The notes under the pieces were generated by a model that saw only the letters and a list, made by a program, of their open reading frames with translations, made no database searches and was not told where the DNA came from. From contig CM026554.1 of NCBI GenBank assembly GCA_015143295.1, forward strand, positions 27,559,215 through 27,623,214: a stretch of DNA of 64,000 bases. Direction: 5' to 3'. Every line of letters begins with the position of its first letter. Position 1 is the stretch's first letter. Shown here in pieces: positions 1-64,000 of this stretch. Made by a program: the position numbers and the translations under genes. The DNA comes from Tetracentron sinense. Taxonomy: Eukaryota > Streptophyta > Magnoliopsida > Trochodendrales > Trochodendraceae.

Positions 1-1826
1 CTTTTGCATGACAAGCTTAGCCTCCTTGACAGGATGCCTCACTTGAGGGGGCGTATCAAAGATAAAGATACTTATAAGGGACAGTGTGCTTGGATACAAA
101 TCCCATTTGGGACAAAACACCTGAAGTTTTTTTTTTTTTGTGGACTCAATAACACCACAAGGCGATTACTAAAGGCAAGACAAAGGAAACCCTGAAATCT
201 AGGTTTGTTTTTGTTTTTATTTTTTAAATTAATTTTGGGTGGTGCTACACGCACCTCAACAATTACTAATATACACCAATCTTAAAAGGGAAATGGAAAA
301 CGGACCAGGGTTAGCTTCCAGTGACCTTATTGTTCCAAGCCCCTTTTTTTTACCATCCATCAACTGTGGTTAACCCGTTAGGGTTAAGCAATCTAATCAT
401 GGTTTTTAGAAAAAACAAAAATACTAATTTTAATTTAATTAAGCTTAACCATGGTTGAACAGGGGTTCAAAGGGACACGAGGACACTTGGGGCAGTTTCG
501 AAGCGGACCCTGGCCATTAAAACACCAAAAACCAAAGATAAAAAGACCAAAAAAGCTTTCCCCTTCCATAAAGTCTCGTAGACCCTTTTCTAATTTCTCT
601 ACCAACACCAAAGCAAAAGTCTAGAGCCCGTTTAGCTCAGATTAGTTTAAGTGATTTAATCACTTAAAATCGATTCTATGGTAATCGGCGACAAATAATC
701 ACATTTTTTAAACCGATTATTGTGAATTCAATTGCTTTAAACACTGCTTTGAAGACAATTGCTTATTAGAGTGATTATTGATCAAAGACAATCGGTTTCC
801 CTGCGGACGAATTTTGACGGACTACGATTCGTTTAAAAAAAAAAGCCATCGATCTCACTCTCGCAAACTAGTTTGGGAAAAGGACAAGACGAGAAGGAGA
901 TCGGAGAATACACCGCCCTCTTCTTCTTCTTCTTCAAGTGTAGTCTCTGCTACTTTCCCGTTGAATTCTCGGCAATAGAAGCTCTCCATTCCATTGATAT
1001 TTAGGTGCAAGATCGGTCCTTCTTCAAGCTGAGGATTCAATTTGATTGGATCCCAACCTGATGTGTTCACTGCTATTCTTTTAGTCATCTAGAAAATCAA
1101 TGTGGCACCCTGAAGTGTTTGTGCCGAAAGTAGCTGTGGACCTTCTCAGTGTATTGATCTAAGCGCCAGAGAAATGATTGAAGTCGAGTTCTGACAGCTC
1201 CGTTGCAATTCTGGCTGGTCGTAAGAGCAAGGAAGTGGGTGTGGGCACAGAAAGTCCTTCCGGCTAGTGGTTCGAATCTTTTTTTTCTTTCAAGTATATG
1301 AGATTCATGAATGGGATTTTTTCCAAAATAGGCCCAACTACTTGTAAACCCTCGAAATAGGCCAAGACTTTTCAGAATAACTTTTATAGGCTTCGGCACG
1401 TTAGAACTCCTTGCGCGTGCGAATTATTGTCACCTTAGGATGAAAATACCCCTTTCACTTCAGGCAACACTGAAGACAGTGTTTTGAGGTCTTCTGTACG
1501 ATTTTTCCTCCGGCTGTTCGAATCTCACTCTCTCTGTTGCTCTCATCGTTTAGTATGGATAATCTGTTGTAGAGGTAAGGGTTTCTACATTACAAATTCA
1601 TCATTTTTTGAGTTTTGTAGCCTCCCTTTTTTCAGTTGAATCCAAACACCATCTCTTCAGTTAGGTTTTTCTGTGTTGAACTTGTTTTTCTCTCAAACAC
1701 AATCTCTTCATTTAGGTATTTCTTTGTTCAAGTTGTTTATGTCCCAAACACCACCTGATCGGGACTTCAAAATGAGATTTTTTTGGTATCGCATTTATGA
1801 ATAACAGATCACGCAATTATAACGAT
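1..1826. other. Unassigned DNA, no gene recognised
   Basis: Short open frames occur on both strands, but none shows a recognisable domain, codon bias or start context, and they overlap low-complexity runs such as the CTT run near 918-933. No LTR ends, tRNA-like boxes or clean terminal inverted repeats were found. The stretch lies upstream of the MULE fossil and may be part of its 5' region or older decayed repeat DNA. Confidence 0.5.
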
Positions 1827-1978
1827 CGTTGGTATCGAATTTATGAAATCATGCAGTTATAACGATCGTTCGCTGATAGATAGAACGATCGTTCGTTATA
1901 TATTAAAGATCGATCGCTATCTGTGAACGATCATTCATTATATATCAACGATCGATCGCTGATATCGATCAATTGATG
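1827..1978. repeat. Cluster of AACGATCGTTCG-type palindromes
   Basis: At least five imperfect copies of AACGATCGTTCGC or GATCGATCGC occur in about 150 bp, separated by AT-rich spacers such as TTATATAT. A related AACGAACGATCGTTCGCC array lies on the other side of the MULE/Gypsy nest at 24371-24475. The cluster sits just upstream of the MULE N-terminal coding remnant, so it could be subterminal transposase-binding sequence. That role is inferred only. Confidence 0.6.
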
Positions 1979-2053
1979 TAATAGAAATTATGTGGTAATA
2001 TATTTGTTTCTTTTACATTACTTTTTATAACATTTGGTGCAGTTTTGGAGACA

Positions 2054-2643
2054 ATGGATCGATCGTCAATAACTTTACTTTGCTACTACAATGGGGAATG
2101 GATTCGCTAGGGTAAGAGCTTCTTTTATGATGGTGGAACATCGAAATTTATATCTATATATCGGGATATCACCTGCGACTTGCTTTTATCTAGAGTATAT
2201 CAACTGACTAACTCTTGACCAGAGGAGGTTGATGTTAGCATCAGGTGTTTGTTCTCTACAGGCACAGACATTTCCATGACTCCCACTGATATATTGATGA
2301 CGAAGATTTGTCGTTATATTTTATCCAAAATGAACAATCACAAGTGAGTGTCATGCAGTTTATAACCCAAAGTACAAAACGAACACAAGATAGAATGCTG
2401 ATTAAACAGAAATCTCCTATGTCTGCCATTTCCGAGTCTAAACCTCTGCATATACCTCATCCTAAACCTGCTACCAAGAACACAGAGATAGAAGTATCCA
2501 GTCAATATGTAAGCATGGTACCCAACACATTTGCAGAGAAGAATCGAAGAGTACGTATGAAGTCGCGTTACCTCTATGCTCCCTTTTTGGATTCTAGGAA
2601 GAAGCAGGATCAGGCATTGCCAAGTCCGATTAACCACAAGTAA
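2054..2643 (+). pseudogene. MULE transposase N-terminal fragment (MuDR-like), broken
   Basis: From the ATG at 2054 the reading begins MDRSSITLLCYYNGEWIR, then a TAG at codon 19. It continues with a block resembling the N-terminal PB1-like region of plant MuDR transposases (YNGEW, then EEVDVSIRCLFSTGT), and passes to another frame near 2290 with a DDEDLSLYFI block typical of the end of that region. A 111-codon open frame runs 2308-2643. No MULE transposase DDE core or SWIM zinc finger is visible; the sequence is cut at about 2629 by a Gypsy LTR. The partner half is probably the Ulp1-like segment at 23117-24130, making this a Ulp1-bearing (KI/Kaonashi-like) MULE. Family assignment is from recalled motifs, not a search. 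Confidence 0.55.
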
Positions 2644-3053
2644 TTAACTATTTAGAAGTGGGAATGAAATTGAGAATAAGAATAAAGTTTATTGGGGTTA
2701 GTTAGAACCTATAAACAAACAAGGGCCACTAATGGCTTTTCGGTAAATAAGAATTAGGGTTAGAATAAATAGAACATGATAAACCTAATCCTCATAATTT
2801 TATCTAAACCGAAATTCTCGAGAATAGAACGTGGGAAAGAAAGGAAAAAAATGCTACACTTTGGTAGAGCTTTCAAGCACCTAGATCGAGATTCAAGGCT
2901 TGAAGATTTGATTTTTCTTCCTTGTGGTGGTTGATCCTTCGAGACAAGTGTGTTCGGGTAGGATTGAAGTATTAAAAGTCTGAGATTCGAACCTTTGAGG
3001 CAAGTGAATACTCACCTAGAGTTAGGGTTTTCTATTATAAGTTTTATCTTGAG
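2629..3053 (+). repeat. 5' LTR of the old chromovirus, first segment
   Basis: This segment matches 21341-21770 of the 3' LTR closely from AAGTGGGAATGAAATTGAG onward. The first ~90 bp of the 3' LTR (TGTAATGAC...) have no counterpart here, so this LTR is truncated at its outer edge and no TSD for the old element can be recovered. It stops at TTGAG (3049-3053), the duplicated target of the young element, and resumes at 13786. Confidence 0.85.
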
Positions 3054-5221
3054 TGTAGACCCGGGATTTTAACCCCCACTCCCGATCAGGATTGAACCCG
3101 AGGAGGAATAGTGTTAAAAATGTTGAAAAGAGAGAGTCGCCACCTATTTAGATTGTGAGGGAAAATAGGGTCCCTTAAAAGATTGGATAAGGCTTTGGTA
3201 TAGAAATAGAGTTCAAGGTAAGGGTTCATTTGAGTCAGGGGAAGGTGTTAGGCACCCCTAAACTCCCATCCGGAGATGGTTACCTACTCCTTAAGTCTGA
3301 ATTAAAGTGGGGAAACCATAAGAGAAACTTGTATTTCATCTATATGCTTGACAAATATTGTATGAACAGTAATGTACATGTTAAAGTAAGCTGGGACAGG
3401 ATAAGGGTTCTATCCTAGGTGAGCTGAACCCGATCAGGGTTGCCTACGTATCCACAGTCAGTGGAATCAAGCCACACGTAGTTCCAGGTGGGTAGTTGAT
3501 GGTTTGATTTGGATTGTGGGTGTTGGACAAGCTGAGGTTGACCTTTGGATGTTAGGATGTTTTCGAATGGTTCGGGGGTTTTTGCTCCTGTTAGAGGAGC
3601 GAGGTGGCCTTTTAAGCTCGTGCTGAGGAGCGTTTGGACAGTTTTGGCTCATGTCAAGGAGCACTTGGACAGTTTTAGCTCATGTCAAGGAGCCTGTGGG
3701 TTTAGGGTTTGATGAGATTTGAAACAGGGTTTGAGCGGAGTTTCTAGACAAAAGTTCAACTAGGTGGGTAAGGTTTGACCTAGGGTTTAGTTAAGGTTTA
3801 ACTAGAGGTCACTAAGGTCTACCTAGGGTTAACTAGGGTTCAGGTAGGGTAACTGGAGTTTAGGTAGGGTAACTAGGGTTTAGGTAGGGTAACTGGAGTC
3901 AACTAGGGTTTGATTAGGGTTTAGGTAGGGTTTAGGTGAGGTTTTGAATCAAGGTTTGAGCCGAGATTCGGACAGGGTTTCGACAGGGTATGGTATGTTT
4001 GAACCGAAGTTCGGACAGAGGTTCGACAGGGTAAGCCGGGTTTGAATAAAACCGGGCAGAGGTTGGACATGGTAAGCCGGGTTTGAATAAAACCGGGCAG
4101 GGGTTTGACAGGGTAAGCCGGGTTTTGAGTAAAACCGGGCAGGGGTTTGACAGGGTAAGCCGGGTTTAAGTAAAACCGGGCAAGGGTTCGACAGGGTAAA
4201 CTAAGCAAGCAGTCTAAGAGTAAAATTTAAAGACAAAACATAATTTAAGCAATTAATAATAAAGCTTAAAAAATTGAAAGCGAGATTAGGGATAGAGAGA
4301 TTACCTTCCCGAAAGTACGGTGAACTTTCGGACAAAGAGGGGATGCTCCAAAAGAAAAGGAAAAGAACTTAGAACTTTGAACACCCGGGAAATGATTTTC
4401 CAATGGTTTTTCTAAGTCATAGGACTTTAAAAAAACCAAGGAAAGGGTGAGTGAATTGGTGAGATTTTGAGGAAAGGGATTGGGCTTTTATAGGGGATGA
4501 AAAAAGGAGAAAAAACCAAAATTTTCGATGTGGGACTATCTTTTTTTGAAAAAATTTCGCTTTGGTCGTTTTTGTGAAAAACGACCAAGGCAAAAGGTCG
4601 GCGATGACGGAAAGTAAGTCGGTTTGCGGGGGGAAAAGACCAAAATAACCGGATATTAATTTGGTCGTTTATGACATAAACGACAAACCGAAACAAACCA
4701 AAAAAATTTGGTCGTTTTTGCCAAAAACGACCAGCCAAAACCTGCCTAAAAAAGGCTGGTCGTTTTTGGTATAAACGACCAAAATAAAGCTTTTAAAAAG
4801 TGATTTTGAGCTATATTATGCATTTGAAGCCTGATTTGAGCCCGGAAACAGCCGAAATTTAACTGATAAATCCAAGAAAAATATTTTAGATAAAAAGTGA
4901 GTTTTGAAGTATTTTCTAGGGGTATTTTTGTCATTTTTCACCTTAGGGGCATTTTGGTCATTTTCCCATTTTAAAATCCGATTTAATCCCAAAAATAGCC
5001 AAAATTCATCAAAAAATTTGTAAAATCATTTTGAACCTAATGACAATTTTTTAGCATTTTTTCAAGGGTATTTTGGTAATTTTTCACCCGAGGGGTATTT
5101 TGGTCAATTTTTACCTGTGGGGCATTTCTCGGAAATCGAAGCACATGGAAAGATGGTTTTAAAATGAATTTTTTAGAGGTGTGCAAGGTGATTAAGGGGG
5201 TGCAAAATTGGGGTGTTTACA
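3054..5221 (-). repeat. Left LTR (3' LTR in element sense) of the young element
   Basis: Begins TGTAGACCC and ends GTGTTTACA on the + strand, 2168 bp, same length as the right copy. A TATA-like CTATAAAA on the - strand lies at 4486-4493. It contains a run of AGGGTTTAGGTAGGGTAACT units (about 3780-3945) and a ~43-bp AAACCGGGC minisatellite (about 4010-4205). Confidence 0.95.
3780..4205. repeat. Minisatellites inside the young LTR, left copy
   Basis: The first block is short units built on GGTAGGGTAACTAGGGTTTA. The second is about five ~40-45-bp units built on GACAGGGTAAGCCGGGTTT and GAATAAAACCGGGCAGG. The right LTR has the same arrays with the same copy number at about 12344-12770, so no unit was gained or lost since insertion. 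Confidence 0.85.
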
Positions 5222-5240
5222 GTTGCCCCGCTTTGTCGGA
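5222..5240 (-). other. Polypurine tract of the young element
   Basis: On the - strand GACAAAGCGGGGCAAC lies immediately before the LTR start TGTAAACACC. The position and the AAAGCGGGG core fit the plus-strand primer site of a retroelement transcribed on the - strand. Confidence 0.65.
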
Positions 5241-5542
5241 GGGTGCGGGCACGTGAACGACAAAGGCTGATAACGCTTCAATTTTGCACGCGTGTGTGAA
5301 GAAAACCTGAGAAAAGATTGAGGGAAAGACAAAATCTACTTAGACTGCTTACTAGGGACTGGATGACTGAAGGGTGACAGAGGAAGGGTGTGCTCATGCC
5401 AAGTCGGCACTTGCTGGGGATTGGGAAGGGTTATGGTGTATGAAGCTGCCTGCTAAGCGATCCCATGACCAAATAGCGGGGTGCATGATGCAAATGAGTG
5501 AGATGCAAGTAAATGATGATTGTTGCAAAACTGGCTTCACAA

Positions 5543-6420
5543 GAGGCCGCAACTGATGGCTGATCAGACAACCGTGTCAGTTACTCCTTTAAGAGTGAGC
5601 AAGTATTACAGTGATGTGCAGTGCATGAAGTGTGCAAGACTTGTTTCACAGGAGGCCGCAACTGATAGTTGATCAGACAACCGTGTCAGTTACTCCTTTA
5701 AGAGTGAGCAAGTATTGCAGTGCTGTGAAGTGTGCAAAACTTGTTTCACAGGAGGCCGCAACTGATGGTTGATCAGACAACCGTGTCAGTTACTCCTTTA
5801 AGAGTGAGCAAGTATTGCAGTGCTGTGCGGTGAAGTGTGCAAGACTTGTCTCACAGGAGGCCGCAACTGATGGTTGATCAGACAACCGTGTCAATTACTC
5901 CTTTAAGAGTGAGCAAGTATTGCAGTGCTGTGCAGTGTATGAAGTGTGTAAAACTTGTTTCACAGGAGGCCGCAACTGATAGTTGATCAGACAACCGTGT
6001 CAGTTACTCCTTTAAGAGTGAGCAAGTATTGCAGTGATGTGCAGTGAAATGTGAACATGTGATGAATGATGCAAATGAGTGAAGGTTGGTTACACAACCA
6101 GCTTCACGAGAGGCCGCAACTGAAGGTCGATCAGACAACCGTTCAGTTACTCCTTCAAAAAATGGGTGATATGCAATTAGTGCTGACAACCGCGCGGTTG
6201 CCCCATCGGGTACTATGCAATGAGAGGCCGCAACTGAAGGTCGATCAGACAACCGTTCAGTTACTCCTTCAAAAAATGGGTAAGATGCAATGAGAGGCCG
6301 TAACTGAAGGTCGGTCAGACAACCATTCAGTTACTCCTTCAAAAAATGGGTAAGATGCAATTAGTGCTGACAACCGCGCGGTTGCCCCACCGGATGAGAT
6401 GCAATGAAGTCAGGTTTTGA
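5543..6420. repeat. Tandem array, ~100-110-bp units (GAGGCCGCAACTGA...)
   Basis: Units begin GAGGCCGCAACTGATGGTTG and continue through ATCAGACAACCGTGTCAG and TTACTCCTTTAAGAGTGAGC. Starts at about 5543, 5652, 5752, 5857, 5966 and 6110 give spacings of 109, 100, 105, 109 and 144 bp; later units near 6220 and 6293 are rearranged and shorter. In element sense this lies between gag and the 3' LTR, the hypervariable 3'-UTR position from which satellite arrays are reported to arise in Ogre-type elements. Confidence 0.85.
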
Positions 6421-6439
6421 AGGGATCACACGATCACTT

Positions 6440-6835
6440 CAGCACAAGCAAGCAGATGTATAAGTGGAGATAGCCGAACGGCTAGTCCACGAGCAAGTGT
6501 ATAAGCATGTAGTGTATGAGTGAAGATAGCCGCACGGCTAGTCCATGAGTGAGGTGTATCAGCAAGCGGGGTATATGATGAATGGAGACAGTCACATGGT
6601 TTTCCATCGTACAAGCAAGATGTATGAATGGGGAAAGCCACATGACTAACCCATGAGAAAGTAAAATGTAAGGTTAGTGAGGATTGATTACACAACCATC
6701 TCCATCGGGTATGAAACAAGCAAGCAAATGCATGTAATATATGTACAAATGGAGATAGCCACATGGCTAGCAAAATGTAAATGCATGAAAGGGGATAGCC
6801 ACGTGGTTTACCGATAAGCAGGAAAATGAAATGAA
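6440..6835. repeat. Second tandem block, GATAGCC(A/G)CA(C/T)GGCTAG units
   Basis: Imperfect units of about 60-80 bp share GGAGATAGCCACATGGCTAG, CCATGAG, and GTATAAGCA-like spacers. They follow the GAGGCCGC array directly. The sequence is non-coding in both orientations despite chance open frames of about 115 codons on the - strand. Confidence 0.7.
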
Positions 6836-8724
6836 TGGGTATGAGGATGGAGAGAGTGTAGCACGACCTTGAGCCTTTATCTGATATCTGTTCTCTGCCT
6901 GATGTATCAATATTGCACTGAGGTTATGCTTGGGTTTGTCCAACTGAAATAATCTGGCAGGATAATCTGCTTGAACCAATGTCAAGTTCAGGAGAACCGA
7001 TTGCACCACCGAAAGGATTAGCCAAGTTTGAGCTGACTTTACACGAAGACACGACTCTAACCGACTGACTTGACATGGTAGACTGACGTCTTGGTGATAG
7101 ATGGACAAAATGACTTGACAGACTGACTGATTTACATAAGTATTTTGAAAGATGTCGGATATTGCCTATTGATGGGAAGCTTAGCTAGGATTCCTTTGCC
7201 TTAGAAAGTAATTGAATAAGTCTGGGTTCATAGCTCCTGAAATAGATAGGTAAATCTGCTCCTGGATGTCCTTGCCAGATGCCTGATGCATAAGATAGTA
7301 CTTGACTGCATTAGCTGATTGTTGCTGGTGGCGCTTGATCTAAAAGCTCGCACTTTACGATTTTCCATTTTTTTTGTTTTGCCTCTGGACCTTAACGGGT
7401 TTCACCAGGACTGGGTTAACGTTATTTTTGCGCACTAGCAGGATTGATAATTCCATACTAAGCCCGTGAAATCAGAAAATTTCTTTATCCCTTTTTTTGC
7501 CCTTGGAATGACCAAGTCTTGGGGTCGCAAAATTTTTGTGCAATGAGGCCGTTTCGGGTTTTCACTCATGCCTGCGTAATTGATTAATTTGTTCCCTTTT
7601 TTGCCCCTGGCAACAATGTCAGGGCTGGGCTCGCATAATTTTTGCGCCTTAGTGCCTTTTCAGGTTTTCACTGGGCCTGCGATTTCTGATAAGCTGATTT
7701 GTCTTCTCCCGTCATTGCCTGGTAAAATGGTAGAGAATAATGTTTTTGACCATTGATGCTCAAGACCTTTCATAGATCAAGGAGGGCTTAGTTACTAGGA
7801 CGAAACGTAGTAAGGGTAGAAATGATTGAGGCTCAAAGTTTTCTCGTCGGGGTAGGGCACCCTAAAATATTTTTGTTGCACGCACAGATGGAACCAGCTG
7901 GCTTCTTTTCATCATTTTGGAGATTTGCCTTTTTTTTTTTTTTTTTTGCTCTGTTTAGGGATAGCTGTCTGGTATTGATGAAGATTTGCCATAATGTGAC
8001 CGAACCTGTTTTAGGTTGCCTACGTATCCACGATTAGTGGAATCAGGTCATGCCGTAGTTCAAAATAAGCTTTGCTTTTGATTGGTCGAATTCTTCTCTG
8101 TTTGACTTGTCATTGATAGGGTGCCCCAGTATATGGGTTTAGAAAAAAAGGCTATTAGGCTCGAAGGGCTAACTAGCGTATGTTATTGCATGGGTACGAA
8201 GGAGATATTAAGGGTTATCCAAGGATGGCCTCCTATCCTTTCTTTGATTGGTCAAGAGCATGCGTGGTCATTGCATTATCCTCGTTCAAATATGTTTGAT
8301 GCTTCATAGCTCGGGGAGGTCTTCGTCGCCCCTTTGCTTCTCGTCTTCTAATGGGTTGGTAGCTCGCCTCGAAATCTTTAGAGAGCAGAATACCTTTCTA
8401 GTTTATGAGTTTTTAGATTACTCACCCGATGATCATGCAATTATCCTTTAAAGGCTTTAGAATCTAGTTCAGTTCCCAAAATTAGGCATCTCGGAGTAAT
8501 AAGCAAGACAGATTTAACAAAAGTGGGAGATTTCATTATAGTATGAATGGATGTACAGACTTAATTACGAAAGATAAAGACAGGTGGCCACTGGCCAATA
8601 TATTGACTGGCAGGGAAGACTTTGATTTGGGCCATCATGGCCATTTTCAAAAAAGGAGAAATTAAGGAATAAACCAAAAAGACAAAAAAGTGATGGGACT
8701 GCTCAAAATCGGCTGTAGAGCGAC
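6836..8724. other. Non-coding interior of the young element
   Basis: No pol motifs are readable in any frame. About 7370-7700 shows two to three diverged ~110-bp units sharing TTTTTGCGC, GGTTTTCACTGGGCCTGCG-like words and TTTGCCCCTGG. A motif at 8010-8062 is shared with the LTRs. This is where an autonomous relative would be expected to carry its pol region. Confidence 0.6.
8005..8062 (-). repeat. LTR-shared motif GGATACGTAGGCAACCT
   Basis: On the - strand this block reads ACTACGGCATGACCTGATTC followed by CACTAATCGTGGATACGTAG and GCAACCT. A close relative occurs in each LTR at about 3436-3484 and 12000-12048, so the element carries three copies in the same orientation. The core GGATACGTAGGCA is one I recall from other plant Gypsy LTRs; this is memory, not a search. 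Confidence 0.65.
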
Positions 8725-10389
8725 TCAGGCTGGTGCACCTCGGTTTCCTGCTGGTGCATGATTAGGGAGAGGGACCTGGTTGATGTCGGCGTTCCCTGGT
8801 GCAAACTCAATCTTTCCCGTTTCAAGCATGTCTTGGATTGTGTGCTTTAACTCAAAACACATATCGGTGGAATGCCCCGGGGCTTGATGATACCCACAAT
8901 GGTGGTCAGCCCTGTATGACCTTGGCAGCGTGATTGGTGGCGGCTTGGGTTCCCTCAGCGTGACCAATTTCTTGTCTAGTAGGTAAGGGAGGAGTTGCGA
9001 ATTGGTATATGGCATGGGCGAGAAAACTCTTCTCTTTTTCTGTTCAAAGGTCATTTGCTGCGAGGGAAGCTGTTGCTGAGTCTGCTCTGGTTGTCGAGGT
9101 TGCTGGGGTAAATGGGGAATATGAATAGGCATTGCTGTCACCATTTGTACCTCATCCTCTCTTCTCCGTGTATCTTTCCGTGGTGGTTGAGGACGATTAG
9201 AGGATGACAACCCCTTGGATCCTGAGAACATGTCAACTGCTCCCACATCTCCCATTGTAGCCTCAATCCTGGCCCCACATTTGGCCATAGTGCTGAAGTT
9301 GGAAATAGGTTGGGCTGCTAGTAGAGTCTTGAATGGATGCTTGAGTGTGCGGAGGAATGTGGTCACCAACTCATCCTCGGGCAGAGGAGTGTTCATTTTT
9401 CCAGCATTTTCTCTCCATCGGACAGAATATTCGATAAAGGATTCATTCTCTCTAGATCTACTCTTTGTGGGACCAAGTCAATGTTGTAAGAGTATTGAGC
9501 AATAAATGCCTCACAGAGGCCTTCCCATGTACGGACCTTGGCTGAGTCAATTTTGGTGAACCACTGTAGGGCTGGTCCCTTCAAACTTCTCTGAAATAGC
9601 TGCACCAGCAGCTTGTCACCGTGCTCTAGTTGGAACAACTCTCCGCAGTAGACTTTCAGGTGTGTCTCTGGACATCCTTTTCCGTTGTACTTCTCAAATT
9701 CGGGCATTTTGAAGTCTCGAGGTAATTGAATCCCTGGATGTAGACACATATCTCGGAAGTCCGTGGATGGTACGTTGTAGGACCCTTGGGCCCTCTTCAC
9801 CAATTGTTCTAACCTCTCAATCCTGTCCTTGTAGAAGTCTGGGGTATGTGCTGAGCTGGTTGATATGCCTGGCTGTTCTGTATTTTGGGTAATCCTTGCC
9901 TCCTCTTCCTGATACTGGCCAATGTGTGGTGGCGGGGTTGAAGGATGGTTGGTTTAACGATAGTGGATTATGAGATGGCCGATTTGAAGGTGACGGGTTA
10001 TGAGATGGTGGATTTGAAGGTAGTGGGTTATGAGATGGTGGATTTGGAGGTGATGTATTATGAGATGGTGGATTTGGAGGTACTGGGTTGTGAGGTGGTG
10101 GATTTGATTGTGGTGGGTTGTGAGATGACGGGTTTGATTGGTTTAAGGCGAGTGGTTCGGCGATCAGGATAGAAGAGGAGGACGGTTGCTCCCTATTCAC
10201 GGCATTCAAGATATCCTGCATGATGTTTTTCAACTCTAGGATGCCTTGTTCAGTCCCGAATACCCTTGACTCTAAATCAGGGACTTGCTGCAGTACATGT
10301 TGAGGAGATATTGGGCTGTCAGGGTCGGTTTCCAAACCTTCGACAACTGGCTCATCTCGATCAGTTAGTCTTGTGCTTACTGGAGTCAT
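8725..10389 (-). pseudogene. gag of the young Tat-like element, broken
   Basis: Three adjacent open frames (10389-9817, 9803-9393, 9396-8725) together cover a gag region. The first is rich in Pro, Asn, Ser and His repeats. The second has the retrotransposon gag core (YCGELFQLEHGDKLLVQLF, then ALQWFTKI). The third has a Gln/Pro-rich stretch and a zinc-knuckle-like CGYHQAPGHSTDMC followed by LKHTIQDMLETGKI, a layout I associate with Tat/Athila-side gags. Gag would form the virus-like particle. The frames are not continuous, so the copy appears inactive, with about two breaks. Confidence 0.85.
9950..10140 (-). repeat. 30-bp in-frame repeat in gag (10-residue unit)
   Basis: Six to seven units of about 30 bp encode variants of NPPSHNPLPS on the - strand. 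The unit length is a multiple of three, so copy number can vary without shifting the frame. Confidence 0.85.
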
Positions 10390-11596
10390 CTCGAAGAGGG
10401 CAGGTAGCTTAGTACTGCTTCCGCTCAGGGTGCTATAAACTGGGTGGTAATAAGACGTATGTACAGATGGATTAGATGACGGTCAAGATGCTGAAGGAAG
10501 ACTGAGTTAAGACAATGATGAAAGTAGTGATGCGACACACATATGATCTGATGGATGACGTTTCGACATGGGACGTTGCCCCTTGTCTGGTCATGAATAT
10601 AGATATGTACAAAGAATGATGGATGTCTAATGCACAAAATTTCAGTTGTTAACATGTTGAATGTGGTGATATGCACAAATGAACAGAGCAAGTATACTCA
10701 GAAAATGGATGAGTCAGCTCAACGTGTGATCCAATGAGGTGAATGGGCAGAGGTCCATTTCACTTATCTGGGTTGTAGGAAGCCAGAGCCCAATGGGTCA
10801 AGATCGAAATGAATCAATGGATTCTCCATATGATTCTCTTTAGATCTAGGCTTTCAAACCTCACATGATTGAGCTAGCTAAAGAATGGATTAGGGTTAAA
10901 CCTATCTAGCAATCAAGGCTCACACAAGATCCAAAAATGGTTAAGTATAGGGATAAGATTATCCCTATACCTGAACAAATGATACAGGAGTAGCTTAAAC
11001 CAGTAACAGAATAGGGATAAGGTAGTCCCTCCTGACAGGTGTTCTTGGTTTATGCCCAAACAAAGACCTATAGTATATATGCTTATGCTGGTGTATACAA
11101 GGTTTTTGTCTAAAGGTTGATGAGCACTTGACCGTATATACGACTCCCCGGTATAGAATATACCTAAAAAGGGACGATTGGTGCAAGCGGGAAAGACCAG
11201 TTGCGTTAACCGGAGATAACCATCTTTCGGTCTACAACCAGTGCTTTCCACAGATCTTTGGGCTCCAGCATCGGGGATAACCATCCCTCGATTGTAAGCT
11301 TACCGGATCCAACTAGATAGGTGAGAGGGTCCTTATTCTGGTATGCATTGAATATGAATGTATATGAATACAATAATCAAAATCAAGCAATGAATAAAAA
11401 AATATGGAATCCTAGGCATGTCGCTAAGTTGGTAAACAAATGTCCAAGGTTCAATGAATGGCAACAAAATGAGTCAGTATATGTACAGATTAATAAAATT
11501 AGCAACATATAGATGTAATTAAAAGTTTCTGATATGGTTTCCCTTGTTCAGTTCAGACTTAGGTTTTGGCTTGAATACTGGTCTGCGAAACCAGAG
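10390..11596. other. Leader between gag and PBS, young element
   Basis: About 1.2 kb on the - strand between PBS and gag. No conserved protein is recognised; the open frames of about 60-120 codons have no domain. Ogre-type elements can carry an extra frame (ORF1) here, but I see no convincing one in this copy. Confidence 0.5.
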
Positions 11597-11614
11597 TCCC
11601 CAGCAGAGTCGCCA
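11597..11614 (-). promoter_or_regulatory. Primer binding site of the young element
   Basis: On the - strand TGGCGACTCTGCTGGGGA lies four bases inside the right LTR. Exactly the same 18 nt lie inside the right LTR of the element at 55502-64000 (63534-63551). It is not the initiator-Met site used by the old chromovirus; I associate this kind of PBS with Tat/Ogre elements. Confidence 0.85.
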
Positions 11615-11617
11615 AAC

Positions 11618-13785
11618 TGTAGACCCGGGATTTTAACCCCCACTCCCGATCAGGATTGAACCCGAGGAGGAATAGTGTTAAAAATGTTGAAAAGAGAGAG
11701 TCGCCACCTATTTAGATTGTGAGGGAAAATAGGGTCCCTTAAAAGATTGGATAAGGCTTTGGTATAGAAATAGAGTTCAAGGTAAGGGTTCATTTGAGTC
11801 AGGGGAAGGTGTTAGGCACCCCTAAACTCCCATCCGGAGATGGTTACCTACTCCTTAAGTCTGAATTAAAGTGGGGAAACCATAAGAGAAACTTGTATTT
11901 CATCTATATGCTTGACAAATATTGTATGAACAGTAATGTACATGTTAAAGTAAGCTGGGACAGGATAAGGGTTCTATCCTAGGTGAGCTGAACCCGATCA
12001 GGGTTGCCTACGTATCCACAGTCAGTGGAATCAAGCCACACGTAGTTCCAGGTGGGTAGTTGATGGTTTGATTTGGATTGTGGGTGTTGGACAAGCTGAG
12101 GTTGACCTTTCGATGTTAGGATGTTTTCGAATGGTTCGGGGGTTTTTGCTCCTGTTAGAGGAGCGAGGTGGCCTTTTAAGCTCGTGTTGAGGAGCGTTTG
12201 GACAGTTTTGGCTCATGTCAAGGAGCACTTGGACAGTTTTAGCTCATGTCAAGGAGCCTGTGGGTTTAGGGTTTGATGAGATTTGAAACAGGGTTTGAGC
12301 GGAGTTTCTAGACAAAAGTTCAACTAGGTGGGTAAGGTTTGACCTAGGGTTTAGTTAAGGTTTAACTAGAGGTCACTAAAGTCTACCTAGGGTTAACTAG
12401 GGTTCAGGTAGGGTAACTGGAGTTTAGGTAGGGTAACTAGGGTTTAGGTAGGGTAACTGGAGTCAACTAGGGTTTGATTAGGGTTTAGGTAGGGTTTAGG
12501 TGAGGTTTTGAATCAAGGTTTGAGTCGAGATTCGGACAGGGTTTCGACAGGGTATGGTATGTTTGAACCGAAGTTCGGACAGAGGTTCGACAGGGTAAGC
12601 CGGGTTTGAATAAAACCGGGCAGAGGTTGGACAGGGTAAGCCGGGTTTGAATAAAACCGGGCAGGGGTTTGACAGGGTAAGCCGGGTTTTGAGTAAAACC
12701 GGGCAGGGGTTTGACAGGGTAAGCCGAGTTTAAGTAAAACCGGGCAAGGGTTCGACAGGGTAAACTAAGCAAGCAGTCTAAGAGTAAAATTTAAAGACAA
12801 AACATAATTTAAGCAATTAATAATAAAGCTTAAAAAATTGAAAGCGAGATTAGGGATAGAGAGATTACCTTCCCGAAAGTACGGTGAACTTTCGGACAAA
12901 GAGGGGATGCTCCAAAAGAAAAGGAAAAGAACTTAGAACTTTGAACACCCGGGAAATGATTTTCCAATGGTTTTTCGAAGTCATAGGACTTTAAAAAAAC
13001 CAAGGAAAGGGTGAGTGAATTGGTGAGATTTTGAGGAAAGGGGTTGGGCTTTTATAGGGGATGAAAAAAGGAGAAAAAACCAAAATTTTCGATGTGGGAC
13101 TATCTTTTTTTGAAAAAATTTCGCTTTGGTCGTTTTTGTGAAAAACGACCAAGGCAAAAGGTCGGCGATGACGGAAAGTAAGTCGGTTTGCGGGGGGAAA
13201 AGACCAAAATAACCGGATATTAATTTGGTCGTTTATGACATAAACGACAAACCGAAACAAACCAAAAAAATTTGGTCGTTTTTGCCAAAAACGACCAGCC
13301 AAAACCTGCCTAAAAAAGGCTGGTCGTTTTTGGTATAAACGACCAAAATAAAGCTTTTAAAAAGTGATTTTGAGCTATATTATGCATTTGAAGCCTAATT
13401 TGAGCCCGGAAACAGCCGAAATTTAACTGATAAATCCAAGAAAAATATTTTAGATAAAAAGTGAGTTTTGAAGTATTTTCTAGGGGTATTTTTGTCATTT
13501 TTCACCTTAGGGGCATTTTGGTCATTTTCCCATTTTAAAATCCGATTTAATCCCAAAAATAGCCAAAATTCATCAAAAAATTTGTAAAATCATTTTGAAC
13601 CTAATGACAATTTTTTAGCATTTTTTCAAGGGTATTTTGGTAATTTTTCACCCGAGGGGTATTTTGGTCAATTTTTACCTGTGGGGCATTTCTCGGAAAT
13701 CGAAGCACATGGAAAGATGGTTTTAAAATGAATTTTTTAGAGGTGTGCAAGGTGATTAAGGGGGTGCAAAATTGGGGTGTTTACA
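11618..13785 (-). repeat. Right LTR (5' LTR in element sense) of the young element
   Basis: 2168 bp, TGTAGACCC to GTGTTTACA, nearly identical to 3054-5221. It drives - strand transcription: CTATAAAA on the - strand is at 13050-13057, and the PBS follows at 11597-11614. It carries the same internal minisatellites at about 12344-12770. Confidence 0.95.
13050..13057 (-). promoter_or_regulatory. TATA box of the young element's 5' LTR
   Basis: CCCTATAAAAGCCC on the - strand is a textbook plant TATA context, placed about 1.4 kb upstream of the PBS within the LTR. The same site occurs in the other LTR at 4486-4493. Confidence 0.6.
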
Positions 13786-15153
13786 TTGAGTTTATATAGA
13801 TTTATTAATGTTTGTATTATATGTAGGATAGAGATCTATGCACATTGACGTATAATGCGTAAATAATGTTTAAATGGAAATTATAAATTGAAAGAACAAC
13901 GGTGGGTAAATTAACACGGGTTTTGAGGGTTGAAAAATCAAGAAAAAAGGTTCAGAAAGTTGAAAAATTGAAATCTGGGTTTGGGCTAGCGTTTCCCCAG
14001 CCAAATCACCGACTACGATCAATCGAGGGCCTTGGGCTGATCGATCGGTGGTCACCAATCGATCGCAGGTGACCCGCCGATCAATCGTCAGTGCCGTTTT
14101 GGGTGTTTTGTGATGGTTGTTTTGGGGGTTGTATTTAATTGAATTAATTAAATAAAAAACTGAAAAAAAAATAATTTAATAAATTAATAAAATAGATGAT
14201 GAAATAAAAATAATTAAATAAATTAAATAATGAATGGCGAAATAAAACGAATGAAAAGAAGGATAATAAAATGATTTAATTATTTTATTCTTTGTAAAAT
14301 AATTAGTTTGGAATGGTTGGTACTGTGAGCATATTAGATAAATTGCATATTCTCTTTATTTTAGAATGACATGTTTAAAGAAATCTATTTCAATTATTAT
14401 CTTATGTAATTGTAATTGTTTTAGCTTTTCAATATTATGTCATCTTTATTATGATGGTATGGGACGCCATAATAGAGTGGGGTTAATGAATTAAAGGGAA
14501 TAAGATTAAGGGATGACAAATATAGAGGAAGAGACTCTATAGGTCTAAAGTCTAAGGGAGAGCTCTGTGTAATCCCATTGAGAAGTTGCGTGTCTCTTAG
14601 GGTGACTACCTTAGGTGAGCTACGTGTAAACCTAAGGGCTCCTGTATAAGGCCAGGCCAGACAAGATTAATAATGTTGTCAATAGGGTGAACTATGTGCA
14701 AACCTTATTGACAAAAGAACTGTGTAAACTGATAAATAAAATGATGCATATTCATATCTGTTGTTCATTATTTTATTTATCATAATTGTTGCATGTTATT
14801 GTATTCTCTTGCTGAGCAGAAAGCTCACCCTTGATATATTTATTGATTTTTCAGGAAGTACCTGAAAGACCTAAGGGAAACAGTCAAGAACTTAGTTAGC
14901 TATTGGGTTTTCATTTCAGAACTTTATTTAGTACTTTTTAGTTGAGGTAGAGTGTCATGTTAGTGAGGTTTTAAATGAATTCAATTTTTAAGTTCATTTA
15001 CTCTTGTTAGTTTAAACTTAATGCTAGAGATATGCATCTGTTAATGGTAATTTATTTAGATTAAATTCCATTACCTCGGGATTTGATCTAGGTTCACGCC
15101 TTGGAATGTGTACAAATATGAGATGTATTGTGTGTAAGTTTTGGGGCGTAACA
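13786..15153 (+). repeat. 5' LTR of the old chromovirus, second segment
   Basis: Continues from the duplicated TTGAG and matches 21766-23116 of the 3' LTR, ending TTGGGGCGTAACA just before the PBS. It contains GATCGATCGGTGGTCACC-type words (about 14010-14090). A small hairpin TGAGCAGAAAGCTCA lies at about 14814-14827, followed by a T-rich tract and CAG. Confidence 0.88.
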
Positions 15154-15156
15154 GAT

Positions 15157-15168
15157 TGGTATCAGAGC
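15157..15168 (+). promoter_or_regulatory. Initiator-Met tRNA primer binding site
   Basis: TGGTATCAGAGC lies three bases after the 5' LTR end. This is the classic plant iMet-tRNA PBS used by many Gypsy and Copia elements and fixes the + orientation of the old element. Confidence 0.95.
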
Positions 15169-15307
15169 ACGGTTTAAAGTAACCCTGGTGTTTGTAGTGA
15201 CACCTAAGAGAGTTCTTAGGGTCCTTGGAAGATTATTTCGTTGAGTTCTTCCTTCGTTTTTTTTGTACAACCAGACTATTGCTTTCCTTATTTTTGTAAT
15301 AAGGATT

Positions 15308-16310
15308 ATGTCTGGAAGGAGAGGAAGAGGGCAAGGTCAGACAAGAGCAAGGGCTGGGGCATTTGAGGGTTCAGACCCAAGGATTGATGCAGTCTTCTAA
15401 GCACTGGGAGACACAGCAAAGCTTTTAAAGGAGTCTGCTCGTCAAGCAGGAAATCGGTCAAACACATCTAGTCAGATTTCAGAGACCACGCCCATGGCTG
15501 GTTTGATTAAGGAATTCAAGAGGTTGAACCCTCCGGCATTTAGTGGAGCTGCAGATCCAATGGAAGCCGACAAGTGGGTCCAAGAACTTGAAAAGATCTA
15601 TGAGGTCATGGAGTGCAGTGAAATTTAGCGAAGGAAATTCGCAGTTTTTCTGTTGAAGGGTGAAGCACATAATTGGTGGGATATGATTACCAGATCAGAG
15701 GAGGTATTTGAGATGGGTTGGGAGGAATTCAAGTTGAAATTCTATCCCAAGTATTTCCCAGGGACTGTTAGAGAGCAGAAGGCCCTAGAGTTTATTCATC
15801 TTGTTCAGGGATCAATGACCGTGGGTCAGTACGAGGCAAAGTTCGTTGAGCTATTCTTTTTGCCATATATATAGTGGAGAGTGACGAACATCGAGTGAGA
15901 AAATTTGAGCAAGGGTTGACTCCATCTATCAGGAAAATGATAGTGAGTCTTCACCTGAGGACCTACGCAAAGGTAGTGGAGCGAGCTTTAGTGGTTGAAC
16001 GTGATAATGTAGATTATCAGAAAGGCAGAGATTAGAGGTTTGAGTCGAGAAGGGCAAGTTTGTGCCTGGACCTCAGCAAGTGCAAAAAAATCACCCTAGA
16101 GTTCCACAGCAATAGCCATAGTGGAAGCAATATAAGGTAGTTGCTCCAGTCACACCTACAGCTATGGTGCTTGTTGTGTCAGTCGTGAATGCAAAGCCTA
16201 AGAATTTTCTAGGGATCTGTTACAACTGCAGGGAGAAGGGGCACATAGTAAGGAACTGTCCCAAGCCGAAGCGGACTGATCAGCCACAAGGTCAGGCTTC
16301 AAACCAGTAG
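15308..16310 (+). pseudogene. gag fossil of the old chromovirus
   Basis: An ATG at 15308 opens MSGRRGRGQGQTRARAGAFE. Further on, the typical gag core is readable (GEAHNWWDMI, FYPKYFPGTVREQKALEF, LVQGSMTVGQYEAKFVEL), then a CCHC zinc knuckle, CYNCREKGHIVRNC, at 16218-16259 that would bind genomic RNA. The region is broken in several places and is a fossil. Confidence 0.85.
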
Positions 16311-16329
16311 AGAGATCCTGCAAGAGTGT

Positions 16330-18798
16330 TTGCAATAGTTCAGAAGGAGGCGGATGCATCTGAGGCACTGGTGGAAGGTACCCTCCCCATTTATCATTGT
16401 GTCGCTAAAGTTTTATTTGATTCAGGAGCATCTCATTCTTTTCTTTAAGCATCTTTTATGAATGTCTTAGGCTTAGTGCCTGAAAATTTAGAGATTGTTT
16501 TGTTAGTTGTAACACCAATGGGAGAGTCAGCTTATTTGGGTCAAGTTTGTAGAGACTGTCTGGTTAAAATTGGGGATAGGATTTTGTCAGCAAATTTTGT
16601 GGTTCTTGGGATGCGAGAGTTCAATGTTATCTTAGGCATAGATTGGTTAGCTGCCTTTCATGCTAAGATAGACTGTAACTTTCTCAATTCCTGGAGAAAT
16701 ACATTTTTCTTTCCAGAGTTGTTATTCGGAGGAAGTTTTGACAAAAGGTTTTCTCTTTTATATTGAGAGTGTGGAGAAGAGTCTTAGTGTGGAGGTGATT
16801 CCTATTGTCTCCGAGTTTAAAGACGTGTTTAGAAATATACCGGGTTTACCTCCAAGGAGGGAAGTAGATTTTGGTATTGATTTGGTGCCGGGAACCTCGC
16901 CGATATCGAGAGCCCCGTATAGGATGGCACTGGTAGAGCTAAAGGAACTGAAGAGTTAGATCCAGGAGTTGTTAGATCAAGGCTTTGTTCGACCGAGTAC
17001 ATCACCTTGGGGTGCGCCAGTTTTGTTCGTTAAGAAGAAGGATGGATCTATGAGATTATGCATCGATTTCCGGCAATTAAACAAAGTAACAATCAAGAAT
17101 AAGTATCCTTTATCAAGGATTGATGGCTTATTCGATCAACTTAAGGGAGCAAGGTGGTTCTCTAAGATTGATCTAAGATCGAGTTATCACCAGTTGAGGG
17201 TGAAGGAGGAGGATGTTTCAAAGACTGCTTTTCGAACACGATATGGGCACTATGAGTTCTTAATCATGCCATTTGGGCTGACTAATGTACCAGTTGTGTT
17301 CATGGACTTAATGAACCGAGTGTTCAAGCCTTTCTTGGATCAGTTTGTAGTAGTATTTGTAGACGACATTCTGATTTACTCGAGGTCCAGAGAAGAGCAC
17401 CAGCAGCATCTTCGCATCACACTTCAAACACTTCGAAATCATTAGTTATATGCTAAGTTGTCAAAGTGTGAATTTTGGTAGGAAGAGGTTAAGTTTTTGG
17501 GATACGTGGTTCCATGGATGGATTGTCAATGGACCCTGCTAAAGATGAGGCGGTGATGAATTGGGAGCAGTCTAAGTCTGTTTCGAAGATACGCAGTTTC
17601 TTGGGTCTTGCGGGTTACTGTCGGTGTTTCATTGAAGGGTTTTCGAAGATTTCCTCACTGTTGACAAATCTGATAAAGAAAGATGTGAAGTTTGTTTGGG
17701 TGACAAGTGCGAGCAGGCATTTGTTGAGCTGAAGGATAGATTGACTTCAGCACCAGTTCTGACTATTCCAAAGGGAAGTGGGGGACTAGTGATCTACAGT
17801 GATGCGTCGCATCAGGGATTAGGCTGTGTATTAATGCAGAATGGGAAGGTTGTTGCCTATGCATCCCGACAGCTGAAGGTTCATGAGAAGAACTATCCAA
17901 CTCATGACCTGGAATTGGTGGCTATGGTTTTTGCCTTGAAGATTTGGAGGCACTACCTGCATGGTGAGAAGTTTGAACTCTTCTCTGACCATAAGAGCTT
18001 GAAGTATTTGTTCTCTCAGAAGGAGTTGAACATGAGACAATGATGGTGGATGGAGCATCTGAAAGACTATGATTTCACGCTCTAGTATCATCCTGGGAAA
18101 GCTAATGTGGTAGCTAATGCCTTGAGTTGCAAACCTCGAGGGTTGGTTGTACTTATGATGGTTCAAGAGTGGCGGATGCTTGAGATGGTGTCAAAATTTG
18201 ATCTTCGCCCAGTTCAGAGTGCGGCTAGGGCTCTTCTTTGCAATCTAATGATTCAACCATCGTTGATCAGCAGGATTATTCATGCTCAGTTGCATGATGA
18301 GAAGATTCAGTCAAGAATAGCGGAATCAATTATGGGTAACTCTTCAAATTGGACCTTGGAGTTGGATAACGGTCTGAGATTTCATGGTAGACTTTGTGTT
18401 CCAGATTTGGTAGATCTAAAGAGGAAAGTTTTGGATGAGGCTCATCGTTCCAAATTTACAGTCCATCCGGGGGATACAAAGATGTATCGAGATCTCTATA
18501 GACATTTTTGGTGGGATGGCATGAAGAGGGACGTTTTTGAACATGTGTCGAAATTCTTTACCTGTCAGCAAGTGAAGGTTGAGCACCAGAGACCAGCTGG
18601 GCCTTTACAACCTTTGCCTATCGCGGAATGGAAGTGGGAGCACATTTCTATGGATTTTTTTGTTGGATTACCGAAGTCGAAGTTGGGTTTTGATGCGATT
18701 AGGGTAACAATAGACCGCTTGACCAAGTCCGCTCATTTCCATCCTATCCATACTACTTACTCTATGGATGAGTTGAGTAAGTTGTATATCAAGGAGAT
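16330..18798 (+). pseudogene. pol fossil: protease, RT, RNase H, start of integrase
   Basis: Protease active site DSGASHSF is near 16419. RT is 16900-17500, with [41 protein letters not shown] and the catalytic FVDDILIYS near 17356. RNase H is at about 17750-18060 ([35 protein letters not shown]). Integrase begins at about 18430, with H2C2-type residues and MDFFVGLPKS. The order PR-RT-RH-IN is that of Ty3/Gypsy. A solo LTR then interrupts the integrase region at 18799. Several breaks are present; inactive. Confidence 0.9.
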
Positions 18799-20307
18799 TG
18801 AAAAAATAAAATAATTCGGTGAACCTCAAATCAAAGTTTGAGTTGAGAACTCACAAAGTCAAGGGGTTGGTTAGGTTTCCCTAATAGTCTGTCTACCATT
18901 TTTAATGATTTTAAATTAAGTTATTTAACTCAAGGGAAGATGGTAATCAAGTGTGGAAATATAGAGAAACACGCAAACCACAACACAAGGATTTTTACGT
19001 GGAAACTCTTCCGGGAAAAACCTCGGGACCTAGTCCATCCATGAGAATCCACTAAGACAAAGTAAACAAGAACTTACAAGACTCGAACTTGACTCCTTCA
19101 GACTCGTCACCACGATCCTTCAGTTCTTAGTCCTCCACGCCTTGAAAAGTTACCACGTACTCTCAAGTCCCGTGATCAACCGCAGCCACTTGTACTTTTC
19201 TTTGTGTCTCGAAAACAGTCCACATTCTTCCGATCGATCTCCGTCAATGACGGCTTCGGAATCCACCGACCAAATCACTCTACCACGATCCTTCTTGGAT
19301 CGATCTCCTTCGCAAAGGCTCTAGAACACTCCGGCCAAGGTGTTTTATCTAGAACAGGTTGATGGTTTGATAAGAATCATCACCTAGATGGACTCCATCA
19401 AAGGACAAGTCCAAACAAGCTAAATTGGAACTTTGGCTTGTAAACTCTAGATTTAATGTACTAACAAAAGGGGTTGAGAAAAATAATTTCCATAGGTTTT
19501 ATAACCTCTGGAGAAACTTAAAAAACCTCTCTACCCACTCCTAAGGTTGTACCCCACGAGCTAGAAGGGTTCACCATATATAGGGAACTCAAAACCAAGC
19601 TTTGGAAGTTGTTAAAAGTGTTTAAAATAACCAAAATATGAAAAAATCGGTTTTGGAATGACTTTAGAAAATTTCCATATCAAGGTAGACCCATGGAGAT
19701 GGTTTGGTTGACCAAAGTGTACACTTCGGTCGACCGGATGATCCTCATGGGTAGACCCATGTTTTTTCAACTCTCTACCCAAATTCACCATACAAAACAG
19801 GGCCTATTTAGGGTCGACCCAAAACGGTCTGGGTCGACCCAGAGGCTAAAAAAGATTTTAAAACTTCGTTTTCAGCTCTTGATCCCTTCACAAAAGTTGT
19901 AGCTCTTTTCGATGCGGTCGATTTGACATATTATAGAGCAAAATCTAAGCTACAATTTGGGAGATATGCCTCTCGGAAACAACCTTGGGTTTTTGAAAAA
20001 TTTCAGCATTGTTAACTTGTTTTGCACTACTTATCTCATCACCTAGGGTCCGTATAATTATACTACGACACTTACCACCTAAGGCATCATGTTAGGATTA
20101 TTCTAGGTTAAATCCCACCTATGGTCACATGGTATCTAGGTCACTTACCATCTTATGAAGGAAATGATCAATCGAGTGGATCAATCGGTCTTCTACTTCG
20201 CTTTGGCGTGGATGCTTGAAGGTAATGACACAAGACACACGCCTAGACACCTAGACCCACTTGTTTTGACACTGGAATATGCCAATACAAAAAACATGGA
20301 CTTTACA
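18799..20307 (-). mobile_element. Solo Copia-like LTR inserted in the integrase region
   Basis: A 1509-bp segment with TG...CA ends is bounded by a perfect 5-bp duplication GAGAT (18794-18798 and 20308-20312). No internal retroelement sequence remains, so it is a solo LTR. On the - strand it has CCCTATATATGG near 19575-19586 as TATA, with GGTCGACC palindromes upstream (about 19700-19850). Its - strand 3' part contains GTCTTAGTGGATTCTCATGG and GTGAGTTCTCAACTCAAAC, words that recur in LTR remnants at 50805-51705 and 27768-28137. I place it near SIRE/Maximus-type Copia LTRs, from memory only. Confidence 0.88.
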
Positions 20308-20312
20308 GAGAT

Positions 20313-21220
20313 TTTCAAGCTTCACGGAGTTCTGACGTCAATAGTCTCAGATCGGGATTCTCGTTTTACATCTAGATTTTGGAAGAGTTTCCAAAAGGCC
20401 TTGGTGACATCATTAGAATTCAGTACTACATTTCATCCTCAAACCGATGGTCAGATAGAGTGGGTCAACCAGGTTATGGAGGACATGCTTCGTGCATGTG
20501 TGCTAGATTTCAAGGGTAGCTGGGTTGATCATTTACCTTTGGTGGAGTTTGCCTATAACAATAGTTTCCATGCCAGTATTGGCATGGCACCATACAAGGC
20601 TTTGTATGATAGACCGTGTCGCTCTCCTGTATGTTGGGCAAAGGTGGGTGACAATGGGTTACTCGGACCAAAGTTGGTTCGCGAGACCACAGAGAAAGTG
20701 GCAGTAATCAGAGAACGGTTGCGCACAGCTCAAAGTCGCCAAAAGAGTTATGCTGATAGACGAATGAGAGATTTGAAATTTTCTGTTGGGGACCATGTTC
20801 TTCTGAAGGTGTCACCAATGAAAGGTGTGATGAAGTTTGGCAAGTAGAAAGGGAAGTTATCTCTAAGGTTTATTGGACCTTTTGAGATTTTGGATCGGGT
20901 TGGAGTGGTGGCTTATAGACTGGCATTGCCACCCAGTTTGTCTGGTGTGCACAATGTGTTCCATGTGTCCATTCTGAGGAAGTATGTGAGAGACGAGTCA
21001 TATATTGTTGATTTCAGAACTTTGGCGCTTAGAAGATGTGTCATACGAAGAGAAACCAATCCGCATCTTAGATCGAATGGAGAAGCAACTATGGGCTAAG
21101 TCTATCATCTTGGTGAAGGTGCAGTGGAATAACCATGATGAAGGAGAGGCATCGTGGGAGCTAGAGTCGGATATGGTGGAGAAGTATCTACATCTTTTTT
21201 CCTGTTGAGGTATCTTAAAT
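20313..21220 (+). pseudogene. Integrase remainder and chromodomain-like tail of the old chromovirus
   Basis: Past the solo LTR the integrase block resumes with TSIVSDRDSRFTSRFWKSFQ, FHPQTDGQIEWVNQ and LVEFAYNNSFHASIGMAPY, giving later parts of the DDE catalytic region. After [12 protein letters not shown] comes a chromodomain-like end (VKVQWNNHDEGEASWELESD) near 21110-21180, which in chromoviruses guides integration to heterochromatin. The region is broken and inactive. Confidence 0.88.
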
Positions 21221-21240
21221 TTTGAGGGCAAAATTCTTTT

Positions 21241-21253
21241 AAGGAGGGTGAAT
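21241..21253 (+). other. Polypurine tract of the old chromovirus
   Basis: AAGGAGGGTGAAT abuts the 3' LTR start TGTAATGAC. The purine run in this position is the expected plus-strand primer. Confidence 0.75.
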
Positions 21254-23116
21254 TGTAATGACTTTGAAATTTCTTTCCCTATTTCTGAGGGTAATTCAGT
21301 AATCTCCTTGAATAAGGGTAAGATAGTAATTTTATTTTCGGTTAACCACAGGTAATTCATTATTTAGAAGTGGGAATGAAATTGAGAATAAGAATAAAGT
21401 TTATTGGGGTTAGTTAGAACCTATAAACAAACAAGGGCCACTAATGGCTTTTCGGTAAATAAGAATTAGGGTTAATATAAATAGAACATGATAAACCTAA
21501 TCCTCATAATTTTATCTAAACTGAAATTCTGGAGAATAGAATGTGGGAGAGAAAGGAAAAAGAGGCTACACTTTGGTAAAGCTTTCAAGCACCTAGATCG
21601 AGATTCGAGGCTTGAAGATTTGATTTTTCTTCTTTGTGGTGGTTGATCCTTCGAGACAAGCGTGTTCGGATAGGATTGAAGTATTAAAAGTTTGAGATTC
21701 GAACCTTTGAGGCAACTAAATACTCCCCTAGAGTTAGGGTTTTCCATTTTAAGTTTTATCTTGAGTTTATATAGATTTATTAATGTTTGTATGATATCTA
21801 AGATAGAGATCTATGCACATTGAAGTATAATGCATAAATAATGTTTGAATGGAAATTATAAATTGAAAGAATAATGATGGGTAAATTAACATGGGTTTCA
21901 AGGGTTGTAAAATCGAGAAAAAGAGTTCAAAAAGTTGAAAAATCGAAATCCAGGGTTAGGACAAGTGTTTCCCAGCCAAATCGCCGACACCGATCAATCG
22001 GGGGCCTTGGGCCGATCGATCGGTGGTCACCGATCGATCGCAGGTGATCCGCCGATCAATCGGCGGTGCCGTTTTGGGTGTTTTGCAATGGTTGTTTTGG
22101 GGGCTGTATTTAATTGAATTAATTAAATAAATAAATGAAAAAAAAATTAAATTAATAAAATTGATGATGAAATAAAAATAATTGAATAAATTAAATAATG
22201 AATAGCGAAATAAAATGAAAGGAAAGAAGGATAATAAAATGATTTAATTATTTTATTCTTTGTAAAATAATTAGTTTGGAATAGTTGATACTGTGAGCAT
22301 ATTAGATAAATTGCATATTCTCTTTATTTTAGAATGACAAGTTTAAAGAAATATATTTCAATTATTATCTTACGTAATTCTAATTGTTTTAGTTTTATAA
22401 TATTATATCCTCTTTATTATGATGGTATGAGACGTCATAATAAAGAGTGGGGTTAATGAATTAAAGGGAATAAGATTAAGGGATGACAAATATATAGGAA
22501 GAGACTCTATAGGTCTAAAGTCTGAGGGAGAGCTCTGTGTAATCCCACTGAGAAGTTGCGTGCCTCTCAGGGTGACTACCTTAGGTGAGCTATGTGTAAA
22601 CCTAAGGGTCCCTGTATAAAACCATACAAGATTAATACTGTTATCAATAGGGTGAATTACGTGTAAACCTTATTGACAAAAGAACTGCGTAAACTGATAA
22701 ATTAAATGATGCATATTCATATATGTTGTTCATTGATTTATTTATAATAATTGTTGCATGTTGTTGTATTCTCTTGCTGAGTCGAAAGCTCACCCTTGTT
22801 ATATTTATTGATTTTTCAGGAAGCACCTGAAGGACTTAGGGAAAACGGTCAAGAACTTAGTTAGCTGTTAGGTTTTCGTTTCAGAACTTTATTTTGTACT
22901 TTTTAATTGAGGTAGAGTGTCATGTTAGTGAGGTTTTAAATGAATTCAATTTAAGTTCATTTACTCTTGTTAGTTTAAACTTAATGCTAGAGATATGCAT
23001 CTATTAATGGTAATTTATTTAGATTAAATTCCATTACCTCGGGATTTGTTCCAGGTTCACGCCTTGGAATGTGCACAAATATGAGATGTATTGTGTGTAG
23101 GTTTTGGGGTGTGACA
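21254..23116 (+). repeat. 3' LTR of the old chromovirus (complete)
   Basis: 1863 bp, TGTAATGAC to GGGGTGTGACA. It is the uninterrupted counterpart of 2629-3053 plus 13786-15153. It contains GATCGATCGGTGGTCACCGA at about 22014-22033. A hairpin TGAGTCGAAAGCTCA lies at 22777-22791, then a T-rich tract ending TTTTTCAG near 22812-22819. Confidence 0.9.
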
Positions 23117-24130
23117 GTATATATATATATAACTTTGTAGGGCAACATTCGCTAATAACATGGAAATGACACCCACGTTGCTTCTTGATTTGTCAATGAG
23201 TAACACATTGCTTTGCGCAGAGGTACAGAGTTATTAGTTTGATTCAGTACGCACAAGACTTATTAATAATATGGATATTAATCTGCCTTCATGCATATTT
23301 ATACATGATGCAGCACATTGATGCATACATGGAATTGTTGGCTATACGACACACAACGCATCCTGATCTGTACACACAAGAGTGAGCATTTGATCAGTTA
23401 GGGTTCATGGTACGGGTAAAATAATTTAATTTAGTGTCAACATAGTAAAATACATAAATTAATTGTGTTTCGCTTCTATGGCAGGACACCCTACTTACAT
23501 ACAAATCATTATTTTCATATTACAAGGCCAAGGATGATCAGAGCAAGTGCATGCTTATCAGTAAAGATATCCCTAATAGCATAAATGTTGTTATCGGGCC
23601 TAAACATGGACTTCCGGTGATGTGGAATTGTGAAAGGGTATACCTCCCTTTCCATAATGAAGGTCATTGGTCTTTGGCTGTGTTGGAACCTCCTAACAGG
23701 AACATTATACTAGTGTTAAGTTCGTACTCTAAGAATTCAAGAGAGAGGTAGGAATCCGTAGTAGCAGTCCTAAAGGAGTCCATCCCTATAATTTTTCATT
23801 TTTCTGGTGATTCAAGTGCCTTGGGAGGCAAAGAGTGGGATGTAAAGGAAATTATATATTTTCCGAAGCAGTGTTTATGTCTTGATTGCAGGGTATATGT
23901 AATCAAATCCGTCGACTACCTGTGTTCCGATCTCCCCATTAGCTTTAAAAAGGTAACCATAACTAAATGTACAAAATTTATTTCCTCTTATATTTGTGTA
24001 CTTGAACCTCATACATGAGCACATTTATTTTAGTCTGATATATTCTACTTCCGCACGCGAATGGCGTACAAGCTTATTACAGCTGCTGCAGTATGAGGGT
24101 GAAGGTGAGTAGAGAGGTCATAGTGACGAA
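23117..24130 (+). pseudogene. Ulp1/C48-type cysteine protease segment of a MULE, broken
   Basis: Translated pieces read HIDAYMELLAIRHTTHPDLY, then NVVIGPKHGLPVMWNCERVY and LPFHNEGHWSLAVLEPPNR, then DCRVYVIKSVDYLCSDLPIS, ending YFRTRMAYKLITAAAV. This is the plant Ulp1 (SUMO-protease-like) pattern: His in HWSLAVL (about 23663) and Cys in DC (23887-23889). The usual DCG is DCR here, and stops interrupt the reading (for example after DLYTQE near 23380, and TAG near 23749). The AG preceding CTTTAAAAAGGTAACC near 23955 may be an exon edge. Because it lies directly across the Gypsy insertion from the MULE N-terminal piece, I read it as the C-terminal part of a Ulp1-bearing MULE rather than a host SUMO protease. 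Confidence 0.6.
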
Positions 24131-24370
24131 TAAAAAAAGGAAGCAAAGCGCTGGGTGTATACACTATGCATCTTATGTTTACTCCTGACCGAAGTATACC
24201 TCCGTACAAATCATGAAAGTTGGATTTAATTAAAGATTGAGTTTTGATTTAATGTAACTTGGATTTAATTAAAGATTAAGGTTGTATCTTATGTAACTTG
24301 TGTTTGAATCGATTGGAAATACTCTGCTTGTATGGATGATTTATATCACATAATCGTGCTAAGATTTTGG

Positions 24371-24475
24371 ACAATCGATATGCCATAACGAACAATCGGT
24401 ATCCCAGAACGAACGATCGCTATGCCAGAACGAACGATCACTCGCCCAGAACGAACGATCGTTCGCCCAGATCAA
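24371..24475. repeat. 21-bp tandem array (AACGAACGATCGTTCGCCCAG)
   Basis: Four to five units of 21 bp run from about 24371 to 24475, each built around CGATCG or CAATCGGT. They keep one frame open on the + strand, giving a seven-residue repeat like RTNDRSP, but there is no sign of a gene. The AACGATCGTTCG core is shared with the cluster at 1827-1978 on the far side of the nest. Confidence 0.8.
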
Positions 24476-25158
24476 TCGGCTTGTATAATAAATCTGCAAT
24501 TGGAACACAATATATGATCACACTTAAATACCCTAGGAGGACAATTAAGAGCACCCATTTATCCATTATCAACATTGAATGCATAAAGGTTTGATCTAGG
24601 ACAATTAAGAGCACTGATGGATCCAAAATACAAACCCCAATGAGCTACCAACACCCAAACATAAATGTTTTGCCTATTGCCATTACCTTTCGAAACTATA
24701 AACACCCTAACATACACGGAAACAGTACTTTCAAACTATAAACGCCCGAACAGACACGGAAATAAGGTCTCTTTTACAAATAAGGTATTTTTTCCTACTT
24801 TTGTCAGGATCACTTGTTGCTTATCAGGTCACCTTGCCACCTCACATGGTAGGTGTGCATAATGTCTTTCACATCTCCATGTTGAAGAAGTATATTTCGG
24901 ATCTTTCACACGTCATTAATTTGGATCCCTTAGAATTCCGAGAAGATTTGACTCTAGTTAAGCAACTGGCTCAAATTTTAGACCAGAATGAGCAAGTCTT
25001 GCGTACTAAAGTCATTCCCCTTGTGCTCTTGCAATGGGAGCATCACTCTAAGGAAGAAGCCACTTGGGAGAGGGAAGCTGAAGTCCGTGAAAAGTATCCT
25101 CACTTATTCAACTAAGGTGCATAAATTTTGAGGACGAAATTCTCATAAGGGGGGAGAA

Positions 25159-27764
25159 TATAAAGACCCAAATTTTCTTCCATGTCATCAATACGATTAA
25201 TAAGGGTTTAAATGGTCAAAGATGAGTTTTAATATATGTGATGTCTTGTTCCTTAATGATCTTAAATAAGAAAAATTTAAATGACTAAGTGCAGGAATGT
25301 CGGAAATTCTAGAAGGAGTGTGGTTTTAGAAAAAATATAAATTGCTAAATTTTGAAATATTTTTCCTGGAAATAGATGTTTATAGGTTAAATAAAGGTAT
25401 GAGATTTTATTATTAAGTATAGAATGGCTAACTCGACTATCAAAAATTTTACGACGAACGAGATTTTCAGTTTTTAGCCTAAAACTGGAAAATGAGATTT
25501 TGATTTATAAGGAATTGGATTTTCTAGTATTTTTTATTGAATCCAAATGGGGAGAGGGTACTTCCTTATTTTAATTTAAAACTTAAAGTAAATAAAATGA
25601 AAAGTAAACATTTACTTAAATGTTTTAAAGGAAAATAAGTATGCTGATGGGCTTATGCTAAAGAGGAAAGGGTTCTGGTGCTGGTTCTGTTGCTGTTGAG
25701 AAAATAAGAACAGTGCTAGTTACGATCGATCGCAGGTAACCTATAATCGATCGCACTCAGTCAAAAATTTGGAAAACTTCTCTGTGTTATGCGACAAAAC
25801 ACCATCAGGTATGATAGATCGCAATGTATGTGCGATCGATCACAACGCCCAGAAATTTTTAAAAGTTATGAAAATGAGGGTTTTAAACCCCTAGATTATA
25901 AATAGCACTTCTAATTCGAGGGTTTTAGGCTCTAAAGGGTTTCTAACCTAATTTGGAAGAGGGGAAAAAAACCTAGGGTTTCAAGACGATTTGGCTTAGA
26001 CGAGAAGAAATTTACTTGGAGAAGAAGATTAGCTTGGAGATCAACCCCAAAGCTTGAAGAAGCTTCATCTAGCGATTTGGATCTAAGGGAAGATCCCTAA
26101 GGTTGATATCTTCTCTAATCCAACTCTATTTTGTATTATTGAATGATTTTATTATAATCAAGATAAAATTATTGAAGTTTTGCATGATTAAGACAAGATT
26201 ATTGAATTTCTATCATGTTTTGGAAAAAGTATTGTACATGAAACTAAAAATGGAGGATTGTGAATGTTTAGTATAATAGATGGTATATTATGATATTTTA
26301 TATGATTATATTAAATGTGGATGCATGAAAATGATGGAGGATGGGCTAATTGGTATGATTGTGGGTTATGGATGAATGAAAATGGTGGTGAATGGGTTGG
26401 ATGGTATATTATTATGGCTTATAGATGAGTTGGAATGGATGATGGAATGTTGAAAAAATGGAGGAAGGGCATTGTACAATAATAAACGATGGATTGTGTT
26501 AAATTAAGGCTTGGAAATGCTAAATGTCTAAATGATGCTATTGAAACTGTTAAACTAGCTTATCGTCATATTGTGGTTTGTCATAATAAATTATGCCCTA
26601 TTTATATTGCATGATGATCGACATTTGGATGGGCCAAAGCCTAGAGGAAGTCCTCCATGTCAGGAATTCTCTAACTAGGGAAATGTAACCTAGCGGAGTT
26701 TCTTGGCGGAAGATGGAAATCTAGGTAATGACTAAGTTCAGATATTAATCACGACACTCAAGCACAAGTTCACATGTGTGGTAGATTACAAGTCTCATGT
26801 GTGTACAAGCATGACACGGACATTGAACACTGGAGATTGAAATACAAGTACAAGGGTAAATACATGACTAACAAGAACAAGTACAAGAACAAGAATAAGA
26901 ACACGTACAAGTACAAGAAATAAGTACAAGTACAAGAACAAGAACCCTACATGATTTTACAAGGACCTTGATATCTCAAATAGCTCCGGTAATCGTTGAT
27001 GCTATCCATGGATAAGATTATAAATCTTGGATAATTATCATAAACATTTGGTATCTAAGAGCTCTAGGGGCTTATGCTTCTGTCGATGCACCTCCATGGA
27101 TTTAATATAAAGATCTCAATGACTATTTTAATGGGAAAACAAGCATACATGACATTCATGGTACAAGTCCAAGAGTCACACAGGTACACAAGTCAAGATA
27201 TGTTCACATATTTTCGCACTCTGATCATGTACATACTATATAAAACTGTTATTGATTATGTAATTACCGCATGAACTGGATATTGAGCTAGTATGCATGT
27301 TTTGCTATTGTTGGTTAGTTTGGATATCCGTTGAGTGTTTTAATGTTCAGTCGACTTGTTATTGTCTTCAGGTTTAGAGTCAGAGCCTGCAGGTGCACCA
27401 TGGGTTGAGGAAGCCTATCAAGAAAAGGAAATGAAAGGAAAGTGATCTCTTTGTTGAGGGAGATTGGGATCTTGACCGGTTCCGTTATCATTAGTTTCAT
27501 TTTAGTTCAATTTTATTGAGAGAGGATTTGTAATAGACTTGAGACTTTTATAGTAGATGTTGCTTTAGTTTATATTTTTGGATTTGGATTATTATTGGAT
27601 TATTATATATCGGATGAGATGTTTTTATGAAAAGAAATTTATAGTTGCTATTTTGGGAGATTTATCTTTAGTTTTGCCTTATTGCAATTGAAGTCAAGTA
27701 AGGATAAGTAATGTAGCAGACCCAAAGTTCCATTATAACCAAGGTGGGGTTTGGGGTCGTTACA
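25159..27764 (+). repeat. LTR of the truncated chromovirus
   Basis: About 2606 bp from (TA)TAAAGACCCAAATTTTC to GGGTCGTTACA; the first dinucleotide is no longer TG. U3 carries CGATCGATCGCAGGT words at 25725-25850, with TATAAATAG at about 25898. Further on are ACAAGTACAAGAACAAGAAT-type simple repeats (26840-26945). Near the end come a pyrimidine tract with TCTTCAG and a 25-codon frame containing APWVEEAY (27371-27445). Confidence 0.8.
27371..27445 (+). other. Short conserved frame APWVEEAY in LTR
   Basis: After TTGTCTTCAG, the frame GLESEPAGAPWVEEAYQEKE runs to TGA at 27443-27445. Related frames with PWVEEEY follow a CAG at the same relative place in LTRs at 45361 and 54531. Function is unknown; it could be a small exon or a relic. 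See findings. Confidence 0.45.
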
Positions 27765-27767
27765 ATT

Positions 27768-28137
27768 CGAGTCTGTAAATAATTTTAAAAATGATAGATA
27801 GACTTGTAGGGAGACCTAGCCACCACGGCCGGCCCATCCATTAGGCCATCAAAGCCTTTGCTTTAGACCCCATTAAAAAAAATAAAAAAATTAAATTAAA
27901 AAGGCCCCATTTAGAATATTAAAAATAAATAAAGGACCAATTTAGAATATTAAAAAGGCCCCATTTATTGTTAATTTTAAAAAAATATATTTTTAAAAAA
28001 AGAGAAGAAAAAAAAGCTTCATTTAAAATTTTCGCTTTAGGCCTCCAAATAGCTTGGGCCGGCCCTGCTAGCCACTCTCTTGGGTTTGTGAGTTCTTAAC
28101 TCAAACATTAGATTTGAGGTTCACTGGGATTTTCAGA
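27768..28137 (+). repeat. Remnant of a Copia LTR (3' part)
   Basis: TAAAAATGATAGATAGACTTG, and on the far side of a small insertion GGGTTTGTGAGTTCTTAACT and TTTGAGGTTCACTGGGATTT, match the 3' part of the solo LTR at 18799-20307 read on its - strand. The match is interrupted by the hAT element at 27824-28067. Confidence 0.65.
27824..28067. mobile_element. Non-autonomous hAT element, 244 bp
   Basis: The ends are CACGGCCGGCCCA and, as reverse complement of the right end, CAGGGCCGGCCCA, so terminal inverted repeats match at 12 of 13. The flanks are a perfect 8-bp duplication CTAGCCAC (27816-27823, 28068-28075), the hAT signature. The interior is AT-rich with GGCCCCATTTA words and no coding potential. 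Confidence 0.88.
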
Positions 28138-28597
28138 TTCGAATTCAAATTGACCAATTTATGATCCAATAGATTTGGGATTGTATACGAATATTTTGGT
28201 TTAATCATATCAATTTTGTTTATGATAGGAACCAAGCTGAAACGCGCGGGGGGGGGGGGGGGGGGGGGTATCCTCACCCAACCCAAATCCATGAAAGTAA
28301 AGTTTGGGCATGATTCTCTTATGTCCTTCACTACTGTCCATGTTCTCCAAAGAACATTAGAATTGCCCTTATTCTTTCAAACAAATTATTTGTCTTGTGG
28401 GGGCTCTTCGGGCGCCAATGTTACTCCTAGGGGGGCATAAAGATATGGAATAGAATTAGGCACACAAATATTCAAACTTTGAAGAGTGGGAGGTTGGGCT
28501 GTTCTCATTTAAAAATGTGCATGAAATTGCAGCTTTTCATTTATACGGTTGTCAGGCAATTACTACAGCGAGACTACTTTCAAAGTACATTTATTCT
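28138..28597. other. Short intergenic stretch with a 21-G run
   Basis: No gene recognised. A homopolymer of 21 G occupies 28248-28268 and generates spurious Gly-rich and Pro-rich open frames on the two strands. Confidence 0.7.
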
Positions 28598-28754
28598 GAG
28601 ATCAAATCAGAGCCAATTGTGATTGAATTCAATCACTCATGTGGCTCAACATGATTGAAGGAGATCAAAAAATTTAAATTTTCCCTGCTTTTTTGATCTC
28701 CTCCAATCATGTTGAGCCACTGAATTCAATCACAATTGGCTCTGATTTGATCTC
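28598..28754. mobile_element. Foldback MITE, Mutator-type, 157 bp
   Basis: Two arms of about 70 bp are near-perfect inverted copies: GAGATCAAATCAGAGCCAAT on the left, its complement on the right, and CTCAACATGATTG further in. One 8-9-nt bulge (ATCACTCAT) is in the left arm and the loop is about 10-20 nt. It is flanked by a perfect 9-bp duplication ATTTATTCT (28589-28597 and 28755-28763), the length made by MULE transposases. The RNA would fold into one long hairpin. Confidence 0.88.
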
Positions 28755-28904
28755 ATTTATTCTTGTTTTGAGGTACCTCCAGTTCTTCAAGAGGTTTACG
28801 GTTTACCATTGCTAAAAATAAATAAATAATAACAATAATAATAAGAGATTTACCCTTGAATAGTTTTGCAGAGCTTAGAAAGCAACATTTTCATGATAAA
28901 GCTG

Positions 28905-29090
28905 CTTTGGTCTTACACCATGGGCTTGTCCTAGTAGTAGTGTGGTGTAACTCCTTTGGGGGGAGAAGACTCGAACCGTGTGGTGTATCCCCTTTGGGGG
29001 CCAAAAGACTCGGGTTCGATTCTTGGTGTGGCAGTTGTGAGGCCTACCGTGTGTATCAACCAAACTCCTAACTAACTTAGATAAATGATG
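28905..29090 (+). repeat. Possible tRNA-derived SINE-like repeat
   Basis: GGGTTCGATTCTTGG near 29012-29026 resembles a Pol III B box, an A-box-like stretch lies upstream, and the segment ends in GATGATAAAAAAAAT. Inside are two diverged ~40-bp direct copies (GTGGTGTAACTCCTTTGGGG and GTGGTGTATCCCCTTTGGGG). I could not define a TSD or assign a SINE family, so this is tentative. Confidence 0.3.
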
Positions 29091-29730
29091 ATAAAAAAAA
29101 TGATTGGCCTTAGCATCCGATGCAATGTTGGGTGATTATCCCACAAACAGAAATTTTTTTGATGTAAATACACTCTTATAGATGGAAAATGTTGTTTCTC
29201 TCTCATACCTTTTTCCAATATAAATGAATGTCAAATTTTCTTATTAATTAACAAACAAACTTCAACCTATCTCTGAGTTGTTCCTGTCGTCTACTTTACT
29301 TCAGTAAGTTGCTGATCAGGTAAATCCTTGCCTAAAATTCAGTAGAAATCTTGATCCATTACAGAAAATTAAAGGCTTATTGGTGAGGTCAGTGATGCAT
29401 AAGTGAGCCATAACAATGAAACATTCAAAGTGCATGCTGCTGGGGTGAGGCTCCAGCCAACCTCAACTTGGTTAGATCTTGAAATACCTTCCCTCCAGCC
29501 ACCCCCCACACATTCACAAACTCCATTTTTAAAAGTTCAAGAAATCTGTGATAATGTTTTGGACCTGGTAATGGATACCAATGTTTACCTTAGATTGCAA
29601 ATGTAGAACCACATGAATGTCTCATTCATTACCATTGATTTTGGCTTCTACTACTTTCCTAGAGAACAAATGATAATACTAGAAGGAAAGGAGTTTTCAA
29701 ATAAACCCTCATAAAGTGGAACCTCAAAAT
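29091..29730. other. 3' flank of the glucanase gene
   Basis: Downstream (- strand) of the GH17 stop codon. It should contain the 3' UTR and poly(A) site, but no AATAAA-type signal on the - strand stands out close to the stop. No further gene is recognised; the 67-codon open frame at 29403 has no known domain. Confidence 0.5.
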
Positions 29731-32700
29731 TCACAGAACTGTCAATAAAAAGAGAAACACACAAACCACCAAACTAACTGGGTTTTGGAGTTGCACAGCT
29801 CTCCTGTCAGAGGCATCAGTAATTGGCTCGATCATGATCTCAAACTTGCAACTTCCAATTGACGGGTCTGTCTTCGTGATCATTGAAAGGTTTGGGAATT
29901 TGCAGGCACTATCAAGTTGATCATTCTTCTGATAGTAACTGTTAAACGCATAGGAAATGTTTCCCCGAGCATCCAAATCTGCACATGATGTCCCATATCC
30001 AAGGGTCGTGCAGTCAGCAAGTCCACATGCATAGCTCACGCTTGGTGCAACTTGTGGGTCATCAAGACTCGCCTTTGGTGACATCACACACCACTTCCGG
30101 GCAAGATAGTGGACGCTCTTTGCCACAACCAAAGCTCCCGAGTTAGTCGTCCCAAGGTTAAGCTGATACTTCGGCTGCCCATCAAAGTAAAATACACCCC
30201 AGTGGCGTTCAAAGTTCCCTGGAGCATTGCTCTTGGCATCCTCATCGATCAAACTAAATAAGTAGGCATCAATGGGTCCCGGTCTCATTGGGGTCCCTTT
30301 TCCAGCCGAGATGTGGGACATGAACCCTTGGTTAAACCGCTTGGCATAGATCATGTTTGCATTTTGGTCTCCATCAGTGGGCCACCCGATTTCTCCAACA
30401 ATGATAGGTAAGTTTCCATATCCATTCTTCTGCAGAGCCCACACAAGGGTGTCATGGTTCGCATCAAACATGTTACTATAGATAGTTCCACCGTCATTCA
30501 AAGGTGACGAGTTGCCATCGAAGAAGGCATACTCCACAGGGAAGTCGGGGTCAATGTAGAGGCTTATGAAGGGGTAGATGTTCACTGTGAAGGGGCCTCC
30601 ATTGTCACTTAAGAACTTGACAATAGCAAGCATGAGCTCATGAATGTCAGTTCGGAAGTCACCGCCAGACGGGAGGCCCGTCGAACTCTCATATACATCA
30701 GCATTGAGGGGAATGGTGACCTTCACCTTGTTGCCTAGTCCAGCTTTTATTAGGGCCGACTGGATATTTCGAAGAGCAGGAAAGGTTGTTCTGAGGAAGC
30801 TTCCATTGTATGTTTCTAAGAAAGGTTCATTCCCAACTGCAACATACCTGTGAAAGCAAATAGAAAGTGGATAAAGAGATCTGACTCTTTATGGCCACAT
30901 ATTTGACATGGGAGATGGGTTTTGATGGCAAACATTGCATGAGAGACGTAACAAGAAGGATGGGTAAAACAGAACTCATTGTGCAATGTTAGTATAAGAG
31001 ACATAATTTATGGAAATATGGTGTGTGGGCCAACTAAGAAAACAACTTGCGATAGCCGATAAGCACTGTTAAGAGTAAAGAACACCATTTGCAAGCAGCT
31101 TACCTACCCAAAAAAAAGCACTGTTATGGGGTAGTATATTGATGTGTCATGTTCATATCTTTGAATCAAGAATAGAAATCTCGGAGTTGGAGCCATTGCC
31201 ACTTTCGAAAATCAGACAGAAATGGATTGCTCCGTGTTCAACAAGTAGCCTCAATGTGATAACTTAATGGACTCAATTTGGATTTGTTTAAGCCCACTCA
31301 GGCAAGCAAAGTGTAACTAACTTCATTTCAAAGTCAATGCATTATAGTAAATTCGAAAACAACTTGTCTTGGATCTGAAACAGACTGATCATCTCGGAAG
31401 ATGCAATATGGTGTCATTCAAGCTATGAAACTGCAGAAAATAAATTGTCACACATTGTTCTGCAGTTGAAGCAGAGAAAAAATCACTGCTAAAGATAATA
31501 TTGCTAATCTTTGGTGTCTATTTTCTTGTTTCTTAAGGCATAAGTTGGTTTTTGTGTCCCAAGTGCTAACAATATGCAAGCACCTTGTACAAGAGGATCT
31601 TCTTTCTTTTTATCGATAAATTAGTTTATATAAAGCAGAATGAGAGTATAATCTCAACCAAGTAGTCAAGCATACGTTTAAGGAGCTCACAAGTTGATGA
31701 CCCCTTAAGCATGGAGATAACAAAGGAAAAAATGCAATCTAAGAAGATGAGATAATCCAGTTACACAAGCCAGAAGCCTAACTACAATGCAACAAGGAAT
31801 AATGCCAGCTCCTCACAATCAGGGCGAATGTAGACACCCAAGTCAATAGGAGTTGCAGAATGCTTCTTCGGATCTTCTTCAAAAATGCCCTGAAAAACCG
31901 TTCAGTTCCTTTTCTTCCAAAAAGTCCAAGCTATTGCCTAGGCAAGAGATACCAAATATCAAGGACTGAGTATTACTGCAGACCAATAAGACAAGAAGTC
32001 CTAAAAGGAAATGGGGCAGACCCAAGTGAGACCCAAGTGATTCCCATCCAGGATAGGAAATAGCTCAATAATATTATTAGCTAGGGAATAATGCAACATC
32101 AAATAATCCACTATTTCCTCTGCTTTAAGGCACCTAAAATAGCATTTAGCCATACTCCACCATCTATGCATCAAATGCTCGCATGCAAGAATCTCATCCC
32201 ACGATGTCAACTGGACATAGAAAGATACCTTAGTGGGAACACTAAATTTCCACATACCTCTATGCGAAAATAGTTGTTAAACTTTTCACTTATTCTTCAT
32301 CTTATGGAGAGATTTCTTAAATAAAGAGTTTTCTTAGATCTGAATGTTCTTCACAATTGGAACTTTAACCGTGATTTTTTTTCACTAATTCTTCATTAAG
32401 CATCGAGAAGTTTCTTAGATATGAATATATCAATCGTAGATGGTTAAAATTTCATCTTATGGATAAAGCTGAATTTCGATGGATCTTCCATGGGAAGTCT
32501 TGGCCTGCAAGCTGCCCGAACCCTAAGCAGTTGGTGTACTCTGATAATTGTGGGAGAGCAATCATGCATTTTCGGGTCTGATTGGAATAAGAAAATCAAC
32601 AAGATTGAGGCGTTAGCACAACTACAAAGTCTTAAAATTTCTAGAAGCCTCAAGTCAGTTATGTCGTGGTAGAGGGCGATTCAAGCATCGAAATATGTTG

Positions 32701-35700
32701 GGCTAAAGGGAGGATGAAGGGTCCTTACGTCTATGTTGCGCCGATTCTTTAAAACAACAAGCGTGTCCCAAACCAAAACGTTCGGACACTGATACAAAAA
32801 CGCCTTGGACATGGCGATTGTGAATTATATTAGAAGAATCTATGCATTTTGAACAAGGAAACGACTAATACCCATATACATTTAGTGTTTATTATGCAAA
32901 GAAATGCATACACCTACATATGATGAGATGATAAACAAAAATTCCAGCAAATTCTTTCCAACTCTCTTCATCAGAAAAAAGAAGCCGATGGGGAAAAATG
33001 AGAAGAACAACGATCCATTTATTATCAACAAAAAAAATAGAGAAATAATAGGAGGAACATATTTTAAAATATTGATATGTATCGACCGATACGGGCCGAT
33101 ACGTATCCTATTTGGAGCTACCTGATACATTAGTACGCTAGAAAAAAAAACTCCACTGTATCGGGTCGATACAGGCCAGATACACTCGATACGTATATAT
33201 TTAAATTAATTTTTTTTCTCTTTTCATTTATACTAGGATCCACAATGAAGACCCAACCCGATACTCACAACTTATTTACATAATACATTATTTAAGTAAA
33301 TGATTTTAACTTGATTTTACTTTCATTTACTGTAGATATTAATACGTAAATAAGGTTATCCTCCTGGTTATGATGCACCAGCCTAGCCCTACTTATCAGG
33401 AACCACTAGTTATGATGCTCAGTTTCAGTCTTCGACTGACAGTTATGGACAGATCACGACTCAGCAGCAGGCATATGTACAAATGTACATGGGCATGTAC
33501 CACACGATGATGGCTTGGACACAGTGGTGTCATCATGTCTGAACCACTTATAATGTATCACTCTACTCAATTCCTGATCACATAATGATAGAGTATGAGC
33601 CAGCACGAAGCTCAGTATGGTATTGAGCTTTCATCATGTATGTAATTTGATTTGTGAATACAAGAGTCAATATATTTTCATATTTTTGATTTATGAATGC
33701 AAGTGAGCTTCTATCACTTGGTTAAGTAACTATGATTTGTATTTTCATACATATTTATCAACGCACACGCCTTTTTTAACTAATAAATTTGCTAACTCTC
33801 ATATGTATGATTATAAATGTAGTTGAAGGCCTTCATTTAGTTTGTTTTTAGCTTATATTTGCATTAAAAAAAAGGTTTTATGCAAGGAATCTAAGTATTT
33901 CCTTGTGTATCCAAACTTTTTTTAACGTATCCTGAATTTTTCCGCCGTATCCAACCGATATGGTACTGATACGCCAATACGTATCCTATTTTGGACTCAC
34001 TGATACGGCGACCGATACTGATATTTTGAACCATGAGGAGGAAGAACCAATCCCTATAACAGGAGAGAGAGAGAGAGAGTTATCATTTGTCAATGGGCTA
34101 AATTTAGGCTACAAAAACTTATTTTAAATTAAAATTTGAGACTAGCACTAAGCCATTAACATTTAGAATTAATATATGTTCATTACTTCATTAATTTATT
34201 GTCTTTAATTCATGTCTTATTTCTATTATTTGATGAATTAAAGTTTGTAATACATAGTATTGTTTGCAATAATTTTACTTTCATATTTAATTTATTTTCC
34301 TTTAAATTTTTTTTTTTTTTTTGTATCGTGAATTCAGTTAGGCCCCAACCCCGATTAGTAGTGTTAGTATTTGTTCATTGGTTAGAAGTTAGATACCTAG
34401 CAATTTAGCTGGGCCAAACGATGGGCTTTTCAACCACCACACCTACTCGTAGGAATCAATTCCAAACCATCCAAGTGGGGGATACACACATTGTCACTGG
34501 TACCAATGGACAGGTCTATTTTCATTTTAATCTTATAGTATTATTCATATAACATTCAAAGCCTAATAATTTTTAAAAAAGTAATATCCTCCTGTTTCCC
34601 AGAATGTTGTGTTTTAGAGTTCGCAGTGTCTGACACCCGTGTTCGTGTCTGTGCAAGATAGACTAAATGCCATCATAGAACTCTAGAATATTTGACTAGA
34701 GTAATTAACAACTTCTTCTACCGTCATCCATTGGTGTTCAACGAAATAAAAACTAGTAGATGGTTTTAGATCTAACTTAATATGTAACAACTTATCATGG
34801 CAACACATTAGAAGGTTTCTTGTATTATTTTTATATAAAATACAATGCTAGTCGATCATTTGGATGGAAACGATCAAATAAGACAATAAGACAGAAAAAT
34901 CTGACAGTCCCCGTTGTTGGAAAAAGGAAAAAAGAAAGAAAGAAATTTCACCGTAAGAGAAAATAAGAATTGGAAAGATATGTCTTGTCTTCTCTAAAAA
35001 GATTATATTGTTAGCTTAAAGCTAGGTAGATTATCTATACTTATATGCCAAATTTAAAATAAAAAATAGAATCAAACAGTGGATATGGTAGGGCACAATT
35101 CATAGCTTTCAGTTATTTAAAAAAATGTATGATCACTAGAAAAATTACTATTTAAAACTAACCTTATTGAATAACTTGTTAAGCCAAAGACCGTAGATTC
35201 CACAACGAATGATGTTCAGTACCCCCACCAGTTAACTATGGTTCTTAGATAAATCTTAAAAGCAAAAGCATATAACACATGAACTACAAAAAATTTCCAT
35301 GCTGTAGTAGAAATTCCTGTCTAACTTCAAACTCCAACAGCTAGTCGCAAAAACCCAAAAGCCAGTGACTTCAAACAATGCAAATTACCCTTGTAAAGGG
35401 GAAAATTACTGAAAATACCAATTGCAAGGTTACAAATTCTCATTAGATTATATGTCGTTATGTATATATATATTTGCACAAGCATGGGCATATAATTTGA
35501 GATGTATAAGTAGAATGACAGAGTAGAAATACTTCAAAATGCTAATACCTACTAAATTAGAACTCACAAACCCCCAATGTCTATCTGAACAATGAAATAC
35601 CTCCAAAAGCTAATACGTACCAAATTAGAACTCACAAACCGCCCAGTCTATCTGAACAATGAACTAACAAGCTCGTATGCACCCAGTAAAACCCAAAACA

Positions 35701-36542
35701 GACTCAAAAACAGAAATTGAGCTAATGGTAAAAAAAATGAGGGAATGTAAATCCTAAGAAGGTCAAGTTAGATGACATTGTAAAATTGGAAAACTGGAAA
35801 ACAGATCATAAAATTTTTCTAAATGTTCTTAGAAAATCTTGTGAACTTAACATAATATAACTATAAAAGTAGTAGGGGGCAGCGCCAACCACATTCCAGC
35901 ATTCAAACCAAATGTTGCTCAATGTGTAATATTCCAAAGCATTTCTATTTTGAATGAACAATAGCAAACACCAGACCCATTGACAACAGGTCGGTTGCAA
36001 CTCCATTTATCATCCTTTAATCCATGTCTAACATTAGTACATTATAAATCACAAAAACCATAAGCTGTTCCAATTATCTGAACGAATCTATAACTTTGTC
36101 AAGAAGAATTCCAGTTAGCCGAAATTCAGTTTTTAATGGAAGAGTAAATCATTTAATTTTTCAAACAATTCTAAATAGAAAAAACAGAAGGAAAAGTAAA
36201 GAAAGCTCACATAATGTTTACCCCATTACTGGAGATATGTGAAGAGACATTCTTGGCCACCCATTTCTCAGCAGCCTTCATACTACCTGCCAGAGAAGCT
36301 AGCATATCGTTGGGGATACCAACCATCACTTCAATACCAGACCTGCCAAGAGATCTCATAGCCCCATAATCTGCATCAAAAAGCTTAACCTTCTGAAACC
36401 CATTCTCCCTTAGCAGCCTCACAACTGTTCCTGTTGGCAGAGGATGGGTGGCCTGAGTACCCCAGTTAGCACCAATGCCACTTACTGAAACCACCAAAGG
36501 GAACAACAAAACCATCCCCAAAACCAGAGAAAACCACCCCAT
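29731..36542 (-). CDS. Glucan endo-1,3-beta-glucosidase, GH17 with X8 domain, GPI-anchored type
   Basis: Two coding exons, 36542-36211 and 30847-29731, give 482 residues. Splice edges are ACATTAT|GTGAGC and TTTGCTTTCACAG|GTATGTTGC; the reading frame is kept across them (codon 111 is split). Residues 1-22 are a signal peptide, then [13 protein letters not shown] opens the GH17 barrel. The acid/base Glu is E118 in VGNEPF and the nucleophile Glu is E263 in [14 protein letters not shown]43/X8 domain spans about 363-444 with six cysteines (364, 385, 390, 399, 426, 444), and a hydrophobic tail at about 466-482 fits a GPI-anchor signal. The enzyme should cleave beta-1,3-glucan (callose) at the cell surface or plasmodesmata. 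From memory it resembles Arabidopsis At4g31140/At5g58090, of nearly equal length. Codon 111 is Met where I recall Arg in relatives. The gene looks intact. Confidence 0.95.
31605..32275 (-). mobile_element. 5'-truncated LINE 3' end (zf-RVT region)
   Basis: On the - strand an 84-codon frame (32255-32001) reads [20 protein letters not shown] and then a Cys/His pattern around [18 protein letters not shown] and LLLH-like YLMLHYS, which is the zf-RVT domain found at the end of plant L1-type LINE ORF2. Further stops interrupt the downstream part. The 3' end is probably near 31605-31620, where the - strand has TTTATCGATAAAAAGAAAG. It is 5'-truncated, as is usual for LINEs, and dead. No TSD resolved. 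Confidence 0.65.
32459..32720 (+). pseudogene. RNase H-like (RVT_3) fragment, probably LINE-derived
   Basis: On the + strand the readings [20 protein letters not shown]-like and [20 protein letters not shown], then a shifted WAKGRMKG, match the plant RNase H-like module with its NFDG start and EAxAL motif. Frame changes are needed to follow it (for example near 32560), so it is broken. It lies in the opposite orientation to the neighbouring LINE 3' end, so it is either a separate insertion or an inverted piece. Confidence 0.5.
33058..34035. mobile_element. Non-autonomous hAT element in the glucanase intron, 978 bp
   Basis: A perfect 8-bp duplication AGGAGGAA flanks it (33050-33057, 34036-34043). 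The ends CATATTTTAAAATATTGATA and, from the right, CATGGTTCAAAATATCAGTA are imperfect inverted repeats, and both subterminal regions are rich in GATACGTATC/ACCGATAC words. Between them about 33400-33550 reads on the + strand as a Gln/Met/Tyr-rich tail ([19 protein letters not shown]), which I take as the end of a hAT-type transposase. The catalytic domain is deleted, so it would need a helper. Confidence 0.82.
35527..35661. repeat. 68-bp tandem duplication
   Basis: Two adjacent copies starting AAATACTTCAAAATGCTAAT and AAATACCTCCAAAAGCTAAT, each ending TCTATCTGAACAATG, with several differences. Starts at 35527 and 35595 set the period at 68 bp. Intronic, no coding role seen. Confidence 0.9.
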
Positions 36543-37600
36543 AATCCCCTTAAATCCACCTCCTCTGCTCCAATGCTTCTAATCGGTGCGAAATCCAAAC
36601 CCAAACGGGTCTCAAAATAAAGCTTGGATCGAAGCGAAAGACAGATTGCACAAATGGGTCTCAAAATCAGTGCTTTCTTTTTTTTGTCCTTAGATTATCA
36701 CCAAAGAGCACCCCCAAAAGAAAACCAGAGAAGAAAAACTCAAATCTACTCATGGATTCATTGGATACCCAAACAAAAACAGAGTAGCCTTGAAGCTCAA
36801 ATTTTTTGGTTTTTTTTTATGTGATGTACAGATCCAAAACGATAGAAACAAGGCAAAACCACTCGGATTCTCCCTCTGACATCCCAAAACAGCTCACACA
36901 CCTGAAACCCACATCGAAACTGAAATGGGTTGATATCCTTATCTAAGGCGGTTTAAGAAAATCTACATGTAGATGGAAGAAAAGGAAAAAAATGAGAAAG
37001 TAAGAGTTTTTTTTTTAATGGTTGCTAAAACAAAAAAAAAAAATTCCAAAACCAGGATTCTGTTCCATAGCTCAAAACAGCAAAAAAAAAACCCAAAAGA
37101 GATTAATGTCAGGTAAATGGGTGGGTATAATACATTCTTGAGAACAGATGAGCTTAGTAGCAGGTGAGACCATAAAGAACACAGACACTGGTCACACAGC
37201 TAAAGTGGAAATATAATTTAAAATGAAAACAGATTTCTATACCTTGAACCAGGAAAGAAAAAAAAGAGGGCAAAAACAAATCAAAAGTAAGCACAAATAA
37301 ACAAATAGAAGCGGGTTTAATGAAGCAGTGAAGCTAAGGATCTTGATTTGGAGTAGGAGGAATGCTCGAAACCATCAAAAGCTTTAGACTGAGAGAAAAA
37401 GAGAAAAAGTAGAAACACAATAAAAAAAAAGAAGAGCAAAGGTGAAAACCAAAAGGAAAATGGTAATTACGTAAACAAGCACAACAAACAAAATAATCAA
37501 ATGCTTTTTCGTCAGAACTCTGGTGGCATCTTTTACGGTACAAAGACATCCACTTCACGGCCATCTAACGCCGTTACTATTTGAAGCTGATTCAATTTAG
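36543..37600 (-). promoter_or_regulatory. Presumed 5' UTR and promoter region of the glucanase gene
   Basis: The region upstream (- strand) of the start codon. It is rich in A runs on the + strand (T runs on the - strand). I could not place a convincing TATA box or transcription start. No transposon ends are recognised here, so the ~1 kb upstream is probably original host sequence. Confidence 0.4.
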
Positions 37601-38455
37601 CGCTGCGCTCGAGGCAAGATGGATAGTCGGCTCGACTCAGCTCGGCTAGCCAAGCTTAAGCTGACATTTTAAGCTCGAACAAATAAAGTTAAGCTTTTAA
37701 TTTGATCTCTAATATTTAAATAAGCCAATCTCAAGCCACACCTTGCTTAATTTAACTCAACTTGGAAGCTCAGCTTGGAAGCTCAGCTGGTTTTGGGCTC
37801 GGTTTACGTTGAGCTCAGCTCAACTCTGTTCTAACTATTTTATATATATATATATTAATATAGAATAAATTTTTTAGGAAAATGCTAGTAAGACCACAAA
37901 GGACCGAGACCACACCGAGACCATGCATGAGATGTATGGATCTCAAAATTTCAAAAGCAGATTTAATGAAATTTTGAGATCCGTGCATCACAAGTACGGT
38001 CTCGGTGTGGTCTCGGCCCTTTGTGGTCTCAGTAGCAAAGTCCTTTTTTTTATCATATCATAAATTATGATAATTTTATAAATAAATTTAAGAGATAGTA
38101 ATAAAAAAAAACAATTAAGAAGTTAAGAGTTGGAATCCTAACATTGACTCTCTACTCTTTGAGCTGAAGGAATACCCTTAAATCTTTTTTTGGAACATAA
38201 ATGTATTAAATTTTATAGTTTCTAACAAAATATTAAACACTTTCATTAAAATCATGTAAAATGAAACAAAATAGTTATGTGAATAGCACTTGAACCAACC
38301 CGAGCGCAACTCGACTTGAATAGAGTTTGAACTCAAACAAAGTTTTGAGCACGATAAGCTAAGCTCAAGCCTAAACATTCGAGCTCGAATCAAGCTCAAG
38401 CCAAGCTTCGGCATGTTGAAGCCAAGCTCGACTCGAATACAACCCTAATTCTATT
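37600..38455. repeat. Decayed AGCTCGA-rich repeat split by a MITE
   Basis: 37605-37820 and 38290-38440 are both dense in CGAGCTC, AGCTCGA and CAAGCTTGG-like words, in roughly opposite orientation (GCTCGACTCAGCTCGG on the left, AGCTCGACTCGAATACAACC on the right). This resembles the GTATTCGAGTCGAGC-type DNA elements common in plants, but no TSD was found. The MITE at 37877-38043 lies between the two parts. Confidence 0.35.
37877..38043. mobile_element. MITE, ~167 bp, GGTCTCGGTGTGGTCTCGG-type TIRs
   Basis: Left end GGAAAATGCTAGTAAGACCA and right end (reverse complement) GGACTTTGCTACTGAGACCA begin inverted repeats of about 45-60 bp sharing CCGAGACCACACCGAGACC and ending in GGATCTCAAAATTTC. The flanks are T-rich on both sides, so the TSD cannot be read with confidence and the superfamily stays open. 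Confidence 0.75.
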
Positions 38456-39386
38456 ACCATAAATTATAAAGGTTGTGCAAAGATAAAAGAAAGAAGTGTT
38501 ACATCTTTTTTTAGCAATGCTATGATGTATCGACAATGGGAGTGTCAATGGGTCGGGTCATCCGGTAGCACGACCCGAAAAAAGTCCGCCCATTACCCAT
38601 ATTTTAAGCCTTAGGGATAGTGTTGAAGTCAATTTCTTAGGCTCGTATTAATGTGGGTCGGGCTAAGGCTTGACTACTTAAAGCTTGAGCCTAGTCTGAC
38701 CCGCCCTAGTATATTACCATTACTAACTTATATTTGTATAAAATCTTATATACTTATATATGTTTAATATCTTATGTATATAGAGAGGATATATTATAAT
38801 ACAAAGCATCTAACATTTATATACTATTATAATATATCAATAATATATTTAACAATATTTCAATTCATTTCCTCATATTATAATAATAAAATAATCAAAA
38901 ATTTAGAGAAACTCATTATTATCATAGTGGGTTCATTAATTTTTCATAATTCTTTTTTGTATTATGTTGTTATTTTTTTAATATAACAATGCACACATTA
39001 TTATTATATTACACATGTTTTATAGAAAATAATTGCATCCTCGCTAGTGGAGCGAAGGGAGGCGTCTTGAGCCCCTTTTCCGTCACATGTCCCCTTTGAA
39101 CTCTCTTTAACTATGGTTAAAATTCACTAACACTTAAGGTTAAGGCATCTACCCTTGGCTTTTGAATTTTTTTTAGAAAATAAATATTAAATAGAGTTCA
39201 AGTTTACGAGGGCTATGTGAGAACGATGAGCAATAGTTTGCTCATCTCCCAAGGATCGGACTATTGCGTTATATATGCTATTATATTTTTGTTGGATAGA
39301 GATGGCTTGAGCCGAGCCTAGCCCAGTCCTATTAATAATATAAATCCTAGTCCGGCTAAAAAAAATGGTCGGGCTTAGGCCTATAT
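38456..39386. other. Intergenic, two GGGTCGGGC-type decayed repeats
   Basis: 38524-38720 (GTGTCAATGGGTCGGGTC ... TCTGACCCGCCCTAG) and 39297-39386 (GCCGAGCCTAGCCCAGTCC ... GGTCGGGCTTAGGCC) resemble GGGCCGGGC-rich DNA elements. The latter appears to continue after the solo LTR at 41419 (AAGCCCGTATAGAATCAGCC). No gene found; the rest is AT-rich. Confidence 0.4.
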
Positions 39387-41413
39387 TGAAAGATATGAAT
39401 ATAAAATTTTTCGAAACACTATTTTTAATTCAAACTTGATTTTGATCTAATCAAAATCTTTCCAATGGTCATCTTATGATCATATTAAATCATGGTGTGA
39501 GAAACCATACTTACAAAACTTCTCAAGCATAAAGTCTCCTATCGATTCACATGAACCTTCTTTGAATCTCCAAAGCTTTTCTCCAATGGAAGCTAATGGC
39601 CCTTCCGATCAACGCTCTTCAATTTTTTCTTCTTTTCTTTGATTCAATAACCTTTCTTGATCAATCCCTTCCATTCAAGCTCTATGATCTTTTATTATTT
39701 TCTTGAATGAAAGATCCTTTCATAAAGATTAGTTCTAATATTATTCAAGATTGATTATGATATTATCCAAGATTAAAACAAAAATCAAGAGAATGAAGAA
39801 GAAGGGAAAAGGTGGTTTAAACAAAATTGATCATCAAAGATTTGTTCTTGATCTTCTTCAAGATCAAAAATCAACCAAAGAAGGATGATGGGAGAGGTGA
39901 CCGTGCAACCCTTAAAGGGGAGGGGAGGGGCATCCAAAAAGGGGAGAGAGAGAGAGGAAGACTTTTTGTTGTGTTCTCCAAGGGGTGGACGTCCCACCCT
40001 TTATATAGACTTGTTTGGATTGCTTTCTTGCAATCCAAGACTCTTCTCTCATAATTCTAATCCAATCAGAATTTCCTTAATTGATTCCTTAAAGACAAGT
40101 CCTAATCTAATTAGGATTTATCATAATTAGAAACTAACCTTATCCATTAGTAAGAAAATAATCTTATCCTTATCTATTAGGATAATTAATTAGTAACAAA
40201 CTAATCTTATCCTTATCTTATAAGAAAACATTAATTAGCAACCAAATAATCTTATCCCTAACTATTAGGAGATAAACATTACTAACCAACTAATTGGATA
40301 AGGTCAACTAACTAATAGGATAAGGTCAACAAACTAATTAATTAGAGTCAACCTTGAAGTGGGCGTCCCACCCTAGGTGGGCCCCACTATCTCACGCCCA
40401 TTTGAGAGTTATAAACTCTATGATGTCAGCATTTGATCTTTATCAAAATCCCATATGGGTCCTACCCATTTGATTAATCACATCTTATGTGATTTCACCT
40501 ATAAGAGCTTCACTATACCATATAGTGAATCACATGGAGAAATTAATTAATTTAATTCTAAATTAAATTAAAAACCTTGAGAAGGTCCTAGTGTGGGATC
40601 TCCTATTTCTAGTTGTGGGACCAAGTGCTTCGTCACCTTTAATGTGTAGCCTTGTTGCTAGGAAACACTTTCCTATGATTCCTTTAGGATCATAGAATGC
40701 TATCTAAGTCCCTAGACTTCCACTAATCATAATAATGTCTATTGACACATTGTGATCAACCTCCAGAAATTAGAGAATTGCTTGTAAATACTATCTCACA
40801 ATATATTTACAAATAAATCATTCCATCATCCGATATCACATATAAGCTTTCGAGATTGGAACAAGTCCACTGTCTATTCCCTAGCTTATGATTAGAACTT
40901 TTTCTTTCATTGAACTGAACTTCTAAAACACTTTCGAATAAACATTAGAAAAAACTGACATATACATATACTTTTCTTTATTGAAAATATCAACTTCGAT
41001 AAAGACTATTTTACCGAAAAGCACCAGTACTGGATTTTGAGTTCAGTTCAACAAGTATCATCTTGATATCATTATCTTCAATTAAGGAGTAGTGGATTCC
41101 TTATTGAGTGTTTACACACTTCTCTAAAGACTGTGTACATAACCCAACGTACCCGGAGTTATAATCCTGTGTATTGGACATTGCTGATTGGCACATCAAA
41201 GCCATATAGACAAATGTTTGAGAAGTGTTAACCTCTCAGGTCTAAGGATATTAGTTGAATGGATAACCCTAATACAATCTGATAGTTTATGTCATCTCAA
41301 ATGAGATATAAATTATTATAAATACCCTTTAGAGTTGGTTGTGTGAATATGATGCTTCTCTAATCAACATAGAAAAGTCTTATATTAGCTTTTGAGGGCA
41401 TATATGTCCAACA
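39387..41413 (-). mobile_element. Solo Copia-type LTR
   Basis: 2027 bp. On the - strand it starts TGTTGGACATATATGCCC and ends CATATCTTTCA; it is flanked by TATAT on both sides (39382-39386, 41414-41418). A TATA box TATATAAAG on the - strand lies near 40000. No internal region remains, so it is a solo LTR. Start-word similarity suggests an Angela/Ale-side Copia family, from memory. Confidence 0.82.
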
Positions 41414-41418
41414 TATAT

Positions 41419-42087
41419 ATCAAGCCCGTATAGAATCAGCCCGGCTCGACTAATTGGTTCTGACCGGTTCTAACTGATTTTTAATGTGGTCTGGTTTTGG
41501 GGGTTTTGGAAACCGGTGAGGGGACCAGTTTCCTTGTTTTTCCGATTCAACCAACCGTTCTAGTCCGATAAACCAGTTAGACTCTAACCCAATAAACACC
41601 AAATAGATATTAACACACTAATTAGGATTGCGGCCTAAACTATATTTGCAATGAAAAAAAAAATAAAGATGGATTTGCCCTACATAAATACATGAGGATA
41701 GCTAAGCATAGTCTCACAATCTATAGCCAATCTTCTTGGATAATAAAATAAGGGTGTTGGTACAAGCACACCAATATTTTCTTATTATACACTAAACTTA
41801 TAATTTACTAACTATACACCATTAAATGTATTATATTCTATGAGCGCACCAAAGGGTAAAAAATGTTATTTATTAATTTCTAGTTATACATCAAATGCTT
41901 CTTCTTCCTACATTGTCTTAGGCAAACGGCTATGTGCCTCCACCCCCGACGACTCCTTATGCACCTCAATACTTATGTTGTCCTCAACTCTCAAAGATTC
42001 TATGAAAAAAAACTATATGCACCTCTGTAACTGCCTCTGTCCTAAAACTGCCTATTAGGTTTTCACCATTTCTCTCTATTGCTTTTA
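41419..42087. other. Intergenic, GGTTCTGACCGGTTCTAAC-rich repeat DNA
   Basis: 41419-41600 continues the GGGCTT-type repeat interrupted by the solo LTR and contains imperfect ACCGGTT words in both orientations. 41600-42087 is AT-rich; a 72-codon frame at 41840 has no domain. No gene is supported. Confidence 0.4.
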
Positions 42088-42384
42088 TCTCCATTTATAA
42101 GAACCTAGTCACTCTCAAAAACAGTTCTTTTTTCCTTTTCTTTTTTCGCTTCCGAATAACCCTAATGTAATAGAGCCTTTAGATGCTTGATGACCTAAAA
42201 GTTTTTCAATCTTTTGGGTGTTCTACTTCATTGGGGTTGTAAGAGGAATCCAATGAAGTAGAACCCCCAAAGATTGAAAAAAATTTGGGTCATCAAGAAT
42301 CTAAAGGCCCTATTAAATTAATGTTATTTGGAAGAGAAAAAAGAGAATGGAAAAGAAGAGTGATAGGATTTCTATAAATGGAGA
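42088..42384. repeat. Long inverted repeat (~140-bp arms, ~15-bp loop)
   Basis: The left arm 42088-42234 starts TCTCCATTTATAAGAACCTA and ends TTCTACTTCATTGG. The right arm 42250-42384 is its inverted copy with scattered mismatches. The loop is GGTTGTAAGAGGAAT-like. A transcript would fold into one hairpin of roughly 300 nt. No clear TSD, so it is either a foldback MITE or a hairpin small-RNA source. Confidence 0.8.
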
Positions 42385-43324
42385 GCCAATCGCCGTCCCT
42401 ATACAATATAAAAAGGGTTATAGTGCTCCTAATATATAAATAATGGTTTGATAATATTAAATTAAAATTTAATGTTATGAAATCGATCTGACCCCAACAT
42501 TACCCAATTCGACCAATTGCTACCCTTATATGGAGAATATACAATTTTTAAGCCAAAATGATATTTTTGAGATTTTAAAATGTTTGTAAATATAAAATTG
42601 TCAAACTCTAAGTAAATTTTTAATGAAGATAAAAAAGAGCTTAGACAAAATCTCATTAAACTATTTAACTAAGCACGAACCTTGGGGCTTAACGAATATT
42701 GTAACGACCCAAAATTTTAATATAATAATTTTTGGGGTTTATTGGTCCTTAATTTTGATGAATTGTACTAAAATTAATTACCACCAGATCAGTGTTTGAT
42801 AAATTTGTGGGAATTGGATTTTCGTTCGGGATTGTATTGTCACATGTAAAATTCAGTGTTTTTTTCTCAAAAATCGTCCACAACGTGTCAGTCGACTATC
42901 TGGATGATTACCTGTCATGCCGGCTCCATCGCATATCGATTTGCGAGACCGCATGGATTTCGTATGTAAGAAACCAGGATCTGCGGGTTTCAAAATTCAG
43001 TCGGTACTTAATAATTATCGAGTTTCCAAAAAGAAATCTTCGAAACTCACACATCGCCTGTCGGTCGGCCGTCTGGACAATTGTCTATCATCAAACCGCG
43101 AAACCGTGGCGTGTTTAGTGTCCAAAATTAGGAAATTTGTGGGTTTTTATAGTTTTTTTCTGGACTTATTTTTTACTATCTTTTCCCTAAAATTCTTACA
43201 GTGGGTGTCAAACTACCCTTGTATGGTCACCTATTGTTTCGTCATTATCGCGCGTTGTCTTGCAAGGTTACGGGGGTCATACGCGTGAAAAATCAGGAAA
43301 CCGCGATATCCAGTCAACTAGTTG

Positions 43325-43411
43325 TGATGACATCACAGAATGATGTCATCGATGACATCATGGGGACACCTCACATGGTGACTCACCCCTCCAATCTCTA
43401 TATAAAGGGGA
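43325..43411 (+). promoter_or_regulatory. TGATGTCA palindrome cluster and TATA box in LTR
   Basis: GTGATGACATCAC and a perfect 20-bp palindrome TGATGTCATCGATGACATCA (43341-43360) sit about 40-60 bp upstream of CTATATAAAGGGG (about 43398). TGATGTCA is close to the bZIP (TGACGTCA-class) site, so this looks like an LTR enhancer plus core promoter. Confidence 0.55.
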
Positions 43412-43434
43412 ACCCCCCCTCATTTGTGCTATGT

Positions 43435-45770
43435 TGTAGTGCCCCGGAACTTTTTGTACCTAATGAACAGTGTTCTCCTAGCCATTAGCCTTTTTACATA
43501 ATCTAATTAATAAATAAAGAAGAATTTAAAAATTCTAAAATGCCAAAAATGTTCTAATTCGAATGAAAAATCCAACGCAAGTTGAATCGTCAAAATCCAA
43601 TGAACGAGTCAAAAGTTATGACCAAAACAGTAAAATGGACTTAGTGTCAACATTTGCAGAAGACCGATCGCTCGGTCCAAATTAGCGATCGATCAGTCCA
43701 CAACCGATCGATCGGTATCTATCGACTGGTCCAAAATTTTGTATGGGAAAAAATTCCAGAGAGGGTGTTTTCAACCGATCGATCGATCAAAAATACCGAT
43801 CGCTCGGTAGGCCACTGACCACTCAGTCATGAGCACCGATCGCTCGGTCTTTCGCGTTTTGCAAAAATTTTATTAAGGGCTTTTTCATCTTTTGGGCATT
43901 CTACCATTGCCTATAAAGGCTTGCTCGAGCCATAAGGGTTCATAAACCCTAAGGCATTATATTTTGAGTGAGAGTGAGAGAGGAGAAAGAGGTTTTCCTC
44001 CTAAAGTTTCAACTTGAGAGAATCAAAGGATTGAGAACCCTAGAATCATCCAAAAGGCTTGGAATTCTCAAATGCACCCTCAAGCATGTGTGGAGTTCCT
44101 CCTCCAAGCTCGGGAAACGTTTCCCACAACTTTCTCAAGGGTTTCTTGCCCTTTTTCAAAGTTAGTACACCTTACTAACTCACTTAGCAATAACCTAGGT
44201 TTCTCTATTGAAAATGATGATTCTTGATCTTGTGTTCTTATTTCTATGAAGTGTACCATCTTCCCTAAATATAAATAAGATAAATAAATGGTGTAAATGT
44301 CTGATTGGTTTGGCGATTGGATGCCGTATGGGTGATGAATGTGTGTTGGAAGAAAACGGTGGATGGACATTTCAAGCATAATGAATATACCTTACGTGGT
44401 TTGATGAAATGTATGCGCTAAGAAATTAAATTGAAATGACTATGCATGTGTTTGATAAAATACCCAAACGAGAATCTAATGGATTTAATGAAGAAAATGA
44501 AAGCAGGCTTTATGTGATTTTCCCTAAAAATAATAAGTTGATCGAATGCTCCATATGTTGTCTAAATTCTCGCATGATTTTATTAAGAATGAAAATGTTA
44601 TACATCTTTCCTTTGTTGCACATGCTATCATGATCACTACAAGTGCTACTCACACGATTCCTTTTAATTGTTCATGTCATCATGATTATTACACATCGCC
44701 TCACACACACACATGCATATATTAACCGAGATTTTTCTAAAGTATAAAGCATACGAAACAACAAGAACAAGAATGTGATTCACGATACGAATGATAAAGC
44801 CGGACATCGGGCCAGTCGAGGGTAGGGCATATCGCAAGATATGTCATACCTGGCTCACAAGAAAACAAGACAAGGAGGTTGGTGTACCTTTTCTATATAT
44901 ATATATTTCGTTGAAGGGAACTTACGTTCTCGGCTCACAAGTCGCTTCAAGGACACTAACCTCTGGCTCACAAGAAAATAAGCAAGTCAAGTCAAGAACA
45001 TGACAAGTGATTCCAATAAGAACAAGACAATTATGCGTGATTCTTTCGAACGAAACCAAGACAATAACAAGTTTTCAAAACATGACAAGCAAATTTTGAA
45101 AGAAACACAAAAGGCTATTTTCAAGAATAAGACATGATTTTTAAGCACAAGTTTTATCGGATTTTCGCATTCATTCAAGCATGTCAAGACTGTTACATTG
45201 TTTTACTTACAATGCTGTGAATGCCATATGTTGTTATTATTGTTTTAAATTGAAATGATGAATTATATATCGTTGCTCTTGTGTGATTGTTATTGCTATG
45301 GTTAGTTAGTGGCTTGTACTCGTTGAGTATTCCATACTCAGCTGTACTTTTATGTCGGCAGGTACCGAGGAAGCCTTTAACCCTGAGCCTTGGGTTGAGG
45401 AAGAGTATGCTGAGGAGAGAGAGCCTCCTATCCCAATACAGTCGCAGGAGGATAGAGATCGTGACATTTGGCCTTACTTAGATTACTGTTGAGCATAGTG
45501 GGCTCAATAGTTCTTTTTGTATTTTGATAGGTGGGCATGTCCACCTTTGACTTGATATATTATGTATATGTTAACTTGGAATATTGTTTTGAGTTATAGA
45601 AGAAAAGAAAAAGTTAGTTCACGCTTCCGCATTCATGATATAGCTTCTGCGCTTTGATTAATGTTATTATTATGTTATGTTTACCTTGTTCATTACAGGA
45701 TGGTTTGGCAGGTATGAATAGTCACATCTAAAGTATCCTTAACTCTTGGGGGGTATTTTGGGGCACGACA
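43435..45770 (+). mobile_element. Solo LTR A (Gypsy-type, TGTAGTGCCCC...GGGGCACGACA)
   Basis: 2336 bp, TG...CA, flanked by TATGT (43430-43434) and TATGC (45771-45775), a TSD with one mismatch. U3 has CGATCGATCGG words at 43660-43850, then TATA at 43911-43917, a CTCACAAGAAAACAAG-rich block (44860-45000), a hairpin and CAG (45322-45361) and a short frame. Same family as LTRs B and C by start, end and the word GCAAGTTGAATCGTCAAAAT. Confidence 0.82.
45361..45492 (+). other. Short conserved frame EPWVEEEYAEE in LTR A
   Basis: Immediately after TATGTCGGCAG an open frame of 43 codons plus stop contains NPEPWVEEEYAEEREPP and ends RDRDIWPYLDYC. LTR B retains a - strand relative (EPCVKEYVEE, then RDLDIWPY near 46550-46660), and LTR C has PGPWVEEEYVEE. 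Product or function unknown. Confidence 0.45.
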
Positions 45771-46689
45771 TATGCAACTCCAAAGGAGCCCCCTGTCCAA
45801 AAATCTCTAGAGAGAGAAAGTGAGGAGAGAGAAAGTAAAGAAAGTGGGGGTAGAGAGAGGAGGTCTACCCTAGGGTTTTTCGACATTTCCAACGTGTTGG
45901 CAACATCCATTTCATCACCCAGAGCCTCGATTGGCATGTAGAGAGAGAAAGTTAGAGAGAGAAAGTGGAAGCTAGAGAGACAAAAGGTTCATCTTGTGGT
46001 TTATTGACGTTCTGGACGTAACCGCTCCGTCTATTTTGGCCTCTGAAACCTCGTTCAGCGTGTGAGAGGTAAAATCCCTTTCTCTCTCTTCTATTTTCTC
46101 TATTAAATATGCTTTTTATATATGGAATGGTATGCGTGATGATGTGTGGAAGAAAAAGGCTCGAAGACCCGACATGCGATGCATGGAATGGATGGAGATG
46201 TATGGAAATTGAGTAGAGGGGCGTAGCCCTCGATTTTGGGCTGAATAGCTCGGAATTTTGGCTACATGGAATAATTTGTGACGATGTGTGCATGAAAAAG
46301 GGTCGGAGTGTCGCGCCCCAAAATCCACCTTAGGAGATAGGAGGGACTTTGTGCATGACTAAACATAACATGATGAACCAACCTATGAACTATACAAAGC
46401 AATAACGTAGCAGAAGTGTAATAAAAATTTTCTTTTATGTATACCAACTGTATTCCAAGTTCCAAAGTACAAAACTAATGACTTAAGACATATACAAGTG
46501 ACTCCCAAAAGAATTTCCAAAATACATTTCACTCTCTCTCTCATCTCTGAATAATACCTCGGATAGGGCCAAATGTCAAGATCCCTATCACCCTCAGGAT
46601 AGTCGCCTATCGGTTCTTCAACATACTCCTTAACACATGGTTCCAGAACACTTATTGTAGAGGGATCCGGATAAAAATTTATGCGAAAA

Positions 46690-48882
46690 TTGAATCCCCT
46701 AGATCTTAACACCATAGAAAGCATCAAAATTATCTAAGAGTTTTAGTCATATCACCTCGGTGAATGCTTTTCACCGGTGAAGCTTAAATCCACTCGAATT
46801 GTCAGAACTCTTTGTAGAGATTTCTCCGAAAAAATACTAGAAGCTCGATCCTTATTCTTCGCTATCCCCACGAAGCTTTAGAATCTCCTTTAGAATTATA
46901 TAAGTAAGAGAAAGAAGATGGAGTAATGGTGTAGAGCTTCTATCACCAAAAGTACTAGAGTTCAAAACCCTAGATTTGCAAAACCCAACTTTGGACCACC
47001 TGGTAGCTCACGAAAATCCCTAGGGGTATCCCCTAGGGCTCACAGTTTGGAGAGAGAGAGGAGAGGAGAGAAAAAATTATGGAGAAAAGTGCTTAATGGT
47101 CTAGGGTGTTGGGATATTTATAGATTAGGATCCTATCCTAATCCTAATCCTACTCCAACTTGATCTTATCTCTTAAGGAATTATTTAACAATAATAACTC
47201 TTATTATTTAATAAATAATTTCCTAGTTTATCTATAACTACTCTAGTTATAGAAGACCTTCTAATTAAGGAGTCATTCTAATAAGAGGGTTCCTTAATTA
47301 AAGGGATAAGTCAACATCCTAACTCAAAGTAGGAAACCTAGTCAAACTAGGAGTCCACAAGGGGGGCATGAGCACTAAAGGGGCGTGAATTTTGGGGAGC
47401 TTTAAACTCCTTTTTGCAATCTAACTTTATGTCATCTTAATCCTTATTGCAATCCAACCATTGGATTTAAATTTCATAATTAAATGAATTATATTTCAAC
47501 AATTATTCAATTAAACAAATCCTAATCCAATTAGGATTTCTCAAGTGGGCGCCCCACCCTAGGGTTTAAACCCATGGGCTTTGGCCCATATTAAAGGTCC
47601 ATTTTAATGGATTTATGGATATGGGTCAAACCCATTTCCCCTTTAATTATGTTAGTTAAATAATTGCTAAAATAATCCATATGTTTAAACTAACAATTAA
47701 TTTAAACAATAGATTAACTTTTAATCTATTTAATTAAATGATTAACTTTTAATCACTTAAAATAATTGATTAACTTTTAATCAATTACTGAGCTTGTATT
47801 TCTTACGTGAGCACCTCCACAGATTGCTCTGGGACATTCTTACCCTGGCTTACCCAATGTTATCCCATTGACCCTAAATGGAAATTACATCGGAATTACA
47901 GGTGACGTGAGATATCCATGTTGCAATTGAATCCCAGTGTATGAACATTAACCATTATGGATCCCGCCACATGAACTTTTAAATTCAATTTATCCTTCCA
48001 AATACATTATCTCTAATGGACCTTCGAGATTGACATACTATCTAACCCATAGCCCATTACAAATCATCCGGGTTTTCAAGACTTATGATTAAGCCATGAG
48101 AAACAATTTCTCATGAAAAACATTTTGAGAAAATTCTTTAATAAGTATGATACTTTTTAATAAAAGTGTATTTCAAAACTTATTTTGTTTTCAAAATCAC
48201 CTGCGCAGGATTTGAACTTAATCAACTGTTTTACCCGAAACTTGGATAATCTCTCAAATTAATGAGCATAGATTTCTTGTTTGAAATTCATCATGACTCG
48301 AACAACTTTCTGACTATCTAACTGTCACTGTAATGTATTCTCTAAGTTATAAAATACGTTGGTGGAATCAAAACAGTCAGATCACCGCTCAGTCATAGAT
48401 GAACTCATCAGATCTAAGGATCATCAAAACCGTTCAATGTGAATGAGAGACCAACTATCTGATAGTATATTTATGCAAGAAGTCTCTCATTGAATGTAAT
48501 CAATTAGTGTACATTTAAACACCCATATGTTGATGTGTAGTCTCCACTACAATAGTTCGAGATAAAACTACATCTCAACTATTGAGAACATTTTAGCATT
48601 CTGGCAGCCATATAAGTGACGTGTCCAGCTTCACCCATAGCTATGACTATATAAGGTATAAGGAACCGGAAAGTTATATCTGCCTGTGATAATCTAATCA
48701 CATAACTTTCTTACAATATATCCTATGGACCTTTATCGATATCTCATATCGTATAGACCATCTCATGATCATGGTCACTTACCCATAATGAATACACAAT
48801 AGATTAAGAAGAAGTCTTTATTAATCAAATTAATAAGAATCTAACAATCTAAATGACTTTTCTGGGCATTATGTCTAACACA
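46690..48882 (-). mobile_element. Copia-type LTR nested in LTR B (left edge approximate)
   Basis: The right edge is clear: the - strand starts TG(TG)TTAGACATAATGCCCAG at about 48880. The left edge lies between about 46660 and 46740, and I could not read a matching TSD. A - strand TATA (CTATAAATATCCC) lies near 47113. No internal domains are present, so it is probably another solo LTR. LTR B resumes at about 48890 with its hairpin region. Confidence 0.65.
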
Positions 48883-49346
48883 TATATCAAAAGGACTTGC
48901 CGAAGATAATAGTTCGGCTGAGCATGGAATACTTAGCGTATACAAACACTATAGTAGCAAGTAGTAGACATTAATAATAACATGCTTTACAAGTAAAGAC
49001 AAAATGACAATTCAATGAAATAGGCGAAACAAGCATACTTGAATACTCAGACAAGGAAACTATGACACTTTTTAAAATATAGCATGTGCAAGCTTTTCAA
49101 AATCTTCCTTCTAAACAATACTATACAAGCTCTACTTTGAGATATTCCTTTCAAAACAAAGTGCTTCCCTTCTCGGAACACCTTATGAGATAAGTTAAAA
49201 GATAAAGTGTTTCCCTTCCCGGAACACCTTATGAGATGAGTTCTTACAAGACAAAGTGTTTCCCTTCTCAAAACACCTTATGAGATGAGTTCACTTTACA
49301 AAACAAAGTGTTCATGTTCGTAACACCTTTAAGACGAATTCCTCTT

Positions 49347-49490
49347 TACAAAACTTTACAAGCAAGGCATCATGCCCTTGGTTACAAAACTTTACAAGCA
49401 AGACATCAAGCCCTTGATTATGAAAATTTACAAGCAAGGCATCAAGCCCTTGAATACAAAACTTTACAAGCAAGGCACCAACCCTTGAAT
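49347..49490. repeat. 36-bp tandem array in LTR B
   Basis: Four units of TACAAAACTTTACAAGCAAG plus GCATCAAGCCCTTGAT with small changes; period 36 bp. A second set of GAACACCTTATGAGATGAGT units lies at about 49150-49320. Both sit in the transcribed half of the LTR. Confidence 0.85.
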
Positions 49491-50804
49491 TCTTTCAAAA
49501 CCAAATTCTACTTTGAGAAAACCCTCACGTCGAGACAAAACTCCTTTTCAAGCCAAAATCATTCTTTAAGACAAAACTCATGTTGATTCAAAAAAAATAT
49601 TTCAAAATAGAAGTGCATGTGATCATTGGTGAGCAACAACAAGCAAAATCCCTAATCGTTTAATAACATAGTCATAGTTTACAAAAATCAAGGTCATAGA
49701 CCTTGATTTCCCAAGCATCAAACTAACCTAATTTCTATTAATGAAATACAACGAGCTAGGTTTAGTATAGTGTATCTACCTTGGAAAGGTCGAAACCCCT
49801 TTGATCTTAAAGTTTGAGATGGTTGAGAAGCTTGGAGGAGTGAAATCATGCTTGAGGAAGAAGATCCAAGCCTTGGGATGCAAGAATCATGCTCTTCTTG
49901 ATCTCAAATGAAAATCCATTTTGGAAACCCTAACTCTCTCCCTTTTCTTCTCAAAATATGTTTCTCAAAGTGTTAAAACACTTAATCCCACGAAAATTAG
50001 GTATTTATAGGGTTAAGGTTGAAAAAATCAAGCTTATACCTTTTAAAAATCCAATTTTCGCATCCCCGCATGCAAATGTCGACATTTGGGTTACAGATGT
50101 CAACGTCTGGGTTGATTTGAGCATCTGTTTGTCCCAAAAATCGACGTTTAGTTACAGACATCGACGTCTGGGTGATCTGACTAACTTGAGTTTTTCCCGC
50201 TTTGGTATTTCGACCATAACTTTTGACTCGCTTATCGGATTTTGATGATTGAACTTGCATTGGACTCCTCATTCAAAGGAAAATAATTTTGTGGCTAATG
50301 GAAAATCTTAATTCTGAGTTATTAATTGTTTAAATGGCTTCTAAATCTGAATGGTCTAGGATGGATTACAGCAGACCAGAATTTCAGCAAATCAGATTTG
50401 AGAAATCCAACTTTTAACCTAACTTCGACTAAAAATCTAAAAAAATGATAAACATGAACATCCAAGAGGGTTTCGATATCTTTCTAAATGCTCAAGAATC
50501 ATTCGATTCCGATCATCGGTGACCAAACTAGAGTCTCTAAAGTTGAGGTATGTTAAGACATTCCCCTTTTGACACTAGAGTATTTTCTACTCTTGCATTC
50601 AACATCCATGAACCTAGGAAAACATTCTTAAGACATTTTCATATATTTAGAAAATCAAGATCTCTTCATCATCGAGAATCATTCAAGACTTTACACATAG
50701 CCTCAAGCCTTGAACACTATTCACTGTGCAGATACATTTGGGTCTGGGGTTCTGCACGGAGACCCGATATTATGTGTATGGAATGGATGGGTGTAAGTCT
50801 AAAA

Positions 50805-51705
50805 TGTCTTGGCTAATTCTGTATCAAAACATAGGTCTTAGTGGTGTCTTGTTTAAGTCAACTTGTCATGCTTGGTAAAGCTTCAAGAAGCCGAAGAAGA
50901 GGGAAGAAATCTACATCAAGCATTGCCTCCGGTTTTAGAAAGGTAATTAACTTTGTGACCCATAACCTAGGTTGGAATTTTCTTAGAAAATCTTATAATG
51001 AACCTAGGAGGTTAATGTTTTTCCCATGGAAAATGACCCAAGTGGCATGCTTATGAAAAATAATTAAGTATGCTTCAGCGGTCGACTGAAGGGGATAACC
51101 GGTCGACCGATTGAAGTGATTTTTGTTAGGGTATTTTTTTCCAGAGAGGGTTAATTTGACCGGTCGACCAATGGTCATGGCCGGTCGACTGAATGGCATA
51201 AAATTCGTATTGTTAGTCTTCTAACCTTATCCAAATACCTTGGGGACTATAAATACTTATTATATAAGACCTAGTTCGATAGATTTTTTGAGAAAGGTGT
51301 GAGAGGTGATCAAAAAACACTTTCTAGGGTTTTCATTGTTCTTGATCGACTACTCTTGATCCCTCCCTTCTCAATAGCTCTAGAGAATGCAAGATTGCTT
51401 TTAAATCCTTTGATCTTGCATTGTGTGATCTTAGATGTTTTAAGATTCCTCTAGAGAGAGAGTGATATAAAAATTGATTCAAAAACCCCAACACGTGTGT
51501 GTCTTTGGCCGGAGTATGTGATCCAGAGCCTTCGTAGAGGGAGATCGATCTTTGGAGATTGTGGAGTTGAGAAACTGGAGCTACTGTGGTGGAGATCGAA
51601 CCAGGTCGTTCGTGGTCTACAAGATGAAGATCCTATACCAAGGAACGTAGTGTCGTGTCCATGTTGGGTAAGGTCTAAGTCTTGTACTGTTAATCTCTCT
51701 TAGTG
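50805..51705 (+). repeat. Partial Copia LTR (relative of 18799-20307)
   Basis: Starts TGTCTTGGCTAATTCTGTAT, has GGTCGACCGG-type palindromes at 51079-51190, and a TATA box GGACTATAAATAC at about 51244. It ends at about 51705, soon after CTTGTACTGTTAATCTCTC, a word with a close match in the solo LTR read on its - strand. The 3' part is missing where the LINE sequence begins. Confidence 0.6.
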
Positions 51706-52784
51706 GATACTCTCATTACAAAAAATGAGAATATCATCGGCAAACAGAAGGTGGGTAATAGGGATAGCATGTCTCAAAGTTCTGAAATACCCGACCTTAT
51801 TGTCCTGAAAGATAGCCTTTAATCCTCTACTCAATACCTCTTATGCTAGAATAAATAAAGTTGGGGATAAAGGATCACCTTGTCTCAAGCCCCTCGAAGA
51901 CTAAAAGAAACCGTGAAATCTCCCATTGAGAATAACCAAGAAGAAAGGAGCAGAGATACAACCTTTAATAAGCTGCAAAAACTTATGATTGAATCCAAAT
52001 TTTTTAAAAGCCAACATCAGAAAATTCCAATCTACTCTATCATAAGCTTTCGCCATATCTAATTTAAATATCACATTACCTCCTCGAACTTTTTTGTTGA
52101 TGTTGGAAGTAAGATCTTGAGCCATAGATATATTATCTATAATGTTCCTGCCTTTGACGAATTCTGATTGCTCATCTGAAATAATCTTAGGAAGGATATG
52201 ACCCAACCTGGAAGTAATTACTTTTGTGATAATTTTGTATAAGACATTGCATAAGCTGATTGGACGAAAATCACCAAAAGTTGTAGGATTCTCCACTTTA
52301 GCTATCAAACACAACACAATAGCATTAATGGCTCTAGGAATAACGCCCTGATCAAAGAAATATTGGATCGCATTTACCAGGTCATCTTTGATTATCTCCC
52401 AACAATGCCGAAAAAAAATCCCGAAAATCCATCTTGTAGAGCCCCAGACTTTTTCATGCTTAAAACATGACACTTTCGTTGTCATTTTGCCTTTTTAAGA
52501 GGTATAATTAATAAATGAGGAAGAATTTGGAAATTTTGAAATGTCAGAATTGTTCCTCTTCGAAGTACGAACACAACGCAAGTTGAATCGTCAAAATCGG
52601 ACGAACGAGTCAAAAGATACGGCCAAAACAGTCTGGACCTGTAGGAAATCGTAGCTCAGTTATGCACTAAGGACGTGCTCTGACGTCGTACTCTGATAAC
52701 GTAGCATGGACAACGTACTCTGATAACGTATACTGTGTGCATCCGTTGTACAATTCACAACGGGCACGTTGTACAACTCACCAT

Positions 52785-53006
52785 GGGTACGTTGTACAGC
52801 ACCACGGGCACGCTGTACATAAGACAACGGACAACGGGTACGTCGTGCAGCTCACCACGGGTACGTTGTACAGCACCACGGGCACGCTGTACATAAGACA
52901 ACGGACAATGGGTACGTCATGCAGCTCACCACGGGTACGTTGTACAGCACCACGGGCACGCTGTACATAAGACGACGGATAACGTGTTCAGCACTGTCCA
53001 CAACAG
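52785..53006. repeat. 74-bp tandem array in U3 of LTR C
   Basis: Three units start at 52785, 52859 and 52933 (period 74), each with GGGTACGTTGTACAGCACCA and CGGGCACGCTGTACATAAGA. More loosely related CAACGGG/CACTGTTCACAGC words continue to about 53130. Confidence 0.9.
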
Positions 53007-54530
53007 ACAACGTGTTTGGCACTGTTCACAGCTCAACGAGCTCAGCACTATGCACAACACAACGGACAACGGGTTCGGCACCCTTCACAGCACCACGAGT
53101 TGGCACTGTTCACAGCACAACGAGTTCGACACTCGTGTTTTTACAGAAATTTAGTAAGGGTGTTATGGTCTTTTGTCAGTTCACTATTACCTTAAGAGTC
53201 TAACCCGAGCCCTTAGGACATCATTCGACACTTAGAGAGTTTGAGAGAATAGGAGAAAGGGGAGAAGGCGATTCCAACCTAGGGTTTCCATTTTGGAGAG
53301 AAATCAAAGGGTTTTGAAACCCTAGATCAACCTTAAGCCCGTTTTCTTCAAGATTTCGGTTCAGGCATTGTGGAGCTCGCGATCCAAGCTAGGGCAGCAA
53401 CTCACAGTCATTTGGAAAGAGGGTTTCTTTCTCATTTCTTCAAGGTCGGTACTTTTTACTACCCTCCTTGTTATAGTTCTTCTTTCCCCTTCTTTTCTTT
53501 TGATTTGCTTTCATTTACACATGTGCTATGAGATGGATGAATGGTGAATGGTAAATGGTGAATGGTGAATGGTGAATGGAGATGTAAGGGGCGATTGGAT
53601 GCCAGTGGTTGTGTGGTGATGATTAAAACGGGGAAGGGCATTGTTCCAATAATGAACATACATGTATGATTGAGTAAAACCATCTAGAAAAGCTTGTTGT
53701 AGGGTAAATCCATAATGAACACACCATGTTTGATGAAATGCCAAGGTGAATACAGTGAGCTGTAAATTAGGAAATGCATGCCTAATAAATTCTGAATATT
53801 GCTAGAACCTATGATAGGGTGTTTCCTGCTTTCCCTAAATGCTATGAATATTGAATTGCTCAATCTTTGATGCTATATGTGTTGTGAAATTACCCAATTG
53901 TCATGTTTAAATTTAAATGCAAGTATGTACACGATTCTCACGAGCACAGCATGCATGGCATGATTTATCGAGGTTTACAAGAACATGGTTAGAGGTGGGA
54001 CATATCCTACGATATGTTTTACCTCGCTTTTCACAAGAAGACAAGAACCAACATTTCCACGAGGGGTCTCCCCTCACTCACAAGTGCATATCATGAAGAA
54101 GGGCCTCCCTTCCCTCGCAAGTACATACATATCATAAAGAAGGGTCTCCCTTCCCTCGCAAGTGCATTGCATAATGAAGGGTCTCCCTTCCCTCACAAGT
54201 GCATCTCACAAGTTACATGATCACAAGCAAGCATGCATGACATGACACGACATACAAGAATTAAGTAAGATAGACAAGACAAGCTTTCAAGTACGAAAAG
54301 ATATTTCAAGTCAAGTCAAGTGCACGATGTTTTCAAGAGGATTTATCGGTTTTCTACAAATTACAAGCATGATTATAAACTGCTTTACTTCCTTGTATGA
54401 TGTGAATTGTTTCCGTTTGACATGTATGAATTGCTCCTGATCATGTATTGCCATTTCTATGCTATAATTGTTGGTTAGTATTTAGTACCCGCTGAGTATT
54501 CCATGCTCAGCCGTACTTCTTATGTCGGCA

Positions 54531-54641
54531 GGTTCTGAGGGAGCTGCTGCTCCATTTGATGTTTGTGCTCCTGGTCCATGGGTGGAAGAGGAGTACGTCG
54601 AGGAGCCTTTGGAGGAACCTCCCATAGAGGGTTATCAGTAG
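54531..54641 (+). other. Short conserved frame PGPWVEEEYVEE in LTR C
   Basis: After TATGTCGGCAG the frame GSEGAAAPFDVCAPGPWVEE continues EYVEEPLEEPPIEGYQ to TAG at 54639-54641. The match to LTR A is best at PWVEEEY. Function unknown. Confidence 0.45.
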
Positions 54642-55501
54642 GTGGTGATTAGATTCTGAGTGGATTAGCTGTGGGTGAGATGAGAGTTAGATTCATGTAT
54701 TTTGGCGGGCATGTCCGCACTTTCTTTTGGTGACTTTTTGTATAAACTTGGATTTGCGTATGTATATACATAGAGGTTTGGTAGACTTCCGCTGTGCTAT
54801 GTTAGAGTATGTTTCCGCTGTTTATGTCCTCTATTGTATATGCTCTGTGGGTTTTGCAGGTTGGTTTGTCAAGCAAATCATGTTTAGTCGTCCAAAGTTC
54901 ACTCTAACTCCTAGGGTGGGTTTTGGGGCGCGACACATCTAGTCCAGGCACTCCTAAAGGCTGCATTTCAAAGATCACTTGATGAATTTCCTTCATATCA
55001 GGCATCTTACATAACCCTTCATTATCTTCATTCGAAACTAAAGACGGAATAAAATCCATGATGTTATCATCCCCAGACATTGAATCTGAAAGTAAAATTC
55101 TTTGGAAGAACCTAACTGCTTCTTTTCCCATGTCCTCCTCCGTAGTTAAATTATTCCCATTTTTGTCTTTGATAGCATGCACCATATTCCTTTTCTGATT
55201 ATGCTGATAGACTGCATGGAAAAAATTTGTATTTTTGTCCCCCTCTTTCAACCAATGTTCTCTGGAATTCTGCTTCCAATAAATCTCTTCATAGTAAAGA
55301 TATTTTTTTAGCTCATTCCTAGCAATACATAACTACTTGTGCCCCTCTTTAGTGCAATTGTCTTGCATATTGTTCTCTAATTCTTCTGCCTTACTTTCAC
55401 AAGCCCGAAGCTGAATAAATATGTTTCTAAACCTGTTTTTGTTCCATGCAGAAAGAACAAATTTTAAAGATTTAAGTTTCAAGAAAAACGAAGTAAGAAG
55501 G

Positions 55502-56163
55502 TGTAGAGGGGTGTTTTGATTCTTGAAGAAATGGGGTTTACTGCAACCTCAATCTAGCCTAAATCCGATATCCAGACCGTTCTAAATTGAGTTATTTTTG
55601 GGAGAACTGATTCAGAGAACACAAGAAGGAAAAGGGGAAAAAGAAGGAAATGATTCAGAGGGAGAGAAGAAAGAACGATGAAGAAAAGTAGTGACAGAAT
55701 GTTTTTCTTGATGAATCCTTTACTTTCTCTCTTTGTAAATTCTATTTGGAAAATCTGATTGTTTTTGGAAAATCTTCCGGGAACTCGAAAAAGTCTCTCC
55801 CACAACAAGGAGGGGTCACCTCTATTTATAGGTGATTATCAAAATTGTAACTAACTTGTACAGTTGTCATAACCGTTTTTGTAACTGACTTTTAGAGAGA
55901 AAATATTGGATTCCATCAAGATAAAGGCGTTTGTCACCATACCTCCTTTAAGCTTTCATGACCAAAGCTTTCAGATATTTTCTTCAAAGGTTAAAAGCGG
56001 GATTCACAATATCCATCTTTTAACAAATTCTATCTAAGCCCTCCAAACCACAACTCATCATCCTCCCCCAAAAGCAATTGGTAACTACATCGTGAAAGCG
56101 GGTCATACGCTTTCATGGTGTACTGTCCTACTGAGGTAAAATATTAGTGTTCAGACAGCAACA
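55502..56163 (-). repeat. Left LTR of the Tat-lineage element
   Basis: 662 bp, TGTAGAGGGGTG to GACAGCAACA on the + strand. The - strand TATA CCTATAAATAGAGG is at about 55819-55832. On the - strand the bases before the LTR are CTCTAGAGGAG, a weak polypurine tract, which fits this being the 3' LTR of a - strand element. Confidence 0.82.
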
Positions 56164-56231
56164 CTCCTCTAGAGTAATAATCATGATAGTAATAATAATA
56201 ATAACGATGATAATAATCATCTAATAATCAT

Positions 56232-56443
56232 CTCAAGTCCTATAGGGAAATCATAGGTGTTGGACGAAGACACCCTTCCCGTATCTCAGGTCCAATAGGG
56301 AAATCGTAGGTGTTGGACGAAGACACCCTTCCCGTAGCTCAGGTCCAATAGGGAAATCGTAGGTGTTGGACGAAGACATCCTTCCCGTAGCTCAGGTCCA
56401 ATAGGGAAATCGTAGGTGCTGGACACCTGAAAATCTCAACTAA
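56232..56443. repeat. 53-bp tandem array
   Basis: Four units of CTCAGGTCCAATAGGGAAAT, CGTAGGTGTTGGACGAAGAC and ACCCTTCCCGTAG start at 56232, 56285, 56338 and 56391 (exact period 53). It lies just inside the left LTR, the 3'-UTR side if transcription is on the - strand. Confidence 0.92.
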
Positions 56444-56471
56444 TCCTGAAGGATATGTCCATCAGGATCCT

Positions 56472-57701
56472 TTGCCAAATCATAAAGCGAAAGATGTGGT
56501 TGCTATGGTCTGTCATAACTCAGTAATTATGACAGAAAAAGAAATTGAAGAGGAAATTATCCCTAATGATCAGTCGGCAATAGAAACTCTTTCACAGAGT
56601 TCAAAGTTTAAAAACTTCTTTGACCAGATGCATTTCTCAAAAGCGGTAAGAATAGCTGCAACAGCGGCTTTGACGACAGTCGCAGAAGCTCATTCAGAAC
56701 ATTGCTTTCTTGCCTATTCTGCTACAAGAAAGGCAATTCCGGAAATTCAAGATGTGAGTTTCACTGCTGATGATATGAAAGCCTCATCAATAGCTCACAA
56801 CAAGCCTTTGTATGTTACAGCTTTAATAAACTCTATTGAAGCAAAAAGAGCATTGATAGATCCTGGGTCTTCCTTAAACCTTATCCCGTTATCAACAACA
56901 ATAGCAATGAGATTAGATCCTTCAAAGATTTCAAAGCAGCCAATAGAAATATCAGGATTTGGAGGACAGTGCCAGAACACTATTGGCTATGCTACTATTA
57001 ATCTTCAAGTGGGGCCAATAAATTCAGCAATAAGAGTCCATGTTATTGAAGCCAACGTAAGCTATCATATTCTTCTTGGCCGCCCTTGGATCCACAAGTT
57101 CCAGCTAATACCGTCAACATTTCATCAATGTGTTAAAGGGATATACAAAGGAAAAGTCATCAGAATACTAGCAACTGCCACACCATTTGATAAAGCCGAA
57201 GCTCATATTTCAGAAGCATTGTTTTATGATGAGTTGGCTGAAGAAGGCGAAACCGCTTTTGAAATGGCCAAAGGAGTTATGCCACCATCATCCACTATTT
57301 TAACGCCATCAGAAATTTCAAAGGCCTCAAAAAGACCCCGAGACGAAAGTGTGAAAACAGAAATTCTAAGGGGGAATGCTATCAAAGAATCAAGAGCTGG
57401 AGGCTGTAAGAGGGTGATACAACCAGATGGAAAGGTTGTATATATCTTATGACAATCAAAGGAAACTGATTCATCAAAAGAAAATCAGATTCCCATGATA
57501 GATCAAATATTTCAAGCAGAAGAAACAAGTGAAATTGGGGAAGCGCCAAAACAGATGCAGGATGGTGTAAAAGCGGTACAAGAAAATCTTGAAGAAGTAA
57601 ATGTTGCAGAAAATTTATCAGAAAAGCGGCCAGTACTTATCAGTTCTAGGTTGGCCCCAAAAGAAAAAGAAGAATTGGTAAGTTTGCTCAAAGAATACTA
57701 A
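56472..57701 (+). pseudogene. Protease region of the Tat-lineage pol
   Basis: Two frames (56472-57452, 57495-57701) precede the long pol frame. The first has the aspartic protease block ALIDPGSSLNLIPLSTT and HILLGRPWIHKFQLIPSTFH, as seen in Tat elements. Gag should lie before it on this strand but is absent: only the 53-bp array and the LTR remain upstream. The reading is interrupted between this region and RT. Confidence 0.75.
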
Positions 57702-57728
57702 GATATTTTTGCATGGAATTATGAAGAA

Positions 57729-60700
57729 ATGCCAGGGTTAGATCCTACATTGGTCACACATAAATTGAATATTGAGCCAGGATATGTACCAATGAAGCAA
57801 ATGCCAAGAAAATTCAGACCAGATATTGAAGATCAAATCAAAATAGAAGTTGAAAAGCTTCTGAAAGCAGGTTTTATCAAGCCAATTCAACATCCAACTT
57901 GGTTAGCCAATATTATACCAATCAAAAAGAAGAATGGGCAAATCCGTTGCTGTGTTGATTTCAGAGATTTAAACAAGGCATGCCCAAAAGATGAATTTCC
58001 TCTACCCAATATGGACCTATTAGTTGATGCAACAGCAGGTCATGATGCTTTTTCATTCATGGACGGTTACAGTGGTTACAACCAGATCAAGATGGCAGCA
58101 GAAGATGCAGAAAAAACCGCCTTTCGAACACCAATTGGAAACTTTTATTATACAGTTATGCCATTTGGGTTGAGAAATGCCGGGGCGACTTATCAAAGAG
58201 CTATGACAGCCATTTTTCATGATATGTTCCATAATACAGTGGAAGATTATGTGGATGATATTGTTATCAAGTCTCGAAAGCGTTGCAGTCATGTCGAGGA
58301 TCTAAGAAGAGTTTTTCAACGGTGCCGCCATTATCAGTTAAAAATGAATCCGTTAAAATGCGCTTTCAAAGTTTCTGCAGGCAAATTCTTGGGGTTCATC
58401 GTGAATAGACAGGGTATAGATGTTGATCCTACAAAGGCTCAAGCAATTGCATCCATGACAGCCCCAAGCACAGTCAAAGAGTTGAAAAGTTTCTTAGGGA
58501 AGGTATCCTATATAAGGAGATTCATCCCAGGACTGGCAGCTGTCACAGTACCTCTTATGCCACTCCTACGGAAGAACTGTGTATTCAAATGGGAAACAGT
58601 GCATGAAAAAGCTTTCAAACAACTTCAACAAATGATGAGTTCAACAGCAACTATGATGGCACCAATCCCCAAAAAGCCTTTGGTCCTGTATCTGGCTTCA
58701 ACAGAAACCGCTATTGGAGCTCTTCTAGCCCAAGAAGATTTGTCTGGTTGTGAACGACCAATATACTATCTCAGCAGAATTCTCAGAGATGCAGAATTGA
58801 GATACCCTCGGATTGAAAGGAGTTGTTTATCTCTGATCTATGCCTTACAAAAATTTCGTCATTATTTACTATCTCATAAGATTTTTCTGATGACAAAATC
58901 TGATCCAATCAAATATCTCATGTCAAAACCAGTTCTTTCAGGACGAGCAGTTAAATGGCTCCTTTCGTTATCAGAGTTTGATATTACATGCCTTTGCCCT
59001 CGTGCCATCAAAGGACAAGCAGTAGCAGATCTATTGGCAAATTTCCCAGGAAATGATGATTTGATATTAAGAGAAGAACTACCAGGAGAATTCCCTGAAG
59101 CAATGACTATTGAAGCAAAACAGGAATGGTTCATGTATTTTGACGGATCTAAAACTGCAGATTCAGCTGGGGCAGGTATTGTGTTAAAAGCTCCTGGGGG
59201 TGAGGTAATGTCTTTTTCTTTCAAATTGGATTTTCCTTGTTCTAACAATATAGCAGAATATGAAGCTCTTCTCATAGGTTTGTCAATTGCTAAAGAGTTA
59301 AAGGCCAAAAGAATAAATGTAATAGGAGATTCCAATTTGGTAATTAGTCAAATGGAAGGGTCATTCAATGTAAAAGATGTTGGTTTGGCTCCTTACAGAA
59401 CAGCGGTTCAAAGAATAATGACTAATTTTGATAAGATAGAATTCAAATATCAAGAGCGTACAGGGAATCGCCATGCTGATGCACTTGCTACTTTGGCATC
59501 AAAGTTAATATTTGAAGGAGAATCTTCTCAGGTGGTAATTGAAAGGCGTATAATAGCTACACCGCTGATGGAAGAATTATGCGACACAGAATCAGAAGAA
59601 ACAGATTGGAGAGAACCAATTTTGAAGGATGTCTTCTGCCTTCATGATTCAACAGTAGTCCCTACCACAACACTGAAAGTCTTAAAAAATTTCTTGCAGA
59701 TAAATGGGGATCTGTATTTCAAAGGGCCTGAAGGAGTTTTGATGAGATGTGTTGGAGCAAAAGAAGCTAAGAAACAAATGATGCAAATCCACACAAAAAT
59801 ATGTGGGTATAATCCTTCTGTTAGTCTGTATAGGAGGTTACAGCGTTTTGGAATATACTGGCCAACAATGGAGAAAGATGCTGCTATGTTACAGAAAGAA
59901 TGTTCTCAAATATTGTCAGATAAAGAAGAATGTCACTTTACAAATTCTTGGGAAGATTGGAAGAAACCGTACAATGACTACTTCACAGATGGAATAATGC
60001 CTACTGATCAAAAGGAATCCTTCAAGTTTAAGAAGAAAGTTGCCAAATTCTACTTTGACAAAGGAGAATTATTCAGGAAAGGATACAACGGTATTGCTCT
60101 CAAGTGCTTGTCTGGAAAGGAGATCGAAATAGCATTACATGAAGCTCACAGTGGAGATTGTGGTGTTCATCAAGGAAAAAGAAAGCTGTTTCAACACATT
60201 TTGGGGTTGGGATATTATTGGCCTACTATGGAGGCAGATTCACACCTATATGTTCAAAGCTGTCATCAGTGTCAGATAAGAGGAAATGTCATTCATGCAC
60301 CTGCACAATCTCTACGGTATGTCTCTACGCCCTGGCCCTTTCATACTTGGGGGCTAGATTTAATCGGACCTGTTAATCCTCCTGCTGAAGGATATGTTTG
60401 GATACTTGTGGCTACTGAATATTTCACCAAGTGGGTAGAAGCTATACCATTAAGAAAGGCTACAGGTATCATGGTGGCTAAATTTATTAAAGAAAACATC
60501 ATTTGCCGCTTTGGGATACCAAAGGAGGTCATCACTGATAATAGAACGCCTTTCATAAATTCCAATGTAAGAGAGTTACTGGAGAAATATGATATCAAAC
60601 ACAAGAAGTCAACCCCCTATTATCCTAAAGGGAATGGGCAAGCAGAGGCTACTAACAAGACTATTCTGAAGATAATTGGAAAAATGATAGAAGGAGCTCA

Positions 60701-61199
60701 TAAAAAATGGTGTGAAAGACTTCCAACAGCGCTCTGGGCTTACAGAACTTCAGCAAGGACTGCAACAGGTGTTACCCCTTTTTCTTTAGTATATGGGACA
60801 GAAGCTGTTGTGCCTCTAGAAATCAAGATACCATCTACAAGAATTGAAGTATTTGATGGAGAGGAGGCATGCCTCCAAGCTGCTAGATTAGCTCAGCTAG
60901 AAGTTATGGATGAAAAGCGTGAAGCTGTAGCTATAAAGACAAAAGCGTATCAAAAGAGAGTTGCTAAAGCGTATGACAAGGCAGTACGACATAGAATTCT
61001 GAAAGAAGGTGACTTGGTCCTTCGAACAGCTATTCATATCAGGAATGGTACAAAAGTAGCAAAGTTTACTCCTAATTGGGAAGGGCCATTTTTGATAAGG
61101 CAAAGTTTTGACAGCGGTTATTGTCTTTTGTCTACGCCATCTGGTGAAATATTACATGATCCTATCAATGTAAAATGGTTAAAAAAGTACTATGCTTAA
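57729..61199 (+). CDS. Tat-lineage pol: RT, RNase H, second RNase H, integrase (1156 codons)
   Basis: One open frame. RT has CVDFRDLNKACPKDEFPLP and the catalytic YVDD at residues 174-177. The family's first RNase H spans about 300-425. The second, archaeal-type RNase H (MYFDGSKTADSAGAGIVL, NIAEYEALLIGL, GDSNLVISQ) spans about 466-595; the RNase H pair is a mark of the Tat lineage. An H2C2-like repeat lies at about 684-725. Integrase then has its H2C2 at about 802-848 (HEAHSGDCGVHQG, CHQC) and DDE residues in LDLIGPV, VITDNRTPF and GNGQAEATNK. It ends with a GPFLI-type C-terminal domain. The ATG at 57729 is only the first Met of the open stretch; the true product would be a polyprotein. It reads opposite to the element's PBS and TATA box. 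Confidence 0.92.
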   Translation: MPGLDPTLVTHKLNIEPGYVPMKQMPRKFRPDIEDQIKIEVEKLLKAGFIKPIQHPTWLANIIPIKKKNGQIRCCVDFRDLNKACPKDEFPLPNMDLLVDATAGHDAFSFMDGYSGYNQIKMAAEDAEKTAFRTPIGNFYYTVMPFGLRNAGATYQRAMTAIFHDMFHNTVEDYVDDIVIKSRKRCSHVEDLRRVFQRCRHYQLKMNPLKCAFKVSAGKFLGFIVNRQGIDVDPTKAQAIASMTAPSTVKELKSFLGKVSYIRRFIPGLAAVTVPLMPLLRKNCVFKWETVHEKAFKQLQQMMSSTATMMAPIPKKPLVLYLASTETAIGALLAQEDLSGCERPIYYLSRILRDAELRYPRIERSCLSLIYALQKFRHYLLSHKIFLMTKSDPIKYLMSKPVLSGRAVKWLLSLSEFDITCLCPRAIKGQAVADLLANFPGNDDLILREELPGEFPEAMTIEAKQEWFMYFDGSKTADSAGAGIVLKAPGGEVMSFSFKLDFPCSNNIAEYEALLIGLSIAKELKAKRINVIGDSNLVISQMEGSFNVKDVGLAPYRTAVQRIMTNFDKIEFKYQERTGNRHADALATLASKLIFEGESSQVVIERRIIATPLMEELCDTESEETDWREPILKDVFCLHDSTVVPTTTLKVLKNFLQINGDLYFKGPEGVLMRCVGAKEAKKQMMQIHTKICGYNPSVSLYRRLQRFGIYWPTMEKDAAMLQKECSQILSDKEECHFTNSWEDWKKPYNDYFTDGIMPTDQKESFKFKKKVAKFYFDKGELFRKGYNGIALKCLSGKEIEIALHEAHSGDCGVHQGKRKLFQHILGLGYYWPTMEADSHLYVQSCHQCQIRGNVIHAPAQSLRYVSTPWPFHTWGLDLIGPVNPPAEGYVWILVATEYFTKWVEAIPLRKATGIMVAKFIKENIICRFGIPKEVITDNRTPFINSNVRELLEKYDIKHKKSTPYYPKGNGQAEATNKTILKIIGKMIEGAHKKWCERLPTALWAYRTSARTATGVTPFSLVYGTEAVVPLEIKIPSTRIEVFDGEEACLQAARLAQLEVMDEKREAVAIKTKAYQKRVAKAYDKAVRHRILKEGDLVLRTAIHIRNGTKVAKFTPNWEGPFLIRQSFDSGYCLLSTPSGEILHDPINVKWLKKYYA

Positions 61200-61277
61200 T
61201 AAGAAAGGTAACAAAATTTTTTCTTTTGTATTCATATAAAATTTGACAAGAGTTACAAAAGAGTAAAGAAAAAGCTT

Positions 61278-62456
61278 TTACAAAATGTCAGAAGTAAAGC
61301 CTTTCTCATTTAGATATACAAGTCTTTCAGCAGAAGCTTTTAGACGAATATATTCTTCATGATCTGCTTTGATTTCCTCTTGTAGAACTGTCAGACTATC
61401 TTGAGCAGCTTTTATCTTCTTTTCTTTTTCTTCCAGCATGGCATGATGGCGGGCAATCTCTTGACGAATAATATGAATATTATCTTGATCACTTGATATT
61501 GCTTTCTTAATTTCTTCCGCTTTAACAATCTTGCTTGAATAAGAACTTTTCAGCTTAGCAAAATTCTTGGCCTGGAAGAAAGTGATAGACAAAATATTCA
61601 AAAAATCCACCAGCCATTTCACATCAACATTAATGTTCTCAAGTTCTTTCAGCTCTAGTATCCAATCCTCGAAGGTCTTCATCCTCAAGGGCGTAAGATG
61701 AGGCTTGATATCTCTAATGTTCCGAATAATAGAACACACTGTTTCTATACAGCCCGCCCTGATGATAGGGTTCTTCAAAGAACAAGAGGAAGTTATGTCC
61801 TTGTAACGCCTTGCTATTTCTGACCATAAAGGGAGAGAGCTTTCAGATACAGGATAACGCCTTAAGATCTCATCCGAAGAATCAGTTGGTGTCAGCGCAG
61901 TTGAAGTGGAAGGAGTAGTAGCATCTTCACTCACAAAAATCCCCACAAAGGCGGACAATTCCGATGAAGCAGTCTCCATACTGGAACCAATGATTGGAAT
62001 ATCTTCATGAATACTTCTTGGAGCGACTTCAGTTTCAGCATTAATATTCTCCTCCTCAACAATCTGTTCTGAAGAGCCAATGATAACGCTTTCAGTAGAA
62101 GCAATCATTTGAACACTGATGTTCTCAGTTGAAGATATCGGTGTATGAGCGCTTTTGTCAACAAAAGAAGTGTTGTAAAGGGGAGTAGAAGTCTCTGATA
62201 TGATTGCAGGAAGATCTTCAAAAGGCTGCTGCTCAGAGTTCTGAACCACAGAAGAGAAAAACGCTATCTCACTGACCGAAGGAGGTTCTACTTCCACTTC
62301 CATAGGCTGTTCTGAAAATTCAGCTTCAATTGGAGCACGAGTAATATTAACTTCAAAAGTGCTTGTTCCTGGAGCTGTTGTGACATCTCCTTCAACAGTA
62401 ACAAGTCTTGGTATTTCAGCCTGAACGCTTTCAGAAGGGCCTTCAAAATAATACAT
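61278..62456 (-). CDS. Unknown frame with C-terminal coiled coil (392 codons)
   Basis: It follows pol tail to tail, with about 80 bp between stop codons. Residues 1-200 are low complexity, rich in Ser, Thr, Glu and Ile. A more globular block follows (SSLPLWSEIARRYKDITSSC, then LRMKTFEDWILELKELENIN). The last ~100 residues look like a coiled coil (KAISSDQDNIHIIRQEIARH, EEKEKKIKAAQDSL). No known domain recognised. Extra antisense frames between pol and LTR (aORFs) and an ORF1 behind the PBS are both reported for Tat/Ogre elements; this could be either. A candidate splice acceptor CTAACAG lies just upstream (62458-62464), but I could not settle how it connects to the next frame. Confidence 0.6.
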   Translation of the reverse strand: MYYFEGPSESVQAEIPRLVTVEGDVTTAPGTSTFEVNITRAPIEAEFSEQPMEVEVEPPSVSEIAFFSSVVQNSEQQPFEDLPAIISETSTPLYNTSFVDKSAHTPISSTENISVQMIASTESVIIGSSEQIVEEENINAETEVAPRSIHEDIPIIGSSMETASSELSAFVGIFVSEDATTPSTSTALTPTDSSDEILRRYPVSESSLPLWSEIARRYKDITSSCSLKNPIIRAGCIETVCSIIRNIRDIKPHLTPLRMKTFEDWILELKELENINVDVKWLVDFLNILSITFFQAKNFAKLKSSYSSKIVKAEEIKKAISSDQDNIHIIRQEIARHHAMLEEKEKKIKAAQDSLTVLQEEIKADHEEYIRLKASAERLVYLNEKGFTSDIL

Positions 62457-62552
62457 ACTGTTAGAACACTATAATGATTGTAGTAATAAGCATATAAGCA
62501 TGTATATTGATAAAACACTTTTTTTTTTTAAAAAAAAAAAACTGCTACTAAC

Positions 62553-63526
62553 CTATGCTTTCAGAATCATCAATAGCGTCAATCATAAGAGGTGATGAAG
62601 ATTGCGCTGTCCTTTGAAGAAGAAGTGACTTCGCCTTGATAGCTTGCGATCTCATTCTCTTCAAAGATGTTAACGCTTTGGCTATGTCAATAGTTCTTGC
62701 AGGGTTTGCGGTTCTCCGAACACCGGAAGCTTTAGCAGATTGATATTTCTTTTGTGAAAGCGGAGAGGAACTGGGTTCACTCTCAGGCCAAACATTTGCC
62801 AAATTCTCAATTTGTACTCTTGCTTCCGCCGATGGAGGGAAAGGAATATCGGCAACATCATCTTCAGGGATGCTGAGTCCCACTGGAGTAGATGGAGTTC
62901 CAGAGCTTCCTGCACCAACATCCGAAAGCGGTGCTGTATTCTTCTCTTGAGTAACAGAAGCCTCAGTCCTTCCTAACTCATGTTGAGTCTGCAGATTCTG
63001 CTTGCGCACAATCAATGGCTCGTTATCTTCACTATCAGAAGAAGGATCCTGTGACAAATTTAAGAAAAAAAAAATATATAAATATAAGTGAGGAAAAACT
63101 ATACAGATGAGAAATTGAAAAGCGTATGAATAAGAAAAATGTTTTAATTATAAAAGCTTTGCTTACTGATTGGCTCTTTCGCTTCTTAGAGGGAGGAGCC
63201 TTCTTCTTTATTGCAATCTTTTTGATTCTAGGCGCTCTTGGAGTAGCCGCCTTTGGAGCAGTAATAATTGCAGGCTGAGGAGGAGTAATGTTTTCCTCTC
63301 GGATCTCTGAGGAACCTCCACCAGCAGTTTTTGATTTAGGCTTCTTGTGTGGAGAAGCTACCGCTTTCCTTTTCTTGCCTGCACCAGGTGCCTCTTTCAG
63401 ACATTTTTCCTTGTCAATAGCCAAATTAACTGTTTGACTGAGCATTGGCGGACCTTGAACAAAGGCTTTGAAAGTAGCAATGCAAGCTTTCCAGAAAAGC
63501 TGGTAGTTCTTCGTACATCTGCCCAT
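62553..63526 (-). CDS. Unknown basic, low-complexity frames behind the PBS, with a candidate intron
   Basis: The ATG at 63526 lies eight bases after the PBS. The first open part (63526-63167) is Lys-rich, with nuclear-localisation-like KKRKAVASPHKKPKSK and KKKAPPSKKRKSQS. A candidate intron 63166-63049 has GTAAGC at its 5' edge, a T-rich tract and TTTGTCACAG at its 3' edge, and falls between codons. The next part (63048-62553) is acidic, then Ser/Pro-rich (DPSSDSEDNEP...), ending near a GTTAG donor-like site. No domain recognised. The product would be a nuclear, disordered protein if made. Start choice is by first Met only. Confidence 0.55.
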
Positions 63527-63533
63527 CCTGTGC

Positions 63534-63551
63534 TCCCCAGCAGAGTCGCCA
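63534..63551 (-). promoter_or_regulatory. Primer binding site of the Tat-lineage element
   Basis: TGGCGACTCTGCTGGGGA on the - strand, four bases inside the right LTR, identical over 18 nt to the PBS at 11597-11614. This orients reverse transcription as for a - strand RNA. Confidence 0.8.
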
Positions 63552-63555
63552 AAAA

Positions 63556-64000
63556 TGTAGAGGGGTGTTTTGATTCTTGAAGAAATGGGGTTTACTGCAA
63601 CCTCAATCTAGCCTAAATCCGATATCCAGACCGTTCTAAATTGAGTTATTTTTGGGAGAACTGATTCAGAGAACACAAGAAGGAAAAGGGAAAAAAGAAG
63701 GAAATGATTCAGATGGAGAGAAGAAAGAACGATGAAGAAAAGTAGTGACATAATGTTTTTCTTGATGAATCTTTACTTTCTCTCTTTGTAAATTCTATTT
63801 GGAAAATCTGATTGTTTTTGGAAAATCTTCCGGGAACTCGAAAAAGTCTCTCCCACAACAAGGAGGGGTCACCTCTATTTATAGGTGATTATCAAAATTG
63901 TAACTAACTTGTACAGCTGTCATAACCGTTTTTGTAACTGACTTTTAGAGAGAAAATATTGGATTCCATCAAGATAAAGGCGTTTGTCACCATACCTCCT
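63556..64000 (-). repeat. Right LTR of the Tat-lineage element (partial)
   Basis: Matches 55502-55946 almost exactly and is cut by the window end. The - strand TATAAATAGA is at 63874-63883, with transcription directed toward the PBS and the - strand frames. Confidence 0.9.

Follow-up and report, generated by a model that had tools for sequence, protein, structure and literature searches.

Structure of the element

An LTR retrotransposon in the genome of Tetracentron sinense carries its LTRs, promoter and PBS on the minus strand and its protease and pol frames on the plus strand. This raised the question of whether the locus represents a new element organisation or a damaged copy of a familiar one. 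We analysed 64,000 nt of the forward strand of contig CM026554.1 (GCA_015143295.1, 27,559,215-27,623,214; hereafter the window), which corresponds to C4:27559215-27623214 in an assembly of 1.16 Gb and 1479 contigs. We estimate a probability of roughly 90% that the element is a single defective, rearranged copy of an Ogre/Tat-type Ty3/gypsy retrotransposon, sited in a repeat that we take to be LINE-like. The arrangement is an inversion combined with deletions. It looks like a broken copy, ordinary in kind and with an informative junction, and does not indicate a new element organisation.

An earlier note on this DNA had set the LTRs, TATAAATAGA and PBS of one strand against a 1156-codon pol on the other, and these assignments were borne out, with TATAAATAGA present in both LTRs (Table 1). 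The PBS is an exact 18-mer complementary to a tRNA-Arg gene from the same genome, at its 3' end with CCA added. A pattern search recovered four identical matching genes in the assembly, one of which was confirmed by ARAGORN as having the anticodon ACG. The reported lack of a plus-strand PBS also held, with no plus-strand site in the window within three substitutions of the tRNA-Arg 18-mer, the one sequence to which the search was confined.

The element begins at 55502, as had been proposed, and continues past the window to approximately 65285 (position 1800 of L009, a stretch extending 9.4 kb beyond the window end) instead of ending inside it. Its outer LTR ends are intact, reading TGTAG... 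and ...CAACA on the plus strand. The claim of near-identical LTRs held, with agreement at 915 of 923 aligned columns, seven substitutions and one gap; one of the substitutions, 56419, sits within the left junction itself. At a plant rate of 1.3e-8 substitutions per site per year, the insertion would date to roughly 0.25-0.3 million years ago. The 53-bp tandem array, previously described as lying beside the left LTR, is in fact inside U3 and is also found in the right LTR.

Within pol, Pfam domains were located at residues 65-225 (RVT_1), 314-417 (RT_RNaseH), 471-589 (RVT_3) and 870-966 (rve). The remnants of an antisense ORF beyond pol run in the PBS sense. The 392-aa piece of this ORF contains a match to PEARLI-4 (Pfam) above the cut-off (E 7.4e-08, window 61281-62456, minus strand).

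Table 1. Coordinates of the element and of its two inversion junctions in the window
Feature	Position	Strand	Comment
Target-site duplication GAAGG, left copy	55497-55501		right copy beyond the window, L009 1801-1805
Left LTR (3' LTR in PBS sense), U3-truncated	55502-56424	-	923 bp, against 1730 bp for the right LTR
TATAAATAGA, left LTR	55821-55830	-	read from sequence
53-bp tandem array	56232-56424	-	within U3 of the left LTR; also in relatives' LTRs
Left inversion junction	56413-56424		fuses a unit of the U3 array with the gag/pro boundary; 10 of 12 positions match
Protease-region ORF	56472-57452	+	weak Pfam aspartyl protease matches, under their cut-offs; inverted relative to LTR and PBS
pol ORF, 1156 codons	57729-61199	+	RT, RNase H, a second RNase H-like domain (RVT_3) and integrase; runs opposite to LTR and PBS
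Antisense ORF of the family, C-terminal remnants	61278-63526	-	pieces of 392, 169 and 163 aa
Right inversion junction	63534-63541		exact 8-bp identity TCCCCAGC between relatives' 3' region and last 8 nt of PBS
PBS	63534-63551	-	18/18 complementary to tRNA-Arg(ACG) with CCA
TATAAATAGA, right LTR	63874-63883	-	read from sequence
Right LTR (5' LTR in PBS sense)	63556-64000, on to ~65285 outside the window (L009 71-1800)	-	1730 bp in total

The site of insertion was examined by joining the two flanks into a single query. Of the 40 matches listed, 38 span the site uninterrupted and the other two are the insertion's own halves; 26 of the 38 cover nearly the whole query, the best at 90% identity. A minus-strand ORF of the host repeat (51901-52485) matches RVT_1 in Pfam (E 4.7e-19), and a second host-repeat ORF (54904-55251) gave no Pfam match. 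In L070, an uninterrupted copy of the repeat, one ORF holds stretches that by eye resemble both. The host repeat is thus itself split in the window (51901-55251, minus strand), the stretches of this one ORF lying ~2.4 kb apart and separated by tandem arrays whose periods are 74, 59 and ~37-41 bp.

Relatives of the family and the missing regions

The closest relative that we fetched is a copy on C19, which has its own target duplication, GAAAG. Its order, assembled from two stretches via their coordinates, is 5' LTR, PBS, gag, pro, pol, antisense ORF, ~2.2 kb and 3' LTR. The gag region spans ~1.4 kb with its leader and matches Retrotrans_gag (E 1.1e-14), pol carries an insertion of ~2.4 kb, and the ~2.2 kb before the 3' LTR includes the rest of the antisense ORF. 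By eye, cagacagggggctaaa, which adjoins this LTR, is presumably the polypurine tract.

PBS and pol share one sense in eight of the nine fetched relatives in the orientation set (L010, L012-L018 and L038). The ninth, L014, contains an LTR, the leader and part of gag, and its stretch has no pro-pol match; a tandem array with a period of ~144 bp lies nearby (L014:8231-9322). Four others (L035, L036, L037 and L039) cover 3' ends only. The canonical gag leader directly follows the PBS in all 29 distinct copies at a tolerance of six errors. These comprise ten distinct early loci and 19 new ones, after removal of duplicates (L010, L052 and longer stretches of the same copies); 28 were drawn from the top 40 of 921 candidates and the top 40 of 715, and L038 from another search (40 of 220 scored). 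The count thus describes the stronger copies, with weaker ones outside the sample.

Set against these relatives, the segment 56413-63541 (7.1 kb, from the gag/pro boundary into the antisense ORF) is colinear and inverted between the LTRs. The earlier suggestion of an interior inverted between the LTRs is therefore supported, the eight relatives showing the opposite relation, with deletions in addition. The copy has lost gag (~1.4 kb with the leader), the 3' region including the presumed polypurine tract (~2.2 kb) and 0.8 kb of the U3 of one LTR. The gag stretch of the C19 copy matches fully in L017 and L038 and partially in L014, and its 3' stretch matches fully in L036, L037 and L039, with L038 reaching it at the stretch edge; neither has any match in the window or L009, and a simple inversion was rejected on this ground. 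Without gag and a 3' region, and with pol antisense to the LTR promoter, the window copy should neither make its own proteins nor act as a normal template.

In one relative the antisense ORF, 3' of pol, encodes 649 aa, of which residues 83-496 match a plant mobile domain (L035:6664-8613, E 1.1e-46), and the domain is also found in L036 (E 1e-27). The right junction of the window copy falls near residue 480 of this ORF (649 aa in the C19 copy), and the domain is almost wholly cut off.

The inversion junctions

Both junctions lack filler. At the left junction the exact overlap at the switch is 2 bp (TG), and none of the 123 words of at least 8 nt shared between U3 and the gag/pro region was used there. 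At the right junction, the chance of an identity of at least 8 bp at a random join is ~1e-4. In the C19 copy the two compared regions (1.4 and 4.0 kb) share 126 words of at least 8 nt, and TCCCCAGC is the only one that touches the PBS.

The earlier note had proposed that multiple junction copies with different target-site duplications would show the arrangement to transpose, and had named a single-copy junction as evidence to the contrary. With up to three mismatches allowed, a limit beyond which more diverged copies would fall, we found each junction solely at the window locus, and no insertions sharing junctions as in a family with antisense pol. The left pattern gave one match in the assembly. 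The right pattern gave 34, consisting of the exact window locus, three with two mismatches and 30 with three; from their sequences we read the 33 mismatched ones as probable generic PBSs beside other neighbours. A pattern for noncanonical neighbours of this LTR's PBS, which by design misses many possible neighbours, returned nine matches among which, by eye, the window alone is noncanonical, so that no second event of this kind appears among the nine.

That each junction was found once could also point to an assembly join error or chimeric reads. We consider this very unlikely, since there are no N bases in positions 50001-64000 of the window or in L009, the junctions fall at short identities and not at long repeats, and one duplication is common to both outer ends.

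These results also bear on the proposal that a formerly antisense frame now serves as the sense gene, in a maintained lineage whose LTR-driven RNA carries pol in antisense. Such a lineage would account for an open pol frame, near-identical LTRs and antisense ORF remnants lying in the PBS sense. The single-locus junctions, the canonical relatives with the same LTRs (both for orientation and for the leader), the truncated antisense ORF and the missing gag and 3' region argue strongly against it within the scope of the searches made, and we give it almost no credence. An open pol frame and LTRs this similar, from which the arrangement had been thought either recent or maintained, are consistent with recent insertion by a family that was active not long ago and do not show maintenance.

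Affiliation of the element

The copy displays features of the Tat clade, namely LTRs with TG...CA ends, a 5-bp target duplication and a second RNase H placed after the first and before integrase, the position described for Ogre/Retand in the available part of PMC6317226. A PBS complementary to tRNA-Arg characterises Ogre according to the accessible text of PMC9289625, and the available part of PMC6317226 reports that 57% of Ogre elements carry an ORF encoding a plant mobile domain. We observed such an extra ORF in relatives L035 and L036. On the basis of the tRNA-Arg PBS, the plant mobile domain ORF and the RNase H position, we provisionally place the copy on the Ogre side of Tat. The likeness to the Ogre/Tat (OTA) superclade of plants lies in these same three features. 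The window copy differs in its inverted interior without gag and 3' region; in the relatives, the ORF bearing the plant mobile domain lies on the 3' side of pol and runs antisense to that gene.

Retand elements, as the accessible portion of PMC11963269 describes them, have antisense ORFs between pol and the 3' LTR. The relatives share this position, and the pol-3' LTR region of the C19 relative (~4.5 kb) falls inside the range given there. In contrast, the LTR of 1.73 kb exceeds the 315-1,194 bp in that source, and none of the scanned ORF pieces (three from the window, two from L035 and one from L036) matched the Retand feature Transposase_28.

A neighbouring element with an extended tRNA complement

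A separate, unrelated LTR element in the window (11578-11614, minus strand) has an exact tRNA-Arg 18-mer PBS that is directly followed by a 19-nt complement of the anticodon arm of tRNA-Arg(ACG), with 13 tRNA nucleotides skipped. We counted 362 occurrences of the 34-nt pattern in the assembly, with three mismatches at most and the wobble base free, and none of its reversed control. The wobble position is G in 95 and A in five of the 100 occurrences listed, and A in the four tRNA-Arg genes found. The wobble base of mature tRNA-Arg(ACG) is inosine; it pairs with C, and copying turns it into G. The pattern thus suggests that the extension was copied from, or is in extended pairing with, the mature edited tRNA. 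The available part of PMC6317226 matches the PBS of Bianca elements to an edited half-tRNA; in the literature searched, no paper on extension of a PBS into the anticodon arm was found by title.

Origin of the inversion

Two accounts of the flip have to be weighed, and the position of the right junction is where they differ. Plus-strand strong-stop DNA terminates exactly at the tRNA-templated end of the PBS. The right junction lies at this end, and a misplaced second-strand transfer would explain its position. Our first choice, held tentatively and at a little short of even odds, is that the flip arose during reverse transcription, when a misplaced transfer of plus-strand strong-stop DNA gave an internally inverted cDNA still competent to integrate. 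The strong-stop DNA would end in the tRNA-templated PBS, ...GCTGGGGA-3', and its 8-nt end would have annealed to a complementary site in a pol-sense strand, either genomic RNA or plus-strand DNA, bypassing the minus-strand PBS. Synthesis would then have proceeded in reverse across the antisense ORF, pol and pro, a second switch would have taken place inside the U3 array, and the inverted product would have integrated normally. A PBS exact to the tRNA is a requirement of strong-stop copying and we count it for this origin; a misplaced transfer also allows for one full and one truncated LTR. Several points weigh on the other side. The coincidence with the PBS end was spotted post hoc, exact PBSs are common (17 of the 29 relatives), the exact overlap at the left junction is only 2 bp within its partial match, and two transfers and a pol-sense template are required.

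The 8-bp identity is also compatible with microhomology-mediated repair. The element may have inserted in the usual way while its interior was still canonical, and two breaks or template switching in replication may later have flipped that interior, with loss of its ends and joining at short identities. The short identity at the right junction, the 10 of 12 matching positions at the left and the absence of filler are in keeping with this account, as are the loss of sequence at both ends of the flip and the intact outer ends and duplication; a microhomology-mediated replication model has been published (PMC2621351). Left unexplained is why the right junction lies exactly at the PBS end, at one of 126 shared words. 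We regard this account as a serious contender and place the reverse-transcription origin slightly ahead of it.

Two other routes were rejected. Autointegration, in which an LTR end attacks the interior, does not fit, since both junctions lie away from the LTR termini, one at the end of the PBS and the other within U3. A template switch in minus-strand synthesis alone would cost the U3 start and the polypurine tract, by which reasoning both LTRs would be truncated, and the right LTR is full length.

The best relative of the LTR is the C19 copy (judged from the top 40 of 921 candidates and the top 40 of 715). For a 1.2-kb piece of pol the best relative is on C11, with the C19 copy second, and the 148 bp at the left edge of the interior are closest to another copy on C19. 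The interior may have come from another copy, with C11 ahead of the LTR's best relative for the pol piece; judged by sequence similarity, an own interior and one from a donor copy would both fit this pattern, which does not decide between them.

A parallel exists in HIV-1, where the available part of PMC9278108 describes defective proviruses with one full and one truncated LTR, or with an internal inversion, and for asymmetric-LTR proviruses proposes transfer of strong-stop DNA to the PBS of another genome. The element and host are different, and that text attributes the asymmetric forms to deletion, not to a flip. An account of this exact structure or its origin was not found in the literature searched; papers beyond it may contain one.

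The question of a new organisation is mostly settled by these findings, since the arrangement appears to be a one-off. In a family with a natural antisense ORF, an inverted copy can pass for a new organisation. If junctions at the PBS end recur in other inverted copies, they would show that strong-stop mispriming generates inverted elements which remain able to integrate.
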